DNA of 64,000 bases from Hellea balneolensis DSM 19091. Lineage in GTDB: Bacteria; Pseudomonadota; Alphaproteobacteria; Caulobacterales; Maricaulaceae. Position numbers and translations under genes: made by a program. Below are positions 1 through 64,000 of the stretch, one piece after another; within the stretch, counting starts at the first letter, position 1; each line of letters opens with the position of its first letter. The stretch lies in contig NZ_KE386760.1 of the NCBI RefSeq assembly GCF_000428525.1, forward strand, positions 1-64,000, in the 5' to 3' direction. Under the pieces are notes generated by a model. It ran no database searches, was not told the DNA's origin, and saw nothing but the letters and a program-made list of their open reading frames with translations.

Positions 1-63
1 TAAATGGACGTCCGCAGGGTCGATGCCTTGAGGCACCTTCTTAAGATAATAAACACAAGGCAC
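1..63 (-). CDS. Possible N-terminus of a gene running off the left edge
   Basis: On the minus strand a frame stays open from a TGA at 97-99 to the window edge. It contains a GTG at 63 that would begin VPCVYYLKKVPQGIDPADVH. The residue mix looks protein-like, but only about 21 to 32 codons are visible. The GTG has only a weak AGGG three bases upstream. I do not recognise a family, and the frame could be open by chance. Confidence 0.2.
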   Translation of the reverse strand, partial: MPCVYYLKKVPQGIDPADVHL

Positions 64-306
64 TAACCCTGCGGCGGTGATTTTATCGGCGGCGTCTCAA
101 GTGACGCACGCCGAGGCCAGCTTTCCACGCGCGTAATTCGCGGCGCTCAGCCTCACCGTCCCTCTAACAACAAACCTACGCGATTGCCTGTCCTATTAGC
201 GGGAACGGGGGCAGATTAGCACAGGGAGCGTGGAGCGAGGATTGAGTTTTTTGAGTGTGGGTATTTGTGGAGGTTTTGGCTTCTACGGCCAAGGATTTAC
301 AGTAGC

Positions 307-332
307 GTGGATTAGGCGAAGCCGTAATCCAC
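307..332. repeat. Palindromic repeat, copy 1
   Basis: An 8-bp stem (GTGGATTA at 307-314, TAATCCAC at 325-332) encloses a shorter GGC/GCC stem with a GAA loop. The same stem recurs 50 bp downstream. The GTGGATTA...TAATCCAC core resembles REP-like elements scattered through many proteobacterial genomes. It sits in non-coding DNA upstream of the AT-rich gene at 472. Confidence 0.7.
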
Positions 333-356
333 CATTGCCACAAAGCATCAAGAAGA

Positions 357-385
357 GGTGGATTACGAGCAAGCTCTAATCCACC
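357..385. repeat. Palindromic repeat, copy 2
   Basis: Arms GGTGGATTA (357-365) and TAATCCACC (377-385) enclose an inner GAGC/GCTC stem with an AA loop. It has the same outer stem as the element at 307-332, but the inner stem differs by compensating changes. That fits a structured mobile or REP-type repeat rather than a chance match. Confidence 0.7.
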
Positions 386-471
386 CTACTCGCTGAGTAC
401 TTAGATAATGACTTTGACAGCTGGGCGACTCGCTTTAGTTGAATAATGTACATTAACACCGCAGCGACTTC

Positions 472-1206
472 ATGAAGACATTTGTAAATACATTACTTGG
501 AACACTGATAGCAGGTCTAATACTCTATGTATTTCAAGACCGCCTGGCTGAATGGATAAGTCCAGAATCAAGTCCCCTAAAAGCGGAAATGTTTGTTGGA
601 ACATGGCATGATTTTCCAGATAAAGCCTACGGCTCTGACGACTACTATGTATTAAAAAATTTTATGAGCTCCTCAGATACGCAAAATGACTTTGCTGCTA
701 TCAAGTTATCAAATGATGGAAACGCAATAGCTAAAGAAACTAGATTCAACTTTGAACACTCCACTTACGGTATCATCAAAAACGGAGAAGAGACAATTAA
801 ATTTCAAGATGTGAAGTTTGTCGAGCTGCCTAACTTGTCTCCAGGAGACACTATGAACCTCTACCTATGGAGCATATATGGTTTTAGCGAATACAGGGAA
901 TTACAATCTTTCTCATCGATGGGACCATATAAGATAAGGCGACATTATCATAAAGCAGAACACGGGGCCTATAATCTTGCATGGTTATCAACTATTTTAG
1001 ATTATGGAGGAGTAATTTTATTAATAGTATTAGGAATTATGGTATTTTTATTTTGGCTAATTAACGATTATTTTCAAAAAGCTATTCGTCAAATTCTCAT
1101 AGATGATGACATATACCTAGAAGAGAAAATCAGGCTAGACGAAAATTCAGGAAAATACGTTCTTGATACTGATAAAATAGATAGTTACCAAAAACGCATA
1201 AAATAA
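472..1206 (+). CDS. Uncharacterised two-TM membrane protein, AT-rich
   Basis: A 244-residue protein I do not recognise. A hydrophobic segment spans residues 4-21, followed by a soluble region of about 150 residues (25-170). A second hydrophobic segment lies at 176-198, and a charged tail ends at 244. The likely topology has the central domain outside the cytoplasmic membrane with both ends inside. Base and codon use are clearly more AT-rich than gyrB and the other neighbours, which suggests recent acquisition. No strong ribosome-binding site precedes the ATG. The gene converges on gyrB with one base between the two ends, and palindromic repeats lie just upstream. Confidence 0.65.
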   Translation: MKTFVNTLLGTLIAGLILYVFQDRLAEWISPESSPLKAEMFVGTWHDFPDKAYGSDDYYVLKNFMSSSDTQNDFAAIKLSNDGNAIAKETRFNFEHSTYGIIKNGEETIKFQDVKFVELPNLSPGDTMNLYLWSIYGFSEYRELQSFSSMGPYKIRRHYHKAEHGAYNLAWLSTILDYGGVILLIVLGIMVFLFWLINDYFQKAIRQILIDDDIYLEEKIRLDENSGKYVLDTDKIDSYQKRIK

Positions 1207-1207
1207 C

Positions 1208-3661
<2,454 letters not shown>

Positions 3662-3728
3662 TCAGTCAGTCTACGTGCTAAAAATATAGGGGATGCAAGG
3701 GCAAAATGCACGCTTAAACCCAATAATC

Positions 3729-6700
3729 CTATTGCTCTAGATCGGGGATTTCTTCTTCCTGGTTTAGGCCTCTGCGGGCTAGCTCGGACTTTATCTGGGC
3801 ATTGGTATTGAAGCTGCGCAAAATATTCAGGAGCTCACCTTCAAGGGCAATATCAAAGCGGAATGGCTGTCCCCCAAGCACATCCGCATTCTTGCCGTCA
3901 AATTTCAGATTCACGCCAATCGCCCCGTCCAATGGGCCATCAATGGTCACGCGCAGCTCATCATATTCAAAATCCTTCAGCGCTTCAAAAGCGGCGTCAC
4001 GATAATTACCTTGGCGCATAGCCGCCACCGCGCGTTCATCCGTGCCGTCCAATTGCGAAATCGCATTTAGCTGTTTGGATTGATATTGAATACGCCCGCC
4101 GTCACGCACGAAAAGCTCACCATTTTCGACTTTGACGTCCACACCCGAGAGAACAATTGGCAGTGTGCCTTCAAGATCACCTGTGGCCTTAATAGATCCA
4201 TCGCCGACATCTTTGAGAAACTCTCCAATGGAAACATTTTCAATGCGCATGACGACGCGGTTGACCTTATTGGAATAAAGCCAATCAAACGGGTCAAGCG
4301 AGAAAAAGCCTTCGCCCAGTGGCCAACGCGCGGAATAAACCCTTACGCCGTCAGGTATCATCTCAAATTCAATCACGCCATTTTCCAGCGGGAAACCCGG
4401 ATCAAATCTATCCACAGTCAAGGTCTGCCGCCCCTGACTTTGCAAAGGAAACATATTAGAAAAACTCATTTCCGTATTCACGCCTGTTAGCGGTCCAGGC
4501 AGCGTACCGAAATTCATGTCGATAATTTTAGCCGTGCCAGAGCTTTGCAAAGGTTGTCCCGCTGCAAAAGCGAGTTTTATATTGGCCTGAACCAAGCCTT
4601 GGACTTCGGCGATCTTACCCCTAAGAGCTGAGACCAAATATTGTGGCTGTAATCCTTTGGGCGTAAAGCGCAGTTCAGGAATGACGACATCGGCTGTGCC
4701 CTGCCCGTCTTTGAACAGATAGCTAATATCAATCGGCGTATCATCCGTCAGCGGAAGGGTCGTGACAGCTGTGCCTTTAAAGACGCCATCTTCAAAATTT
4801 ACCTCCCCCGTCATAGGTAAGCGCGGCAGCGCGTCCCCTGCGAATTTTACGCGGCCCTGACCCGCCTCGCCGGGGCTGTAACGCAGACGATATTTATCCG
4901 GCTGACCCGCCGCTTCAACGCGAATAGCCGAGGCGGTTACAAGCTGTGTTTTTATATCGGCGGTCGGGGCGGCCATAAAGAACTGTATGGGACGCTTAGG
5001 GTCTGTGCGTTGGACTTGGATGCGTGCCTCGGGGGTTGTGATAATCGTTCCCGGGCCAGGCATATCTTCGGAACGGATCGTCACCACATTGCCCAAGACA
5101 TCCCAATTTTGGGCTTCCCCCTTAAACTCGCCCTCAACCTCCATCTGTTGAAAGCTCATATCAAGGTTTTTTGTATTCGTCTCATCTATGGCGATGAAGC
5201 TGACATCGGCGAGTTTTGCGCTCATATTTGAACTCTTGCCGCGGCGGCTAAAAACAGGCGCGCCGGATAAAAGCCGCGCGGAGACATTCTCACCGCGCCA
5301 GGCTGTATCTGTTTCTATTTTCGAAATCAGTATCGGGGCGTCATCTTTGGGCGCAAAGCTCACATCAAGGCGTGAGCCGCGTAAATCCATAGACATACGC
5401 CCCGCTGTTTTAAGGCCGGTCACATAACCGCCCGGCACCACCCCGTCATAATCCACACCGCCCGATAGCAAGAGGTTACGGGTGCCCGCTCTTCCGCTTA
5501 CCAAACCCTTATAAACGGCTTCACTCTTAAAGGGGGCCAGCCGTGCCCCGCGCCCATCTATGCCTTTGGACTGCCAAATCTTTGACGTGCTTATATCTGC
5601 TGAGAAGCGTTCAAGGCCACCCAACTGCCACCCATTAGGTGAGCTCGCCACCAAATCACCCTCTCGAAAAGTAAGGCCCGCAGGCTCCGTTAAATTGGCG
5701 TGAAAGGCGAGCCGCAGTTTTTCGTCCTCGCGCGTAAAATTATAAAGAGGCGCCCAATCTGTTTGCTCTAGGCGCAAGCGCGTTGTGTCGCCGCGCAATG
5801 TGGCGGGGACTGACAAATTTACAGAAAGTCCCTCCGCTGAGAGTTTTATGCCGCCAGCGGCCTCAACATCACTGCGGGATAAAAGCGTCTCAATTTGGCG
5901 GGTCAACTGGCCGCTGAAATTCTGCGCAATCGGTGCATTCAATAAGGTTTCGGACAGGCTTAATGTTTGCGCCAGGTTTTTCCGGCGCGCAGGGTCTGGT
6001 AAAACGACGTCTTTGGTTTGGCTCGACCATGTTCCGGACATCGTAAAAGGATGTATGCGGTCGGGATCACGTTCTACACGCCCGTCCCACCTCGCCTCGC
6101 CTTCTCCCGTCATAAGCTGCGCCGTGACAATGGAGCCAAAACCAATATCCAGCTCACCTTCAACTTTTATAGCCTCGCCTGACAGGATTGGGGCTAAATC
6201 CCCCTTTAGGCGCACTTCAGAGGCATCAATAACGGGGTGCTCCAAATTCGACAGGCGCAAATCCAAATCCAATTTAGAGTTTGTGTCTTTCAGTTCTATA
6301 TTCAGGCGGCCTCCGCCCTGCATTTGCCAGTCTTTATAAGAGATAGAAGCGGGCGCAATATTTAAGGCCGCCGTCAAGTTTTCATTTGAAAAATACTGCG
6401 CGTCAACCTCAACTTCAGCGTCTCCAAAAGGCGTTGAAAGCGTGAAAAGCCCATCTTTAATCGATATGCCCTCAGGCGGAAGGGCGATGTTTCCGCTACT
6501 ATCCTCAGGCGAGGGAGGAACCCATCCATCAATGATTTTGCCGCTCTCATCCAGAGTGAGGCGGGCCTTGGGCCGCGTGAAAACCATTTTTTCAAACCGC
6601 CCCTCCAAGGCATCGCGCCATGAGTAATCTGTTTCTATTTTTTGTGCCGAGAAGAAGGGCTCATTGCTCTTTGTCTCGTCATCAAACAAGGAGACATCTT

Positions 6701-6947
6701 TCAGCACCGCTTTGGTTTTACTTATGGACTCTATGGACAGCTCAGCTCTTATGCCCTGTTCGAGCATAAGCTCTTCTGCGGTCTGCTCTAAGAGCTTATA
6801 ACGGTTAAGCCACAGATAGGCCGCTATTATCAGGCACACAAAGATTAGGCCCAAAACGGCCCATAATATCCAGCGCCAAACAGACCGCCCTTTGGATCTA
6901 TTTCGCGACGGTTTCGCCTTTTCTGGTTCTGTGTCAGTCACTGACAT
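3729..6947 (-). CDS. AsmA-like/YdbH family envelope protein
   Basis: A large protein (1072 residues from the ATG at 6947) with a basic N-terminus and one membrane anchor (VWRWILWAVLGLIFVCLIIA). A long beta-rich periplasmic part follows. The C-terminal third (GELFVRDGGRIQYQ, FEALKDFEYDELRVTIDGPL, QPFRFDIALEGELLNILR) matches the YdbH/dicarboxylate-transport type of AsmA-like repeat-beta-groove proteins. Members of that group carry phospholipids between the inner and outer membranes. A GTG at 6983 would extend the frame by 12 residues but has a poor upstream site. An AAAGGA lies about 15 bases before the chosen ATG, so the exact start is uncertain. The gene is divergent from the M23 peptidase. 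Confidence 0.8.
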   Translation of the reverse strand: MSVTDTEPEKAKPSRNRSKGRSVWRWILWAVLGLIFVCLIIAAYLWLNRYKLLEQTAEELMLEQGIRAELSIESISKTKAVLKDVSLFDDETKSNEPFFSAQKIETDYSWRDALEGRFEKMVFTRPKARLTLDESGKIIDGWVPPSPEDSSGNIALPPEGISIKDGLFTLSTPFGDAEVEVDAQYFSNENLTAALNIAPASISYKDWQMQGGGRLNIELKDTNSKLDLDLRLSNLEHPVIDASEVRLKGDLAPILSGEAIKVEGELDIGFGSIVTAQLMTGEGEARWDGRVERDPDRIHPFTMSGTWSSQTKDVVLPDPARRKNLAQTLSLSETLLNAPIAQNFSGQLTRQIETLLSRSDVEAAGGIKLSAEGLSVNLSVPATLRGDTTRLRLEQTDWAPLYNFTREDEKLRLAFHANLTEPAGLTFREGDLVASSPNGWQLGGLERFSADISTSKIWQSKGIDGRGARLAPFKSEAVYKGLVSGRAGTRNLLLSGGVDYDGVVPGGYVTGLKTAGRMSMDLRGSRLDVSFAPKDDAPILISKIETDTAWRGENVSARLLSGAPVFSRRGKSSNMSAKLADVSFIAIDETNTKNLDMSFQQMEVEGEFKGEAQNWDVLGNVVTIRSEDMPGPGTIITTPEARIQVQRTDPKRPIQFFMAAPTADIKTQLVTASAIRVEAAGQPDKYRLRYSPGEAGQGRVKFAGDALPRLPMTGEVNFEDGVFKGTAVTTLPLTDDTPIDISYLFKDGQGTADVVIPELRFTPKGLQPQYLVSALRGKIAEVQGLVQANIKLAFAAGQPLQSSGTAKIIDMNFGTLPGPLTGVNTEMSFSNMFPLQSQGRQTLTVDRFDPGFPLENGVIEFEMIPDGVRVYSARWPLGEGFFSLDPFDWLYSNKVNRVVMRIENVSIGEFLKDVGDGSIKATGDLEGTLPIVLSGVDVKVENGELFVRDGGRIQYQSKQLNAISQLDGTDERAVAAMRQGNYRDAAFEALKDFEYDELRVTIDGPLDGAIGVNLKFDGKNADVLGGQPFRFDIALEGELLNILRSFNTNAQIKSELARRGLNQEEEIPDLEQ

Positions 6948-7048
6948 TGTAATGTGTAATGTTCCTTTTGCGCGTATAAACACTCAATAGAACGCAGCAG
7001 ATGAATACACCATAAAATTTGTTAAGTTTACGAAAGACTTCACAAGTG

Positions 7049-7063
7049 TTAACGCGTCATTAG
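7049..7063. promoter_or_regulatory. CtrA-like box upstream of the M23 peptidase
   Basis: TTAA (7049-7052), seven bases, then TTAG (7060-7063). This is one mismatch from the TTAA-N7-TTAA consensus bound by CtrA, the alphaproteobacterial cell-cycle regulator. It lies 58 bp before the peptidase start, in the divergent intergenic region, where a promoter would be expected. This is inference from motif and position only. Confidence 0.35.
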
Positions 7064-7120
7064 GGATAAATTGGGACTATAGGCACGAACGTATATAAGC
7101 GTAATTTCACCGAGATTTGC

Positions 7121-8530
7121 ATGACTGATGAAACATCTACCGAAGCTGGGGCTGTCGGAACCAAAGAGATTGTTAAAGACGCCTTGGCTGTGCGGATGAA
7201 AGCGTTTTTTACAATGGATAATACCCGCATTTACCGGGATAAGCGTTTTGCTTTTCTTGCGGCAGGCGGGGCCGCTATTCTTATTGGCGCAATTGCTCTA
7301 CCAAAGGATACCTCTCAAAGCCCAGTCATTGAGGTGGCCGAAATAATCGAGCCTAAAATTGATCTCTCGCGCTATGATATTGCACTTGAGGAACCAAAAA
7401 CCGAAACATCTTTAACAACTTTAAAAGTTCGCTCCGGCGACAGCTTAGGACCGCTTTTGCAAAAAAACGGCGTTTCAGGCGGACAGGCTTATAAAATTAC
7501 CCAAGCTTTTGCGACAGTCTATAAGCCGCGAAATGTACGGGTGGGCCAAGAGTTCAATCTGCACTTCAACGGCGAGACATTAGAGCACCTGACCTTTAAG
7601 CCTAATGTTGAGAAAACTATATTTGTTGACCTTAAGGATAATGATTACACCGCCCGTGAGGTTGCGGCCGAATTTAAATATGAAACGATCGGCGTCGCTG
7701 CGAGTATCAAAAATTCTCTTTATGTTGATGCCACGCGCTTGGGTGCACCCGACCGTGTTGTTCAACAATTTGCGAATATCTATGAATATTCCGTGGACTT
7801 TCAGCGAGACATTCAGCCTGGAGATAATTTCGAATTATTCTTTGAGGTCGCCAGAAACCGCAAAGGCGAAATTATTAAATCTGGCGATTTGCTCTATACC
7901 TCTTTCAGTCCGCGCGGAAAGCAATCCGAGTATTGGCTTTATGTCGATAGCAAGGACCGTGAGAATTTTTATGACGAAAAAGGTAAAACGGCGAAACGTA
8001 AGTTGCGTGCCACGCCCGTTAATGGCGCACGACTTTCCTCCTCATTCGGTAAAAGACGGCACCCAATTTTAGGCTATCGCAAAATGCACTCCGGTGTTGA
8101 TTTTGCCGCGCCGCGCGGAACGCCTATTCTAGCGGCGGGCTCGGGGACTGTCGAACGTGCCAATCGCTATGGTGGTTACGGTAATTATATTCGTATTCGC
8201 CATACTGATGGTTATAAAACAGCCTATGCGCATTTAAGTAAATTTGCGCGCGGGGTTCGCAAAGGCAAATATGTCAAGCAAGATCAAGTCATTGGTTATG
8301 TCGGGACAACGGGCCGCTCCACAGGGCCGCATTTACATTACGAAGTCCATCATCACGGCAAGAAAATTAACCCGCGCCGCCTCTCACAATTAGCGGGTAA
8401 ACCCTTAGCAAAATCAGAAATGCCTAATTTTGCAAAACGCCGCAAAGAAATCGAGGCGATGCGATTAGCCTCTGAAACGATCAGGGCTGCTCCTGTGTCG
8501 GTCGTCATGACCGATACGGCAACAAATTAA
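7121..8530 (+). CDS. M23 family murein endopeptidase
   Basis: A membrane-anchored peptidoglycan endopeptidase that would cut cross-bridges in the periplasm. After a cytoplasmic segment of about 42 residues, a transmembrane helix spans 43-61. A LysM/OapA-like region (about 100-150) contains VRSGDSLGPLLQKNGVS. The C-terminal LytM domain (about 300-420) carries the metal ligands H323 and D327 in MHSGVDFAAP, H371 in AYAHLS, and H406 in GPHLHYEV, so it looks catalytically active. This architecture matches MepM-like proteins. The family includes both active enzymes and amidase activators, but the intact metal site favours activity. Confidence 0.93.
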   Translation: MTDETSTEAGAVGTKEIVKDALAVRMKAFFTMDNTRIYRDKRFAFLAAGGAAILIGAIALPKDTSQSPVIEVAEIIEPKIDLSRYDIALEEPKTETSLTTLKVRSGDSLGPLLQKNGVSGGQAYKITQAFATVYKPRNVRVGQEFNLHFNGETLEHLTFKPNVEKTIFVDLKDNDYTAREVAAEFKYETIGVAASIKNSLYVDATRLGAPDRVVQQFANIYEYSVDFQRDIQPGDNFELFFEVARNRKGEIIKSGDLLYTSFSPRGKQSEYWLYVDSKDRENFYDEKGKTAKRKLRATPVNGARLSSSFGKRRHPILGYRKMHSGVDFAAPRGTPILAAGSGTVERANRYGGYGNYIRIRHTDGYKTAYAHLSKFARGVRKGKYVKQDQVIGYVGTTGRSTGPHLHYEVHHHGKKINPRRLSQLAGKPLAKSEMPNFAKRRKEIEAMRLASETIRAAPVSVVMTDTATN

Positions 8531-8596
8531 GCTGTATTGCGTTATGTTCTTAAGTCTGATTAAAACGCAGATAAAATAATTAGCGGAGCCCCTCGC

Positions 8597-9361
8597 ATGA
8601 AAAACCTTATAAATTTCTTTTTCTCATTTGATAAATTAATGAAAGAAAAGCTCGTCATTGCTTTTTTCTGGCTGGCCCTCATCATTGCAGGCCTAAACTT
8701 TTTCAGTGAAGCTTTAAGCGCAATTAAACTGGGACCTCTCGCCGCTGTCGTTGAATTTATTATTTTCTTTGGCAGTATTCTGCTCACGCTGGTTGCTTTG
8801 CGTCTTGTCTGTGAGTTGGCGGTCGCACTATTTAGAATAAATGATAATTTATCTCCGGATGGCGGGAAATCTGAAACGGCGAATATTGACCCTATTGTCG
8901 AAGCTCGCAAAGCGGCTGAAGCCGCAGCGCTACGCGCCCGCGACCTGTCTAAGACGGCTGGCGAGAAAGCCAGTGCCGCTACCAAAAGTGCTGTAGATAA
9001 AACCAAATCAACAGCAGAAAGTGTAAAAGACTCAGCCGAAGACGCGATTGATACGGCAGCCTCCAACACGAAGGACGCGGCTAGCGGGATTAAAATCAGC
9101 GCAAAAGAAAAAACGAGTACGACGGCTAAAACCGCAACAAAGCCTGCCACTAAATCAACGGCAGCGCCTAAAAAACGCGGCCGTCCAGCAGGGTCGAAAA
9201 ACAAAACAACAGCGAAAACATCAGACAAAAAGACGGCATCTTCCGCGCCAAAGAAACGCGGACCGAAGCCTGGCAGTAAAGCGCCGCGCGATGCGCAAGG
9301 CCGCCTCTTGAAAAAAGACGGAACGCTTCGCGGCAAACCCGGCCCCAAAAAGAAGGGTTAA
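8597..9361 (+). CDS. DUF4282-like membrane protein with AT-hook, histone-like tail
   Basis: Residues 1-85 resemble DUF4282 membrane proteins, with hydrophobic helices at about 20-39 and 48-78. The remaining 165 residues are unlike that family. Residues 100-190 are Ala/Lys/Thr-rich and helix-prone. Three basic Gly-Pro motifs follow: KKRGRPAGSK near 192, KKRGPKPGSK near 219 and GKPGPKKKG at the end. The first contains the RGRP core of AT-hooks that insert into the DNA minor groove. The sequence therefore suggests a membrane-anchored DNA-binding protein. AGCGGAG precedes the ATG. A strong hairpin terminator follows the stop. The DNA-binding role is inferred from motifs alone. Confidence 0.75.
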   Translation: MKNLINFFFSFDKLMKEKLVIAFFWLALIIAGLNFFSEALSAIKLGPLAAVVEFIIFFGSILLTLVALRLVCELAVALFRINDNLSPDGGKSETANIDPIVEARKAAEAAALRARDLSKTAGEKASAATKSAVDKTKSTAESVKDSAEDAIDTAASNTKDAASGIKISAKEKTSTTAKTATKPATKSTAAPKKRGRPAGSKNKTTAKTSDKKTASSAPKKRGPKPGSKAPRDAQGRLLKKDGTLRGKPGPKKKG

Positions 9362-9387
9362 GCGGAGAAACAAATTATTTCTAAAAA

Positions 9388-9419
9388 TAAAAAAGGGCCT
9401 TCTTAAGAGGCCCTTTTTT
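9388..9419. terminator. Bidirectional intrinsic terminator
   Basis: AAAAGGGCCT and AGGCCCTTTTTT pair around a short TCTTAAG centre. A-runs and T-runs flank both sides, so it can work in either direction. It lies between the converging genes ending at 9361 and 9442. Confidence 0.9.
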
Positions 9420-9441
9420 AATACATGTTCTAATTGCCGTT

Positions 9442-10017
9442 TTACTCAGCAACCTCTGCCGCTTCCGGCTCTTTATCATCTTTCTTACGCGCAGGAGCCT
9501 TACGGCGGCGCTTAGGCTTATCTTCAGCGGCGACCTCTTCAGTCTCTTTTTTAGCCTTTTTCTTGGGCTTTACGTCAAGAGTTTTGGCGTCCGCCTCTGG
9601 CGTTACCACTTCAAGCGCGTCGTTATCCGTTGAGCCTTCTGCAGCCCTATCTTCGCGCGGCTTGCGATTTCTGTTATTATTGTGACGGCGGCTCTTACGC
9701 TCTTCGCCCTCTTCATTATCTGTTTCGCCGCGTGCGGCACGTGCGGCATCTCGTTCAGCCTGGGCCTTGGCGCGAGCGGCTTCCATTTCGTTCATCAAAC
9801 GCAAATAATGTTCTGCATGTTGGCGTAGGTTTTCAGCATTTACGCGGTTGCCAGAGCTTCGCGCATCACGGGCAAGTGCCGTATATTTTTCATAGATAGT
9901 GCTGACATTTCCGCGAACTTTAACGCCAGGACCATTACTATCCATCGACCGGTTCGGGTTCGTATTATTGTTATTATTACGGTTATGATTGCGATTACGA
10001 CCGCGTTGGCGCTTCAT
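9442..10017 (-). CDS. DUF4167 family protein
   Basis: A 191-residue hydrophilic protein. It begins with an Arg/Asn-rich stretch (KRQRGRNRNHNR, then several Asn). The conserved DUF4167 core follows (GPGVKVRGNVSTIYEKYTAL, NRVNAENLRQHAEHYLRL). The C-terminus is low-complexity, first acidic and then Lys/Arg-rich (KPKRRRKAPARKK). The family is alphaproteobacterial and usually sits beside prmC, as here. Its function is unknown; the basic composition and RG/RN motifs suggest nucleic-acid contact. I chose the ATG at 10017 because AAGGA lies nine bases upstream; the frame extends 17 codons further without a comparable site. Confidence 0.88.
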   Translation of the reverse strand: MKRQRGRNRNHNRNNNNNTNPNRSMDSNGPGVKVRGNVSTIYEKYTALARDARSSGNRVNAENLRQHAEHYLRLMNEMEAARAKAQAERDAARAARGETDNEEGEERKSRRHNNNRNRKPREDRAAEGSTDNDALEVVTPEADAKTLDVKPKKKAKKETEEVAAEDKPKRRRKAPARKKDDKEPEAAEVAE

Positions 10018-10151
10018 GATGTCGTCCTTAAATTCCCCCAAGCTCGCATCCTTGCGATAGCTTCTCAATTTCGGGCTTTAGTGAGGGGGCCTGTGGCCTC
10101 CACCGTCTCACAATCCTTCACTAGCAAACCCAAAGCTAAAGGCAAAGCTTT

Positions 10152-11045
10152 TTATGCCTTATATGCAGCTTTAATCATACGGTCATGCCCGGATAAGTCC
10201 TGAGAGGTGGTGATATCGGAAAAATTTCGCCTCTCAAGTAAGTCTGTTACGCTGGGGCCTTGGTCATATCCGATTTCAAGCAATATAATCCCATTTGGTT
10301 TTAAATATTGCGGCGCATTAGAAATGATCTCTTTATACGCCGCCAACCCATCAGCGCCGCCGCGCAGAGCGATATCCGGATCAAAGCCTGTCACTTCGGG
10401 GGCTAAATGCTTCATCGCCGCATCTGTAATATAAGGGGGGTTGGACAAAATTATATCAAAATGCTCTGTCACAGCTTCAAACCAACTTCCTTGCAATACC
10501 TTTAGCCGATCAGCAACATTATGTTGGGCGGCATTTTCTTTCGCAATGTCCAGAGCTGCACCTGACATATCAATGGCGAGGCCTTGCGCATCATTTTCTT
10601 CGGTTAAAATCGAAATTGCAATCGCGCCAGAGCCCGTCCCAAGGTCGAGAATTTTAGCGCCTGTTTTGCCTCTAAGGTTTTCTAAGGCCGCCTCGATAAG
10701 CAATTCTGTTTCTGGTCGAGGCGAGAGCACATCTTTGGTGACTTTAAAGCGGCGCCCATAAAATTCGCGGTAGCCCAAAATATGATCAATCGGCTCACCG
10801 GCTAATCGGCGGTTCGCGTAATCTGCAATAATATCAAAAGTGGCAGCGGGCGGGAAATCCCTGCCGGATATGATTAACTCTGTGTGGGTGAGGCCTGTCG
10901 CCGCCATCACTAATAGCCGCGCATCCAAATCTGGGGTCTCAACTCCAGCCTCTTGAAACTGTGTTGTAAGGAACCGTTTCAAGGAGTTCACAGTTAAACC
11001 AGAATAAGGGCCTGAGTGCGGGCGTTGATCGAGCGGGACTGTCAT
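10152..11045 (-). CDS. prmC: Peptide chain release factor N5-glutamine methyltransferase
   Basis: Methylates the GGQ glutamine of release factors RF1 and RF2 using S-adenosylmethionine. The N-terminal substrate-binding helices are present (DLDARLLVMAATGLTHTELI, GEPIDHILGYREFYG). The Rossmann SAM domain has DLGTGSGAIAIS at 134-145. The catalytic NPPY motif is at 202-205. At 297 residues its length is normal. prfA, the usual upstream partner, is not next to it; a divergent-type set of unrelated genes follows instead. DUF4167 lies downstream on the same strand. Confidence 0.95.
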   Translation of the reverse strand: MTVPLDQRPHSGPYSGLTVNSLKRFLTTQFQEAGVETPDLDARLLVMAATGLTHTELIISGRDFPPAATFDIIADYANRRLAGEPIDHILGYREFYGRRFKVTKDVLSPRPETELLIEAALENLRGKTGAKILDLGTGSGAIAISILTEENDAQGLAIDMSGAALDIAKENAAQHNVADRLKVLQGSWFEAVTEHFDIILSNPPYITDAAMKHLAPEVTGFDPDIALRGGADGLAAYKEIISNAPQYLKPNGIILLEIGYDQGPSVTDLLERRNFSDITTSQDLSGHDRMIKAAYKA

Positions 11046-11086
11046 CCCGCTCCTTTAAGAGCCAAGGGCCTGAAAAGCAATTACGT

Positions 11087-11542
11087 CTAAGACGCTTTTA
11101 CGGCGTCATTAAGGGCTGTTACAATTTCAGCAGGTTCCAGAGTTTTTGTGACCCTACCGACAACCTTTTGGTCATCCAAATCAACGAGCAAAAGCTGTCC
11201 GGTTTTAATTGTGCCATCCAAATAAGCCTTCACAGCCTCGCTCACGCCCGCCGCCTCGGCTTGCGCATAAAAGGCCTCTGCATCTTTAGCCGTATAATCG
11301 AGCGTCACAAATTCGAGGCCCGGCATAGGTCCCATTTCTTGAACCTTTTGAATTTTAGGGTCGAGCACCTTACAACTGCCGCACCAATCAGCATAAACTA
11401 AAACAGCTTTGGTTTTTGTACTCATGGCTTTGGTCGCCATGGTTTCCATTTTATCGGCGGATGGCTTTGGGGCTTCGGCTTGGGAACAGGCCCCCAACGC
11501 TAAAACGGATATAAAGGCAGTCATTAACAGGGGCGTTTTCAT
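11087..11542 (-). CDS. Thioredoxin-fold lipoprotein
   Basis: A 151-residue protein with a signal peptide ending in lipobox LALGAC. A thioredoxin-like domain follows, with the redox motif WCGSC in VLVYADWCGSCKVLDPK. It probably acts as a periplasmic or membrane-anchored thiol-disulfide protein. The C-terminal part (GQLLLVDLDDQKVVGRVTK) fits the thioredoxin beta-sheet, although a separate helical insertion is present. The usual cis-Pro is not obvious, so activity is uncertain. The start is the ATG at 11542, preceded by GGAGATTTCC. Confidence 0.8.
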   Translation of the reverse strand: MKTPLLMTAFISVLALGACSQAEAPKPSADKMETMATKAMSTKTKAVLVYADWCGSCKVLDPKIQKVQEMGPMPGLEFVTLDYTAKDAEAFYAQAEAAGVSEAVKAYLDGTIKTGQLLLVDLDDQKVVGRVTKTLEPAEIVTALNDAVKAS

Positions 11543-11608
11543 GGAAATCTCCGAAGTTTCTTCCATTGCGCCTAACATAAATTCTCTTTTTGCATCTCTG
11601 ACTTAATA

Positions 11609-12388
11609 TCACGATGGCGTGAGAGTTCGGCAAAGCTCCTTGGCGGTGCGCACCAATCGGTCAAGGTCATTAGGAGATGAAAGGCTGTGGTCCCCGTTTT
11701 TAACTAAAGTATAATCCACATCATGAGACGTAATCACATCCAGAATTCGCCGCGAATACTCCCACGGCACGACGGGGTCGGCGGCGCCTTGCAAGATACG
11801 CACGGGTCCGTCAAACTTTATCGGCGCGTCCAATATTTGATGCGCCTTACCATCCTCCATCAAAACGCGGCTGTATTCATTGGGTTCATCATAATCTGAC
11901 GGAACATAGACAATACCGTCGCGCTCCAGGGTCTCGCGCTGCTCTTGGCTCCACTGCGCATAAGTGAGCTTCTCAGTAAAGTCCGGCGCGGGCGCAATCA
12001 ATAGCAGGCCCTTAACCCGATCGGGCCGGTTAAGCGCGGCCAATAATGAGGCCCATCCGCCCATGGATGAGCCGACGAGAATAACATCACCTATAGCTAA
12101 CTCATCAATGACCCGTACAACATCAGCAGCCCAGCGAGAGATCGTCCCATCCCGAAACTCGCCGCTACTCACGCCATGACCAAAATAATCAAAGCGAATA
12201 TAATGTCGGCCTTCTTCTATGGCCCAGTCATGTAAGTGAACAGCCTTGCCGCCTTCCATGTCGGATTTCAGCCCGCCGCACCAAATCAGGGTTGGGCCTT
12301 TATAGCCATCTGCCCTTTCGCTCATTTTATAAGCAATTTTTTCTCCGTCTTCTGCGGATAAATAGTTGAGTGTAACAGCGCTGTGCAT
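11609..12388 (-). CDS. Alpha/beta hydrolase
   Basis: A 259-residue single-domain serine hydrolase. The nucleophile elbow is GSSMGG with S108, D204 sits in GAADPVVPW, and H234 in NGDHSLS. The oxyanion region WCGGLKSDMEGGKA and the FDYFGHGVSSG segment resemble the bacterial relatives of ABHD10-type thioesterases/esterases. There is no signal peptide, so it should be cytoplasmic. The substrate cannot be told from sequence. It is divergent from the glycosyltransferase, with 32 bases between the two starts. Confidence 0.88.
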   Translation of the reverse strand: MHSAVTLNYLSAEDGEKIAYKMSERADGYKGPTLIWCGGLKSDMEGGKAVHLHDWAIEEGRHYIRFDYFGHGVSSGEFRDGTISRWAADVVRVIDELAIGDVILVGSSMGGWASLLAALNRPDRVKGLLLIAPAPDFTEKLTYAQWSQEQRETLERDGIVYVPSDYDEPNEYSRVLMEDGKAHQILDAPIKFDGPVRILQGAADPVVPWEYSRRILDVITSHDVDYTLVKNGDHSLSSPNDLDRLVRTAKELCRTLTPS

Positions 12389-12420
12389 GCTAAGGAGCCT
12401 TATATGAAAGTCATTTTTAC

Positions 12421-13527
12421 ATGAATGTGCTCCAAGTCGTGCCGGAACTCAATGCCGGAGGTGTCGAAGGCACAACGCTTGAAATGGCCGAAGCCCTCAT
12501 TGCGCAAGGGCATAGCGCCCATGTCATTAGCGCCGGCGGGCGCATGGAAGATGACTTGCTCCGGATGGGCGGGGTTTTACACAAGGCGGATATCGGCTCG
12601 AAAAACATCTTTTCTATCTTTCGCCGCATCCGGTTAATCCGCGCTATTATTCACGAGCATAAAATAGATATTGTTCATGCCCGCTCCCGCGCCCCGGCAT
12701 GGCCCGCTTATCATGCCGCGCGAATAGAAGGCGCACCGTTCTTAACCACCTATCACGGCATTTATAATAGCCGATCAGCTCTCAAGACTTATTATAATTC
12801 CGTCATGGCAAGGGGTGAGCATATCATTGCCAATTCTGAATTTACCAAAGCCTATATTATTAAAACTCACGGCACAGAGGAAAGCCGCATCACCGCTATT
12901 CCGCGCGGCGTGGATATGGACCGGTTTAATCCTGCTATTATCAGCGCCAAAGACATTCTCGCACAACGAAACCGTTGGGGCATCACCCCGGATCAAAAAG
13001 TCATTTTGCTCCCCGGACGACTGACCCGCTGGAAAGGGCCGTTAGTTGCGATAGAGGCTTTGGCAAATTTACCAGAAGACTGCGTGCTTGTCTTATTGGG
13101 CGACGCACAGGGACGGGACGCTTTTGTGCAAGAGATAAAAGCCCTTGCCGCTGAGCTTGGCGTTACCTCGCGCGTGATCCTGCCGGGGCATAGCCGCGAC
13201 ATGCCAACCGCCCTTTCTGCCGCGCATGTAGTTATTTCTGCCTCTACAGACCCCGAAGCTTTTGGCCGCGTCGCCGCCGAAGCCCAAGCTATGCGTAAGC
13301 CTGTTGTCGCCACGGCTCATGGCGGGGCCTTGGAAACTGTTATTGACGGAGACACAGGCTTTCTGGTTCCGCCAAGCGATCCTAAAGGGTTATCCGACGC
13401 TATAACCAGAGCGCTAAATTGGCCCGATTATAATGGTCTTGCAGCCCGGAGCCGAATTGCGGCACAGTTTTCCAAGGAAAACCTGCAAGCTAAAACGCTC
13501 ACCATATATAAAGAGCTCTTGAAATAA
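12421..13527 (+). CDS. GT4 family glycosyltransferase
   Basis: A retaining GT-B glycosyltransferase of 368 residues. The N-terminal acceptor domain opens with VVPELNAGGVE. The C-terminal nucleotide-sugar domain has LLPGRLTRWKGPLVAIEAL and the family EX7E motif, E279 to E287 in PEAFGRVAAE. Relatives act on lipopolysaccharide or capsule. It stands alone here, so neither donor nor acceptor can be assigned. Confidence 0.92.
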   Translation: MNVLQVVPELNAGGVEGTTLEMAEALIAQGHSAHVISAGGRMEDDLLRMGGVLHKADIGSKNIFSIFRRIRLIRAIIHEHKIDIVHARSRAPAWPAYHAARIEGAPFLTTYHGIYNSRSALKTYYNSVMARGEHIIANSEFTKAYIIKTHGTEESRITAIPRGVDMDRFNPAIISAKDILAQRNRWGITPDQKVILLPGRLTRWKGPLVAIEALANLPEDCVLVLLGDAQGRDAFVQEIKALAAELGVTSRVILPGHSRDMPTALSAAHVVISASTDPEAFGRVAAEAQAMRKPVVATAHGGALETVIDGDTGFLVPPSDPKGLSDAITRALNWPDYNGLAARSRIAAQFSKENLQAKTLTIYKELLK

Positions 13528-13579
13528 CGGCCTTACGCGTCCATATTACGGGGGCTTAACATTATAAGGAGAAGCTACC

Positions 13580-14116
13580 ATCGCCAGACGCCCCCTCGCC
13601 GCCGCGCCGAAAAAACCTAAAGGTCCGCGCACTAATCGTGAAATCACGAATCCAAAAGTTCTCCTCATTACTGAAACCGGCGAAAAACGCGGCGTTGTCT
13701 CTTTAGACGAAGCCTTGGCAGCTGCACGGTCAGCAGGTCTTGATTTGGTGGAAGTTGCGCCCGGCGAAACGCCTGTTTGTAAAGTGCTCGATTATGGCAA
13801 GCTTCGTTTTGAAAACCAAAAGAAAAAGGCCGCTAACCGTAAGAACCAGCGCACGACGTCCTTAAAAGAAATTAAAATGCGTCCGAATATCGACACGCAT
13901 GATTACATGGTCAAAACCAAGGCGATGCAAAAATTCTTTGATCGCGGCGATAAGGTCAAAGTGACCATCCGTTTCCGTGGCCGTGAAATGGCCCATATGG
14001 ATCGCGGCATGACGCTTTTAGCACAAGTCAAAGAAGACTTTGAAGAGATTGCAAAAGTCGAATTTGAGCCTAAGACCGAAGGCCGAATGATGACGATGGT
14101 TCTCGCGCCTAAATAA
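13580..14116 (+). CDS. infC: Translation initiation factor IF-3, ATC start codon
   Basis: Binds the 30S subunit, blocks 50S joining and checks start-codon pairing. The 178-residue product has the N-domain ([37 protein letters not shown]), the linker helix and the C-domain ([29 protein letters not shown]). The conserved sequence runs well upstream of the first ATG at 13715. The only plausible start between an in-frame TAA at 13565 and the conserved part is the ATC at 13580, with AAGGAG eight bases upstream. Rare AUU/AUC starts are an established feature of infC and allow IF3 to repress its own translation. Confidence 0.96.
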
Positions 14117-14117
14117 G

Positions 14118-15071
14118 ATTCCGCCAACGGACACACATATCTTTTCTGATGATACGTTATCAGAGCTCAAGGCCGCCTCACTCGCGGCCTATTTTGCATC
14201 TACCCGCCTTGGCCGGTCCGATTGGTGGGCTTGGTGTCTGGGCTTTATCTTTATTGTTATCCTGACATTTATTGGCATGATAATTATCAGCATGGGTCAC
14301 GGCATTATCGATGGCGTGAGGGGCGCGAATACTAAAACCCTAGCCGATGCGCCCTCTGCGGGGCTCTATATATTTCTTTTAATGAGCTTCCTGCCCATTT
14401 TTGCATCCATTCTTGTTGTTTATAAATATTTTCACAAGCTTCCCATCAAAGCCCTCATGACTTCGGCCCCGCAATTTAGGTGGGGTTATCTGTGGCGTAC
14501 GATATTCATCATTTTCATATTTTATAGCGCCGTCAGCCTTGTTGAATATTTGCTTTTCCCCGGCGAATATGAGGGTCTGCAATTTCAAACCGATATGGGT
14601 GTCTATCTGAAATTTCTGCTCATCACGCTCTTGCTTGTGCCTTTTCAAGCCGCCAGTGAGGAGTTTCTGTGCCGGGGTTATTTGAATCAGGCTCTGATAA
14701 AGTATCTAAAATCACCTTGGGTGGTCTTTGTGATCACAAGCGGCGGCTTTGCCCTGCTTCATGCATGGAACCCGGAAAGCACCGGACAGATGGGGCCTTA
14801 TCTGGCCAGCATTTTCCTTTTCGGTATGGCTATGTGTGTGCTGCTCTATTTCGAGGGCGGTATTGAAAGCGCGATAGGCGCACATGTCGCCAATAATATA
14901 TTTGTCTTTGGACTGCTAGGCTATGAAGACCCAGATCTACCCAATACAGCGCTCTTCACTCTTGGAGAACCCGTCATTGGTTGGACGGATTTTGGTATTG
15001 AGTTTCTCATGATGATACCGCTGATCGCACTTATCATCTGGGCCAATCGCAAATGGGGAGATAGGGCCTAA
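14118..15071 (+). CDS. CPBP family intramembrane metalloprotease, non-standard start
   Basis: A polytopic membrane protein of the Abi/CPBP (Rce1-like) family. All three motifs are present: EEFLCR, FALLHAW (FxxxH) and HVANN (HxxxN), which build the glutamate/histidine metal site. The first ATG in frame is at 14277, but clear coding sequence continues upstream (SDDTLSELKAASLAAYF, then a WWAWC-led membrane helix) back to the end of infC. No ATG, GTG or TTG occurs in that stretch. Candidate starts are ATT at 14118 or ATC at 14139. I give the longest version; the true start is uncertain. Its end overlaps the convergent gene by four bases. Confidence 0.82.
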   Translation: MPPTDTHIFSDDTLSELKAASLAAYFASTRLGRSDWWAWCLGFIFIVILTFIGMIIISMGHGIIDGVRGANTKTLADAPSAGLYIFLLMSFLPIFASILVVYKYFHKLPIKALMTSAPQFRWGYLWRTIFIIFIFYSAVSLVEYLLFPGEYEGLQFQTDMGVYLKFLLITLLLVPFQAASEEFLCRGYLNQALIKYLKSPWVVFVITSGGFALLHAWNPESTGQMGPYLASIFLFGMAMCVLLYFEGGIESAIGAHVANNIFVFGLLGYEDPDLPNTALFTLGEPVIGWTDFGIEFLMMIPLIALIIWANRKWGDRA

Positions 15072-15484
15072 CCCATCTCCATTGCGCGGCGATCATCAAG
15101 CCATGTTGGGTCAGGTAGGTTTAATTTCTTTGCCATTTTATCTTTTGAGGTAATCACCCGCCAAAAAGGGGCAATTTCGGTCTCATCCAAACCCGCATCC
15201 AGATCTTCAAGAGCCGCCTCTGCTGACATGCGGATAAAAATGGAGGTGGACATAGGGCAAGTGCCGTCACATTTATAATCTGCGGCTAATTCCGCCCTCA
15301 TGTCAGGAATGGTGCGCGTCTCTCCATAGGGGATTTTACGAATATAGCTATCGACGATAAGAGGCGTCGCCACAAGCATTGTCTCGCCAACAGCAATGCC
15401 GCCATAGGCCTTATCCATCACAACAGTTTTTATCTCTTTTTTACGGTGGAGCTTTTCTTTGGCTGTAGGTTTGGACTTTGGCAT
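15068..15484 (-). CDS. MGMT/alkyltransferase-like small protein
   Basis: A 138-residue basic protein. Residues about 55-95 (GETRTIPDMRAELAADYKCD, then TCPMSTSIFIRMSAEAALED) resemble the winged-helix C-domain of O6-methylguanine methyltransferases and the ATL-like proteins. The following FWRVITSKDKMAKKLNLPDP fits the same fold. The classical PCHR active site is absent; a Cys-Pro sits in the TCPMS segment. A role in binding alkylated DNA is possible but unproven. It overlaps the CPBP gene end by four bases. Confidence 0.6.
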   Translation of the reverse strand: MPKSKPTAKEKLHRKKEIKTVVMDKAYGGIAVGETMLVATPLIVDSYIRKIPYGETRTIPDMRAELAADYKCDGTCPMSTSIFIRMSAEAALEDLDAGLDETEIAPFWRVITSKDKMAKKLNLPDPTWLDDRRAMEMG

Positions 15485-15488
15485 TTTA

Positions 15489-15851
15489 TCACCCGCGTCT
15501 GTAAAAAATCGTGCCTAAAGCCACAACGACAAATTCTATTCCAATTTCCTTATAGGTTTGCACCGGACCTGTCCCGTCCAGAAGCAATCCTAAGAAACGC
15601 CCTGTCATGAAAGCTAATGTTACAAATATAATGGCAAGAGTTATCTGCCTTTGGTCTTTCCGCTCGTAAATATAAAGGCAGAGTAAAGCGCCAAGCGCAG
15701 CCATAACGCAGGAAATGGCACGCATCTGATGCAACCCCAAAAGGCTTAGCTCCATTCCCATAAAGGCGGCCATGCGTTGCGGCAGGAAAAGGCCATAAAG
15801 CCCAAAGAGGACATAAAAAACGCCATTCAGCCCATTAAATATTTTGATCAT
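15489..15851 (-). CDS. DUF4345 family membrane protein
   Basis: A 120-residue protein with four predicted membrane helices, fitting the DUF4345 family (GLNGVFYVLFGLYGLFLPQR, MRAISCVMAALGALL, GRFLGLLLDGTG). Function unknown. Its start overlaps the stop of the upstream gene by four bases (15848-15851), and the next gene follows closely, so the three leftward genes 17359 to 15068 probably form one operon. Confidence 0.75.
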   Translation of the reverse strand: MIKIFNGLNGVFYVLFGLYGLFLPQRMAAFMGMELSLLGLHQMRAISCVMAALGALLCLYIYERKDQRQITLAIIFVTLAFMTGRFLGLLLDGTGPVQTYKEIGIEFVVVALGTIFYRRG

Positions 15852-17359
15852 TGCCCGCCTCTTTCAATATAACGTTTCATGCTTTGCGCGGACATGCGCA
15901 TGCCGGGGTGATTACCCCAGACAATAGCGCGGTTAATGGGCCTGAGAGCCTCTTGATACGCCTCGCCATTTGCCAATATGCCCGCCAAGCCCAGATTTGA
16001 TCCAATAAAGCTTTTATCACGGTAATAATCCAGCGCATATCCGGCCGCGTTTAAAGCATTTTCAGGCGGGTCATAATCATCTTTATAGCTCAGTGCATAT
16101 GTATAATTGGCCAAGGGGATTTGTGAATTTTGGCGCAAAACTTTGGCCGCATGCTTGCGCGCGGCTTTCATATCTTTGGGCGAGCCGCCAATCCCGCGTC
16201 CATATTGATGCACCATAATTAGCGCCGCGATATTATTAGCCTCTATACTCTCGGGCTCCAGCTCTAAGGCTTTTTCAATCAGCGCGCCCGCGGCTTCATA
16301 AGCTTCAGCCTTTTCGGCATTCAGCGCAAGAAGGTCGGCCTTGGCCGCCAGAGTCTTAGCACTTGTGCCAAATTCAGCCTCATATTTTTCAAAAGCGTTT
16401 ATCACGACATCCCGGCGTTCAGGCGTGAAAACAAAACTATGCATAGCAGAAAGCCGCGCAAGTTCAGCCTCTTGATCCGACAAAATGCGGGTTGCCGGCT
16501 CAGGGATATCTTTATCCGTTGTTTTATAGCGCATGACGTTAAAGCTGTTCTTTTTATAATAGGCTTTTAACTCAGCCTCAAACTCTTCGGGGGTCACGCC
16601 CATGGCGGCTTTAAAAGCCAGAAGGTTGCGCTCCCCCTTATTGAGCCGCTGTACATAATCGGTCAGTTTGCCTACATATTTTTCTTCATTGCGCAGGTAA
16701 TGCGTTGCGAGCCATGTTTGGGCGTAAAACTGTGCTTGCGTCAGGCGGCCAATCTTAGAACTGTCCCCAATATTGAATGGGTATTTTTCCATTGTGCCCA
16801 AGACAACTGTCATGGGCATCCAGTTTTTCTGCGCCAAAGTGTAAGCATATGGGTCATGCGGATCGCCAACCCGAAACGTTCCATCTTTATAGGTAAATGT
16901 CGCCAGATAATTGGCAAAACCTTCATTATACCAACGCGGATAATCCAGCTCCGTATAGGTGGAAACGATATGATGCGTATATTCGTGAAGCGCAATATGA
17001 CGTGCACCGCCGCCCCGCCGAAACCCTGCTTTTCCGTTCAGCACAAATGCCGGGCCGTTTAGCGTGGTCGTATACATGCCGCCAAAGCCGCCTGTTCCTG
17101 TGACTTTCGCCAGGCCTTTTTCATTTTTAGTGACATAGACTCTTACAGGGATAATTTCGGGCGCGCCATTAACGCCTAGAACCTTAAAGACATTTTTGCG
17201 AAAAATTTCTAAATCGCGCAAAAGCCTCTCTCCATCCTTTTGCCGCATATCGCCTGTTATAATAAAATTATCAGAACGTACTTCGATGGCTTTAGCGTAG
17301 GCAGCTGCAGGATAAGTCATAAGGCCTGTGGCCATAATAAGCGTTGCAACATATTTCAT
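15848..17359 (-). CDS. Secreted gluzincin-like metallopeptidase with TPR tail
   Basis: A 503-residue protein with a signal peptide (residues 1-22, ending AAAYAKA). The zinc motif HEYTH is at 125-129, and the downstream glutamate E146 lies in WYNEGFANY, as in the peptidase MA superfamily. The C-terminal half holds helical TPR-like repeats (AEAYEAAGALIEKALELEPE, YQEALRPINRAIVWG). It likely acts in the periplasm on an unknown substrate. It is the first gene of a probable three-gene leftward operon. Confidence 0.82.
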   Translation of the reverse strand: MKYVATLIMATGLMTYPAAAYAKAIEVRSDNFIITGDMRQKDGERLLRDLEIFRKNVFKVLGVNGAPEIIPVRVYVTKNEKGLAKVTGTGGFGGMYTTTLNGPAFVLNGKAGFRRGGGARHIALHEYTHHIVSTYTELDYPRWYNEGFANYLATFTYKDGTFRVGDPHDPYAYTLAQKNWMPMTVVLGTMEKYPFNIGDSSKIGRLTQAQFYAQTWLATHYLRNEEKYVGKLTDYVQRLNKGERNLLAFKAAMGVTPEEFEAELKAYYKKNSFNVMRYKTTDKDIPEPATRILSDQEAELARLSAMHSFVFTPERRDVVINAFEKYEAEFGTSAKTLAAKADLLALNAEKAEAYEAAGALIEKALELEPESIEANNIAALIMVHQYGRGIGGSPKDMKAARKHAAKVLRQNSQIPLANYTYALSYKDDYDPPENALNAAGYALDYYRDKSFIGSNLGLAGILANGEAYQEALRPINRAIVWGNHPGMRMSAQSMKRYIERGGQ

Positions 17360-17397
17360 GCGCTTAACCTAGGACAGATATTCACGTGCGCAAAGTG

Positions 17398-17979
17398 TTA
17401 GTCCTCAGTTTGCGGAATAAACCGAAAATGTCCTGTCATCTTATAAGCAAACAGCACATTTTCCTCCTGCGGCCCGGCGCCAACATTGTGAATAATGAGC
17501 GGGTTGCCGTCTCGCGCCCTGCGGTCAGACACGATACCAATATGTGGCAGGCGGCCCGCTATGCGCCAAGAGACAATATCTCCGGGCTTAAAATCTTTGG
17601 CCTTACGGCTTATGCCAAGGCTCGCCCCTTGGCGTTTCAAATAGGTTTCAAGGTTTGGGACGCGGCGATGATCAATATTTCTGTCTGTACGTTTCAGACC
17701 CCAATTCTTGGGATAAGCCGAGAAATTGGCTTTCATATCCTCATGCACAGCTTTTTGAAAATCAAAGCCAAAAGCGGCGCGGTAGCTGCGAATAATCACA
17801 TCTGTGCAGACGCCGATATTGGCGGGAACGTCTCCGCCGGGATAATCCAGCCGCATATAAGCGCCGTTATAAATGACCTTTTCTTTAAGCCGGTCCTGCG
17901 CGGCGGCCACCAAAGCCTCACCTGCAAAAGCATTAGAGGTCAGAAGGCATGAAAAAATAAGGCTAAATAAAATACGCAT
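17398..17979 (-). CDS. DUF1287 family secreted protein
   Basis: A 193-residue protein with a signal peptide (MRILFSLIFSCLLTSNAFAG). It matches DUF1287, related to E. coli YijF: conserved NIGVCTDVIIRSYRAAFG, KDFKPGDIVSWRI, LPHIGIVSD and IIHNVGAGPQEEN. The Cys and two His in those segments resemble an NlpC/P60-type papain-like triad, so a cell-wall hydrolase or amidase role is plausible but not established. Confidence 0.87.
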   Translation of the reverse strand: MRILFSLIFSCLLTSNAFAGEALVAAAQDRLKEKVIYNGAYMRLDYPGGDVPANIGVCTDVIIRSYRAAFGFDFQKAVHEDMKANFSAYPKNWGLKRTDRNIDHRRVPNLETYLKRQGASLGISRKAKDFKPGDIVSWRIAGRLPHIGIVSDRRARDGNPLIIHNVGAGPQEENVLFAYKMTGHFRFIPQTED

Positions 17980-18035
17980 GGATTCACTCCATAATTAAAT
18001 TGCGCCGATTTTAAGTCCCCGTTACATGTCAGGGC

Positions 18036-18848
18036 ATGACAGATATTTTAAATATTGGCGTCTTGGGCGCAGATGGCCGAATGGGCGGCGCGATCATTCG
18101 AAGTCTTGAGGCCCAACCCAAAGCGCAGCTTGTCTGCGCCATAACCGCAAAAGACTCTCCTAATTTGGGTCAGGACGCAGCAGAAGCAGCGGGACTGAAA
18201 GCTTGCGGCGTGATGTTGACGGCAGACGTGAATAAGGCACTTGAACAATGTGACGTGTTGATAGATTTTTCTAGCCCCAAAGCAGCTATCGATGCGGCAT
18301 TGGCGATGCATGACACGCGCTGCCACACCTTTGTGACCGGCACGACGGGATATACGGAAACCGAAGAGAAAGCGCTTTTGGCAGCGGGGGACAGTATCAC
18401 CCTTTTAAAGTCCGGTAATTTTTCCCTTGGCGTGAATATGTTAGAAGCCTTGGTCGAATTGGCGGCCAATAAACTTCGCAGCGGATGGGATATAGAGATT
18501 TTGGAAATGCATCATAAGCACAAGGTCGATGCACCAAGCGGCACCGCGCTTATGCTCGGCGAGGCAGCGGCCAAAGGGCGCGGCGTATCGCTAAAGACCC
18601 ATCAAGTCTTGTCCCGCGAAGGCCGGGGTGATGCCCGCAATGAAGGCCAGATCGGATTTGCGGCGCTGCGAGGCGGCGGCGTCATTGGGGCGCATGATGT
18701 GCTATTGGCACATGAACTTGAGATGGTTACGCTCTCCCATGAAGCCTTTGACCGCAGTGTCTTTGCCAATGGCGCGGTCACAGCTGCAATTTGGGCGGCG
18801 GCCCAGCCAAAAGGTCTTTATGATATGAAAGATGTTCTCGGCCTATAA
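18036..18848 (+). CDS. dapB: 4-hydroxy-tetrahydrodipicolinate reductase
   Basis: Second committed step of the diaminopimelate/lysine pathway, reducing the DapA product with NAD(P)H. The N-terminal nucleotide fold has GVLGADGRMGGAI. VTGTTGYTETEEKALL follows. The catalytic and substrate segment is EMHHKHKVDAPSGTALML, with the conserved His-His and Lys. The C-terminus rebuilds the Rossmann sheet (DRSVFANGAVTAAIW). 270 residues is normal length. The putative M50-type gene follows two bases after the stop. Confidence 0.96.
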   Translation: MTDILNIGVLGADGRMGGAIIRSLEAQPKAQLVCAITAKDSPNLGQDAAEAAGLKACGVMLTADVNKALEQCDVLIDFSSPKAAIDAALAMHDTRCHTFVTGTTGYTETEEKALLAAGDSITLLKSGNFSLGVNMLEALVELAANKLRSGWDIEILEMHHKHKVDAPSGTALMLGEAAAKGRGVSLKTHQVLSREGRGDARNEGQIGFAALRGGGVIGAHDVLLAHELEMVTLSHEAFDRSVFANGAVTAAIWAAAQPKGLYDMKDVLGL

Positions 18849-18850
18849 TT

Positions 18851-19606
18851 ATGACAAGCCGCTCCTCACTCGCTCTGCGTATGATCATCATCACAGCGGT
18901 TTATTTTTGTCTTTCGACCTATGGCGGCCTGTTGGGCTGGCAATTGCTTTACCCCATTCGCCTTTTTGTCACATTTTTGCATGAATTTGGTCACGCGGCG
19001 GGCGCGCTGATCACCGGCGGGGCCGTAGAGTATATAGCCATTGAGCCCAATTCAGCAGGCGTTACTAGTACCTTTAATGGTAATGCGAGCGTTATCTTGA
19101 TGGGCGGTTATATTGGCAGCGCCATATTCGGAAATCTGTTATTTTATATCGGCGCCCGCAAACATAATTGGGTCAAACCTGTTATGGGCCTTGTCATTGC
19201 CGCTATGCTTATCACAGGCTTTATTTGGTATAACACGCTTTTCACCACAGCTATTCTTTGCGGCTTTTCTATCCTGCTTTATTTCATAGGGCTTAAAACG
19301 ATATATGGGCGTGAAATTTTGATGCTGTTAGGACTCGCGAGTATTATTTATATCATCCAGGATTTTAATGTGGGGCCGACATCTGACCTTGCGGGGATGG
19401 AACGGCAAATGAAGTTCATTCCCGCCAAAGTGTGGATGTATATCTGGCTTGCTATTGTTCTTCTGATACTCGCTTTTAATCTAAAGATGCTTTTCTCTGC
19501 GCGAGGTGAAAAAAAATCAAAAACAAAAACTGCGCCTCCGCCTACAGCGCCTAAGCGAAAGCGGCTAAATACGACGCGGCGCTATAATCCGATCAAAAAG
19601 AAATAG
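18851..19606 (+). CDS. M50-like integral membrane metallopeptidase
   Basis: A 251-residue polytopic membrane protein with the zinc motif HEFGH (LHEFGHAAGALITGG) in an early helix, as in M50B/site-2-protease-like proteins. The GGYIGSAIFGNLLFY segment is typical of this group. The C-terminal tail is Lys/Arg/Pro-rich and cytoplasmic. The second metal ligand (an Asp in an LDG-type motif) is not obvious. It is probably co-transcribed with dapB. Its substrate is unknown. Confidence 0.78.
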   Translation: MTSRSSLALRMIIITAVYFCLSTYGGLLGWQLLYPIRLFVTFLHEFGHAAGALITGGAVEYIAIEPNSAGVTSTFNGNASVILMGGYIGSAIFGNLLFYIGARKHNWVKPVMGLVIAAMLITGFIWYNTLFTTAILCGFSILLYFIGLKTIYGREILMLLGLASIIYIIQDFNVGPTSDLAGMERQMKFIPAKVWMYIWLAIVLLILAFNLKMLFSARGEKKSKTKTAPPPTAPKRKRLNTTRRYNPIKKK

Positions 19607-20083
19607 CTACCACTTCCCCTCATTCTCCATACTTGCCCAAGGTTCTTCAGGCGCAAGAGAGTCGCCCCGCTGTAGCAGTTCAATGGAAATATTATCAGGG
19701 CTACGCACAAAGGCCATATGCCCATCCCGCGGCGGGCGGTTAATGGTCACGCCCCTATCCATCAGGCGCTGACAGGCGGCATAAATATCATCCACGCGAT
19801 AGGCCATGTGGCCAAAATTTCGCCCTTCTCCATAATCCTCAGAATTTCCATTCTCGTCTGGCCAATTATAAGTAAGCTCTATCATGGGCAGGCCGCTCGG
19901 AAATGTCTTCATTTTAGTTACGCCGCTGCGCTCGATATCGCTTTGAGTCGCGAGGAAGACTAGGGTGAACCGCCCTTTTTCATTTTCAACGCGGCGCAAT
20001 TCTTTGAGGCCTAATCCTTCACAGTAAAACTTAAGGCTGGCATCAATATCCGTGACCCTAACCATTGTGTGTAAAAAATCCAT
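19607..20083 (-). CDS. gloA: Lactoylglutathione lyase (glyoxalase I)
   Basis: Converts the methylglyoxal-glutathione hemithioacetal to S-lactoylglutathione. The VOC fold is clear: MDFLHTMVRVTDIDASLKFY, MIELTYNW, FGHMAYRVDDIY and ISIELLQRG supply the metal ligands His5, Glu, His and Glu. FYCEGLGLKELRR is the usual glyoxalase signature. At 158 residues it is slightly longer than the E. coli enzyme, with a short C-terminal extension. It is convergent with the M50-like gene, with no gap between the two stop codons. Confidence 0.88.
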   Translation of the reverse strand: MDFLHTMVRVTDIDASLKFYCEGLGLKELRRVENEKGRFTLVFLATQSDIERSGVTKMKTFPSGLPMIELTYNWPDENGNSEDYGEGRNFGHMAYRVDDIYAACQRLMDRGVTINRPPRDGHMAFVRSPDNISIELLQRGDSLAPEEPWASMENEGKW

Positions 20084-20100
20084 CCTGCTCTCCTGTGTCT

Positions 20101-20700
20101 TTATCTAAAGAATATACGATATATAATGGCGGCAAAGCCAAAAAATACGCCGCCAATAACCATGAAGGGCGGCAAGCCCCAATCATTGTCATAGACCACT
20201 TTTTCTCGGCTCCCCGTTTGCTCTTCTAATATCTGCTGTTCTGTCTCATAGGCGGGCGTGCCCGGGGCGCGCATGTGATAACGGCGAGCCATGAAATAAG
20301 CGAGGCCTGTCCACGAAAAAATGATGCTGAAAAAGATACTGAACTGCCAGACCAAAAAACCCGGCTCGAAAACACGGTTACGTCCTGTCAATTGATAGAG
20401 CTGCTCTAACAAAACTGAAAGCACAGCCATAATCGGCCAGGTCAGACATATAATCAAAAAGATTGCCGCGGCGATATAAGCCGGACGGCGCGGATTATGG
20501 AGCCGTTTGAATAGGCGGATATAGCCGTCTTCGGACAGGCGCGAATCCAGCATGCCGCGCTCTTTTTTATAGGCATAATCTTCAGCGGCATCCTTAGCGA
20601 CGCCGCGAAATCCTAGAAAAGCCCTAACCGCGTAAGCCAAGCCTATCATAGAGAGGAGGATAAGGGCCCAGAGAAATGAAATACCATCAAATTTTTGCAT
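20101..20700 (-). CDS. Uncharacterised membrane protein
   Basis: A 199-residue protein with about four predicted membrane helices (starting near residues 8, 74, 115 and 178). A charged loop after the first helix contains KDAAEDYAYKKERGMLDSRL. I do not recognise the family. It lies upstream of gloA on the same strand, with 17 bases between, so the two may be co-transcribed. Confidence 0.6.
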   Translation of the reverse strand: MQKFDGISFLWALILLSMIGLAYAVRAFLGFRGVAKDAAEDYAYKKERGMLDSRLSEDGYIRLFKRLHNPRRPAYIAAAIFLIICLTWPIMAVLSVLLEQLYQLTGRNRVFEPGFLVWQFSIFFSIIFSWTGLAYFMARRYHMRAPGTPAYETEQQILEEQTGSREKVVYDNDWGLPPFMVIGGVFFGFAAIIYRIFFR

Positions 20701-20824
20701 TGTGTGACTTTATAACAGACGCAGACAGACGCAAGAGCTTTCCTCTCACTATTAATTTAGACTCACAGCTTTAAGCGTGATAAGCGCGAGATAATAAAGC
20801 TTGGGCAGCGTTAAGGGGCATCAT

Positions 20825-22840
20825 ATGAATCCCATGAAATTCTTCACGGAAATGCGCCGACGTAATGTTTTTCGCGTCACTGGTGCTTATTTTGTGGGGG
20901 CCTGGGTCTTGGTGCAAATCGCCTTTACCTTAGAATCCGTGATGCAGTTGCCCGAATGGTTCGATGCCCTGTTCATGGCACTCATGATATTAGGCGCGCC
21001 CGTTGTGGTTATATTAGCATGGGCATTTGAACTAACGCCTGAAGGATTTAAGCGCACCGAAACCGTAGCGTCTGAAAATTCTATTGCCGAAAAAACTGGA
21101 CGGCGCCTTGAGCTAGGCATTATTGTGGGGCTTCTTGTCATCGCAGGGTTACTGATAGCGGATCTTGTAAAACCCAGTAATGCGGTCGGCATTGCGAAAC
21201 TTTCCAGCAATCATTCCGTGGCCGTTTTGCCCTTTACCAATCGTAGTAGCGAGACCAATGATGCCTTCTTTGCGGATGGCATTCATGATGACCTGCTAAC
21301 CCGCTTATCCAAAGTCTCTGCTTTTGAGGTTATTTCTCGCACCTCTGTGATGGGCTATCGCGATACTCAAAAACGGATTCCGGAAATTGCTCAGGAACTC
21401 GGCGTCGCCGTTATATTAGAAGGAGCGGTCCAACGTGCCGGCGACCGCGTTCGCATTACAGTACAGCTAATTGACGGAACGGATGATAAGCATTTATGGG
21501 CCGAAAATTACGACCGCGCTCTCAACACTGATAATATCTTCGATATTCAAGCCGAGATAACCCAAGCCATTGCCAGCGCCTTGGAGTCGGTTATTAGCGG
21601 TGAAGATAAAAACGCTGTTTCTGCGAAACCGACACAAAATTTGGCGGCTTATGAGGCATATATTCAATCGCGCCTCCTCATGCGCCCTGACGGCAATAGA
21701 GCTGAGGACCTGGAAAAGGCAGGCTCTTTCGCTGATGAAGCCATTCGGCTTGATCCGGAATTTGCAGATGCCTATGCCGTAAAAGCCTATATCCAGATCG
21801 CGCAATATTGGTTTAACGGGCGCAACACCATTTATCGAGACGCCGCACTAGGCAGCTTGTCCCGCGCCCAAGCCCTTGCGCCCAATAGTCCTGAAACTTT
21901 ATTATCCGAAGCCTTTTATTATTATTGGGGCTTTAGGGACTTTCGCAAGGCTGATGCCATATTTGATAAAGCTATCAGCGCCGCGCCTAATGATGTGCAT
22001 GCCGTGTCTGGGAAAGCCTTTATTGCCCGGCGGTTGGGACGCTTCAAAGAATCTGCCAAGGACCTTGAGAAAGCCCGCCGCCTTGACCCCAAGACATTTT
22101 ACCTCATGCCAGAACTGGGCCTGACCTATGCTTTAATTGGGGACTTTCAAGGCGCAAATGAGATGATCTCATTAGCCAAAGCGCAGCAGCCGGACTCATT
22201 GCAAGGCGCGGCTTTCGAAGCGGCCATCCTTCAATTTCAAGGTGATGCGATTGGCGCTTACAGAGCGCTTGGCTCCACAGGGACAATCTTACAAGAACAG
22301 AAAATGAACTATGCGGTGGCGACACGAAACCCTGTCCATATCAATGAAACGCTTGAGGCTTGGCCGGAAAACCGCCGATCACCCCAAGGGAGTCCTCATC
22401 TTTACCGCCTCGCAAAAATTCGCGCGCTCCTCGCCATGGGTCAAGATGCTACGAGCGAGATTCAAGCTCTGAGGGAGGCGGCCGTAATAAAGCCGCCTTC
22501 GCAGTCGTGGATGCAAACGGCGAGCTATAGCCCCGTTATTATTCCCGGATTTTTAGGGGATAAAGCGACAGTCGAAAAACTGGCAGTAACTTATGAGCAA
22601 GAGGCCCCAGATGATGCGCTTGCAGCGCTCACGCAGTTAGGCGAGCTGGCGGAAAGTTTTGCTCGCCTTGGTGAAGCTGACAGAGCTATGGATTATGCGG
22701 AGCGTATGCGCGATATGACTGGCCCGCATATGTTTTTGCTTCACCGCATGGAACCTGGTCTAGATAATGTAAGAGATCACCCGCGCTATCTTAAAATGGA
22801 AGAAGAATATGAGGCCTGGGCAGTGAAGATGCGGGGATAA
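20825..22840 (+). CDS. TPR protein with FlgO/adenylate-cyclase-associated domain
   Basis: A 671-residue protein. An N-terminal membrane region has two hydrophobic helices (RVTGAYFVGAWVLVQIAF, LFMALMILGAPVVVILAWAF) and a third near residue 100. A domain beginning SVAVLPFTNRSSETNDAFFA follows, with DDLLTRLSKVSAFEVISRTS and LGVAVILEGAVQRAGDRVRI. This domain is found in TPR proteins fused to adenylate cyclases or winged-helix regulators. TPR repeats fill the rest. No cyclase domain is present. I chose the ATG at 20825 because AAGGGG precedes it; a TTG lies 24 bases upstream. Its role is probably scaffolding or signalling. Confidence 0.82.
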   Translation: MNPMKFFTEMRRRNVFRVTGAYFVGAWVLVQIAFTLESVMQLPEWFDALFMALMILGAPVVVILAWAFELTPEGFKRTETVASENSIAEKTGRRLELGIIVGLLVIAGLLIADLVKPSNAVGIAKLSSNHSVAVLPFTNRSSETNDAFFADGIHDDLLTRLSKVSAFEVISRTSVMGYRDTQKRIPEIAQELGVAVILEGAVQRAGDRVRITVQLIDGTDDKHLWAENYDRALNTDNIFDIQAEITQAIASALESVISGEDKNAVSAKPTQNLAAYEAYIQSRLLMRPDGNRAEDLEKAGSFADEAIRLDPEFADAYAVKAYIQIAQYWFNGRNTIYRDAALGSLSRAQALAPNSPETLLSEAFYYYWGFRDFRKADAIFDKAISAAPNDVHAVSGKAFIARRLGRFKESAKDLEKARRLDPKTFYLMPELGLTYALIGDFQGANEMISLAKAQQPDSLQGAAFEAAILQFQGDAIGAYRALGSTGTILQEQKMNYAVATRNPVHINETLEAWPENRRSPQGSPHLYRLAKIRALLAMGQDATSEIQALREAAVIKPPSQSWMQTASYSPVIIPGFLGDKATVEKLAVTYEQEAPDDALAALTQLGELAESFARLGEADRAMDYAERMRDMTGPHMFLLHRMEPGLDNVRDHPRYLKMEEEYEAWAVKMRG

Positions 22841-22924
22841 GCCTTGCGCGGGCAAGCCAAATCTTGATACGCCCCGTATAGATTTATATTCCTCCTTTTA
22901 CCATAGCTTCACAGGACTTTTAGA

Positions 22925-23473
22925 ATGACGGCTCCTAAAATTGCTTTTATCTGCGCTTCACTTCGGGAAGGGTCTATCAATAAAAAACTGGAAAAGGCGT
23001 TGATGAAACGCTTCAAGATCTCAGGGGCAAAAACAAGTTCCATTGACCTAGGTAAATATGAGATGCCTCTTTTTCACGGGGATTTGGAAACGCCTAAGAC
23101 TGTGAAGAAGTTGATTACGCGGCTTAAAGGCTTTGATGGCATTGTGGTTATTTCACCTGAATATAATGGCTGTCTACCGCCTCTACTTAAGAATACGATT
23201 GATTGGACGAGTACTGTTAGTACCGATTACATCAAATCCGCCGTTTGGGGACTTGCCTCTTGTTCGCCTGGCCCTATGAGCGGCATCATGTGCATGCGGC
23301 AAATGCAGTTTATCTTTACGCGCCTTGGCGGAGATGTGTTGCCCCAGCAGGTGGGATGCGGGAACGCGTCTAAAGCTTTTAATGAGCGAGGTGACCTTGT
23401 GGCCCAGCCCGCCAGCACATTCGCGGATAATATGCGTGATATGATGCTGGAGCGCATATCTCAAAAGGGATGA
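22925..23473 (+). CDS. NADPH-dependent FMN reductase family protein
   Basis: A 182-residue flavodoxin-fold protein. ICASLREGSINKKLEKAL forms the FMN phosphate loop, and VVISPEYNGCLPPLLKNTID is the signature of the SsuE/ArsH/ChrR-like quinone and FMN reductases. It should be cytoplasmic. The exact electron acceptor cannot be assigned. nth begins nine bases after the stop, so they are probably co-transcribed. Confidence 0.88.
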   Translation: MTAPKIAFICASLREGSINKKLEKALMKRFKISGAKTSSIDLGKYEMPLFHGDLETPKTVKKLITRLKGFDGIVVISPEYNGCLPPLLKNTIDWTSTVSTDYIKSAVWGLASCSPGPMSGIMCMRQMQFIFTRLGGDVLPQQVGCGNASKAFNERGDLVAQPASTFADNMRDMMLERISQKG

Positions 23474-23482
23474 TGCGGCCAG

Positions 23483-24172
23483 ATGGCAAAAAAAGAAAAG
23501 CTCTATAAGGATCTGCCGAGACCGAAATTAAATCGCGCCCAGATCAGCGATATTTATCGTCATCTGCAAACACTTGACCCCGCACCGCGTACTGAACTTG
23601 AGTATACCAATGTCTATACGCTAGTCGTGGCGGTAGCGCTTTCAGCGCAATCGACGGATGTTGGCGTGAATAAAGCGACCAAAGCCCTCTTTGCCAAGGC
23701 CGATACACCTGAAAAAATGATTGCCCTTGGTGAGGACGCCGTTCGGGACCATATTAAAACAATTGGCCTTTATAAAAACAAAGCCAAAAATGTTATTAAG
23801 CTCTCTCAAATGCTGATTGACGATTTCGACTCAGAAGTGCCAGATAATCGCGAGGACTTGGTTAAGTTACCGGGCGTTGGACGCAAGACAGCCAATGTCG
23901 TTTTAAATGATTATTTTGGACAGCCGACTATGGCGGTGGATACGCATATATTTCGCGTATCAAACCGCACCGGCATGGCCCCTGGCAAAGACCCTGTGGA
24001 AGTTGAGCTTAACCTATTACGGGTGACGGCGGACGAATTTATGGATCACGCCCATCACTGGCTGATCCTTCATGGGCGCTACACTTGCCTGGCTCGAAAA
24101 CCTGAATGTTATAATTGCGCAATTAAACATCTGTGCAAATACAGGCCCAAAACACTAAGACCCGAAGACTAG
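23483..24172 (+). CDS. nth: Endonuclease III
   Basis: DNA glycosylase/AP lyase for oxidised pyrimidines in base-excision repair. It has the helix-hairpin-helix LPGVGRKTANVVL with the catalytic Lys, and the catalytic Asp in AVDTHIFRVSNR. The C-terminal [4Fe-4S] cluster shows the C-X6-C-X2-C-X5-C spacing (CLARKPECYNCAIKHLC). At 229 residues it is slightly longer than E. coli Nth because of a basic N-terminus. Confidence 0.95.
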   Translation: MAKKEKLYKDLPRPKLNRAQISDIYRHLQTLDPAPRTELEYTNVYTLVVAVALSAQSTDVGVNKATKALFAKADTPEKMIALGEDAVRDHIKTIGLYKNKAKNVIKLSQMLIDDFDSEVPDNREDLVKLPGVGRKTANVVLNDYFGQPTMAVDTHIFRVSNRTGMAPGKDPVEVELNLLRVTADEFMDHAHHWLILHGRYTCLARKPECYNCAIKHLCKYRPKTLRPED

Positions 24173-24198
24173 CTTTGACACCCGACTAGCGCCCTCGT

Positions 24199-24238
24199 CC
24201 TTCGAGTTCCGCTACTATGTAGCGCCTCAGGATGAGGG
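24199..24238 (+). repeat. Dispersed palindromic repeat, locus A copy 1
   Basis: CCTTCGAG...CTCAGGATGAGG unit with an internal GCTAC/GTAGC stem. An inverted copy follows 16 bp later, and a related pair lies at 48251-48349. Elements with this CCTTCGAG...TCAGGATGAGG pattern are familiar as scattered non-coding repeats in alphaproteobacteria. Confidence 0.7.
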
Positions 24239-24254
24239 CTAACTTTAATCTAAC

Positions 24255-24293
24255 CCTCACCCTGATGAGAAGCTTTGCTTTGGGACTCGAAGG
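24255..24293 (-). repeat. Dispersed palindromic repeat, locus A copy 2
   Basis: Inverted copy of the preceding unit: CCTCACCCTGATGAG, an AGC...GCT centre, and GACTCGAAGG. The two copies fill the gap between nth and the DUF5710 gene and could fold into one long stem in RNA. Confidence 0.65.
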
Positions 24294-24307
24294 TTAGCGG
24301 CCCCGCA

Positions 24308-24529
24308 CTAACCCGCCAAATCAAACTCAAAATTTTCATTTTGGGCTACATGTTTTACGGCAGGTTTGGGCTCAGCCGTTTCGGCACGCCACTTAAAAAT
24401 TGTCGCGAGAGGAGACCCGGCAGGGCAATACCAGCGCTGAACAGAGGGGTCCCACCGAGCGCCCAATCGCTTGGCAAGCTCACGGTCCGTATATTTTACA
24501 TTTAAAAACTTCTTGGCGGCACGGGCCAT
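24308..24529 (-). CDS. DUF5710 domain small protein
   Basis: A 73-residue protein. FLNVKYTDRELAKRLGARWD and VQRWYCPAGSPL match the DUF5710 domain, usually an accessory DNA-handling module in larger primase- or helicase-like proteins. Here it stands alone. Function unknown. Confidence 0.7.
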   Translation of the reverse strand: MARAAKKFLNVKYTDRELAKRLGARWDPSVQRWYCPAGSPLATIFKWRAETAEPKPAVKHVAQNENFEFDLAG

Positions 24530-24620
24530 AATATGTCTCCAATCTTATAATTTGAGAATGGAACATAACAAGAACATGATAGGAAATCAATCCTAAAATT
24601 CACCTAATATTCAGGCCTGT

Positions 24621-25013
24621 CTAATGTAGCTGAATATCCATATTCCAATGTTTGGCTGTTAAGACCAGAAGGGCTTTTTCACTCACATGGAATTCATCAT
24701 CGGCGTTGGCGATCTCCGTCATGATGTCTGTGATATAGCGCTTACCTTTTAAGTTTCTTAGCCGCGATAGACAGCCATCAAGCCAAGGCTCAAATTTTGA
24801 GCTCGATAATTTGTCTTTTATACTATCGGAATTGGTTTCATACCACAGAAGTAATTTAGCCTCTGAGAGGTTCACAGGCGCATCTGGCAGTTGTGCAAGC
24901 TTCTTGGCCGCCTTCAAAAAGGTGTCAATCTCTCTGGCGTAGACTCGCTTATCTGCCAAAATTGTTGCCACAAGTAGGCTTAATATATCATCTGTTTTTC
25001 TTGAAACGTCCAT
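24621..25013 (-). CDS. TerB-like domain protein
   Basis: A 130-residue helical protein. ILSLLVATILADKRVYAREI and IANADDEFHVSEKALLVLTA resemble the paired acidic helices of TerB-type domains. These occur in tellurite-resistance and membrane-associated stress modules. No other ter gene is nearby. I use the ATG at 25013 with CGGAG upstream; an in-frame TTG at 25034 would add seven residues. The functional assignment is weak. Confidence 0.6.
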   Translation of the reverse strand: MDVSRKTDDILSLLVATILADKRVYAREIDTFLKAAKKLAQLPDAPVNLSEAKLLLWYETNSDSIKDKLSSSKFEPWLDGCLSRLRNLKGKRYITDIMTEIANADDEFHVSEKALLVLTAKHWNMDIQLH

Positions 25014-25200
25014 ACCCACATACTCCGCTCGCAATGAGCGCCCTTATGTTGACACTACGCTTAACAGGCTAATATCCGTTAAAGGGATGGAGGGTTTTTC
25101 GGTCTATCTTATATTAAGGCTAATAAAGGGTTTATTTTTTCGGCCCTCGACAGGCTTTACTTATCTTCATAACGTCAGCTTTAAATGATAAGGAGCTAAG

Positions 25201-26139
25201 ATGATTATTCATACACGGATTACAGAGATGCTGGGGATTGAAAAACCCATTATTCAAGCGGCTATGGGCTGGATTGCCCGCGCCCCTTTATCCTCTGCGG
25301 TGTGTAATGCAGGCGGCATGGGTATTATTGAGACGAGCTCAGGGGAATTGGATGCCGTGCGCGAAGAAATTCTGAAAATGCATGATTTGACGGATAAGCC
25401 CTTTGGCGTAAATGTCGCGCAAGCCTTTGTGCGCGATCCTAAAATCATTGATTTCATAATTGATCAAGGCGTGAAATTTGTCACGACCTCCGCAGGTGAT
25501 CCGATGAAATATACGGCCCTTTTAAAAGAGGCTGGCTTGACTGTGTTTCATGTGGTGCCAAGCCTGAAAGGGGCCCTTCGCGCAATTGAAGCGGGCGTGG
25601 ACGGATTGATCGTCGAAGGCGGCGAAGGCGGCGGATTTAAAAACCCCCAAGATGTGGCGAGCATGGTGCTGATCCCCCAAGTTTGTGAAGCAGTTGATAT
25701 CCCGGTTGTTGCGGCAGGCGGCATTACGGATGGGCGCAGCATGGCCGCCGCCTTTGCGCTTGGCGCGGAAGGCATCCTCATGGGCACCCGGATATTAAGC
25801 GCGGCTGAAAGCCCCGTTCATGGCAACTGGAAAAACGCCATTATTAAGGCCGATTCCACAGATACAGTCTTCCTGAACCGCAGTGGCCCCGGACCAGCGC
25901 TTAGAGCACTTCGCACAGAGCGGACGAGCCGCCTTCAAAAAGAAGGTGTTGAGAACATATTTGGAGAATTTGCAGATACGGCAGACGTCTATTTTGGGGG
26001 TAATCTCGAGGCAGGTATAGCTCTGACTGGCCAAGTCGCTGGCCGCATCAAAGAGGTCAAACCCGTTAAACAAATTTTCGATGAAACGCTTAAAGAATTT
26101 GGTGAAGTGACAGGGCGCCTGGCCACGCTTGGGGCTTAG
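25201..26139 (+). CDS. Nitronate monooxygenase family flavoprotein
   Basis: A 312-residue FMN-binding TIM barrel of the 2-nitropropane dioxygenase/FabK group. It has PIIQAAMGWIARAPLSSAV, KPFGVNVAQAF, DGLIVEGGEGGGF, PVVAAGGITDGRSMAAAFAL and GILMGTRI, which form the flavin phosphate site. It could oxidise alkyl nitronates or act as an enoyl reductase. AAGGAG precedes the ATG. Its end overlaps the convergent GH16 gene by four bases. Confidence 0.88.
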   Translation: MIIHTRITEMLGIEKPIIQAAMGWIARAPLSSAVCNAGGMGIIETSSGELDAVREEILKMHDLTDKPFGVNVAQAFVRDPKIIDFIIDQGVKFVTTSAGDPMKYTALLKEAGLTVFHVVPSLKGALRAIEAGVDGLIVEGGEGGGFKNPQDVASMVLIPQVCEAVDIPVVAAGGITDGRSMAAAFALGAEGILMGTRILSAAESPVHGNWKNAIIKADSTDTVFLNRSGPGPALRALRTERTSRLQKEGVENIFGEFADTADVYFGGNLEAGIALTGQVAGRIKEVKPVKQIFDETLKEFGEVTGRLATLGA

Positions 26140-26954
26140 ATATCGGGCTCACAGCCCTCCCAAACTTTAACATAATCGATGAGATATTCGTCGGGAAAAG
26201 CGGCAGACTTTAAATCGCTCGCCCAATTTGGAGTCAGAAGCCAGTCCTGTGTGCTGATTTCTCCGCTGAGTTTTATATATAAGGGCATAGATGGTGCATT
26301 GCCGGAGGGTCTCCGCCAAACCTCTTGGCCATTTACAAAATAAATATAGTCTGTCTCAGTCCAATCCAATCGGTAAGTCTGAAACCCATCTCTAGCCCCC
26401 GAAACCATAACTTTGTTATCCCGACTGAAAATCACATCGCCTGGCGATTTTCTATGATGGGCATTTCGAATTTCATCTGTCCAGCCAAAGCCCTCCATAA
26501 TGTCGATTTCCTGACTATCTTCAGATCTACCAGTACCGGATTTATTAAAGAGCCAAAAGGCAGCCCACCAACCAGAGCGTTGCGGCAGACGGGCCCGAAT
26601 TTCAAATCGTCCATATTGCTGTTCAAATTTACCCTGTGTCGAGACCATGCCAGAAGCAAAATCATGAGGGTCCGTATCCCTGTTCTGGTTTTGGATCTGC
26701 CTTACGGAGATTTCCAAATGGCCCTGCCCGTTTAGCCGAACAGCATCTTGCCGCCAGAAACCGTCAGGGCCGTTTTCATTCGGGCGGCGATTATAGGCTT
26801 TGGAAATCCATTTTGTTTTATCAGGAGCGCCGCTTCCGCTAAAGTCATCACTAAATGTCAGGCGGCAGCCATCCAAAGGCTCAGTATCAGAGCTTATGGC
26901 TTGGCAAGCTGCCAAGCTCATTATGCTCAAAATAAAATGTTGCGCCCAACGCAA
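26136..26954 (-). CDS. GH16 family glycoside hydrolase lipoprotein
   Basis: A 272-residue enzyme with a short signal peptide ending in lipobox LAAC17. It has the GH16 catalytic motif EIDIMEGF with nucleophile E149, D151 and acid/base E154. Family landmarks are FSDDFSGSGAPDKTKWI at the start, GRFEIRARLP, WWAAFWLF and YLIDYVKVWEGCE at the end. GH16 members cleave beta-1,3/1,4-glucans, agar or carrageenan; the target here is unknown. It is probably attached to a membrane facing the periplasm or cell surface. Confidence 0.93.
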   Translation of the reverse strand: MRWAQHFILSIMSLAACQAISSDTEPLDGCRLTFSDDFSGSGAPDKTKWISKAYNRRPNENGPDGFWRQDAVRLNGQGHLEISVRQIQNQNRDTDPHDFASGMVSTQGKFEQQYGRFEIRARLPQRSGWWAAFWLFNKSGTGRSEDSQEIDIMEGFGWTDEIRNAHHRKSPGDVIFSRDNKVMVSGARDGFQTYRLDWTETDYIYFVNGQEVWRRPSGNAPSMPLYIKLSGEISTQDWLLTPNWASDLKSAAFPDEYLIDYVKVWEGCEPDI

Positions 26955-26958
26955 AGTT

Positions 26959-27975
26959 CTAAGTTGCGCCTAGCGCTCGCATTCTGAAAGACACCATCTT
27001 TTGCCGTGTCTCGCACCACAGGGCCAAGCGGACACATTTGAAACTTTGCCACAATGTCAGGCGGCCAACTTTTTTAAGCTCAGGGTGAGCCTTAAGAATT
27101 CGCGGAAGCTGATAAAAGGGAATACGGCTTGAGAGATGATGAACATGATGCACGCCAATATTGCCAGTAATCCACATAAGCGGCTTTGGTAGATCGTAAT
27201 AGGAACTACCATGAAGCGCGGCAGATTCGCGGTCCCAATCACCTGTACGTGACCAATGTGTTTCATCAAATTGGTGTTGGACATAGAACATCCAAACCCC
27301 AATCGAGGCGCCAATAATTATGATAGGCACCTGGATCAATAAGAACGCCTTAAGGCCAACACCCCAAATCAACAAACCATAAAGAAGCGCAACACCTGCA
27401 TTTGTTGTCAGGGTGGAAATCCACGGCATTTTACGTTTCATCGCGCCAATCGGAAGGCGCTGCGCGAGAATAAAGACATAGGCAGGGCCCACACCGAACA
27501 TAACGACGGGATGGCGATAAAGGCGGTATTTGAGCTTTCCCCATTTTGACAGCGCCGCATATTCGTCAACGGTTAAAGTAATGATATCATCGCCTAAACC
27601 GCGGCGGTCAAGATTACCGGAGCTCGCATGATGAAGGGCGTGACCTCTGCGCCAATGATCATAAGGCGTGAGGGTCAATATGCCGATGAAACGGCCAACC
27701 CAATCATTGGCTTTTTTAGAAGAGAACATAGAGCCATGTCCGCAATCGTGCTGAACGATGAACAAGCGCACGATTAATCCGCCTGCAGGAATAACGCCCA
27801 TCAATGACCAATATTGACCGCGGGCCACCAAAGCCCACATCCCCGCCCATAGAATCAGGAAAGGCACGAGCGTGATCAAAACCTCATAGACAGCCCGCCA
27901 ATCTTCAGATTTACGGTAAGGCGCAAGCCGGGCGAACCATGTTTTAGCAGTCGCAGCAGGGTTGGGTAAGGTCAT
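26959..27975 (-). CDS. Membrane fatty acid desaturase
   Basis: A 338-residue membrane di-iron desaturase. Its three histidine boxes are HDCGH (76-80), HALHH (112-116) and HHVHH in the C-terminal third (GNIGVHHVHHLSSRIP), plus HQFDETHW. Several helices flank them. It resembles acyl-lipid omega-6/Delta-12 desaturases. It would introduce double bases-of-unsaturation into membrane acyl chains; regiospecificity cannot be read. A CtrA-like box lies 44 bp upstream of its start. Confidence 0.9.
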   Translation of the reverse strand: MTLPNPAATAKTWFARLAPYRKSEDWRAVYEVLITLVPFLILWAGMWALVARGQYWSLMGVIPAGGLIVRLFIVQHDCGHGSMFSSKKANDWVGRFIGILTLTPYDHWRRGHALHHASSGNLDRRGLGDDIITLTVDEYAALSKWGKLKYRLYRHPVVMFGVGPAYVFILAQRLPIGAMKRKMPWISTLTTNAGVALLYGLLIWGVGLKAFLLIQVPIIIIGASIGVWMFYVQHQFDETHWSRTGDWDRESAALHGSSYYDLPKPLMWITGNIGVHHVHHLSSRIPFYQLPRILKAHPELKKVGRLTLWQSFKCVRLALWCETRQKMVSFRMRALGAT

Positions 27976-28018
27976 AGGAGCGCTTTCAAGTTAGAGCCCA
28001 AACATGGGCTTAATCCCG

Positions 28019-28033
28019 TTAACCCTTAGTTAA
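28019..28033. promoter_or_regulatory. CtrA-like box upstream of the desaturase
   Basis: TTAA (28019-28022), seven bases, TTAA (28030-28033). This is a perfect match to the CtrA consensus spacing, 44 bp before the leftward desaturase gene and downstream of the ATP-grasp gene. By motif alone it suggests cell-cycle control of the desaturase. Confidence 0.45.
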
Positions 28034-28131
28034 GACCGCGCTAATGTGAAGCCTAAATATCAGTCTTTAAAGTGAGATTTTGGTAAGATAAAGTTGAAGA
28101 AAGAGAGCCGCTAAAAACCTTGCAGAGCAAT

Positions 28132-29040
28132 TTACTCAGAGAGCCGTTTTGCCAAGCTTTCTGCTAATTTTTGCGCGCCTTTATTCTCGCCGCCCTCACC
28201 TTGAGCATGGCCCAAATAAAGGTAAGGCTCGATCATTTCGAGCTCGATCAGTTTTAACTTACCGTCGAGACCTCGCAGTAAATCAACCCGGGCATATAGC
28301 GGCGTAAAGTCCAGCGCATTCAGAACGGCTCTTGCTGAATTGCGCTCTTGTGTGCTCGGCTCATATGTTTCCTCTGTGCCGCCATATAGAGATTGAATGC
28401 GGTAATCGCCTTTTTTGGGCCGCTTAATCAAGCCGTGTGAAAATTTACCGCCGAAATAAAGAAAGGAATATTCACCTTCTTCAGTCACGCTTGGCAGAAA
28501 CGCCTGTATCATCGCGCCTTCAGGCGGAAGATCATCTTTGCTCGGAAAAGGGTCGCCTTTTTTATAAAGCACTTGCCGCCATGCGCCGCCTCCGACTTGC
28601 GGCTTAATGACGAGCGTATCAGTGGCAAGCTCTTCAAAAGCGCGGGCCACGCCCGTTTCTGTGACGCGGTCAACTGTGATGGTAGAAATCACAGGGGCAC
28701 CTTCATGCTCAAGCTCATCAAGATAGGATTTATTAGAATTCCAGCTGAGGGTCTTAAAGGTATTAAATAGTTTCGTCTTAGCTTCCGCTTTAGCCATCTC
28801 AGCCGTAAAGGCCGCTTCATTGCCTTCAAAATAATCCCAAACGAGAAGCGGCAGCATGGCATCATAATCACCCGCCTGTTCCGCCGCATCGCGCCACCGA
28901 ATAAGGTCCAGCTCCATACCCTGCGCGGCAAAGGCAGGGACAAGCTTGCCCATTTCCTCGTCGCGCTCAAAAGCGTCACCGCGTTCATCGGGATGGCCCG
29001 GCATCATATTGTCTGAGGCAAGGATAGCGACTTTTTTCAT
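28132..29040 (-). CDS. ATP-grasp family ligase
   Basis: A 302-residue RimK/glutathione synthetase-like ATP-grasp enzyme. Landmarks are LVIKPQVGGGAW, GEYSFLYFGGKFSHGLIKRP, GDYRIQSLYGG and the metal-binding YARVDLLRG...LIELEMIEPYLYL. Relatives include DcsG of cycloserine biosynthesis and other carboxylate-amine ligases. The substrate is unknown. It stands alone, divergent from adenosine kinase. Confidence 0.82.
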   Translation of the reverse strand: MKKVAILASDNMMPGHPDERGDAFERDEEMGKLVPAFAAQGMELDLIRWRDAAEQAGDYDAMLPLLVWDYFEGNEAAFTAEMAKAEAKTKLFNTFKTLSWNSNKSYLDELEHEGAPVISTITVDRVTETGVARAFEELATDTLVIKPQVGGGAWRQVLYKKGDPFPSKDDLPPEGAMIQAFLPSVTEEGEYSFLYFGGKFSHGLIKRPKKGDYRIQSLYGGTEETYEPSTQERNSARAVLNALDFTPLYARVDLLRGLDGKLKLIELEMIEPYLYLGHAQGEGGENKGAQKLAESLAKRLSE

Positions 29041-29146
29041 AAGGATGTCCGAACAATATTAAGGAGTGGCTTTTTAGCTTTTATTTCTCATTCCATGTAA
29101 TTATGACCCGCTCAAAGAACAAGAGTGAACAACAAGGCTGAAGACG

Positions 29147-30139
29147 ATGAAAACTGAATTTGACGTATTAGGTATCGGTAATGTGCTGATGGATATTATT
29201 GCGCCTGTAAAGGATGCGTTCCTCACGGATAATCATGTTGAAAAAGGATCTATGACTCTCATCGATGAGCCGCGAGCTTTGGCGCTTAACAACGCGCTCA
29301 AATCTGCTGGCGATATTCAAGAAATAGCGGGCGGCTCTGCGGCCAACACAATGTTTGGCATTGGCGCCCTTGGTCTTCGCGCCGCTTATCTTGGCAATGT
29401 GGCTGATGATGGCGTCGGACGGCGGATTAGCGCAGGACTGGCAGAAGGCGGCGTTGATTTTTCCAGTAAACCCAAAACAAGCGGCCCGGCCAGTGGGCGT
29501 TGCCTGATTGCAGTCACGCCAGATGGAGAGCGCTCCATGAGCACCTTCCTCGGCACATCATGTTTATTCACACCCAAAGATATCGTAAAATCCAAAGTCG
29601 AAAGCGCGGCCTGTGTTTATCTCGAAGGCTATCTCTTTGATACAGAACCCGCCAAAGCCGCCTTTGTCAAAGTGGCCGAAATTGCCCGCGCGGCAGGACG
29701 CACCGTCTCGCTCACCTTATCAGATAGCTTCTGTGTGGATCGCCACCGTGCAAGCTTCCGACAGCTTGTGGATAACCATGTGGATATCTTGTTCGCAAAT
29801 ACAGATGAAATCCTCAGCCTTTATGAAACCGACAGCCTCGATAAAGCGCTCGATGAGCTCATCAAAACAAAAACTGTGGCCTGTGTAACCCGCAGTGAAA
29901 AAGGCTCTGTTATTCAAGACGCAAAGCGCCGCTATCACGTAAAAGCTATTCCTGTGGATAAAATTGTGGATACAACGGGAGCTGGCGACCAATATGCAGC
30001 AGGCGTTTTAGCAGGCCGCGCAATGGGATTGGATTGGGCGGATGCCGGACATTTAGGCAGCCTCGCCGCCGCCGAAGTCATAAGCCATTATGGCGCGCGG
30101 CCCGAGACACCTATCCATGCGCTTGCAATTGGTCGTTAG
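29147..30139 (+). CDS. Adenosine kinase, PfkB family
   Basis: A 330-residue ribokinase-fold sugar/nucleoside kinase. It has the signature VDTTGAGDQYAAGVLAG with the catalytic Asp, and the substrate motif GGSAANTMFGIGALG. It phosphorylates adenosine to AMP in the salvage pathway by analogy with close alphaproteobacterial homologues; other PfkB substrates are possible. Confidence 0.87.
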   Translation: MKTEFDVLGIGNVLMDIIAPVKDAFLTDNHVEKGSMTLIDEPRALALNNALKSAGDIQEIAGGSAANTMFGIGALGLRAAYLGNVADDGVGRRISAGLAEGGVDFSSKPKTSGPASGRCLIAVTPDGERSMSTFLGTSCLFTPKDIVKSKVESAACVYLEGYLFDTEPAKAAFVKVAEIARAAGRTVSLTLSDSFCVDRHRASFRQLVDNHVDILFANTDEILSLYETDSLDKALDELIKTKTVACVTRSEKGSVIQDAKRRYHVKAIPVDKIVDTTGAGDQYAAGVLAGRAMGLDWADAGHLGSLAAAEVISHYGARPETPIHALAIGR

Positions 30140-30255
30140 AAGACAGTTAAGAACTCTGTCGCATTTGTAATTTTCATGAGGCTAATATTCAGCTTTCGTT
30201 AAAACGAATTTTTGTAGGACTGGCGCTAAGTCAACGAACCTTATAAGGATTCGAC

Positions 30256-30939
30256 ATGAAAAAATTTTTAATGATGGCCGCCGCGCTGATGTCCTCCTTG
30301 GCCATAATTGCGCCTGTCGCAATAGCGCAAGTTAATTTGCAGCCGCAAGCTCAGCTATCTGCCCCCGCCCCGCAAATGGCCGCCTTTACGGATCCGCGAT
30401 CTGTGCCAGCTGATCTGGCCCGTGTGGATGCGTCCATGAACAGCACAGTCAGTTTTTCCGGCCGCTTCGCGCAATATGCGGCGGATGGATCTTTTGCGCA
30501 GGGGCAAGTTTATATTAAACGCCCTGGTAAGCTTCGTTTTGAATATGACGCGCCTAATCCGCTTCTAATTGTGTCAGACGGCGTCACCCTCACGCAACAA
30601 GATAAGGCGCTAGAAACAATTGACCGTGTGCCACTCTCGGCTACGCCGCTGAATTATTTCCTCAAAGAGAACATAAATTTGGCCAATGACACCGAAGTCA
30701 TTGCCCTGCAAAAAACCTATAATGAATGGCGCGTCACGGCGCGTGACGGCTCGGGGGAAATGGACGGCGCAATTACAATGGTGTTTGATGCCAATACGCT
30801 AGCCCTTAAAGAATGGGTCATCGCCGATAGTTTTGGCGGCGAAACGCGTGTTCTATTATCCGAGCTAAAATATAATGAGCGGATCAATCCCCGTCTCTTT
30901 GTCCTGCGTGATGAATCGCGCCGTGATAGACGCAGATAA
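30256..30939 (+). CDS. lolA: LolA-like outer-membrane lipoprotein carrier
   Basis: A 227-residue periplasmic protein with a signal peptide (ending around AIA-QVN). The LolA beta-sheet is evident: SFSGRFAQYAADGSFAQG, YIKRPGKLRFEYDAPNPL, LIVSDGVTL and DNDT-like segments. It would ferry lipoproteins from LolCDE to the outer membrane. AAGGATTCGAC precedes the ATG. The C-terminal basic run is not typical but is short. Confidence 0.85.
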   Translation: MKKFLMMAAALMSSLAIIAPVAIAQVNLQPQAQLSAPAPQMAAFTDPRSVPADLARVDASMNSTVSFSGRFAQYAADGSFAQGQVYIKRPGKLRFEYDAPNPLLIVSDGVTLTQQDKALETIDRVPLSATPLNYFLKENINLANDTEVIALQKTYNEWRVTARDGSGEMDGAITMVFDANTLALKEWVIADSFGGETRVLLSELKYNERINPRLFVLRDESRRDRRR

Positions 30940-30953
30940 CTTATAACTAAACC

Positions 30954-30974
30954 GGCAAGGGCTCAAACCTTGCC
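30954..30974 (+). terminator. Possible terminator hairpin after lolA
   Basis: GGCAAGG and CCTTGCC form a perfect 7-bp stem around a 7-base loop, 14 bases after the lolA stop. No T-run follows, so intrinsic termination is only possible; it may instead protect the 3' end. Confidence 0.4.
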
Positions 30975-31059
30975 AAAGTTATGTGTAATTTCATAATCGC
31001 ATCACTTGCATTGTTAAACTAAATTACGTTAAAGACGCATCATTCTAGGGGGATTTAGA

Positions 31060-31926
31060 ATGGATGTTTCAAACATCATATCTGTGGTTTTAACATATGC
31101 CGTTCCGGTAGCCTTGGCGGTTATTACGTTTTGGCTCGGCGCTATTATCGCCAGTAAGATCAGCACAGGCGTTGAAAAAGGCTTTAACCGCTCCCCGCAA
31201 TCTGATCCCAGCCTGTCACGCTTTTTTGCCAGCATCGTGCGCTACCTCATTCTCATCGCTGTCATTATTGCCGCGCTCACAATACTCGGCATTAATACGA
31301 ATTCTATAACAGGTGTTATCTTGGGTCTGGGCGCGGCCATGGCCTTTATCCTGCAAGACTCTCTAGCCAATATCGCGGCGGGCGTGATGCTGATGTTCTT
31401 CCGTCCCTATAAGCTTGGCGATGAGATCGAAGTCGGCGGCGAGGCCGGAAAAGTCACGTCCATTGAGCTCACGGCAACCCGCCTTAAGACCACTGACAAT
31501 ATCGAAATTATTATAGCGAACGGTAATATTTGGGGCAGTGTGCTTAAGAATTATTCCTCACTTGTTAATCGCCGTTTGGATATGGATTTTGGCATTAGCT
31601 ATGATGCGGACATAGACACCGCTATCAAAGCCATCACCACCGCCGCTGCCGCGCATCCGCTTGTCTTGAAAGACCCTGCACCTTGGGCCAAAGTTGTTCT
31701 GCTGAATGAAAGCTCGGTTGACCTTCAGCTTCGGGCTTGGTGCAAAGCCTCTGATTACAGAGCGCTCAAAGCCTCAATTTCTCAGCCCGTAAAGACCGCC
31801 TTGGACGCCGCCAATATTGGCATTCCTTATCCGCATGAAATCAAAATTAAGATTAAAACCAAACCCGCGCCCAAAAAGCGCGCCTCTAAATCTAAACCCC
31901 AATCAAAGAAAATGAAAAAGGCCTAG
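31060..31926 (+). CDS. MscS family mechanosensitive channel (1)
   Basis: A 288-residue small-conductance channel protein. Three N-terminal helices include the pore helix (LGAAMAFILQDSLANIAAGV). The beta domain follows (FRPYKLGDEIEVGGEAGKVT, TTDNIEIIIANGNIWG) and then the cytosolic alpha/beta cage. The tail is strongly Lys-rich (KIKTKPAPKKRASKSKPQ). It releases solutes on membrane tension. It lies directly before a second MscS gene, with 31 bases between. Confidence 0.93.
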   Translation: MDVSNIISVVLTYAVPVALAVITFWLGAIIASKISTGVEKGFNRSPQSDPSLSRFFASIVRYLILIAVIIAALTILGINTNSITGVILGLGAAMAFILQDSLANIAAGVMLMFFRPYKLGDEIEVGGEAGKVTSIELTATRLKTTDNIEIIIANGNIWGSVLKNYSSLVNRRLDMDFGISYDADIDTAIKAITTAAAAHPLVLKDPAPWAKVVLLNESSVDLQLRAWCKASDYRALKASISQPVKTALDAANIGIPYPHEIKIKIKTKPAPKKRASKSKPQSKKMKKA

Positions 31927-31957
31927 CTAGGTCCTAAAAAATATAATGGAGAGTAAT

Positions 31958-32833
31958 ATGGCACAAGACGCCACAGACACAGTAACCGATGCCGCCCAAA
32001 GCGTCACTGAAATGGCGGGCATGTTCACGCCGGATAAATTGATGGGCTATTGGCAAACGGCTCAGCCTCTTGTCATAAAGCTCGTTATCTCTTTGCTGAT
32101 CTTATGGATTGGAATGAAGCTCGCTAAATGGCTGTCAAATATGGCCCGGAAGCTTGCCACAAGAAACCCAGCCATTGATGACACGCTTGGAAATTTCTTG
32201 GCCTCCATCGTAAAATATATTGTGACGGCCTTTGTCGTCATTGCCGCCATTACTAATCTTGGCGTCGAAACCGCCTCGCTTGTCGCTATGCTCGGTGCGG
32301 CCACCTTAGCCATTGGCCTAGCCCTTCAAGGCACGCTCGGCAATGTCGCCGCCGGTGTGATGCTGATGCTCTTCAGACCTTATAAGCTCGGCGATTATGT
32401 CAAGGTTGCAGGTGAAGAAGGTATTGTCACCGATATCAATATCTTCACGACCCAGCTTTCTACACTTGATAATATCGAAGTGATTATTGCCAATGGCGAG
32501 GCTTGGGGTTCCACAATTCAGAACCTGACCTCCCTCGATGTGCGCCGCGTTGATGTGGATTATGGCATTCACTATGATGACGATATGGATAAGGCGATTA
32601 AGATCATCAAAGATACAGCCGCGGCCCACCCTCATGTCTTGTCAGAACCTGACGCGCCTTGGGCCAAAGTCGTTAAGCTCAATGACAGCTCTATTGATAT
32701 TCAAAGCCGGGTTTGGTGTAAGGCCGAACATTATTGGGATGTGATGTTTGATCTAAACAAATCCATCAAAGAAGCTTTTGATAAAGGCGGGATTACGATT
32801 CCATATCCGACAAGTATTGAACTTGATGGTTAA
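31958..32833 (+). CDS. MscS family mechanosensitive channel (2)
   Basis: A 291-residue paralogue of the preceding gene. The pore-lining helix is LGAATLAIGLALQGTLGNVA, followed by FRPYKLGDYVKVAGEEGIVT and TLDNIEVIIANGEAWG. It has an N-terminal hydrophilic stretch of about 35 residues and lacks the basic tail. I use the ATG at 31958 because TGGAGAG lies seven bases upstream; an ATG four codons earlier has none. A terminator follows. Confidence 0.93.
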   Translation: MAQDATDTVTDAAQSVTEMAGMFTPDKLMGYWQTAQPLVIKLVISLLILWIGMKLAKWLSNMARKLATRNPAIDDTLGNFLASIVKYIVTAFVVIAAITNLGVETASLVAMLGAATLAIGLALQGTLGNVAAGVMLMLFRPYKLGDYVKVAGEEGIVTDINIFTTQLSTLDNIEVIIANGEAWGSTIQNLTSLDVRRVDVDYGIHYDDDMDKAIKIIKDTAAAHPHVLSEPDAPWAKVVKLNDSSIDIQSRVWCKAEHYWDVMFDLNKSIKEAFDKGGITIPYPTSIELDG

Positions 32834-32861
32834 GCCAAGGCCTTACATTTAATTTGATTTG

Positions 32862-32894
32862 AAGCCGGTTCATATGTCGTGAGCCGGCTTTTTT
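32862..32894 (+). terminator. Intrinsic terminator after the MscS pair
   Basis: AAGCCGG (32862-32868) pairs with CCGGCTT (32884-32890) and is followed by a T-run. It ends the tandem MscS transcript and rules out an ATG at 32879 as the xthA start, since that lies in the loop. Confidence 0.9.
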
Positions 32895-32941
32895 ACTTTA
32901 AAGCATTTGAGTCTTTCCCGCGGCTCGGCTATCCCCGCCTC

Positions 32942-33775
32942 ATGAAAATTAAAGTCGCCACTTGGAATATTAATTCTGTTCGCCTTCGGATAGATCAGGT
33001 CATTCGGTTTTTAAATGAGCAGCAGCCTGACGTGTTAGGCCTTCAGGAAATTAAATGCGAGACGGATAAATTCCCTAGTCAGCCCTTTATTGATGCGGGC
33101 TATGAATTTATCGAAGTCGCTGGAATGAAAGGTTATCACGGCGCGGCGACCGTTTCCAAACTGCCTATGGAGCGCCTGCCGACAAGTTTCTGCCCGCTTG
33201 ATCACGCCCGTCATGTCAGCACGCGCATTATAGCAGGGCCAGAGGATTTTGAATTTCATAATTTTTATATCCCTGCAGGAGGTGATGTCGCAGACCCTGA
33301 GGTCAATGATAAGTTCAAGCACAAACTCGACTTTCTGGAGAATATGCGCTGTTACTTTACAGAGCGTTTTGCCAAAGGGGACGACCAGCAAATCCTGGTT
33401 GGGGATTTTAATATCGCCCCGCATGAGAATGATGTCTGGAGTCATAAGCAACTCTTAAAGGTTGTTTCCCATACGCCGCTCGAAGTTAGTATCCTCAAGA
33501 CATTGCAAGAAACGCATGACTTTACAGATTGCTCACGCCTCTTTGCTGATGACGATGAGAAGCTTTACAGTTGGTGGAGTTATCGCGGGCGGGAGCCTAT
33601 GAAGAGCAATCGTGGCCGCCGCCTTGATCATATCTGGGTCAGCCCCGCCCTTAAACCTGCAGTCGAAGCAGGTGGAAAATCAGCCCATGAAATCCACGTG
33701 CCCTGCCGCGTCTGGGATGCCAAGCCAAGTGACCATGTCCCAATGACACAAGTTTTAGATTTATCCGTTAAATAG
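32942..33775 (+). CDS. xthA: Exodeoxyribonuclease III
   Basis: AP endonuclease and 3' exonuclease of base-excision repair. Exonuclease-endonuclease-phosphatase landmarks are MKIKVATWNINSVRLRI, LGLQEIKCETDKFP (catalytic Glu), VGDFNIAPHENDVW, RGRRLDHIWVSP and SDHVPM (catalytic Asp-His). The start at 32942 gives 277 residues and begins exactly at the conserved N-terminus; an earlier ATG lies inside the upstream terminator. The end overlaps the yhhN remnant by a few bases. Confidence 0.95.
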   Translation: MKIKVATWNINSVRLRIDQVIRFLNEQQPDVLGLQEIKCETDKFPSQPFIDAGYEFIEVAGMKGYHGAATVSKLPMERLPTSFCPLDHARHVSTRIIAGPEDFEFHNFYIPAGGDVADPEVNDKFKHKLDFLENMRCYFTERFAKGDDQQILVGDFNIAPHENDVWSHKQLLKVVSHTPLEVSILKTLQETHDFTDCSRLFADDDEKLYSWWSYRGREPMKSNRGRRLDHIWVSPALKPAVEAGGKSAHEIHVPCRVWDAKPSDHVPMTQVLDLSVK

Positions 33776-34410
33776 AAACACTGAACGCGAAAAGCGCTTG
33801 CGCCCCAAAATAAAGCGGGGTGATGAGCAGAGCATTTTTAGAGCTAGGTTTAATGAACCGGTCTCTAGCGACGAACATGTCGGACACCGCGAACATTATT
33901 GCGGCTATAATAATATCTAATGTTGTTAAGAATGAGGCTGAAACCATTATCCCAATTATAACAGCATAGCCTACAATAGGTAGGCGCATATTCTTATTGG
34001 CCCTACAAGAAAAGTAAAATGCACATAATCCAGAAGTAATCAAAGTGATACTTACACATAGATCTATGATCTATAGGTTTCTCATTTTTAATTGCCCCAA
34101 ACATTAAACCGTGTTCAAGGAAAGCGAATACATAACCTAGATGCCCTATCGCAAAAGCCGCCATACCAGACATAAATAGTTTCTGAGATTTACGAGACAG
34201 TAGCAGCACATCACCGGCAGCACAGGCGATAAGTCCAGCCAATATATATTTTCCATAGACTGTCTCAAGCGCTCCAAATTGCAGCGCCAGAATAACAAAG
34301 CCAATTGCGGCCAAGGGTTTAAAGAAAAATTGCGCGCGCCTGTCTTGACGTAACTCCGCCAAAAGTAGCGCAAGGACGACGAGGCCATAAAGGCCTAAAG
34401 ACATACTCAT
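33768..34410 (-). pseudogene. YhhN-like (lysoplasmalogenase) gene broken by a 7-bp duplication
   Basis: The two halves lie in different frames. The 5' half (from the ATG at 34410) contains FFKPLAAIGFVILAL and YGKYILAGLIACAAGDVLLL. The 3' half contains LCAFYFSCRANKNMRLPIVG and IMFAVSDMFVARDRFI. Together they match YhhN membrane proteins. At 34061-34074 the heptamer GATCTAT occurs twice in tandem. Removing one copy restores a single frame reading IKNEKPIDLCVSITLITSG. As it stands the product ends prematurely at 135 residues. The start overlaps the upstream cupin gene by four bases. Confidence 0.87.
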
Positions 34411-35453
34411 TTTTTCGGGGGCCTGGGCGGAGGCGGAAGGCCGACTTCACCTGCCAAAGCCGTGAGCACATCATAAATTGTAGAATTTCGGTGCTCAGGC
34501 GGAACACCCCCAAGAAAACCGCGCTTAGACGGATCTAAATAAGACATTGGCTCTCCATGTTTTTGAAACACGAAATAGTCAAACATGTGCCGCCAAAGGT
34601 TTCGTTCGCCTTCTGATAAATTCTGATAGGCGAGCATTCCATGTATCAACGCAGTGTAAGGGTTTTTTACTTGCGCAGGTTTTTCTGACCACCAATAATT
34701 GACGAGCATATTCAGAGGCGCATTGGCGCGCACATGATGCCACCAACCGGCAGGCATATAAATCGCGTCACCCGGCTCTAATGTGCCTGTTACTCTATGC
34801 GTTAGCGCGTCCTCAAATCCTGGATGTTTCTCAAAATCAGGGTTATCAAGCGAGGTTAAGCTGACAGGAATCCTCCCCGGGGCAGATTCAAGCGGGCCCG
34901 GATAAAGATTATGAAACTGCTCTGGCGGAAATAATGTAAAACTTCGCGTGCCCAAAACGACACAGGCTATATTTTCGCTTAGGTCAAAATGGGTTTGAAC
35001 CGTGGTTTGATTTCCAATCCAAAGGCGCGGTTGCACGGTCGTCTCTAATAGAGGCAATCGGTGGCCTTCCGAAAAACCTGGGATATAACTCTGGGCATAA
35101 AGCGACTGGATAAACCGCGCCTTACCGTCAGCTGATTTTTCAAGCAAGTCTTTGAAAGCCTGAGACACCGTCTGCCGCTCTGTTGTGAAGTTTTGCGAGA
35201 GCAAGTCGTCACTATAAGCAAAGCGGCCCTGTATTTCGGGAGGGCCAATTAACGTGTCTTGAAACTGCCCATTGTCAAAATCGCTGAGATATTCAAATAA
35301 GGCCGCCGGTCCGCCCTGCTGAGCTTTTTCAACGCACGCCCAGCCTTTGACGAGGCCTCTCATGATAACAGGTTTTATCGCGGGACGAATCTCTGCGTCA
35401 AACATCTCCTTAGAGACATTTTCAATGACCGGGATATCTGATGCAGGAACCAT
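34407..35453 (-). CDS. Cupin-like JmjC-type dioxygenase
   Basis: A 348-residue protein with a cupin_8/JmjC fold. The Fe(II) ligands appear as HFD in QTHFDLSEN and a distal His in AGWWHHVRAN; RSFTLFPPEQFHNLYPGPLE is a family hallmark. Such enzymes hydroxylate protein side chains using 2-oxoglutarate. The end is Pro-rich (PPPPRPPKK). It is co-directional with the yhhN remnant, sharing ATGA. Confidence 0.88.
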   Translation of the reverse strand: MVPASDIPVIENVSKEMFDAEIRPAIKPVIMRGLVKGWACVEKAQQGGPAALFEYLSDFDNGQFQDTLIGPPEIQGRFAYSDDLLSQNFTTERQTVSQAFKDLLEKSADGKARFIQSLYAQSYIPGFSEGHRLPLLETTVQPRLWIGNQTTVQTHFDLSENIACVVLGTRSFTLFPPEQFHNLYPGPLESAPGRIPVSLTSLDNPDFEKHPGFEDALTHRVTGTLEPGDAIYMPAGWWHHVRANAPLNMLVNYWWSEKPAQVKNPYTALIHGMLAYQNLSEGERNLWRHMFDYFVFQKHGEPMSYLDPSKRGFLGGVPPEHRNSTIYDVLTALAGEVGLPPPPRPPKK

Positions 35454-35496
35454 AAGGTAAGCCTATAACAGCTTACCTCTGCTGACCAGAAAAGAG

Positions 35497-36204
35497 CTAA
35501 CCTAATTCTAGCCTATAACCCCCAGGCTCGGTTACCAATAATGTCGCCACGCCTTTTTCAGGTTCTATTTTTTGGCGAAGGCGGTAAACATGGGTTTCGA
35601 GTGTATGGGTGGTGACGCCAGAATTATAACCCCAGACTTCGTGCAGCAGTTCTTCGCGGCCAACAGGTTTGCCGCCCGCGCGGTAAAGGTATTTCAGAAT
35701 ATTTGTTTCTTTTTCAGTCAGGCGAATATCGCGAACAGGGCGTTCGCCTTCAACTTGCGGCGGGGTCAGCTTTTTATAAGCAGGCGCAAATTCATAAGGG
35801 CCGACCTGGAAAACGGCATCTTCACTTTGCTCAAAGCTACGCAGATGCGCGCGCAAGCGAGCGAGCAACACCGCAAAACGGAACGGCTTGGTAACATAAT
35901 CATTCGCGCCTGAGTTCAGCCCCAAAATTTCGTTCATATCGCCATCATTACCCGTAAGCATGACAATCGGCGCAGCGACATTGGCATTACGCATAAGTTG
36001 ACACGCTTCGGTGCCGAGCATATCCGGCAGGTCAACATCGAGTAAAATAAGGTCAAAGCTATTGGCTTTGGCGGCATTTATGCCTTCTGTTGCAGTTGCA
36101 ACATCTGTGGTTTCAAATTCATCATAGAGCCCAAATTGCTCGACAAGTTCCTCACGCAGATCATCATCATCATCGATCAGCAAGATGCGTTTTTTTACGG
36201 CCAT
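35497..36204 (-). CDS. OmpR/PhoB-type response regulator
   Basis: A 235-residue two-component regulator. The receiver domain has the acidic pair D11-D12, phospho-acceptor D56 in LLDVDLPD, Thr in LTGND and Lys in YVTKPF. A C-terminal winged helix follows (LTEKETNILKYLYRAGGKPV, HTLETHVYRLRQKIEP). No histidine kinase lies beside it. It resembles the alphaproteobacterial envelope regulator CenR, but I cannot confirm that. GAGGATATATA precedes the ATG. Confidence 0.93.
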   Translation of the reverse strand: MAVKKRILLIDDDDDLREELVEQFGLYDEFETTDVATATEGINAAKANSFDLILLDVDLPDMLGTEACQLMRNANVAAPIVMLTGNDGDMNEILGLNSGANDYVTKPFRFAVLLARLRAHLRSFEQSEDAVFQVGPYEFAPAYKKLTPPQVEGERPVRDIRLTEKETNILKYLYRAGGKPVGREELLHEVWGYNSGVTTHTLETHVYRLRQKIEPEKGVATLLVTEPGGYRLELG

Positions 36205-36312
36205 TATATATCCTCTTTAGACCCCTTACGGGATTTCGAGCTCTTTAGACTTGTTTACACTATTAGGCTAATGCCAGTTTAATCGCACTATATCACAAAA
36301 AAGAGACCTAAC

Positions 36313-36819
36313 TTGAGTATAATCGTGAACACATCCGCCCACACAATTGAGTTTGAGGGCCAAATTTACCCCTGCCGCATTGGGCGCGAAGGTGCCATTG
36401 CCTTTGAAAAGGGCCGCGAGGGTGATGAAAAAACACCCTTAGGAGATTATTCTCTACGCTTCGGTCTTTATCGGGCTGACCGGCTACCAAACCCTAAAAG
36501 CGGCTTAACCTTCCGTCCCTTGCGCAAAAATGATGGCTGGTGCGATGATCCGAATGATCCCGCCTATAACCGCTTCATCCGCTTGCCTTATAATGTGTCC
36601 CACGAAAAGCTATGGCGGGAGGACGGGGCCTATGACGTGATCCTAGTTATGAACCATAATGACAGCCCCCCCGAAGCTGGATTGGGCAGTGCTGTCTTTA
36701 TTCATGTTGCACAAGCTGATGACAGAAAGACTTTGGGATGCGTCGCCCTAGCGCCGGAAGTGATAGTAAGATTATTACCGCGTTTAAAAACGGGAATGGA
36801 CGTAAATATTCAATTATAA
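36313..36819 (+). CDS. L,D-transpeptidase (YkuD) family protein
   Basis: A 168-residue protein that is nearly all YkuD domain. It has GREGAIAFEKGREGDEKTPLGDYSLR, then FIHVAQADDRKTLGCVAL with H131 and catalytic C143. Active members form 3-3 peptidoglycan cross-links or attach lipoproteins to the wall. There is no signal peptide or anchor in this frame, which is odd for a cell-wall enzyme. The start is TTG at 36313; no ATG is available before the conserved region. The 3' end overlaps the convergent gene by ten bases. Confidence 0.87.
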   Translation: MSIIVNTSAHTIEFEGQIYPCRIGREGAIAFEKGREGDEKTPLGDYSLRFGLYRADRLPNPKSGLTFRPLRKNDGWCDDPNDPAYNRFIRLPYNVSHEKLWREDGAYDVILVMNHNDSPPEAGLGSAVFIHVAQADDRKTLGCVALAPEVIVRLLPRLKTGMDVNIQL

Positions 36820-37490
36820 TCCCGATCTCCAAATAGGGCTGACCCTATTCTGACATGCGTTGCGCCCATTTCTATCGCGGTTTCAAAATCTCCGCTCATT
36901 CCCATGGAAATTGTTTTCAGGCCATGCTCATCGGCCAGTTTTTTTAGCAACCAGAAATGCGGAGACGCCGCTTCGCCAACAGGCGGAATACACATCAAAC
37001 CTTCGGGAGTTATATCGTAATTGCGCTTAAGCCGTGTCAAAAATCCCGCCAGCTCCTTAGGCGAAATTCCGGCTTTTTGCTCTTCCTCACCTGTGTTGAC
37101 CTGTACCAATAGGCGCGGCATGCGACCCACTTTATCTGCAGCTTTGATAAAAGCTTTAGCTAGTTTTTCTCGGTCAAGCGTCTCAATAACATCAAAAAGC
37201 CTGATCGCGTCTTCAGCTTTATTTGTCTGCAGCGGCCCAATGAGACGCAGCTCAATCTCTTTGCGGTTTTCCGCAAAGCTCTCGCCCCATCGTTTCTGCG
37301 CTTCCTGTACGCGGTTCTCTCCAAACACGGTCTGCCCTGCGGCTAACATCTGCGCGATACGATCATCAGGTTGAACCTTGGAAACCGCGACCAAGACTTG
37401 CGAGTCACTGCGCTCTGCACGCTTGGCAGCCTCAGCCATTCGCTCTAGGATGAGGTCACGTTTTTTAGAAATTGGAAGTTCATCAGACAT
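36810..37490 (-). CDS. YggS/PLPBP family pyridoxal-phosphate protein
   Basis: A 226-residue alanine-racemase-fold protein that binds pyridoxal 5'-phosphate, with K38 in LVAVSKVQPD as Schiff-base lysine. VFGENRVQEAQKRW, LRLIGPLQTNKAEDAIRLFD, LVQVNTGEEEQKAGI, SMGMSGDFETAIEMG and RIGSALFGDRDY are family landmarks. It works in vitamin B6 homeostasis. Its ATG (37490) and that of the ThiE-like gene (37489) are on opposite strands and overlap. Confidence 0.94.
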   Translation of the reverse strand: MSDELPISKKRDLILERMAEAAKRAERSDSQVLVAVSKVQPDDRIAQMLAAGQTVFGENRVQEAQKRWGESFAENRKEIELRLIGPLQTNKAEDAIRLFDVIETLDREKLAKAFIKAADKVGRMPRLLVQVNTGEEEQKAGISPKELAGFLTRLKRNYDITPEGLMCIPPVGEAASPHFWLLKKLADEHGLKTISMGMSGDFETAIEMGATHVRIGSALFGDRDYN

Positions 37491-38124
37491 GTGCGCGGCT
37501 TACCCCGAATGGGATTATAAGGGAAGAGAGACAATTCCTTCGGTCGCGACAAAACTCTATCAGGCGCGGGAAAAGCCCTGCCGCTTATCACCTCTTATAT
37601 TTATGACAGACCCATCGCGCGTTCCCGATGTCGTAACCGCCGCGGGAAAACTTCCGAGAAGAACTGCCATTATATATCGGCATTTTGGCAGCGCCCATAG
37701 ATTTGTGGATGCAGAAAACTTAAGGCAAGTCACCTTTGAACGCGAGCAACAACTCCTCATAGGGGATGACCCCGCCCTTGCAATCGACATTGGAGCTGAC
37801 GGCGTTCACTTTAAGCGCGGCGCCAAGGTGAAAGCCCCAACGCTGTGGCGGCAACGCTGTCCAGATTGGCTCATCTCAATGGCAGGACTAAAGTTGGGCC
37901 AATATCAAGGCGATATGACTGTTCTGGATGGGCTTTTAGTCTCGTCCATATTCCCAAGTGAAAGCCCCAGCGCTGGAGAGCCTATAGGCATTCAGGGTTT
38001 TTCCAATAAAGTTAGCACCTTACCTGTTCCTGTCTTTGCGCTAGGCGGCATCAATAAAACAACAGCGCCAAAGCTTCTCGGCTCAGGCGCTGCAGGTATA
38101 GCAGGGATTGGGTTTGCTCTCTAA
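37489..38124 (+). CDS. ThiE-like (thiamine phosphate synthase superfamily) protein
   Basis: A 211-residue TIM-barrel protein. PLIFMTDPSRVPDVV, TAIIYRHFGSAHR, LAIDIGADGVHFKRGA and PVFALGGINKTTAPKLLGSG place it in the ThiE/TenI superfamily, as a shorter alphaproteobacterial variant. No other thiamine gene is nearby. I take the ATG at 37489 (GGAAG about ten bases upstream); the frame is open further but that part reads antisense to the YggS gene. It overlaps the porin gene end by four bases. Confidence 0.78.
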   Translation: MCAAYPEWDYKGRETIPSVATKLYQAREKPCRLSPLIFMTDPSRVPDVVTAAGKLPRRTAIIYRHFGSAHRFVDAENLRQVTFEREQQLLIGDDPALAIDIGADGVHFKRGAKVKAPTLWRQRCPDWLISMAGLKLGQYQGDMTVLDGLLVSSIFPSESPSAGEPIGIQGFSNKVSTLPVPVFALGGINKTTAPKLLGSGAAGIAGIGFAL

Positions 38125-39833
38125 AACTTAAAGCCACCTTCGATAAAGACCGCTGTCGCTTTTTCTTTTTGCGAGCTGATAATATTGCCTGTCGCCAGAG
38201 GTGTTGTGCGTTCGATATATTGCACGCCCGTTCCAAGGCTAAAGCGTTCAAATTCACGCATGACGCCAAAGACAAATTGATCTGATTTCAGATCGACATT
38301 TTTATCATTGGCATGGCCGTAACTCGCGGTGAAGCCATAAGCCGAGGGCTTCCACGTAATGCCCGCATCATAAGCGGTATAATCTCCATCGCTAAGCGCA
38401 TTATTACTTTGCAAATATGAACCGCCAGCTGTCCAGTCACCGAGCGAGATTTCAAGGCCTGTATTCCACGCTTGCAGATCATCAAATCCGGCCAGAACAA
38501 TTTCGTTTTTGGCCGTGGCATATGTCGCTGTGGCTTCGACCTTGAGGCCATTATCAAATTTACGGTCAAGCGAGAGACCCACTTCCATGACATCTTTGAG
38601 ATCAGGCGCAAGCGTACCAGATTCGTCTTTGCTGTTTTTGCGCACGCAATAATCAACCCCGCAAGCGCGCGCGTTAAAGGCGTAAGACGCGCCGAGCTGA
38701 ACTCCAACACCGATTTTATCACCCAAAAGGCGCGGCGTTGTATAAGTGATTTTCTCAGAAAACCCTGACGCATCATTGACGGTTTTAACGCTGTCCAGAC
38801 CTGTATAGTCGACAGCTGAATTAGAGGCATTGACGATCATTAGGCTCGGTGCGCCCAGAGAGAAGAGATAAGCCGCGCCGTCATCCCGGCCCGCTGTGAC
38901 GTCACCATAAGCGGTGCGCAGGAATAAATGCGCGCTTTCAAGCGCCACCTGTGTTTCCGTCGCGTTGCTGGGGCCACTACTGTAAAACTGTGAGGTATGT
39001 CCACGAAGCCCCGTTGGAACCCCCGCCACCAAAGTGCCGTTACATCCCGCAACACCCGGAGGACAATCCCCAACACGTCCGCCAAAGCCGCGGCGATAAC
39101 GGTCATAATCTTCGCGCAATTCAAGGTTCACGCCATATTCCATACCGCCATCGGTAATAGCGCTGGCCTCAAGCTCTAATCGGCCATGCGCGACAAAATC
39201 AAAATCTTTTTCATCTTCTCCAGCGCGGTCCACAAAAGCCCCACCAATTTTCATAAAGCCCTGCGCCGCAAGCTTAATCCCGCCAAGGCCAAATTTATCA
39301 AGCCATTTATTGCGAGGCTTTCGGGCTTGAGGTGCAGCCGAGAGAGGGGTGGCCGCTTGACGAGGTGCATAATTTTGAGCTGTAGGAGCTTGATACTCAT
39401 ATTGGCCTTTTTCACGGCCCGGATAATAAGCTCCGCTATCAGAGGCCGCGGGTGCACTGCCGGCAAGCTCTTCGGAGCCATAGGTCTTAGAGCCATAAGT
39501 CTTAGAGCCATAAGTGCTCTCTGTTTTAGGCTGATAATTATAGCTACTGCTTTCAATTTGATTTCGCGCCGTGTCTTGCAGGGAGTTCGTGCTTGGCGTG
39601 ACCGTCAAGGGTTCATCAAAAATTTCGACATCTGAATAAGAGCTGCTACTCGGCGCAATAGAACTCGGCGCGGCAGGAGCGGACGGAACACTATCTTCTG
39701 TCTCCCACGCTTGTTTCTTTGTTTTTTTAGCAAAAGGAGAACTGGTGGTTTGAGCGGTAGCGACAGTCATGACGCCAAGGCCAGAAATCACAAGCGGCAC
39801 AATAAGGGATTTTCCCCGAAAATGAGTTGGCAT
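38121..39833 (-). CDS. Outer-membrane porin-like protein with TYGSK repeats
   Basis: A 570-residue protein with an N-terminal signal region (LIVPLVISGLGVMTVATAQ). A disordered Ser/Pro/Tyr-rich linker of about 150 residues follows, including tandem TYGSK repeats, then a Gram-negative porin-type beta-barrel. Barrel hallmarks are alternating strands such as GGMEYGVNLELREDYDRY, FLRTAYGDVTAGRDDG, VGVQLGASYAFNAR and a terminal aromatic strand ending GGFKF. It should sit in the outer membrane. The long linker ahead of the barrel is unusual; it might reach through the periplasm to peptidoglycan. Confidence 0.88.
   Translation of the reverse strand: MPTHFRGKSLIVPLVISGLGVMTVATAQTTSSPFAKKTKKQAWETEDSVPSAPAAPSSIAPSSSSYSDVEIFDEPLTVTPSTNSLQDTARNQIESSSYNYQPKTESTYGSKTYGSKTYGSEELAGSAPAASDSGAYYPGREKGQYEYQAPTAQNYAPRQAATPLSAAPQARKPRNKWLDKFGLGGIKLAAQGFMKIGGAFVDRAGEDEKDFDFVAHGRLELEASAITDGGMEYGVNLELREDYDRYRRGFGGRVGDCPPGVAGCNGTLVAGVPTGLRGHTSQFYSSGPSNATETQVALESAHLFLRTAYGDVTAGRDDGAAYLFSLGAPSLMIVNASNSAVDYTGLDSVKTVNDASGFSEKITYTTPRLLGDKIGVGVQLGASYAFNARACGVDYCVRKNSKDESGTLAPDLKDVMEVGLSLDRKFDNGLKVEATATYATAKNEIVLAGFDDLQAWNTGLEISLGDWTAGGSYLQSNNALSDGDYTAYDAGITWKPSAYGFTASYGHANDKNVDLKSDQFVFGVMREFERFSLGTGVQYIERTTPLATGNIISSQKEKATAVFIEGGFKF
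39475..39519. repeat. Three tandem 15-bp units in the porin linker
   Basis: Units GAGCCATAGGTCTTA, GAGCCATAAGTCTTA and GAGCCATAAGTGCTC lie head to tail and encode TYGSK/TYGSE on the minus strand. Being a multiple of three, copy-number change would alter linker length without a frameshift. Confidence 0.85.
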
Positions 39834-40080
39834 GGGTGTCTCCGAATGCCGCGCCTCAGCCTTAAGTAGGCCTCAAGCCGCGTTAACCATAATATGTGTC
39901 CTTAATGTGCGGGGCTTCCCTAAAAAATGGTTAACAAATCTTAAATCCCTGCGGTTTTATGGGGGATTATGTATATTAAAGCCCCGTAATTTCCTGATAG
40001 CAGGACTAGGCGCGGCGGTTTTTAGTGTTATAACGCCCAGAAGAATTTAAGAATGATTTGATGCTTACGGAGCAATCTTG

Positions 40081-40551
40081 ATGACAATTTCACGCACACG
40101 CGTCCCGGCCCTATTAGTTTCTACTGTGATGGCCTCTGTTCTTTTAACAGCTTGCGGGACGCTCGGTATTGGTAAAAGCAAAGCTAAAAAGCAATCTCGC
40201 GCCATCTCAACAGCCCAAGCGCCAAATATGGGCGTGAACTCATTTTTATGGCGTGCTTCTCTTGAAACGTTGAACTTTATGCCGCTTGAGCAAGTTGATC
40301 CATTTGGCGGGGTTATCGTCACGGATTGGTATGCCAGTGCCGAAGCGCCTAATGAGCGGTTTAAAGCCAATGTTTATATCCTCGACACGAATCTAAGGGC
40401 GGATGCCTTAAAGACATCCATCTTTAAGCAAACGCGCTCTGCGGGTGGATGGCAGGACGCGTCTGTTGATGCCGATACAGCACGCCAGATTGAAAACGCT
40501 ATCCTGACCCGCGCCCGTCAGCTCTATATTGCTACGGTTGACGGTCAGTAA
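40081..40551 (+). CDS. DUF3576 family lipoprotein
   Basis: A 156-residue protein with a signal peptide ending in lipobox LTAC. The body has NSFLWRASLETLNFMPLEQV, DPFGGVIVTDWY and RFKANVYILDTNLRADALK, typical of DUF3576. The family regularly precedes leuS in alphaproteobacteria, as here. It is probably an envelope lipoprotein of unknown role. The start is the ATG at 40081 with GGAG upstream. Confidence 0.88.
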   Translation: MTISRTRVPALLVSTVMASVLLTACGTLGIGKSKAKKQSRAISTAQAPNMGVNSFLWRASLETLNFMPLEQVDPFGGVIVTDWYASAEAPNERFKANVYILDTNLRADALKTSIFKQTRSAGGWQDASVDADTARQIENAILTRARQLYIATVDGQ

Positions 40552-40568
40552 GGCCCTCTTAAATATTT

Positions 40569-40600
40569 GAGAAAAGAGGCCCTTAATGAGGCCTTTTTTT
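40569..40600 (+). terminator. Intrinsic terminator between DUF3576 and leuS
   Basis: AAGAGGCC and GGCCTTTTTTT form a stem around a CTTAATGA loop and run into seven Ts. leuS begins 56 bases later, so it should have its own promoter. Confidence 0.8.
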
Positions 40601-40655
40601 GTGCCCTGTCTCTGCTATAGACAGCGCTTAAATTTCTGATGTTAAGAGCCATATA

Positions 40656-43358
40656 ATGAGTGACGATAACGCCCGATATAATGCCGCCGAGGTTGAGCCG
40701 CGCTGGCAGGCCGTGTGGGAAAAAGGAGATATTTACCGCGCCGATGATAAGAGCGATAAGCCCAAATTCTACGCGCTAGAAATGTTCCCTTATCCGAGCG
40801 GTAGAATCCATATGGGCCATGTGCGTAATTACGCGATGGGTGATGTTGTGGCGCGTTATAAAAAGGCGCAAGGCTTTGAAGTGCTGCACCCTATGGGCTG
40901 GGACTCATTTGGCATGCCCGCCGAGAACGCGGCCATCGCCACAGGTGGTCATCCGAAAGATTGGACTTACGGCAATATTGACGCGATGAAAGCGCCGATG
41001 AAGCGGTTAGGATTTGCGCTGGATTGGAGCCGTGAATTCGCGACCTCTGATGAAGCCTATTACAAACAGCAACAGGCGATTTTCCTGAAATTTTGGGAAA
41101 AAGGCCTCGTTTACCGCAAGACCGCTAAAGTCAATTGGGACCCCGTAGACAATACGGTTCTCGCCAATGAACAGGTCATAGACGGCAAAGGCTGGCGTAG
41201 CGGCGCGGTGGTTGAACAGCGCGACATGGATCAGTGGTTTTTTAAGATTACAGAATATGCAGAGGAGTTACTTGAAGGATTAGACACACTCGACCGCTGG
41301 CCTGAGAAAGTGCGGACGATGCAGGCCAATTGGATTGGGAAATCTGAGGGTTTGCAGATGCGGTTTGAATGGACTGGTTCATCAAAAGATATCAAAGTCT
41401 TTGGTAAGAAAATACTGACAATTGCAGAACACGCAGATGCAGGTGACGGAGTCCACCCTGACCGACAAGCAAATGTTCTAAATTATATTTCAGAAGGCAT
41501 CGAGGTCTTCACGACAAGACCAGATACGCTTTTTGGTGCAAGCTTTATTGCCGTATCGCCAGACCATCCAATATTAAAACAGATGGAACAATCCTCTACC
41601 GAGGTAGAGGCCTTTCAAGCTGAATGCGCCAAAATCGGAACATCGGAAGAAGCTATCGCCCAAGCACCAAAACTTGGTTTAGACACTGGCCTCCGTGTCA
41701 AACACCCCTTTGATGAAACTAAAACCCTCCCCGTCTGGATCGCGAATTTCGTTCTTATGGGTTATGGTACAGGCGCTATTTTTGGCTGCCCCGCCCATGA
41801 CCAACGCGATTTTGATTTTGCGACGAAATACGGTCTGCCGATTTTACCTGTGGTTCAACCCCCACACCCCAATCATCCCCGCGAAGGCGGGGATGAACGG
41901 AAGTTGGAGGAGGCCTATGTTGGTGAAGGCACACTGATTAATTCTGGCTTCCTCAATGGCCTCTCCAAAGAGGCAGGCATCAGCGCCGCCATCACCAAAA
42001 TCGAAGAGATTGGCCTGGGCCAAGGCGTCACACAATACCGCCTACGCGATTGGGGTGTTAGCCGTCAGCGTTATTGGGGTTGTCCTATTCCTGTGATTAA
42101 ATGCGAAGCTTGCGGGCCACAGCCTGTGGCGGAAGCCGACCTACCCGTTCAGCTCCCTTATGAGGATATCGATCTGAACATTCCGGGTAACCCACTCGAC
42201 CGTCACCCGACATTTAAAACAGGGACTAAAGAGAATCCTGTGACCTGTCCGAAATGCGGTGAGCCTGCCGAGCGCGAAACCGATACGCTTGATACCTTTG
42301 CGGATAGCTCTTGGTATTTTGCGCGCTTTGCCGGCGGCAATACAGAAGACACTCCCATTGGCGCAGCCGCTAATGACTGGCTGCCCGTCGATCAATATGT
42401 CGGCGGAGTCGAACATGCTGTGCTGCATTTATTATATGCGCGTTTCTTTACGCGCGGCCTCCGCGATTGCGGATTGCTTGACCTCCCAAGCGGGGAACCT
42501 TTTGCAGGCCTCTTCACCCAAGGCATGGTGACCCATGCGGTCTTTACAGATGAAGACGGCGAATATGTCATGCCCGCCGATGTCATTGAGGGCGGCAATC
42601 AGCTGCTTCATATTGAGAGCAAAAAACTCATCTCCAAGGGCGAGGTCATTAAGATGTCCAAGTCCAAGAAAAATGTCGTCGACCCGGATGAAATTATCGA
42701 GGGTTACGGCGCGGATGTGGCGCGCTGGTTTGTCCTCTCTGACTCTCCGCCTGAACGGGATGTCGAATGGACAGAATCTGGCGTCATCGGCGCGTGGCGT
42801 TTTTCCAAAAAGGTTTGGAGCCTTGTTGCGGACAGTGAGAAAATGAACCCGCTCTCTGTGGCGACCGATGCCACAGGTGACGCCCTCGCCCTGCGCCGCT
42901 TTGCCCATAAAGCACTTGAAAAAATCACGGCGGGGATTGAGAGCTTCCGCTTTAACACCTCTGTCGCGCAGATTTATGAGCTCACCAATGCACTAAAGAA
43001 ATATAAAGGCGAAGACGCCGCCAAAGCGGAAAGCTTAGGTATTCTCATCCGCGTCATCGCGCCTTTCATGCCGCATCTGGCGGAAGAGTGCTGGTCGCAT
43101 TTGGGCGGCGCAGGTCTATGCTATCACGCGCCATGGCCGGAGGTTGATCCCGCCATGCTCGTCGAAGATGAAGTCACCCTGCCTATTCAGGTTAATGGCA
43201 AGCGCCGTTCTGAACTATCTGCACCGAAAGACATCTCAAAGGAGGACGCGGAAAAACTCGCTTTGGCTGACGAGGCCGTACAACGCGCCATTGATGGCCT
43301 AACGGTAAGGAAAGTCATTGTTGTTCCCGGACGAATTATCAATATAGTGGCGTCATGA
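40656..43358 (+). CDS. leuS: Leucyl-tRNA synthetase
   Basis: Class I aminoacyl-tRNA synthetase of 900 residues. HIGH appears as HMGH ([15 protein letters not shown]) and KMSKS as KMSKSKKN. The editing CP1 domain has [12 protein letters not shown] and the conserved [20 protein letters not shown] and [17 protein letters not shown] are further landmarks. Within CP1 two segments look inserted: a stretch near residues 240-275 without clear counterpart in my memory of the family, and a [12 protein letters not shown] segment encoded by a palindrome. Both keep the frame. lptE overlaps the stop by four bases. Confidence 0.97.
41874..41895. repeat. REP-like palindrome inside leuS
   Basis: CATCCCCGC (41874-41882), loop GAAG, GCGGGGATG (41887-41895): a perfect 9-bp stem. 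It lies in the editing-domain region and encodes part of [12 protein letters not shown] without a stop. Similar palindromes are common non-coding repeats in proteobacteria; a coding location in a conserved gene is unusual. Confidence 0.75.
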
Positions 43359-43855
43359 TGAAAAAAATTATTATTGCGGCTTTGGCCCTTCCTCTCCTCA
43401 CAGCGTGCGGATTTACGCCCATGCATGGCAGTAGCCTCGGCGCGAATGCCGCCAAATTTGAGGATATCTCAATCCAAATCAATGATGGACGTGATGCGGG
43501 GGATAAAGAGGCCGGGTTTTTAGTCATGCAGCGGCTACGGGATCGTATTGGCGAAAATACTGGCAAACATATTTTAGAGTTGACCCCAAAACTAAGGCGT
43601 CAACGCCTCGGTATTTCTGCCGATGATGTCGCCTCCCGCTACGATTCTATCCTAGAAGTGAATTACAAACTTATGGATGCCAAAACGGGCCGTATTTTGA
43701 ACAAAGGTAAAGTCAAGGGCACTTCGACCTTCGGAGCGCCAGTTGACCCTTACGGAATTGTGGCCGCAGATAATAATGCCAAGCAGCAGACCGCCAAAGA
43801 AGTGGCTGACCGCCTTTTGGTTAAACTTGCGGGCTATTACGCCGATCAAAAATAA
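43355..43855 (+). CDS. lptE: LPS assembly lipoprotein LptE
   Basis: A 166-residue outer-membrane lipoprotein (signal peptide, lipobox LTAC, then [12 protein letters not shown]). It partners LptD in lipopolysaccharide insertion. The beta-alpha fold is visible in [22 protein letters not shown] and [18 protein letters not shown]. It overlaps leuS (ATGA) and holA (one base), the usual leuS-lptE-holA order. Confidence 0.9.
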
Positions 43856-44907
43856 TGAAGCTCACCGGCGCCCGCGCTAATAAATTTGTCTCGGCGCCGC
43901 AAGCTGATATTATTGGCGTGCTGCTCTTTGGGCCGGATCGCGGCCTTGTTAAAGAACGCGGCGGATTACTGACGAAATATTATCTGCCCAATCCCGATGA
44001 TGCCTTCGCGGCAACGGTCTTGACGGCGGATGACTTAACGGGCGATCCTGCCAAGCTTGCAGATGAAATGTCGGCCCTCTCAATGTTTAGAGATGCGCGG
44101 CTTGTGCGCTTGCGTCTGGACCATGAAAGAAACGGCGCGGCTATCGCCAAAATCATCAAAAGTTTTGATACCGAACCCGGCAAAGCGGAGGCTAAGTTAA
44201 TCGTAGAAGCGGGTGACCTCTCCCCCCGTTCCGCTGTGCGCAAAGCCTTTGAGGCCGCCGGGAAATTTGCGGCCATTGGCTGTTACGCCGCCAACACAGC
44301 AGATCTGTCCAATTTGGTTCGCACAAGCCTGAATGAGCATTCCATCGCCATTAACAATGACGCATTGGCTTTATGGACGCCGCTTTTGGAAGGCGATTAT
44401 GCCATGGCCCGCAGCGAGATTGAGAAAATGGCGCTATATAAAGGGTATGGGTCTGAGGTTGAGGCTCGCGTAACTCTTGATGATATACGCACCCTTGCTG
44501 CCGGCGGTCAAAACGTCTCCATTGACGATATTATCATGAATGCCATGAGCGGGAATGTCACTGAATGCGATGCCAGCTTTCGCCGTGCGGTTGCGGGGAA
44601 AATGAATAGCGCAGTCATATTGCGCAGTTTGCAACGTCATATCGGGCGGCTACTCGAAGCCAGCGCCAATATGGATAGCGGCGAGAGCGCCGAAGGGGCC
44701 TTACGCTCCCTACGCCCGCCCGTCTTTCGTATGCAAGAACGCGCCTTTTTAGGCCAGCTGCGCATTTGGCCCGGCACCATGCTCCGCCGCGCCCTCTCGC
44801 AAAGTTTGGAAGCTGAGAAACAATTAAAAACAGCGGGCGCGCCTGTTGACGCGATAACAGGCCGCCTCCTATTGGCCCTCTCAGGTTATGCGGGTAAGCG
44901 GAGATAA
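43855..44907 (+). CDS. holA: DNA polymerase III subunit delta
   Basis: The 350-residue clamp-loader subunit that opens the beta clamp. VLLFGPDRGLVKERGGLLTK, FRDARLVRLRLDHER, LIVEAGDLSPRSAVRKAFE and the helical collar (VILRSLQRHIGRLLEAS) are typical of HolA. It overlaps lptE by one base. Confidence 0.92.
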   Translation: MKLTGARANKFVSAPQADIIGVLLFGPDRGLVKERGGLLTKYYLPNPDDAFAATVLTADDLTGDPAKLADEMSALSMFRDARLVRLRLDHERNGAAIAKIIKSFDTEPGKAEAKLIVEAGDLSPRSAVRKAFEAAGKFAAIGCYAANTADLSNLVRTSLNEHSIAINNDALALWTPLLEGDYAMARSEIEKMALYKGYGSEVEARVTLDDIRTLAAGGQNVSIDDIIMNAMSGNVTECDASFRRAVAGKMNSAVILRSLQRHIGRLLEASANMDSGESAEGALRSLRPPVFRMQERAFLGQLRIWPGTMLRRALSQSLEAEKQLKTAGAPVDAITGRLLLALSGYAGKRR

Positions 44908-44973
44908 CATCCTCTTGGGGCGCAAAATTAAATATAAGCGGGAACGAATATTTCCGCGAGACATTAGAGATAT

Positions 44974-45807
44974 ATGATGGAACAGATTGCAGAGCAGTGG
45001 GCGCATGCGCGCGAGACATTCCCCGAACTTTTAAGCCTGTTGATGAATATATCAGCGGCGCTAGTGATATTATTTTTCGGACTTATTTTTGCACGCTGGA
45101 TGCGCAGACGGCTTCGTAATTCAAAAATAGGGTCTGGGCACATTGATGCAACGCTTAAGCCCGTTATTGCAACGAGCATTTTTTATCTCATTCTAGCGGT
45201 TACCTTCTATGCCTTTTTGACAAAATTAGGCGTGCCTTCGACAAGCTTATTAGCCGTTTTTGGGGCAGCAGGATTAGGTATCGCCTTAGCTCTGAAGGAT
45301 ACACTCTCAAATATTGCGGCGGGCGTTATGTTGCTATTTTTACGGCCGCTTAAAATTGGCGAATTTGCTGAAACCTCTAATTATGCTGGCACAGTTGTCG
45401 AGATCGGACTCTTTGCCACAACCCTTAAAAATCTGGAGGGCATCTTTATTTATGTGCCCAATAGTGAAGTTTGGCGCAATCGTTTGCAGAATTTCTCGCG
45501 CCATTCAGAACGTAAATTTATCGAAACCATTGGTGTGGGATATGACAGCGACCTTCAAAAAACCAAGGCGCTTCTTTTGGACGTGATGCAAAATACGCCT
45601 GATATCATGAACACCCCAACACCGCCAGAATGTTACATTATGAATTTCGGCGACAGCGCCATTACCGTGTCGTGCCGCTGTTGGCTCCCAGCAGATAATT
45701 GGCTCCTGCGCGCCTCTAATTTACGCATCGATATTAAATCCGCCCTCGATAAAGAAGGCATAGACATCCCCTTCCCGCAACGCGTGGTCACGACCAAAGC
45801 GGGTTAG
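44974..45807 (+). CDS. MscS family mechanosensitive channel (3)
   Basis: A third channel paralogue of 277 residues. The pore helix is FGAAGLGIALALKDTLSNIA, followed by LRPLKIGEFAETSNYAGTVV and FIYVPNSEVWRN. It is more divergent from the tandem pair than they are from each other. Another ATG lies one codon downstream. It is not obviously co-transcribed with holA. Confidence 0.9.
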   Translation: MMEQIAEQWAHARETFPELLSLLMNISAALVILFFGLIFARWMRRRLRNSKIGSGHIDATLKPVIATSIFYLILAVTFYAFLTKLGVPSTSLLAVFGAAGLGIALALKDTLSNIAAGVMLLFLRPLKIGEFAETSNYAGTVVEIGLFATTLKNLEGIFIYVPNSEVWRNRLQNFSRHSERKFIETIGVGYDSDLQKTKALLLDVMQNTPDIMNTPTPPECYIMNFGDSAITVSCRCWLPADNWLLRASNLRIDIKSALDKEGIDIPFPQRVVTTKAG

Positions 45808-45850
45808 TCAGGCTCTTGTTAAAACGTTATTTCGGTCTTAGGCTTTGCTC

Positions 45851-46906
45851 ATGACCGATATGACGCCTGACCAAATTACCAAAGCGCTTGAAGCAGGGAT
45901 TATTACGCCGTCCCAAGCTGAGGCTATGCGGGCCAAGACGAGTGTCCCAGATAATGATCTAGCGCAGATTGGTAATGAAGATGAGATGCGGTTTTTGCGT
46001 TCATTCTCTGATGTCTTTATTGCCATTGGCGTTGGCATATTTGGATTTGGTCTTTCCGTTGTTGCGGGGCTGATGGGCGGCGGCGTCTCTTTCCTTTTGG
46101 CCGCCATCGTCATGTGGCTCATGGCTGAGTATTTTGGCCGCAAACGCCGCGCCCATTTACCCACCCTTATCACCGCTTTGGCGTTTCTCATTTTTACGCA
46201 GCGCGGCGTTCAAGCCGTATTAGGCGATATGGGGTTTGGCGGGGACATTATGACGGCGCTGATTACCTTGGGCGCAATGCTGCTCTTTTACCTGCGTATA
46301 CGCCTTCCTTTTTGCATTGCGCTGATTGCTTTAGCAGGACTTTATCTTGCAGCAGCTCTTGTCGGGCGCATTGCTCCCGAATTTCTAAGCTCACAATTTG
46401 GGCTTGGGTTGTTCCTGAGCGGGCTTACTATTTTCACCATAGCGCTTGCCTATGATATGCGGGACAAGCACCGTACCACACGCTTTGCTGATAATGCCTT
46501 TTGGCTACATTTTTTGGCGGCCCCCCTCATTATTCACGGCCTCGCGCTGCAAACAGTTTCGCTGAAAAAAGATGTGCTCTTTGGCTTTGTCCCTATGGTC
46601 AGTTTGGACAGAGGAGACGCCGCGATCGTCATGTTTATCGTCTCGGTAATTACGCTGATCGGCCTGGCCATAAACCGCCGCGCCTTAATCGTGTCCTCAT
46701 TGGGCTATGCCGCCTTTGCGATCGGATATCTCTTTGACGGAACAGGCATGGGCTTTGGGACAGTTGTTGCCGCGACATTATTATTGCTCGGCGCAGCGAT
46801 TATTTTTCTTGGCGCAGCATGGCATACAGCGCGTAACGGATTGCTGAAAATCTTGCCAAATTTACCCATCTTCCCGCCGCCTTTTGACCCGCATTATAAG
46901 TCTTGA
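45851..46906 (+). CDS. Uncharacterised polytopic membrane protein
   Basis: A 351-residue protein. A hydrophilic N-terminal segment (MTPDQITKALEAGIITPSQA, a short helix-turn-helix-like stretch) precedes about ten membrane helices. The end is Pro-rich (LPIFPPPFDPHYKS). Function unknown; it looks like a DUF2157-type protein, but I am not certain. The start at 45851 is chosen over a TTG two codons upstream. hslU follows 30 bases later. Confidence 0.6.
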   Translation: MTDMTPDQITKALEAGIITPSQAEAMRAKTSVPDNDLAQIGNEDEMRFLRSFSDVFIAIGVGIFGFGLSVVAGLMGGGVSFLLAAIVMWLMAEYFGRKRRAHLPTLITALAFLIFTQRGVQAVLGDMGFGGDIMTALITLGAMLLFYLRIRLPFCIALIALAGLYLAAALVGRIAPEFLSSQFGLGLFLSGLTIFTIALAYDMRDKHRTTRFADNAFWLHFLAAPLIIHGLALQTVSLKKDVLFGFVPMVSLDRGDAAIVMFIVSVITLIGLAINRRALIVSSLGYAAFAIGYLFDGTGMGFGTVVAATLLLLGAAIIFLGAAWHTARNGLLKILPNLPIFPPPFDPHYKS

Positions 46907-46936
46907 TTTAAATATTTAGCTCACCATTTAGGGGCT

Positions 46937-48238
46937 ATGACAGATTTTACCCCCCGAGAAATAGTCTCCGAACTGGACCGCCACATTGTTGCCCAAAGTG
47001 ATGCCAAACGTGCCGTCGCTATTGCGCTGCGTAATCGCTGGCGCCGCCGCCGCGTATCAGATGATTTGCGCCATGAAGTGACGCCTAAAAATATACTCAT
47101 GATTGGGCCGACAGGCGTGGGTAAAACAGAAATTTCTCGCCGCCTCGCCAAGCTCGCCCAAGCCCCCTTTATTAAAATCGAAGCGACAAAGTTTACCGAG
47201 GTTGGCTATGTCGGCCGTGACGTTGAGCAAATTATTCGAGACCTCATTGAGGCCTCTATTTCCCTGCTACGCGAAACCAAGCGCGAGCAAGTTAGCGCCC
47301 AAGCTGAACTGGCCGCAGAGAAGCGTATTCTCGATGCTCTTGTTGGGGAAGGTGGCCGCGAATCCACACGTGATAAATTTCGTCAACAGCTGCTCAAAGG
47401 TGAACTTGATGAAACCGAAGTTGAGCTTGAAATGTCCGATAATGGATCGCCCTTTCAAGGCTTTGAAATCCCTGGGCAGCCCGGCGCCTCTATGGGTATG
47501 ATGGATTTATCTGCGCTTCTCGGCAAAGGCGGCAAGACCAAGAAAGTGACCATGAAAATTGGTGACGCCCATGGGCCGCTCCTCTCTGAAGAAGCTGATA
47601 AGCTGCTGGATGATGACGCGATTAAACGCGAAGCCGTAGAACTGGCAGAGCAAGACGGTATCGTTTTTCTCGACGAAATTGATAAAATCACCACGCGCTC
47701 TGATGCAAGGGGCGGGGATGTGTCCCGCGAAGGCGTGCAGCGCGACTTACTCCCACTAATTGAGGGCACAACGGTTTCGACAAAATATGGTCCCGTTAAG
47801 ACAGATCATATATTATTTATCGCGAGCGGCGCATTTCATGTCGCCAAGCCATCGGACTTACTGCCTGAACTTCAAGGCCGCCTGCCTATACGCGTCGAGC
47901 TTCGCGCGCTAACCGAAGAAGATTTCGTGCGCATCCTCACCGAACCCGAAGCGAGCCTAATTAAGCAGTATAAAGCCCTGATGGCGACCGAGGATGTTAC
48001 CCTTGATTTTACCAAAGACGGCATTGCCGAAATTGCAAAGATATCGGCCGACGTAAATGCAAGTGTCGAGAATATCGGCGCAAGACGCCTGCACACCGTT
48101 ATGGAACGCCTCCTCGATGATATCAGTTTTAAAGCCACAGATAAGGGCGGCGAGACGGTCGTGGTGGATAAAGCTTACGTTAAGGAGCATGTCGGCAAAC
48201 TCGCGGCCGATCAGGATTTGAGTAAGTTTATTTTGTGA
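46937..48238 (+). CDS. hslU: ATP-dependent protease ATPase subunit HslU
   Basis: AAA+ unfoldase of the HslUV protease, 433 residues. Landmarks are [20 protein letters not shown], Walker A GPTGVGKT, Walker [22 protein letters not shown], the I-domain (about 110-230) and sensor [15 protein letters not shown]. The partner hslV is normally just upstream, but here the preceding gene is a membrane protein and no HslV-like frame is visible in the window. Confidence 0.95.
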
Positions 48239-48250
48239 TCCAATCGTTCC

Positions 48251-48290
48251 CCTCATCCTGAGGAGAGAGCATAGCGAACGTCTCGAAGGA
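48251..48290 (-). repeat. Dispersed palindromic repeat, locus B copy 1
   Basis: CCTCATCCTGAGGAG...GTCTCGAAGGA, the same element in the opposite orientation to locus A copy 1 (24199). It fills the gap between hslU and smr. Confidence 0.7.
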
Positions 48291-48310
48291 CCGTTCCTAC
48301 GGGCGCCAAC

Positions 48311-48349
48311 CCTTCGAGTCCCGCCGCTTTGCGTCGCCTTAGGGTGAGG
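48311..48349 (+). repeat. Dispersed palindromic repeat, locus B copy 2
   Basis: CCTTCGAGTCCCGCCGC...CCTTAGGGTGAGG, inverted relative to copy 1. As at locus A, the element occurs as an inverted pair between two genes. Confidence 0.7.
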
Positions 48350-48361
48350 ACATTTTAAAGC

Positions 48362-48883
48362 TCACCCCTTCAAAAACACATACCAGGCCCCGCTCCCGCC
48401 ATGTTTAATATGCGCTTGGGCGTAGGTCGCGATTAACGGTCTTATTTGTGGGTCGCCTATCCAGCTAATGAAATTTCGGCGGAGTACGCCTTCACCTCTT
48501 AGACCTTTACCCGTTACAACTAACACGCATTTATGATTACGGTTAGAGGCGCGGATGATGGCTTTCATCAAGGCAGGTTTCGCCTGTGCTTGGGTCATAT
48601 CGTGCAAGTCAATTTTGGAGTCTATGGTGACTTGGCCGCGGCGGGTTTTTTTATCTTGGTTGGGCTCCAAGCTTTGTGGGAGGCCGCGCGGCGTGGGCGC
48701 GATATCAGGCGGGAGGCGCAGCATATGGGCAAAGTCTTCGGTTGTGGGATCTGTCGGCGGGAGCGGTCTTGCGGATTTCGGGCCCTTTTCATATCGGCGC
48801 GGCGCAACGGTTTTGGCTACACGTGTCCAAACGGTTTTCTCTTCAGGCTTTAAGGGGCGCCCAGTTTTGGACTTTCTAGTCAC
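48362..48883 (-). CDS. Smr/MutS2-type domain protein
   Basis: A 173-residue basic protein with a C-terminal Smr domain: IDLHDMTQAQAKPALMKAII, VLVVTGKGLRGEGVLRR and AHIKHGGSGAWYVFLKG. Smr domains nick or bind nucleic acid; recent work on the family favours RNA cleavage at stalled ribosomes. It sits after mltA with no gap, as in other alphaproteobacteria. Confidence 0.92.
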   Translation of the reverse strand: MTRKSKTGRPLKPEEKTVWTRVAKTVAPRRYEKGPKSARPLPPTDPTTEDFAHMLRLPPDIAPTPRGLPQSLEPNQDKKTRRGQVTIDSKIDLHDMTQAQAKPALMKAIIRASNRNHKCVLVVTGKGLRGEGVLRRNFISWIGDPQIRPLIATYAQAHIKHGGSGAWYVFLKG

Positions 48884-50161
48884 TTACCCAATACCAATGG
48901 GTTTCGGCGCAATGGCTTTGGGTACCAATATTGTCCAACGCACAGGATGTTTCATTACGCCAGCCTTGTCCCCTGCAATATTTCCGGGACCGAAAAATAA
49001 ATCCCCGCGTAGCGGGCCGCGAATAGCGCTGCCTGTATCTTGTACGGAGACCAAAACGCCCGTTTTTTTACCTTTATAATCACCCGGCTTCTGCGGCAAA
49101 GTTGTCTCAAGCCAAGCTAGAGTTCCATATGGATGATAGCGCGGGTCCACCGCCATTGAGCCCATGGCTGTCAGCGGGACACGCATTGCGCCGCGCGGGC
49201 CTTGGCCTTTAGCAATTTTTTGCTCGGTAAAGAAAATATAGCGCGGGTTTTCATTCATCAGTGCGCGGGTTTTTTCGGGCCCGGCCCGTTCCATCCAATC
49301 GCTAATCGCTTGCTTGCTCGCTTGCTCCACTGTCATTTCTCCGCGCGAGACTAAGACCTTGCCGATTGATTTATATTTACGGCCATTATTGGCGGCATAT
49401 GCCGCGCGCACTATTGAACCGTCTTTAAATTTAATGCGGCCTGACCCTTGGATTTGCATAAAAAACACATCAATCGGTTTTCCATAAGCAATGACGCGTG
49501 ACCAATTTGGGCCAAGTTGTGAGCGTTCTAAATTTTGTACCAGCTCAGATTTAGGTTTTGCCAATATGGGTTCGGAATAAATCGGGTCAGCGGTTTTCCG
49601 CACGTCAATTTCAGGCTCGTAATATCCTGTCAGCAATCCTTCATCACCATCAGGTCTCGCAAGGACAAGTGGGGCGAATTGATCTTCAAAAAAGCGGCGC
49701 GCTTCTTTGCGGCTATCACCGACAAAGAAGGCTTCATCACAGGCCGGCATCCAATCATTATAGCGGCCATATTCGGGTTGGCGGGGATTAAGCTCTGCCG
49801 CGAGATCTGCTTTGGCAAAACTAGCGCAGCTCGCAAGAAAAGATTTAAGCGCAGGACGCTGATCGGCGTCACGCCAAAAAGGAAGATCTGAATACCATTT
49901 GGGCGTTTCGAAAATTTCAACCTCGAGCGGAAGATCGGAGGGCGGCGGGGGCGGGGCGGCCTCTTCTTCCAGAGGTTCAATCACGTCGATTTCAGGCTCA
50001 GCCGAAGGCGCAGCGGCAATTTCTTCTTTTAGCTCAGGCGAAGGTTCTGGCGCAGATATAACAGAGTCTTTTTCTGTTATTTCAGGCTGAGGCGGAACCG
50101 CAATAGTTGCGCAAGCCGAGAGCGACAGAATTGCCGCAGCAGAAAGTAATCTGCGCAGCAT
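48884..50161 (-). CDS. mltA: Membrane-bound lytic murein transglycosylase A
   Basis: A 425-residue lipoprotein (lipobox LSAC) with a Pro/Glu/Ala-rich linker (about 20-85). Then come the MltA barrel and 3D domains: LLTGYYEPEIDV, FFMQIQGSGRIKFKDG, YAANNGRKYKSIGK, VDPRYHPYGTLAW, and VSVQDTGSAIRGPLRGDLFF with the catalytic Asp. It cleaves glycan strands to 1,6-anhydro products. It is part of the timA-mltA-smr operon. Confidence 0.95.
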   Translation of the reverse strand: MLRRLLSAAAILSLSACATIAVPPQPEITEKDSVISAPEPSPELKEEIAAAPSAEPEIDVIEPLEEEAAPPPPPSDLPLEVEIFETPKWYSDLPFWRDADQRPALKSFLASCASFAKADLAAELNPRQPEYGRYNDWMPACDEAFFVGDSRKEARRFFEDQFAPLVLARPDGDEGLLTGYYEPEIDVRKTADPIYSEPILAKPKSELVQNLERSQLGPNWSRVIAYGKPIDVFFMQIQGSGRIKFKDGSIVRAAYAANNGRKYKSIGKVLVSRGEMTVEQASKQAISDWMERAGPEKTRALMNENPRYIFFTEQKIAKGQGPRGAMRVPLTAMGSMAVDPRYHPYGTLAWLETTLPQKPGDYKGKKTGVLVSVQDTGSAIRGPLRGDLFFGPGNIAGDKAGVMKHPVRWTILVPKAIAPKPIGIG

Positions 50162-50164
50162 GAT

Positions 50165-50830
50165 CTATTTTTTAGTATCAGGTGTCGGGTCGGCTTCTAG
50201 CGCATCACCTTCACTGGGCGAGACATCGGATAAGCGCCAATTGATATCAGATGATTTTACGTTGCGTTCAAATGTCCAAACTTCAGAAATACTAGAGAGA
50301 ATATCCGGATCGCCTTGAACAACATTTCCGTCCTTATCCATCAATGCGGATGTCAGTTCTGATTCGTAAAGCACTTCGATACGGGCCATTTTCCCGTCAA
50401 GCTCAGCTTCTTTGATCATGGCTTTGCGCAGACGGCCCAAATCCGTGACTTGCGTTAGATTATCCGCTTCTCGCGCATCAATCGCCTCTGCATAGACTTT
50501 GTAAACATCAGAGGTCAGTAAAGACTCAAGTTGTTCGCGATCTCCGGCCGCAAAGGCCTCAAGGATCATTGAATAAGCTGCTTTGGCCCCATCCATAAAA
50601 TATGCGGGAGAAAAATTACTATCCGCGGCGGCGATGGCTTCGAGACCTGTGGGAGGCGTATTTGAGCTGTTTAACTGAACAACTTTATTATTTGCACTCT
50701 CGCTATCTTTGATCGCTTTTTCAGCATCAAAACCAGATTCAGGCCCTTGGCCAACGGATTTTCCAAGAACACTATAAAGCATAACACAAACGATTGTTGC
50801 GATGGCAGCATAGAGAATGACTTCATACAT
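50165..50830 (-). CDS. Tim44/TimA family protein
   Basis: A 221-residue protein with an N-terminal membrane helix (YEVILYAAIATIVCVMLYSV). A Tim44-like domain follows (YFMDGAKAAYSMILEAFAAG, LLTSDVYKVYAEAIDAREAD, VLYESELTSALMDKDG, VWTFERN). Bacterial TimA proteins are membrane-attached and of unclear function. mltA starts four bases after its stop. Confidence 0.9.
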   Translation of the reverse strand: MYEVILYAAIATIVCVMLYSVLGKSVGQGPESGFDAEKAIKDSESANNKVVQLNSSNTPPTGLEAIAAADSNFSPAYFMDGAKAAYSMILEAFAAGDREQLESLLTSDVYKVYAEAIDAREADNLTQVTDLGRLRKAMIKEAELDGKMARIEVLYESELTSALMDKDGNVVQGDPDILSSISEVWTFERNVKSSDINWRLSDVSPSEGDALEADPTPDTKK

Positions 50831-50996
50831 GCGGAACTAATCCTTATTTTCGGTGCTTAGGTTGAATTTTATACGCGTGAGCACCAGTTATGTGTGGAGA
50901 TAGGCGCTAATAGCCCATCTCGCAATAAGCAATTGCCCGGCTGACTGCACTATGTTAGCGAGCGGCCTGAAATTAAGTAACGGGAGACCGGATATT

Positions 50997-51542
50997 ATGG
51001 CGAAAAAGCCAACCAAAAAAGAGCTAGCGGCCCAGAAAGCTGCGGAAGAGGCGGCCGCAAAAGCCGAAGCTGAAGCCAAGGCCACTCAGCAAGAGGCCGT
51101 ACAAGGCCCGATGCTCAGCGTCTTAGCGCAATATACTAAAGATCAAAGTTTCGAAAACCCAAATGCGCCTGATAGTTTACGCTCCGGACTTGAAGCCCCT
51201 GCTATTAGTATCGGTATCGAAATTGGCCGCCAAATGCTCGAAGGTGATAATGTCGAAGTGACATTGATGCTCAAAGCCGAAGCGATACGCGGCGAACAAA
51301 CGGCCTTTATTGCAGAATTGGAATATGCTGGGCTCTTTGCCTTCCAAGGCGTTAGCGTTGAAGAAATTCAGCCCCTTATCCTGATTGAATGTCCGCGTTT
51401 GCTCTTTCCATTTGCTCGCCAGATTATGGCCGATATGACACAAAATGGCGGATACCCGCCCATCATGTTGGAGCCGCCGGACTTTGCAGCCATGTTCCGC
51501 GACGAGATGATGCGCCGCGCGGCAGAGCAACCAACAAATTAA
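50997..51542 (+). CDS. secB: Protein-export chaperone SecB
   Basis: Homotetrameric chaperone that hands precursors to SecA. The body has ISIGIEIGRQMLEGDNVEVT, LEYAGLFAFQGV and IECPRLLFPFARQIMADMTQ, then the NGGYPPIMLEPPDFAAMF signature. It starts at the ATG at 50997 with GGGAGACC upstream. The N-terminus carries a Lys/Ala/Glu-rich helix of about 30 residues before the core, longer than usual. Confidence 0.95.
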   Translation: MAKKPTKKELAAQKAAEEAAAKAEAEAKATQQEAVQGPMLSVLAQYTKDQSFENPNAPDSLRSGLEAPAISIGIEIGRQMLEGDNVEVTLMLKAEAIRGEQTAFIAELEYAGLFAFQGVSVEEIQPLILIECPRLLFPFARQIMADMTQNGGYPPIMLEPPDFAAMFRDEMMRRAAEQPTN

Positions 51543-51549
51543 ATTTAAG

Positions 51550-51573
51550 GCTCCTGTTTCAGGGGCTTTTTTT
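51550..51573 (+). terminator. Intrinsic terminator after secB
   Basis: GCTCCTG (51550-51556) and CAGGGGC (51560-51566) form the stem (one G-T pair), followed by seven Ts. It ends secB just before the convergent gene's stop. Confidence 0.85.
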
Positions 51574-51579
51574 ATTATT

Positions 51580-52689
51580 TTATTTTGGAGTAACCCGCAG
51601 GAGTTTACCATTTTCGGGGTCATCCGTCAAAACTAGTATCGCGCCGCTTTGATCTATTCGTACATCGCGGACACGCTCTCCTAAATCTGATAAAAGACTT
51701 GTCTCTCCAAGAGACGCGCCGTTTTCCAAATCAATACGGCGTAGATCTTTTGAGACCAAGCCGCCAATCAAAGCATCTCCGTTCCATTTTGGAAACATAT
51801 CTCCGCGGTAAATAGCCAGACCTGAGGGCGCAATTGAGGGGACCCAGTCATGCACCGGGCCAGTCATACCCTCATATGTTTTAAAAGGACTTATTTTTGC
51901 GCCGTTATAGTCCAAACCCGTTGTCGCGATCGGCCAGCCATAATTCTGGCCGGGTTTAATAAGATTAAGCTCATCTCCGCCGCGCGGGCCGTGTTCATGT
52001 TCCCAGAGATTTCCTGTCTCTCTATCATAAGCCAAGCCTTGAACATTTCGGTGTCCATAGGAATAAATTTGCGGTTTGCCGCCTAATTTAGGGTTATTGG
52101 AAGGTGTGCCCCCATCGCGGTTTAAACGCACAATTTTGCCGAGGTGAGAGTCAAGGTTTTGCGCTTCTTCGCGGTAAGCGAAACCATCACCTAATGTTAG
52201 AATAAGTGTATTATCAGGCAGAAAAACAATCCGTCCGCCAAAATGGGAGGCGGCCGCTTTGGGCGGCGAGGCCCGGAAAATAATACTCGCGTTTTCTAAT
52301 GTGTCCCCCTTTAAAGAGGCTCTTAGCAAAGCTGTGCCATTCTCTTTGGGGCCGCCATAAGCGTAAGAGATATATAGCTCTTTACTTTGGTCAAAATCCG
52401 GTGCGGGGGCGACCTCCAAAAGACCGCCCTGCCCTGCAACATAAATATCATCAGGTAATCCTGTGATCTCTGTTTTTGCGTTTCCTATAATTCTAAAAAG
52501 CTTACCCCCGCGCTCTGTCACAAAATATCCTTGGGAGGTTTCAGCCACAGACCAAGGCGCACTAAAACCCTTGGCGAGTGTTTCAATCGTAAATTCTGAA
52601 ATTGGTATTTCTTTAACATCAGGCTCAGGCTGAGGTTCGAGGCAAGCTGTTAAAGCAATCGCAGAAATGAGTGTCAGAACCTTGCGCAT
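51580..52689 (-). CDS. PQQ-dependent aldose sugar dehydrogenase-like lipoprotein
   Basis: A 369-residue six-bladed beta-propeller with a lipobox (LTAC). Landmarks are FSAPWSVAETSQGYFVTERG, YGHRNVQGLAYDRETGNLWE, GPRGGDELNLIKPGQNYGWP and DWVPSIAPSGLAIY. These resemble soluble aldose sugar dehydrogenases that use pyrroloquinoline quinone. No PQQ biosynthesis gene is in the window, so cofactor and substrate are unproven. Confidence 0.88.
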   Translation of the reverse strand: MRKVLTLISAIALTACLEPQPEPDVKEIPISEFTIETLAKGFSAPWSVAETSQGYFVTERGGKLFRIIGNAKTEITGLPDDIYVAGQGGLLEVAPAPDFDQSKELYISYAYGGPKENGTALLRASLKGDTLENASIIFRASPPKAAASHFGGRIVFLPDNTLILTLGDGFAYREEAQNLDSHLGKIVRLNRDGGTPSNNPKLGGKPQIYSYGHRNVQGLAYDRETGNLWEHEHGPRGGDELNLIKPGQNYGWPIATTGLDYNGAKISPFKTYEGMTGPVHDWVPSIAPSGLAIYRGDMFPKWNGDALIGGLVSKDLRRIDLENGASLGETSLLSDLGERVRDVRIDQSGAILVLTDDPENGKLLRVTPK

Positions 52690-52752
52690 AAATGCCTCTT
52701 ATTGACCTGACGTTATCTTAGACCTAGCTTAAAGAAAGACAAGGAGAGGCTT

Positions 52753-53217
52753 ATGCTTAAATTTCTGAAACGTGTCGGGGCGTGGCTTGCCGCTGTTTTT
52801 GTCACAGTTATTTTAGCTGTAGCCTTACAAACGCAAAATATTATTTCCCGCCTGGGTAATCTGGGCGCAGATATAGGGTTTGGTGAACGGCTTTCTATGA
52901 CCACCTATGATATCAGTCACCTTGGAACACTTTATGGAATTTTTATTACGCTTGCTCTTGGATTCGCCTTTCTTGCCGGGGGTCTTCTTTATCGCGGCGT
53001 AAAGTTTGGCCGTCCTCTCATTTATAGTGTTGCCGGAGGTGTCGCTATGCTTGTCCTGCTTTTTGCAATGAAAGAAGCTTTCTTTGATGTGCATATTATA
53101 GCCGGAGCGCGAGATGCGCTCGGTATAAGTCTTCAAATCTTGGCAGGAGCTTTGGGCGGATGGGTTTTTGCCTATCTCACCCGCAATTTAACTGTAAATA
53201 AAAAGGCGGCTCACTAG
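52753..53217 (+). CDS. Uncharacterised four-TM membrane protein
   Basis: A 154-residue protein with about four hydrophobic helices (WLAAVFVTVILAVALQ, LYGIFITLALGFAFLAGGLL, LIYSVAGGVAMLVLLFAM, ISLQILAGALGGWVFAYL). No recognised family. It converges on rho, and its last codons form part of the rho terminator. Confidence 0.65.
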   Translation: MLKFLKRVGAWLAAVFVTVILAVALQTQNIISRLGNLGADIGFGERLSMTTYDISHLGTLYGIFITLALGFAFLAGGLLYRGVKFGRPLIYSVAGGVAMLVLLFAMKEAFFDVHIIAGARDALGISLQILAGALGGWVFAYLTRNLTVNKKAAH

Positions 53218-53222
53218 CCGCC
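53198..53222 (-). terminator. Rho-gene terminator
   Basis: AGGCGGCT (53204-53211) and AGCCGCCT (53215-53222) form an 8-bp stem. Read leftward it is followed by TTTTTATTT. It overlaps the 3' end of the rightward gene ending at 53217. Confidence 0.8.
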
Positions 53223-53233
53223 TAAATATTCTC

Positions 53234-54532
53234 CTAGGTATTCATAGAGTCAAAGAACTCTGAATTGTTCTTATTATCTTTGAGTTTCCCAAGCAGAAAC
53301 TCAATGGCATCCATCGTGCCCATAGGATTTAGGATACGGCGCAAAACATAGGTCTTTTGTAGCTCAACGGGATCAAGAAGAAGCTCTTCCTTACGTGTAC
53401 CGGACTTGGTCACATCTATAGCCGGGAAGATACGCTTATCCGCGACTTTACGGTCAAGCACCAATTCAGAGTTACCCGTGCCTTTAAATTCCTCAAAAAT
53501 AACTTCATCCATACGGGATCCTGTATCGATCAGCGCTGTCGCAATAATGGTCAGAGACCCGCCCTCTTCAATATTTCGCGCGGCGCCAAAGAAGCGCTTA
53601 GGACGCTGGAGCGCATTAGCATCAACACCGCCCGTTAAGACCTTACCAGAGCTTGGCACAACAGTGTTATAAGCGCGGCCCAAACGGGTGATTGAGTCGA
53701 GAAGAATAACAACGTCTTTTCCATGCTCTGTAAGGCGTTTGGCTTTTTGAATGACCATTTCAGCAACTTGAACGTGGCGTGTCGCTGGTTCATCAAATGT
53801 TGAAGACACAACCTCACCCTTAACGCTGCGCTGCATATCCGTCACTTCTTCCGGGCGCTCATCAATTAAGAGTACAAGCACATAACATTCAGGATGATTT
53901 CTCTCGATGGAGTGAGCGATATTTTGAAGAAGGACAGTTTTACCTGTACGCGGCGGCGCAACTATCAAGGCCCGCTGTCCTTTACCAATAGGCGCCACAA
54001 TATCAATAATCCGGCCTGAAATATCTTTACGAGTCGGATCTTCTATTTCCATTTTCATCCGCTCATCTGGATAAAGTGGTGTTAAGCTGTCAAAATGAGC
54101 TTTGTTACGGGCTTGTTCAGGGGTTCCGAAATTCATTGACGTCACATTACTCATAGAGAAGTAACGTTCATTCTCTTGGGGAGAGCGAATAATGCCTGAA
54201 ACAGTATCGCCTGTTCTTAGGCCAAATTTACGGATTTGTTTGGTGCTAACATAAATATCATCGGGGCCTGGCAGGTAATTGGCATCAGGTGCGCGCAAAA
54301 AACCAAAGCCGTCTTGCAGGACTTCGAGGACACCCCCGCCTTGGAGTTCAACTTCATCTTCGGCTAAATCTTTTAAGACAGCGACAAAGATATCTTGCTT
54401 ACGCATGGAGCCAGCATTTTCAACGCCAACCTCTTCGGCAAATTTTATAAGTTCAGCTGGTTTTAATTTTTTAAGATCATCGAGGCTGATGGACGTCATC
54501 CCCTCAAGGTCTAATGTGTTTTCTTCAGTCAT
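53234..54532 (-). CDS. rho: Transcription termination factor Rho
   Basis: Hexameric RNA helicase, 432 residues. It has an N-terminal helical domain ([20 protein letters not shown]), an RNA-binding cold-shock-like domain ([20 protein letters not shown]) and the ATPase core with Walker [23 protein letters not shown] and the Q/R-loop region [10 protein letters not shown] follow. Length and domains are standard. A 128-bp leader separates it from hemJ. Confidence 0.97.
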
Positions 54533-54660
54533 TATATATATCTCATTCAGGGGGAAATCTCTTCAGGCTCAATTTATATGAGCTAACATTTGAAAAGTTG
54601 CGGCAGGACTGCCGTCTTATATTTTTCATCTAGGCCTGAATTAGTATTTCGTCAAGTCAA

Positions 54661-55092
54661 TTAAAACGGTTTTACAATAGCCATAATAACAATGATGATT
54701 GTAAAAATTGCCGGGACTTCATTGATCTTGCGAAAGAATTTTTCTGATTTTGGACGCCCGCCAGCTGCAAAGAGTTTACGTTGCTTGGAAAGAAAACCGT
54801 GATACCCCATCAAAGCAAAAACCAATAGCAATTTTACAGGAAGCCAGATGGAGCCTGTCAAATTTGCAGCATTATATCCGAATATTAAAATCATACCCAA
54901 AATAAATGAGACGATCATAGCCGGGTTCATAATAATTCGCATGAGTTTTTCAGCGGCTTCGATCATTTTGGCTTCAAGTTCCCCGCCAGGCGTTGAAGCG
55001 CTATGGTAAACAAAAAGGCGCGGCAGATATAAAAGACCCGCCATCCAAAAGATAACAGCTATTAAATGCAGGGCTTTAAACCACTCATACAT
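54661..55092 (-). CDS. hemJ: Protoporphyrinogen oxidase HemJ
   Basis: A 143-residue membrane protein with four helices. MYEWFKALHLIAVIFWMAGL, LPRLFVYHSAS and MGYHGFLSKQRKLFAAG match HemJ, which oxidises protoporphyrinogen IX late in haem synthesis. The conserved His (ALHLIAV) and Lys/Arg are present. The start at 55092 has GGAG nine bases upstream; an ATG three codons earlier is too close to it. It overlaps the hemE end by eight bases, so hemE-hemJ is one operon. Confidence 0.92.
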   Translation of the reverse strand: MYEWFKALHLIAVIFWMAGLLYLPRLFVYHSASTPGGELEAKMIEAAEKLMRIIMNPAMIVSFILGMILIFGYNAANLTGSIWLPVKLLLVFALMGYHGFLSKQRKLFAAGGRPKSEKFFRKINEVPAIFTIIIVIMAIVKPF

Positions 55093-56119
55093 AATCGCCA
55101 TCTCCTGTTCTAATATGGTTTATAACCGCATGGACATTTTCAATCTTAACATCCGGCGTCACGCCGTGACCTAAATTAAAAATATGCGGTCCGGTTGATG
55201 TCTCAAGTACAGTTTGCACGGCCTGTCTTAAAACATCACCGCCAATTCTCAAGGCAAGTGGGTCTAAATTGCCCTGATAAGGCATATCTTTTGGTAAGAG
55301 CTTTCTAAAGCTGTCCATGGGCATATCTGTCCCTGCCGCAATGGCTGTGATGCCTGTATTTTGCGCATATATAACAGCCTTAAGGCCCCCGCCTCTCGGA
55401 AAGCCTATAATAGGTTTTGTAATACCAGCATCCCTCACTAGATCTATGATTTGGCGTGTTGGTTTAATTACGAGCCTTTCAAAAAGGTCAGGCGAGAGAC
55501 CTTCTGCCCAGCTTTCAAATATTTTAAGAACATCAGCGCCTGCATTGGCTTGGTGGATTAAATAGTCTGCACTGGATATCGCCAAGGCTTGCAACAGATC
55601 ATCCATAGCTTCAGGGTTTTCATAAGCAAACCGTTTAGCTATTTCTTTTTTTGGACTGCCCTGCCCTTCAATCATATAAGTTGCTACCGTCCAGGGGCCA
55701 CCGCAAAATCCGATAAGGGCTTTTGAGGGATCAAGCTTAGCTCTTACTTTTGAAACTGTTTCATATACGGGCGAAACACGCTCCGCTGCACCTTCAATTG
55801 TAAGCTTTGCAATATCAGAAACAGTTATAGGATTGAGCTGTGGGCCCTTACCTTTAACAAACCAGACATCCCGTCCTAGTCCTATGGGGATAAGCAAAAT
55901 ATCTGCAAACAGAATAGCCGCGTCCATATCATATCGGCGGATAGGTTGAAGAGTCACTTCAGCCGCCTTATCGGGAGAAAAACAAAAATCTATAAAGTTT
56001 TTAGCTGTCGCGCGAACCTCTAAATATTCAGGTAGATGACGCCCGGCTTGACGCATCATCCATATTGGCGGGATATCAAGTCTTTCGCCCGATAAGACTT
56101 TTAAAAGAGAGGACGTCAA
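55085..56119 (-). CDS. hemE: Uroporphyrinogen decarboxylase
   Basis: Converts uroporphyrinogen III to coproporphyrinogen III. The 344-residue TIM barrel has PPIWMMRQAGRHLPEYLEVR, CFSPDKAAEVTLQPI, GFCGGPWTVATYMIEGQGS and FNLGHGVTPD. The hemE 5' side adjoins the putative oriC, as in Caulobacter, where a hemE promoter lies within the origin. Confidence 0.96.
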   Translation of the reverse strand: MTSSLLKVLSGERLDIPPIWMMRQAGRHLPEYLEVRATAKNFIDFCFSPDKAAEVTLQPIRRYDMDAAILFADILLIPIGLGRDVWFVKGKGPQLNPITVSDIAKLTIEGAAERVSPVYETVSKVRAKLDPSKALIGFCGGPWTVATYMIEGQGSPKKEIAKRFAYENPEAMDDLLQALAISSADYLIHQANAGADVLKIFESWAEGLSPDLFERLVIKPTRQIIDLVRDAGITKPIIGFPRGGGLKAVIYAQNTGITAIAAGTDMPMDSFRKLLPKDMPYQGNLDPLALRIGGDVLRQAVQTVLETSTGPHIFNLGHGVTPDVKIENVHAVINHIRTGDGDYV

Positions 56120-56282
56120 TGTTTATGCACCATTTTGCCAATAAAATTTCTTCCCTCTTAAAAGAAAAATATAAGGAGTGATAGTATTAGAGATGTGACA
56201 ATGTGGACGAGATTAACACTTTAGTAACCAATCTTAATATTAAGGGTAATGCTTGGGATTATTCGCAATATTAGTTTTTGGA

Positions 56283-56298
56283 AGAAAACTTATACAGT
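56283..56298 (+). repeat. Origin direct repeat, copy 1
   Basis: AGAAAACTTATACAGT, followed after two bases by the DnaA-box-like TGTGAATAA. An identical copy lies 89 bp to the right. Confidence 0.85.
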
Positions 56299-56371
56299 TA
56301 TGTGAATAAGGTATTTTTTATAGGCTAGAATTGTCATTAAGGCACGAATGAGTTTGTGGATGGATTTTAGC

Positions 56372-56387
56372 AGAAAACTTATACAGT
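56372..56387 (+). repeat. Origin direct repeat, copy 2
   Basis: AGAAAACTTATACAGT, identical to copy 1, followed at once by the DnaA-box-like CTATTCACA in the opposite orientation. Confidence 0.85.
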
Positions 56388-56529
56388 CTATTCACAGGAT
56401 TAATAATCACAGTGTTAAGATGCGGATGATTTAGTATGAGCTAAAATTTATGTTCAAGAGATTCACATTCAAGCGTTAGATATAACACTATGTGTGGACA
56501 AATTTGGATAAGCCCCTCTAGAAAGAGCT

Positions 56530-57372
56530 ATGTCAGTTCCAAATAAATCTATTGCCATATATTTTCATGTTCATCTTGTCTCAGATTCCACAGGGGAAAC
56601 ACTTGTCGCAATGATGAAAGCTTCGACGGCGCAATTTCGTAATGCAACTGCTCTGGAGCACCTTCATGCTTTGGTGAGATCTGAAAGCCAAATGCTTAAA
56701 ACACTCGATGATATTGAAGCAAAACCGGGTGTTGTTTTATATACATTGGTTAATGAAGAACGGCGCAAAATGCTTGAGAATCATTGCGCTAAGCTAAACA
56801 TTCCCGCTATTTCTATATTGGATCCCACACTCTCTATGCTTGGCAGGTATTTGGGCGCGGCTATGATAAGTGAAGTCGGAGCCCAGCGAACCTTGGACGC
56901 TGAATACTATAACCGTATCGAAGCTCTTGATTACGCAATGGCTCATGATGATGGACAAAATGTTACGGGCCTAAATTCAGCCGATATTATTTTGCTTGGT
57001 ATTAGCCGAACGTCAAAAACGCCAACGTCGATCTATCTTGCGAATAGAGGCTATAAGACAGGTAATATCCCGTTGGTCCCAAATGCGCCTTTGCCAATTA
57101 TATTGGATAATTTTGATAAACCTTTTATTGTTGGCCTTGTAGCCGCGCCTGATAGAATTGTTCAAATTCGAGAGCAACGCTTGGTCGGGCTTCGGCAAAA
57201 TCAACAAACTGATTATACGGATGCTGATCGCGTGCGGGACGAAATGCGTGAAGCTAAGCGTATGTTTGTGCGTAAAGGTTATAAGGTGATAGATGTAACG
57301 AGGAAATCTATTGAAGAAACCTCCGCACAAATTATCAATGCTTATCAGCAATCTGGTAGAGAAACACGATGA
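56530..57372 (+). CDS. ppsR: DUF299 bifunctional kinase/pyrophosphorylase (PEP synthase/PPDK regulator)
   Basis: A 280-residue regulator that phosphorylates and dephosphorylates phosphoenolpyruvate synthase or pyruvate phosphate dikinase using ADP and phosphate. FHVHLVSDSTGETL and the P-loop-like GISRTSKTPTSIYLANRGYK with NIPLVP are diagnostic. It is equivalent to the gene called RP001 beside the Caulobacter origin. Which enzyme it controls is not visible here. It heads an operon; maf overlaps its stop by four bases. Confidence 0.93.
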   Translation: MSVPNKSIAIYFHVHLVSDSTGETLVAMMKASTAQFRNATALEHLHALVRSESQMLKTLDDIEAKPGVVLYTLVNEERRKMLENHCAKLNIPAISILDPTLSMLGRYLGAAMISEVGAQRTLDAEYYNRIEALDYAMAHDDGQNVTGLNSADIILLGISRTSKTPTSIYLANRGYKTGNIPLVPNAPLPIILDNFDKPFIVGLVAAPDRIVQIREQRLVGLRQNQQTDYTDADRVRDEMREAKRMFVRKGYKVIDVTRKSIEETSAQIINAYQQSGRETR

Positions 57373-57959
57373 GAGTTATATTAGCTTCGGGTAGCCAAAT
57401 TCGTCGTAAGCTTATGTCTGATGCAGGGCTTGAGTTTGAAGTAATTGTTAAACCCGTTGATGAAGCGGCTATTAAGGCATCGATGCTCGCAGAATCGGCG
57501 CGGCTTCGGGATATTGCAGATGCGCTTGCTGAAGCCAAGGCGATGCGTGTTAGCCGGATAGAGGAAGGACTTGTTATAGGCGCTGACCAAATAATGGTTA
57601 TGGACGGAGAGCTATATGACAAGCCCAAAGATATTAATGACGCGCGTGAGCGTCTAAAACTTATGCGTGGTAAAACACATTTTCTTGTTGGTGCGGTGGT
57701 GATATGTGAAGGCGGGCAGGCTGTGTGGCGGCACATGGCGAAGACCAAATTGACAATGCGTGATTTTTCGGATGGTTTTCTGGAAGACTATATTGAAAAA
57801 GAAGATGATCTTTTAACGAAATCAGTCGGAGCCTATCGATTTGAGGGATTAGGCGCACAGCTATTTTCTCATGTTGAGGGTGATTTCTTTTCTATATTAG
57901 GTTTATCGCTTTTACCTGTAATGGATTATCTACGGCTTCGCGGAGCAATCCCGTCATGA
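57369..57959 (+). CDS. maf: Maf-like nucleotide pyrophosphatase
   Basis: A 196-residue septum-formation-inhibitor family protein that hydrolyses non-canonical or modified NTPs. Landmarks are LASGSQIRRKLMSDAGLEFE, GADQIMVMDGELYDKPKDI and VGAYRFEGLGAQLFSHVEGD. It overlaps both neighbours by four bases (ATGA), so translation is likely coupled. Confidence 0.93.
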   Translation: MRVILASGSQIRRKLMSDAGLEFEVIVKPVDEAAIKASMLAESARLRDIADALAEAKAMRVSRIEEGLVIGADQIMVMDGELYDKPKDINDARERLKLMRGKTHFLVGAVVICEGGQAVWRHMAKTKLTMRDFSDGFLEDYIEKEDDLLTKSVGAYRFEGLGAQLFSHVEGDFFSILGLSLLPVMDYLRLRGAIPS

Positions 57960-58804
57960 GCAAGATTACGACATTAGCCGGTGTGTGCGGCTGGCCAATA
58001 CACCACTCGCTTTCCCCTGTTTTGCATAATTTTTGGCTAAAGGAATTGGGTCTCGGCGGGGCTTACGTGCATTTTGCGGTTCGTCCTGACGAAGCTGTCC
58101 GCGCTTTTAAGAGTTTGAAACGAACATCCATTTCAGGTGTAAATGTTACGCTTCCACTCAAGAGCCTTGCTTATGAAGCGGCGGATGAACAAACCCCTGA
58201 TGCGATTAAGCTAGGAGTGTCAAATTGCCTTTATAAAAAAGACGGTAAGCTGATTGCCCATAATACAGATCTCGAAGGGTTTGCAGTGCCCTTGATCAAG
58301 GCTATGGGCGCCAAAACATTATCTCAAACACCAGCGCTAATTATTGGAACAGGCGGTGCGGCAAGAGCCGTTATAGGGGCTTTGCTGGCGCTTAATGTGC
58401 CCGAAATTCGTATTATTGGGCGGACAGACATAAAAGCTGAAGCGCTGGTAGATATTGTTAATGTCCCCAGTTTTTATGCTCTGCCTTGGGCAAAGCGTGA
58501 TGAAGCTGTTGCTGCTTCAGGCCTGATTATAAATGCGACTGCGGGAGGCATGAGCGGAAAGCCTGAATTGGATATTGATATTCACTTGGCCGAAAAGGGC
58601 AGCTTTGTATATGATCTTATATATACCCCCCGCCATACACGGTTACTGCGTGAAGCTAAAAAAGCGGGCTGTATGACCCTAGGTGGCCTTGAGATGTTGA
58701 TTGCGCAAGCGAGGCCCTCATTCCGTCTCTTTTATGGGCATAAAGCTCCAGAGCTGCCCGACCCTAAAGAGATGTTGTTTGCGGCGCTGAAAGCAGGGCA
58801 ATGA
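57956..58804 (+). CDS. aroE: Shikimate dehydrogenase
   Basis: NADPH-dependent reduction of 3-dehydroshikimate in aromatic amino-acid synthesis. GWPIHHSLSPVLHNFWL binds substrate, SGVNVTLPLKSLAYE holds the catalytic Lys, NTDLEGF follows, and GTGGAARAVIGALL is the nucleotide motif. 282 residues. ATGA overlaps join it to maf and coaE. Confidence 0.96.
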   Translation: MSKITTLAGVCGWPIHHSLSPVLHNFWLKELGLGGAYVHFAVRPDEAVRAFKSLKRTSISGVNVTLPLKSLAYEAADEQTPDAIKLGVSNCLYKKDGKLIAHNTDLEGFAVPLIKAMGAKTLSQTPALIIGTGGAARAVIGALLALNVPEIRIIGRTDIKAEALVDIVNVPSFYALPWAKRDEAVAASGLIINATAGGMSGKPELDIDIHLAEKGSFVYDLIYTPRHTRLLREAKKAGCMTLGGLEMLIAQARPSFRLFYGHKAPELPDPKEMLFAALKAGQ

Positions 58805-59388
58805 TCATAATCGGTCTTACAGGCTCAATTGGGATGGGAAAATCCACGACAGCCGAAATGTTCCGCGAAGAGGGCTACCCCGTATTTGATGCTGATGGGG
58901 TTGTGCATGAGCTATATGCCAAGGGCGGTAAAGCTGTTCCAATTATAAAGGCCGTATTCCCTGATGCCATCAAGAATGGCGCTGTGGACCGCGTAGTCTT
59001 GGGCGCGCATATGAGAGCCGACCCGTTGCATTTAAAAGTGCTTGAAAGTTTCATCCATCCCCTTGTAAGCGAAAGCCGCACCGCATTTTTTGAGGCGCAT
59101 AAAGACGCAAAAATAGTTGTTATGGACGTTCCGTTACTATTCGAAACGGGACTTGATAAAGCGGTGCACCATATCGCGGTGGTTACAGCGCCTTACCAGC
59201 TACAGCGCGAACGGGTTTTGGCGCGAGAGGGTATGACGCCGGAATTATTTGACTCTTTGTTAGCCCGCCAGATTCCGGATGATGAAAAACGTAAACGTGC
59301 TGACGTCCTTATTTTTACTGATAAGGGTCTAGATAATGCCCGCAAACAGGTGCAGGACATCATAAGGGACTTAAAAGAAACGGCTTAG
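58801..59388 (+). CDS. coaE: Dephospho-CoA kinase
   Basis: Last step of coenzyme A synthesis. The P-loop is GLTGSIGMGKSTTAEMF; VFDADGVVHELYAKGG and VVMDVPLLFETGLDKAVHHI are also conserved. 195 residues. It overlaps aroE by four bases and precedes dnaQ by six. Confidence 0.95.
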   Translation: MIIIGLTGSIGMGKSTTAEMFREEGYPVFDADGVVHELYAKGGKAVPIIKAVFPDAIKNGAVDRVVLGAHMRADPLHLKVLESFIHPLVSESRTAFFEAHKDAKIVVMDVPLLFETGLDKAVHHIAVVTAPYQLQRERVLAREGMTPELFDSLLARQIPDDEKRKRADVLIFTDKGLDNARKQVQDIIRDLKETA

Positions 59389-59394
59389 AGGCTT

Positions 59395-60105
59395 ATGACT
59401 GGCATTCGTGAAATTTGTTTTGATACAGAAACCACGGGCTTTAATGCACGCGGGGATGATCGAATTACAGAAATTGGCTGTATTGAGCTGATAGATATGC
59501 TGCCAACGGGACGGGAATTCCATGCCTTGGTAGACCCGGAGCGAGATATTCCTGATAAAGTCACAGAACTCACAGGACATACACTTGAAAATTTGCGTGA
59601 GCGCGGTGCAAAAGTGTTTAAAGCTCAGGCGCAGGATTTTTTAGACTTTATCGGGGATAGTCAATTAGTAGCCCACAATGCTGACTTCGACCGCGGTTTC
59701 ATTAATGCGGAATTAGAACGAGCGGGTTTCGAGGCGATTGCTAATCATCGCTTTACAGATACGCTGCAAATGGCGCGAGAGAAATTTCCGGGGTCCCCAG
59801 CCTCGCTCGATGCCCTTTGCAAACGTTATGGCGTGTCCTTAGCCTCACGTGATAAACACGGCGCGATAATCGATTCTATATTATTGGCAGAAGTTTACCT
59901 CCAGCTTAAAGGCGGGAGGATGCACAAACTTGGGCTTGAGCCAGAGGCGGCACAGGCTGTTGAATCCATTTTTCTACCAGCGGCGCGGCAGAGGCCTTCA
60001 TCTCTTAAACCACTGCTCAGTGAAGCTGAACGCGAGCAGCATAAAGCTTTCATCGACTCTATGGGTGACGAAATGGTTTGGAATAAATATTGGCGGCGCG
60101 CCTAA
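59395..60105 (+). CDS. dnaQ: DNA polymerase III epsilon subunit
   Basis: Proofreading 3'-5' exonuclease of the replicative polymerase. ExoI is DTETTGFNARGDDRITEIG, ExoII VAHNADFDRGFINAEL, and ExoIII HGAIIDSILLAEVY with the H-X4-D pattern of DEDDh enzymes. 236 residues. It is the last gene of the ppsR-maf-aroE-coaE-dnaQ set and converges on the next gene with a four-base overlap. Confidence 0.95.
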   Translation: MTGIREICFDTETTGFNARGDDRITEIGCIELIDMLPTGREFHALVDPERDIPDKVTELTGHTLENLRERGAKVFKAQAQDFLDFIGDSQLVAHNADFDRGFINAELERAGFEAIANHRFTDTLQMAREKFPGSPASLDALCKRYGVSLASRDKHGAIIDSILLAEVYLQLKGGRMHKLGLEPEAAQAVESIFLPAARQRPSSLKPLLSEAEREQHKAFIDSMGDEMVWNKYWRRA

Positions 60106-61004
60106 AGCGACGATAGGCAAGCCTCAAGCTCTTCCTTGTTTTTATTTGTGAGCCCCGCGATAGGATTGTGATCAAATATATCATCTGTCACAAGAAGATC
60201 AGCTGCATCCGCGGCTTGCAAAGACCAGTCTTTTCGAACACGCCCTAAGATTGGAATGTCTTTATCCCGTAAATTATTCACTAGAGCGGCATCATCTACA
60301 TTATAGCCAATCCAGGCCGCTATCTGTCCAGGCTTAAAGCGCGTTTGCCCGAGCGCCTCGTTGGGTCCGACTGATAACATCATATCTGGCGCAAGACGCA
60401 TGAGTTTTTCAGTCTGTCTTTCATTATATGAAATCAAGATAACATCCTTTGCCATATCGTTTTCACGGATTAGTTCGAGAACGGTCTCGTATTTTGAGCT
60501 GCTTTTAAAATCGACTTCGAGATATATTTTCCCTTTTGCCGCCTTCAGGTAATCATCAAACTTTACGGGGCGGTCTGCGCTGAAATTGCCTTTTGTATCC
60601 ATCAGTAACAGAGTGGAGGCCTCATCCCATGTTGTGGAGGCTATGGCGCCTTTCCCTGTAGATTTTTCGTCCCATACCCCGTCATGATATAGGATGTGAG
60701 TTCCATCTTTAAGTCCTGCAACGTCAACCTCAGATACCAGAAAACCCTTCTCGATTAGCAGGTTTAGTCCGCTCATCGAGTTTTCAGGATAGTCACTATT
60801 TCGTGCCGTCCCGCGATGGGCGGCGACCAAAGCAGTCTCCTGTGGCAGGCAGGACATATATGAGGCCAGCGGCGGTAAAGCGGTATTTGCATCTATGACA
60901 GATGTTTGGCTTTGCTTGGAGACTGATGTTGTTTCGGAAGATTGGCCACAAGCTGTCAGAATTGCGGCTAATGTTATTGTGAGGGGCGCTTTAAAATTTC
61001 GCAT
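60102..61004 (-). CDS. Glycerophosphodiester phosphodiesterase lipoprotein
   Basis: A 300-residue lipoprotein (lipobox LTAC) with the GDPD barrel. ALVAAHRGTARNSDYPENSM carries the catalytic His-Arg and Glu-Asn, EVDVAGLKDG the metal ligands, and LYHDGVWDEKSTG the second His. It hydrolyses glycerophosphodiesters in the periplasm or releases glycerol-3-phosphate. The Ser/Thr/Gln-rich linker after the Cys is a tether. Confidence 0.9.
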   Translation of the reverse strand: MRNFKAPLTITLAAILTACGQSSETTSVSKQSQTSVIDANTALPPLASYMSCLPQETALVAAHRGTARNSDYPENSMSGLNLLIEKGFLVSEVDVAGLKDGTHILYHDGVWDEKSTGKGAIASTTWDEASTLLLMDTKGNFSADRPVKFDDYLKAAKGKIYLEVDFKSSSKYETVLELIRENDMAKDVILISYNERQTEKLMRLAPDMMLSVGPNEALGQTRFKPGQIAAWIGYNVDDAALVNNLRDKDIPILGRVRKDWSLQAADAADLLVTDDIFDHNPIAGLTNKNKEELEACLSSL

Positions 61005-61051
61005 AGCAAAGTCTTTCTTATTGTCTCTGCTCTCTATAGAAGCGCGAAGTT

Positions 61052-62398
61052 ATGAGCGGTAGTCCTAATGATACAATATTTGCCCTGTCTTCTGCGCCCG
61101 GCCGCGCTGGCGTGAGTGTTTTCCGTGTAAGTGGAGCTCTATCACAATACTGTCTTGAAAAACTGTTGCAAAAGCCGAGCCCTAAACCTCGCATGGCGTC
61201 GCTTAGAAAGCTTTATAACACGGAAAACGACTTAATTGATGAAGCCCTAATATTATGGATGCCCGGGCCCAATAGCTTTACGGGTGAGGATTGCGCTGAA
61301 TTTCAAGGGCATGGTAGCCCTGCGGTTATAGAGGCAATGGCAAAAGCTTTCATGCAACTGGGCCTACGCCAAGCGGAACCCGGAGAATTTACGCGGCGGG
61401 CTTTTGAAAATGGTAAGATGGACCTGACTGAGGCAGAAGGTTTGGCGGACTTGATTGATGCAGAGACTGAAGGCCAGCGAAAGCAAGCGCTTCGCCAAAT
61501 GCAAGGCGGGCTACGCGATCTTTATGAAAATTGGCGTGAGTCACTGCTTGACGCCTTGGCTCAAATTGAAGGGGAGATAGACTTCCCTGACGAGGAAGAT
61601 GTGCCTGATACGCTTTCGCATAAATCGTATCCTTATATTTCAGACGTGGTCAAGAGTATGAAGCAAAGCCTAATGGAGGCTGATAAGGGCGAAGCTATTC
61701 GTCACGGCGTCGAGGTTGCTATTATCGGAAAACCCAATGCGGGTAAATCAACACTTCTTAATGGCCTCGCGGGGCGCGAGGCTGCGATTGTGTCTTCTGA
61801 AGCGGGAACAACACGTGATATAGTGTCTATATATACAGTAATTGCAGGGATTCAGGTTCGCCTTTCTGATACAGCAGGTTTAAGGGAGACATCTAATACG
61901 ATCGAGGCAGAAGGTGTAAAACGAGCTTTAAAACTTGCGAGTGAGGCAGACATACGTGTTGGTGTTGTAGATTCAACACAGCTCAATGACTTGCCTAATC
62001 TCATTAAAAAGCTGATGGAGGATGACATTCTTATCTTTTCTAAAGCGGATCTTCCAGGTCAAGGAGTCCCCAATGTTTCACGTGAAACATATAAAACCCT
62101 GTCTATAGATGCCAATAATGATCTCGATGTGCGCAAGGTCTATGACGTGTTAGAACAAGAGATTATGGAACGCTTCACTATTGGCGATGATGCTGGCCTG
62201 ACACGAGCGCGTCACAAGGATTGCGTGACGCGCGGCCTATCAGCCTTGGAGCGGTCTCTCGAAAAACTTACTCTTGCCCCTGAATTAGCGGGCGATGATA
62301 TTCGAACCGCCCTTTCTGCTGTAAAAGAACTTGCGGGGGAAACAGATATTGAATCCGTTTTTGACCGTATCTTTTCGCGTTTTTGCGTCGGCAAATAA
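61052..62398 (+). CDS. mnmE: tRNA modification GTPase MnmE
   Basis: With MnmG it builds the 5-carboxymethylaminomethyl group on wobble uridine. It has an N-terminal folate-binding domain (SSAPGRAGVSVFRVSGA), FTGEDCAEFQGHGSPAVIEA, and a G domain inserted in the helical domain. The G domain has GKPNAGKSTLLNGL, switch EAGTTRDIV and DTAGLRET. The C-terminal FCVGK holds the conserved Cys. 448 residues. A perfect parS palindrome lies within the coding sequence. Confidence 0.96.
   Translation: MSGSPNDTIFALSSAPGRAGVSVFRVSGALSQYCLEKLLQKPSPKPRMASLRKLYNTENDLIDEALILWMPGPNSFTGEDCAEFQGHGSPAVIEAMAKAFMQLGLRQAEPGEFTRRAFENGKMDLTEAEGLADLIDAETEGQRKQALRQMQGGLRDLYENWRESLLDALAQIEGEIDFPDEEDVPDTLSHKSYPYISDVVKSMKQSLMEADKGEAIRHGVEVAIIGKPNAGKSTLLNGLAGREAAIVSSEAGTTRDIVSIYTVIAGIQVRLSDTAGLRETSNTIEAEGVKRALKLASEADIRVGVVDSTQLNDLPNLIKKLMEDDILIFSKADLPGQGVPNVSRETYKTLSIDANNDLDVRKVYDVLEQEIMERFTIGDDAGLTRARHKDCVTRGLSALERSLEKLTLAPELAGDDIRTALSAVKELAGETDIESVFDRIFSRFCVGK
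62074..62089. other. parS site inside mnmE
   Basis: TGTTTCACGTGAAACA, a perfect 16-bp palindrome identical to the parS consensus bound by ParB/Spo0J. It is translated in frame as part of NVSRET in MnmE, so the protein sequence accommodates the site. Confidence 0.85.
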
Positions 62399-62400
62399 AC

Positions 62401-62420
62401 TGTCACTCGGTTAAGTGACA
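62401..62420 (+). terminator. Hairpin directly after mnmE
   Basis: TGTCACT (62401-62407) and AGTGACA (62414-62420) form a perfect 7-bp stem with a 6-base loop, two bases after the stop. No T-run follows, so termination is uncertain. Confidence 0.4.
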
Positions 62421-62453
62421 GACACGATTCAACGCTATTGTTAACCATAATCG

Positions 62454-62513
62454 TGTTTCACGCGATCTAGGAATAGTCCTGTATTCCGGTGCCCCGAAAA
62501 ATCGCGTGAAACA
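62454..62513. repeat. Nested inverted repeat of parS half-sites
   Basis: Outer arms TGTTTCACGCGAT (62454-62466) and ATCGCGTGAAACA (62501-62513) are perfect 13-bp inverted repeats. Inside them GGAATA (62470-62475) and TATTCC (62482-62487) form a second inverted pair. Each outer arm starts with a parS half-site (TGTTTCACG). It lies in the mnmE-mnmG intergenic region, between the two parS sites. Confidence 0.8.
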
Positions 62514-62569
62514 TAACCTTCACATAATAAGACTTAGCGGCTATAGGCTCGCGCAATAGTAAAATGGAG

Positions 62570-64000
62570 ATGTTTCACGTGAAACATTGGGATGTCATAG
62601 TTATTGGTGGAGGTCATGCAGGCTGTGACGCGGCAGCGGCTTCAGCGCGTCTGGGCGCTAAAACCTTATTATTGACGCATAAGCTGGGAACTATTGGCGA
62701 AATGTCCTGCAATCCTGCCATTGGGGGATTAGGGAAAGGCCACTTGGTTCGCGAAATAGACGCAATGGATGGCGTTATGGCCCATGTTGCTGATGCTTCA
62801 GGCATTCAATTTCGCCTGCTAAACCGTTCCAAAGGGCCGGCTGTTCGTGGCCCCAGAACCCAATCTGATCGCCGGCTCTATAAAAAAGCCATGCAGGAGA
62901 CTCTCTCGGCCTATCCTAACCTCACATTGAAGGCTTTGGCGGTGGAAGACCTTCTCGTTAAGAATGGCCGTGTTGTTGGCGTTGAGACACAAGATGGTCA
63001 AAAATTCGCCAGTGAGCACGTTGTTCTGACTACCGGAACATTTTTGCGGGGCGAAATTCATATTGGGCATGAACGCACGCCCGCGGGTCGTTTTGGAGAT
63101 GCGCCGTCTATAGGACTTGCTGACCGTCTTTATGACCTCGGCTTTGATATGGACCGGCTTAAAACAGGCACTCCTGCCCGTATTTCCAAAGCTTCAATTG
63201 ATTGGGCTGCGCTTGATCAACAGGCGGCAGATGACGAGCCTGTGCCTTTTTCATTTATGACAGACGCAATCAAGGTACCTCAGGTGACTTGCGGGATTAC
63301 CCATACAAATGAAGATACGCACCGTGTTATTAGCGATAATATTAAGAAATCAGCGCTTTATGGCGGCGGTATTTCCGGAAAAGGCCCGCGATACTGTCCT
63401 TCAGTTGAAGATAAAGTGGTTCGTTTTGCTGACAGAAACCGCCACCAAGTCTTTCTAGAACCTGAAGGCCTGCCTGAAAACCCGGATGGAGATACGATAT
63501 ATCCTAACGGCATATCAACCTCCTTGCCCCGTGATTTACAAGACGCTTTTATGCGAACGATCAGGGGACTCGAAAATGTTGTTGTTAAACGCTATGGTTA
63601 CGCCATTGAATATGATTATGTCGATCCGCGTGAGTTACGCGCAACCTTGGAAACCCGCCGATTACCGGGCCTCTATTTAGCGGGACAAATTAACGGTACA
63701 ACCGGTTATGAAGAGGCGGCAGCGCAAGGCATGATGGCGGGTTTCAATGCTGCTCTCGCCGCCTCAAGCTCTGATCCTTTTATTTTGGACCGAAGCCAAG
63801 CCTATATTGGCGTGATGATAGACGATTTAATTACCAAAGGTGTCACAGAACCCTATCGGATGTTTACAAGCCGCGCCGAATATCGCCTCTTATTGCGGGC
63901 CGATAATGCCGATCAGCGTTTAACACCATTGGGCGAAAAGATTGGGGCTGTGAGTTCTCGGCGCTCCAAGGCCTTCGCTAAAAAGCTAAAAACGCTTAAA
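62570..64000 (+). CDS. mnmG: tRNA uridine-5-carboxymethylaminomethyl synthase MnmG, 3' end outside window
   Basis: FAD-dependent partner of Mnm[21 protein letters not shown] binds FAD, and [50 protein letters not shown] and [19 protein letters not shown] are signatures. 477 codons are visible without a stop. The start is uncertain. ATG at 62570 has GGAG too close, and an in-frame ATG lies at 62564. A GTG at 62579 has GGAG at good spacing and would begin [11 protein letters not shown]. The parS site overlaps these starts. Confidence 0.95.
62571..62586. other. parS site over the mnmG start
   Basis: TGTTTCACGTGAAACA, identical to the copy at 62074 and to the parS consensus. It covers the first codons of mnmG (read as FHVKH). 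Two perfect copies within 500 bp, about 6 kb from the putative origin, indicate a ParB-binding centromere. parA/parB themselves are outside the window. Confidence 0.9.

Follow-up and report, generated by a model that had tools for sequence, protein, structure and literature searches.

The question raised by this locus is whether the DNA between hemE and ppsR in Hellea balneolensis serves as the chromosomal origin of replication and, if so, by which elements it would be opened and controlled. In the literature, no description of a Hellea replication origin was found. The DNA analysed, hereafter the window, corresponds to the initial 64 kb of C4, a contig of 234,972 bp in an assembly of 3.21 Mb with 10 contigs. 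The first-pass annotation had pointed to an AT-rich, non-coding gap of 410 bp between hemE and the DUF299 gene; the hemE-ppsR intergenic gap indeed spans exactly 410 bp (56120-56529), is non-coding and separates two divergent genes. Its GC content of 0.320 is to be compared with 0.43-0.51 for the 10-kb blocks of C4, the gap being richer in AT than its surroundings. From the evidence presented below, this gap is almost certainly oriC in a Hellea-like bacterium of the order Caulobacterales and belongs, as one would expect of such an origin, to the hemE/COG1806 kind. The features discussed are collected in Table 1.

Table 1. Features of the hemE-ppsR gap and its neighbourhood (positions in the window; boxes and box-like positions are counted over the rows of the gap alignment)
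Feature	Position	Strand	Remarks
hemE, uroporphyrinogen decarboxylase, left boundary gene	55085..56119	-	TTG start; TIGR01464 373.7 bits, above cut-off; PF01208
Proposed oriC, 410-bp gap	56120..56529	.	GC 0.32; 9 DnaA-like boxes vs 1.8 expected; hemE/ppsR synteny in 62/64 loci
AT-rich stretch past the trios, probable duplex unwinding element	56133..56172	-	AT 0.78 over 40 bp
DnaA-trio-like array, six triplets CTA ATA CTA TCA CTC CTT	56173..56190	-	opposite strand 3'-GAT TAT GAT AGT GAG GAA-5'
Second TGTG core, lying between the trios and the box; perhaps a weak tandem box	56194..56197	-	G at 56197 in 34/34 rows
DnaA box TCGTCCACA, presumed platform for unwinding	56202..56210	-	11 bp from first trio; up to 2 mismatches in 18/34 rows
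CtrA site 1 (predicted) TTAACACTTTAGTAA	56213..56227	.	one mismatch; starts 2 bp beyond box 56202-56210
CtrA site 2 position	56234..56248	.	21 bp further on; degenerate in this genome, only first TTAA kept
23-nt direct repeat, copy 1	56276..56298	+	copy 2 at 56365-56387, 89 bp on; 91% identical
DnaA box TTATTCACA	56301..56309	-	box-like in 17/34 rows
DnaA box CCATCCACA	56355..56363	-	box-like in 19/34 rows
Two abutting direct DnaA-like boxes TTATACAGT + CTATTCACA	56379..56396	+	box scan, alignment rows
DnaA-like box TCATCCGCA	56421..56429	-	box-like in 20/34 rows
DnaA box TTGTCCACA, adjoining ppsR	56493..56501	-	33/34 rows, best conserved box
DnaA-like box TTATCCAAA	56503..56511	-	box-like in merely 5/34 rows
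ppsR (DUF299/COG1806, RP001 orthologue), right boundary gene	56530..57372	+	NF003742 315.9 bits; PF03618
parS site	62074..62089	.	the assembly has three perfect sites, of which this is one, all at C4 62074-64491
parS site	62571..62586	.	start of mnmG-like ORF; third perfect site at C4:64476, beyond the window

Profile matches identified hemJ and rho to the left of hemE, and maf-like, aroE, coaE, dnaQ and mnmE genes to the right of ppsR. One ORF to the right of the gap, recognised by eye from its sequence, is presumably mnmG. The dnaA gene was located at C4:164129, 108 kb from the gap, and this origin therefore does not adjoin dnaA. Among named records, the nearest ppsR was that of a Hellea sp. 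MAG (L034), with 96% identity, and hemE was found in 37 of the 41 genomes searched. In 62 of 64 loci, a count that takes in 8 duplicates and the locus of the window, hemE and ppsR were divergent and separated by 345-562 bp; in each of the remaining two (L030 and L039), one of the two genes was visible.

The 64 loci (L004-L067, the window's own being L004) yielded 62 gaps, as L030 and L039 lacked the complete pair, and 54 distinct gaps were left when 8 identical duplicates had been removed. Six of 7 further loci were added (in L099, ppsR was not seen), with edges extrapolated from partial matches, which gave 60 gaps in all; loci L104 and L105 were left out of the counts. The 60 gaps were split, by our own division made after alignment, into 23 of the Hellea clade, 11 Litorimonas-like gaps and 26 others. 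Conservation by column or by row refers to an alignment of 34 distinct gaps. Since related gaps are not independent, the counts made across them are not independent either.

On C4, the raw GC skew was -0.020 to the left and +0.036 to the right of the gap, and the raw cumulative-skew minimum was found at 39,304, 17 kb to the left. When third-position skew was calculated for plus- and minus-strand genes separately, values of -0.122 and +0.019 were obtained for 1-39.3 kb (15 and 12 genes), -0.134 and +0.041 for 39.3-56.1 kb (only 5 and 5 genes) and -0.029 and +0.109 to the right of the gap (51 and 55 genes). In their skew, the genes of the stretch 39.3-56.1 kb resemble those of the left arm, and the raw minimum is thus explained away: in this genome, of which C4 was examined, the gene-strand-corrected skew switches at the gap, and the candidate origin near 39 kb suggested by raw cumulative skew was removed by the correction, with 10 genes lying between the two places. 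The switch of skew that the first-pass annotation had named as a check is therefore seen in the corrected skew, which does not put the origin elsewhere, and is not seen in the raw cumulative minimum. In a relative assembled as a single contig (G010), 20 samples of 10 kb were taken, of which 7 were positive at 0.36-1.45 Mb and 9 negative at 1.62-3.07 Mb; the remaining 4, which run from 3.24 Mb across the contig ends to 0.19 Mb, had skews of -0.014 to +0.026. Its hemE gene, at 3.150 Mb, lies between the samples at 3.06 Mb (-0.026) and 3.24 Mb (+0.026). Elsewhere on C4, the block 70001-80000 showed an unusually positive GC skew (+0.157) and a low GC content (0.433), and includes 1222 bp without a long ORF at 78052.

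Only three perfect parS sites are present in the whole assembly (C4:62074, 62571 and 64476), at 5.5-8 kb from the gap, and the best parB match is found at C4:66016, 9.5 kb from it. Two more ParB-like matches, in long frames of 586 and 585 aa, were noted at C2:46171 and C1:663373, away from the parS cluster. The earlier proposal that the gap is the oriC of a Caulobacter relative is supported by the skew, by the position of parS and parB, by the synteny in 62 of 64 loci and by the conserved unwinding-like module described below.

DnaA boxes were defined by their resemblance to TTATCCACA. The gap contains no perfect box, 9 9-mers with up to two mismatches (1.83 expected) and 3 with up to one (0.15 expected), and none of 1000 first-order Markov sequences matched its box counts at either threshold. 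With up to two mismatches, the gap is the densest 410-bp stretch of the 64-kb window and also of the 235-kb C4 (9 boxes; 7 in the runner-up), and it tops the 85 intergenic segments of C4 of at least 60 bp (9 boxes; 5 in the runner-up). With up to one mismatch, it ranks second on C4, a spot at 29.7 kb having 4. The several DnaA-box-like 9-mers reported by the first-pass annotation are consequently denser than the background, at both levels of mismatch. In the alignment, the box position at 56379 (TTATACAGT) is box-like, with up to two mismatches, in 26 of 34 rows and carries three mismatches in this genome; CTATTCACA, the second of the abutting pair, is box-like in 11 of 34 rows.

The cluster at 29734-29973 comprises four DnaA boxes, two of them perfect and two with one mismatch, arranged as two pairs separated by 186 bp, in the ORF of a PfkB-family kinase. 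It was rejected as an alternative origin because it lies within this coding sequence, and it is probably the chance product of repeated GTGGAT codons. In addition, a 139-aa frame at C2:296173-296421 (L002) was observed to match the DnaA profile in its C-terminal part only (350-433 of 437; 38.5 bits).

A scan of the gap for promoters and terminators gave results at chance level (4 promoter-like matches for 3.3 expected), and an Rfam scan of the window returned nothing at gathering score. A plus-strand promoter-like match begins at 56213, within CtrA site 1. The second copy of the 23-nt direct repeat (56365-56387) terminates in a conserved DnaA-box position. The gap contains a single GANTC, and this motif forms no conserved column (at most 6 of 34 rows). 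Similarly, a search for IHF sites (WATCAANNNNTTR, one mismatch) gave no column above 7 of 34 rows, and hence no conserved IHF site.

The 12 best conserved 24-bp windows of the 34-gap alignment start at 56172-56187, with a mean information of 1.11-1.18 for a median of 0.46. Read on the minus strand, this block presents the DnaA box TCGTCCACA, an 11-bp spacer, the triplets CTA ATA CTA TCA CTC CTT and then AT-rich DNA. The basal unwinding system is described as DnaA boxes adjoining 3'-GAT-5' trios (PMC8287927, PMC6669920), with a box-trio spacer that peaks at 10-13 bp and GAT as the commonest triplet beside the box (PMC8287927). The same order of box, spacer, trios and AT-rich DNA is found in the gap, with degenerate trios: 2 of the 6 read GAT, and departures from 3'-GAT-5' occur in trios 2, 4, 5 and 6. 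Conservation is highest in the trio nearest the box (T34/A33/G32 of 34 rows). In the TGTG core that precedes the trios, the three letters other than the G at 56197 are kept in 25-31 of 34 rows; the full 9-mer ATTGTCACA is far from the consensus and the position is box-like in merely 5 of 34 rows.

A search model made of box, spacer and trios, composed only once the conserved block was known, was applied to both strands of C4. The gap gave the best match, with a trio score of 13 of 18; one other place reached a score of 10, without AT-rich DNA. When the gaps were searched automatically one by one, the homologous module came out first in 30 of 34, the exceptions being L006, L011, L053 and L059, and 8 of the 26 more distant gaps gave no match at all. 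Judged from its sequence, the block is likely to be a basal unwinding module.

No exact TTAA-N7-TTAA motif is present in the gap. The conclusion drawn from the exact motif search, that there was no CtrA site, was corrected by the alignment and by a column scan in which one mismatch was allowed. In the Hellea clade, a CtrA motif with up to one mismatch is found at column 56213 in 21 of 23 gaps (6 perfect) and at column 56234 in 17 of 23 (10 perfect), every other column being occupied in at most 3 gaps. In the gap of this genome alone, one such site was found for 0.98 expected; this is chance level, so that the support comes from conservation among relatives that are not independent. The N7 spacer is also partly conserved, with T in 31, 29 and 28 of 34 rows at 56220-56222. 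From start to start, the unwinding box and the first CtrA site are 10-11 bp apart in 16 of the 23 Hellea-clade gaps and 18, 32 and 22 bp apart in L009, L060 and L061; the four others have no module call. The distance is 96-100 bp in L018, L019, L020 and L024 and 117 bp in L017, which belong to other genera of the same family, and in other families the CtrA sites lie elsewhere in the gap.

Two of the 11 Litorimonas-like gaps have a CtrA site with up to one mismatch at column 56213, and all 11 lack a perfect site; in total, they hold 20 one-mismatch sites for 6.8 expected, most commonly at column 56159 (4 of 11). Of the 26 other gaps, 21 carry at least one perfect site, 26 sites being counted for 0.6 expected. 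In these 26 gaps, a spacer of 7 gives 26 TTAA pairs and any other spacer from 2 to 15 at most 4; in the Hellea clade, a spacer of 7 gives 19 perfect sites, compared with 13 for a spacer of 6. In both groups, spacer-7 sites thus outnumber those with all other spacers from 2 to 15. All 9 perfect CtrA sites on C4 lie outside ORFs, the intergenic DNA being also richer in AT. The ctrA gene was recognised on C3 (NF045991, 424.9 bits for a cut-off of 350), by scanning one of seven OmpR-type regulators. In Hyphomonas neptunium, a CtrA ChIP-seq peak is reported to adjoin the origin (PMC7200025); in Brucella abortus, a member of another order, a passage of PMC2877005 reports that CtrA does not bind the origin. 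Gating of this origin by CtrA is, in our view, reasonably probable.

The distances between TTAA half-sites showed a regular pattern. In the Hellea clade, pairs at 11, 21 and 32 bp occur 19, 29 and 9 times, for 2.5-2.8 expected each; in the 26 other gaps, they occur 26, 11 and 6 times, for 0.5 expected each from shuffles, and the remaining TTAA distances average 1.15 pairs in the real sequence. Since a step of 11 bp is simply the spacing within the motif, and 32 is the sum of the other two distances, only the 21-bp distance counts as independent. In other families, these half-sites are located at different places in the hemE-ppsR gap, and the Litorimonas-like gaps have almost no phased pairs (2 at 21 bp). 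Most of eight control words gave no ladder; TAAC and ATTA, which overlap TTAA-type sites, also peaked at 11, but less strongly. Elsewhere in the intergenic DNA of C4, there are 8 TTAA pairs at 11 bp and 4 at 21 bp (mean 2.4), and part of the 11-bp signal is therefore not specific to the origin. In one such stretch (C4:231565-231600), two perfect CtrA motifs lie exactly 21 bp apart, the spacing seen at the relatives' origins. We tentatively propose, as a possibility, that CtrA gating is the rule in the Caulobacterales, rebuilt each time from helix-phased TTAA half-sites (11, 21 and 32 bp) at varied positions, and that the Litorimonas-like branch has largely lost it.

As a whole, the model of an oriC at which DnaA unwinds the DNA from the box at 56202-56210 and CtrA~P exerts its block at 56213-56227 appears very probable. 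Directly observed in the sequence are the signals of location, the DnaA boxes, the pattern of trio-like triplets, a CtrA motif that is conserved, and a ctrA gene; from these we infer how unwinding, helicase loading and blocking by CtrA would take place. DnaA would gather on the boxes across the gap, the best kept of which, TTGTCCACA, is beside ppsR. From the box at 56202-56210, a DnaA filament would extend over the 11-bp spacer onto the trio-like triplets (56190-56173) and open the AT-rich DNA beside hemE, where the helicase would be loaded. By occupying 56213-56227, 2 bp away from the unwinding box, CtrA~P would block DnaA there, and cells that are not replicating would in this way be kept from initiating. 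In most close relatives, a second predicted CtrA site is placed two helix turns further on.

It might be argued that the gap is a mere divergent promoter region for hemE and ppsR, that its DnaA and CtrA sites regulate transcription and that the origin lies elsewhere, for instance at about 39 kb, where the raw cumulative skew has its minimum (39,304). DnaA and CtrA are indeed reported to double as transcription factors (PMC4468827), and the start of hemE is 54-108 bp downstream of the conserved block. This explanation is nevertheless highly improbable: the corrected skew switches at the gap rather than at 39 kb (10 genes between), the parS/parB cluster is nearby, the skew of G010 switches near hemE, promoter-like matches are at chance (4 for 3.3 expected), and triplets at a set distance from a DnaA box are unexpected for a promoter. 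The trio-like block could also be kept for hemE transcription, the opening taking place elsewhere in the AT-rich gap. We regard this as unlikely, since the box-proximal trio, the place at which GAT is reported to be commonest (PMC8287927), is the best conserved one (T34, A33, G32 of 34), the spacer is right, and the gap is the top match on 235 kb with a runner-up that scores lower and lacks AT-rich DNA; the deviation of trios 2, 4, 5 and 6 from 3'-GAT-5' and the 8 of 26 more distant gaps without a module match speak in its favour.

Finally, the origin may be located here, with the DnaA/unwinding module as described, and the conserved TTAA pair may serve another factor, for example at a promoter. 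The motif was fixed before alignment, agrees with print and selects two columns only (the one-mismatch tolerance having been chosen afterwards); its 7-bp spacer is the commonest, the eight control words gave at most a weaker 11-bp peak, ctrA is present in the genome, and in H. neptunium a CtrA ChIP-seq signal is reported beside the origin (PMC7200025). For these reasons we consider the role of another factor rather doubtful, while giving some weight to the facts that the window's site has one mismatch and is alone no better than chance, that the N7 spacer is itself partly conserved, that the site is missing from 9 of 11 Litorimonas-like gaps and that a promoter-like match begins at 56213.

For this marine genus, the proposed assignment gives positions for oriC, for the presumed unwinding site and for the centromere region. 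A conserved CtrA position beside the unwinding box, together with phased half-sites in several families, was not found in print, the work of Shaheen et al. 2009 and Taylor et al. 2011 being represented here by reviews. Provided that the phasing of the CtrA half-sites is genuine, the 60 gaps constitute a natural experiment on the repeated wiring of a cell-cycle regulator onto an origin.

Compared with known systems, the gap resembles the Caulobacter crescentus Cori (hemE / CC0001) in its boundary genes, AT-rich DNA and weak DnaA boxes, and in having CtrA sites, here predicted ones, near DnaA boxes and parS a few kb away, as reported for Cori in PMC1914354, PMC4468827 and PMC6399470. The box layout differs from that of Caulobacter, as the first-pass annotation had anticipated, by the absence of a perfect G-box and by the conserved CtrA motif beside the presumed unwinding box. 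Unlike in Cori, the perfect G-box TGATCCACA occurs in none of the 60 gaps compared, and the 23 Hellea-clade gaps hold 67 sites within one mismatch of TTATCCACA versus 11 of TGATCCACA. Furthermore, one near-consensus CtrA site is found here, whereas Cori has five, and Cori differs by its IHF site, for which no conserved counterpart was seen here; in our view, the IHF site is a regulatory trait of Cori and is unnecessary for origin identity. With the Bacillus subtilis oriC, the gap shares a box, an 11-bp spacer (reported peak 10-13), a trio array and AT-rich DNA in the same order; in contrast to B. subtilis, the second box of this genome is a TGTG core alone, 4 of 6 trios deviate from 3'-GAT-5', and a CtrA motif abuts the box. 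Hyphomonas neptunium, in the wider group, is similar in having CtrA at or beside its origin (PMC7200025), the likeness on the side of Hellea being one of sequence motif. For comparison with H. neptunium, four gaps of family f2 and three Henriciella/Hyphomonadaceae MAG gaps carry sites, within one mismatch, that begin at gap positions 141-147 and are spaced by 31-32 bp.
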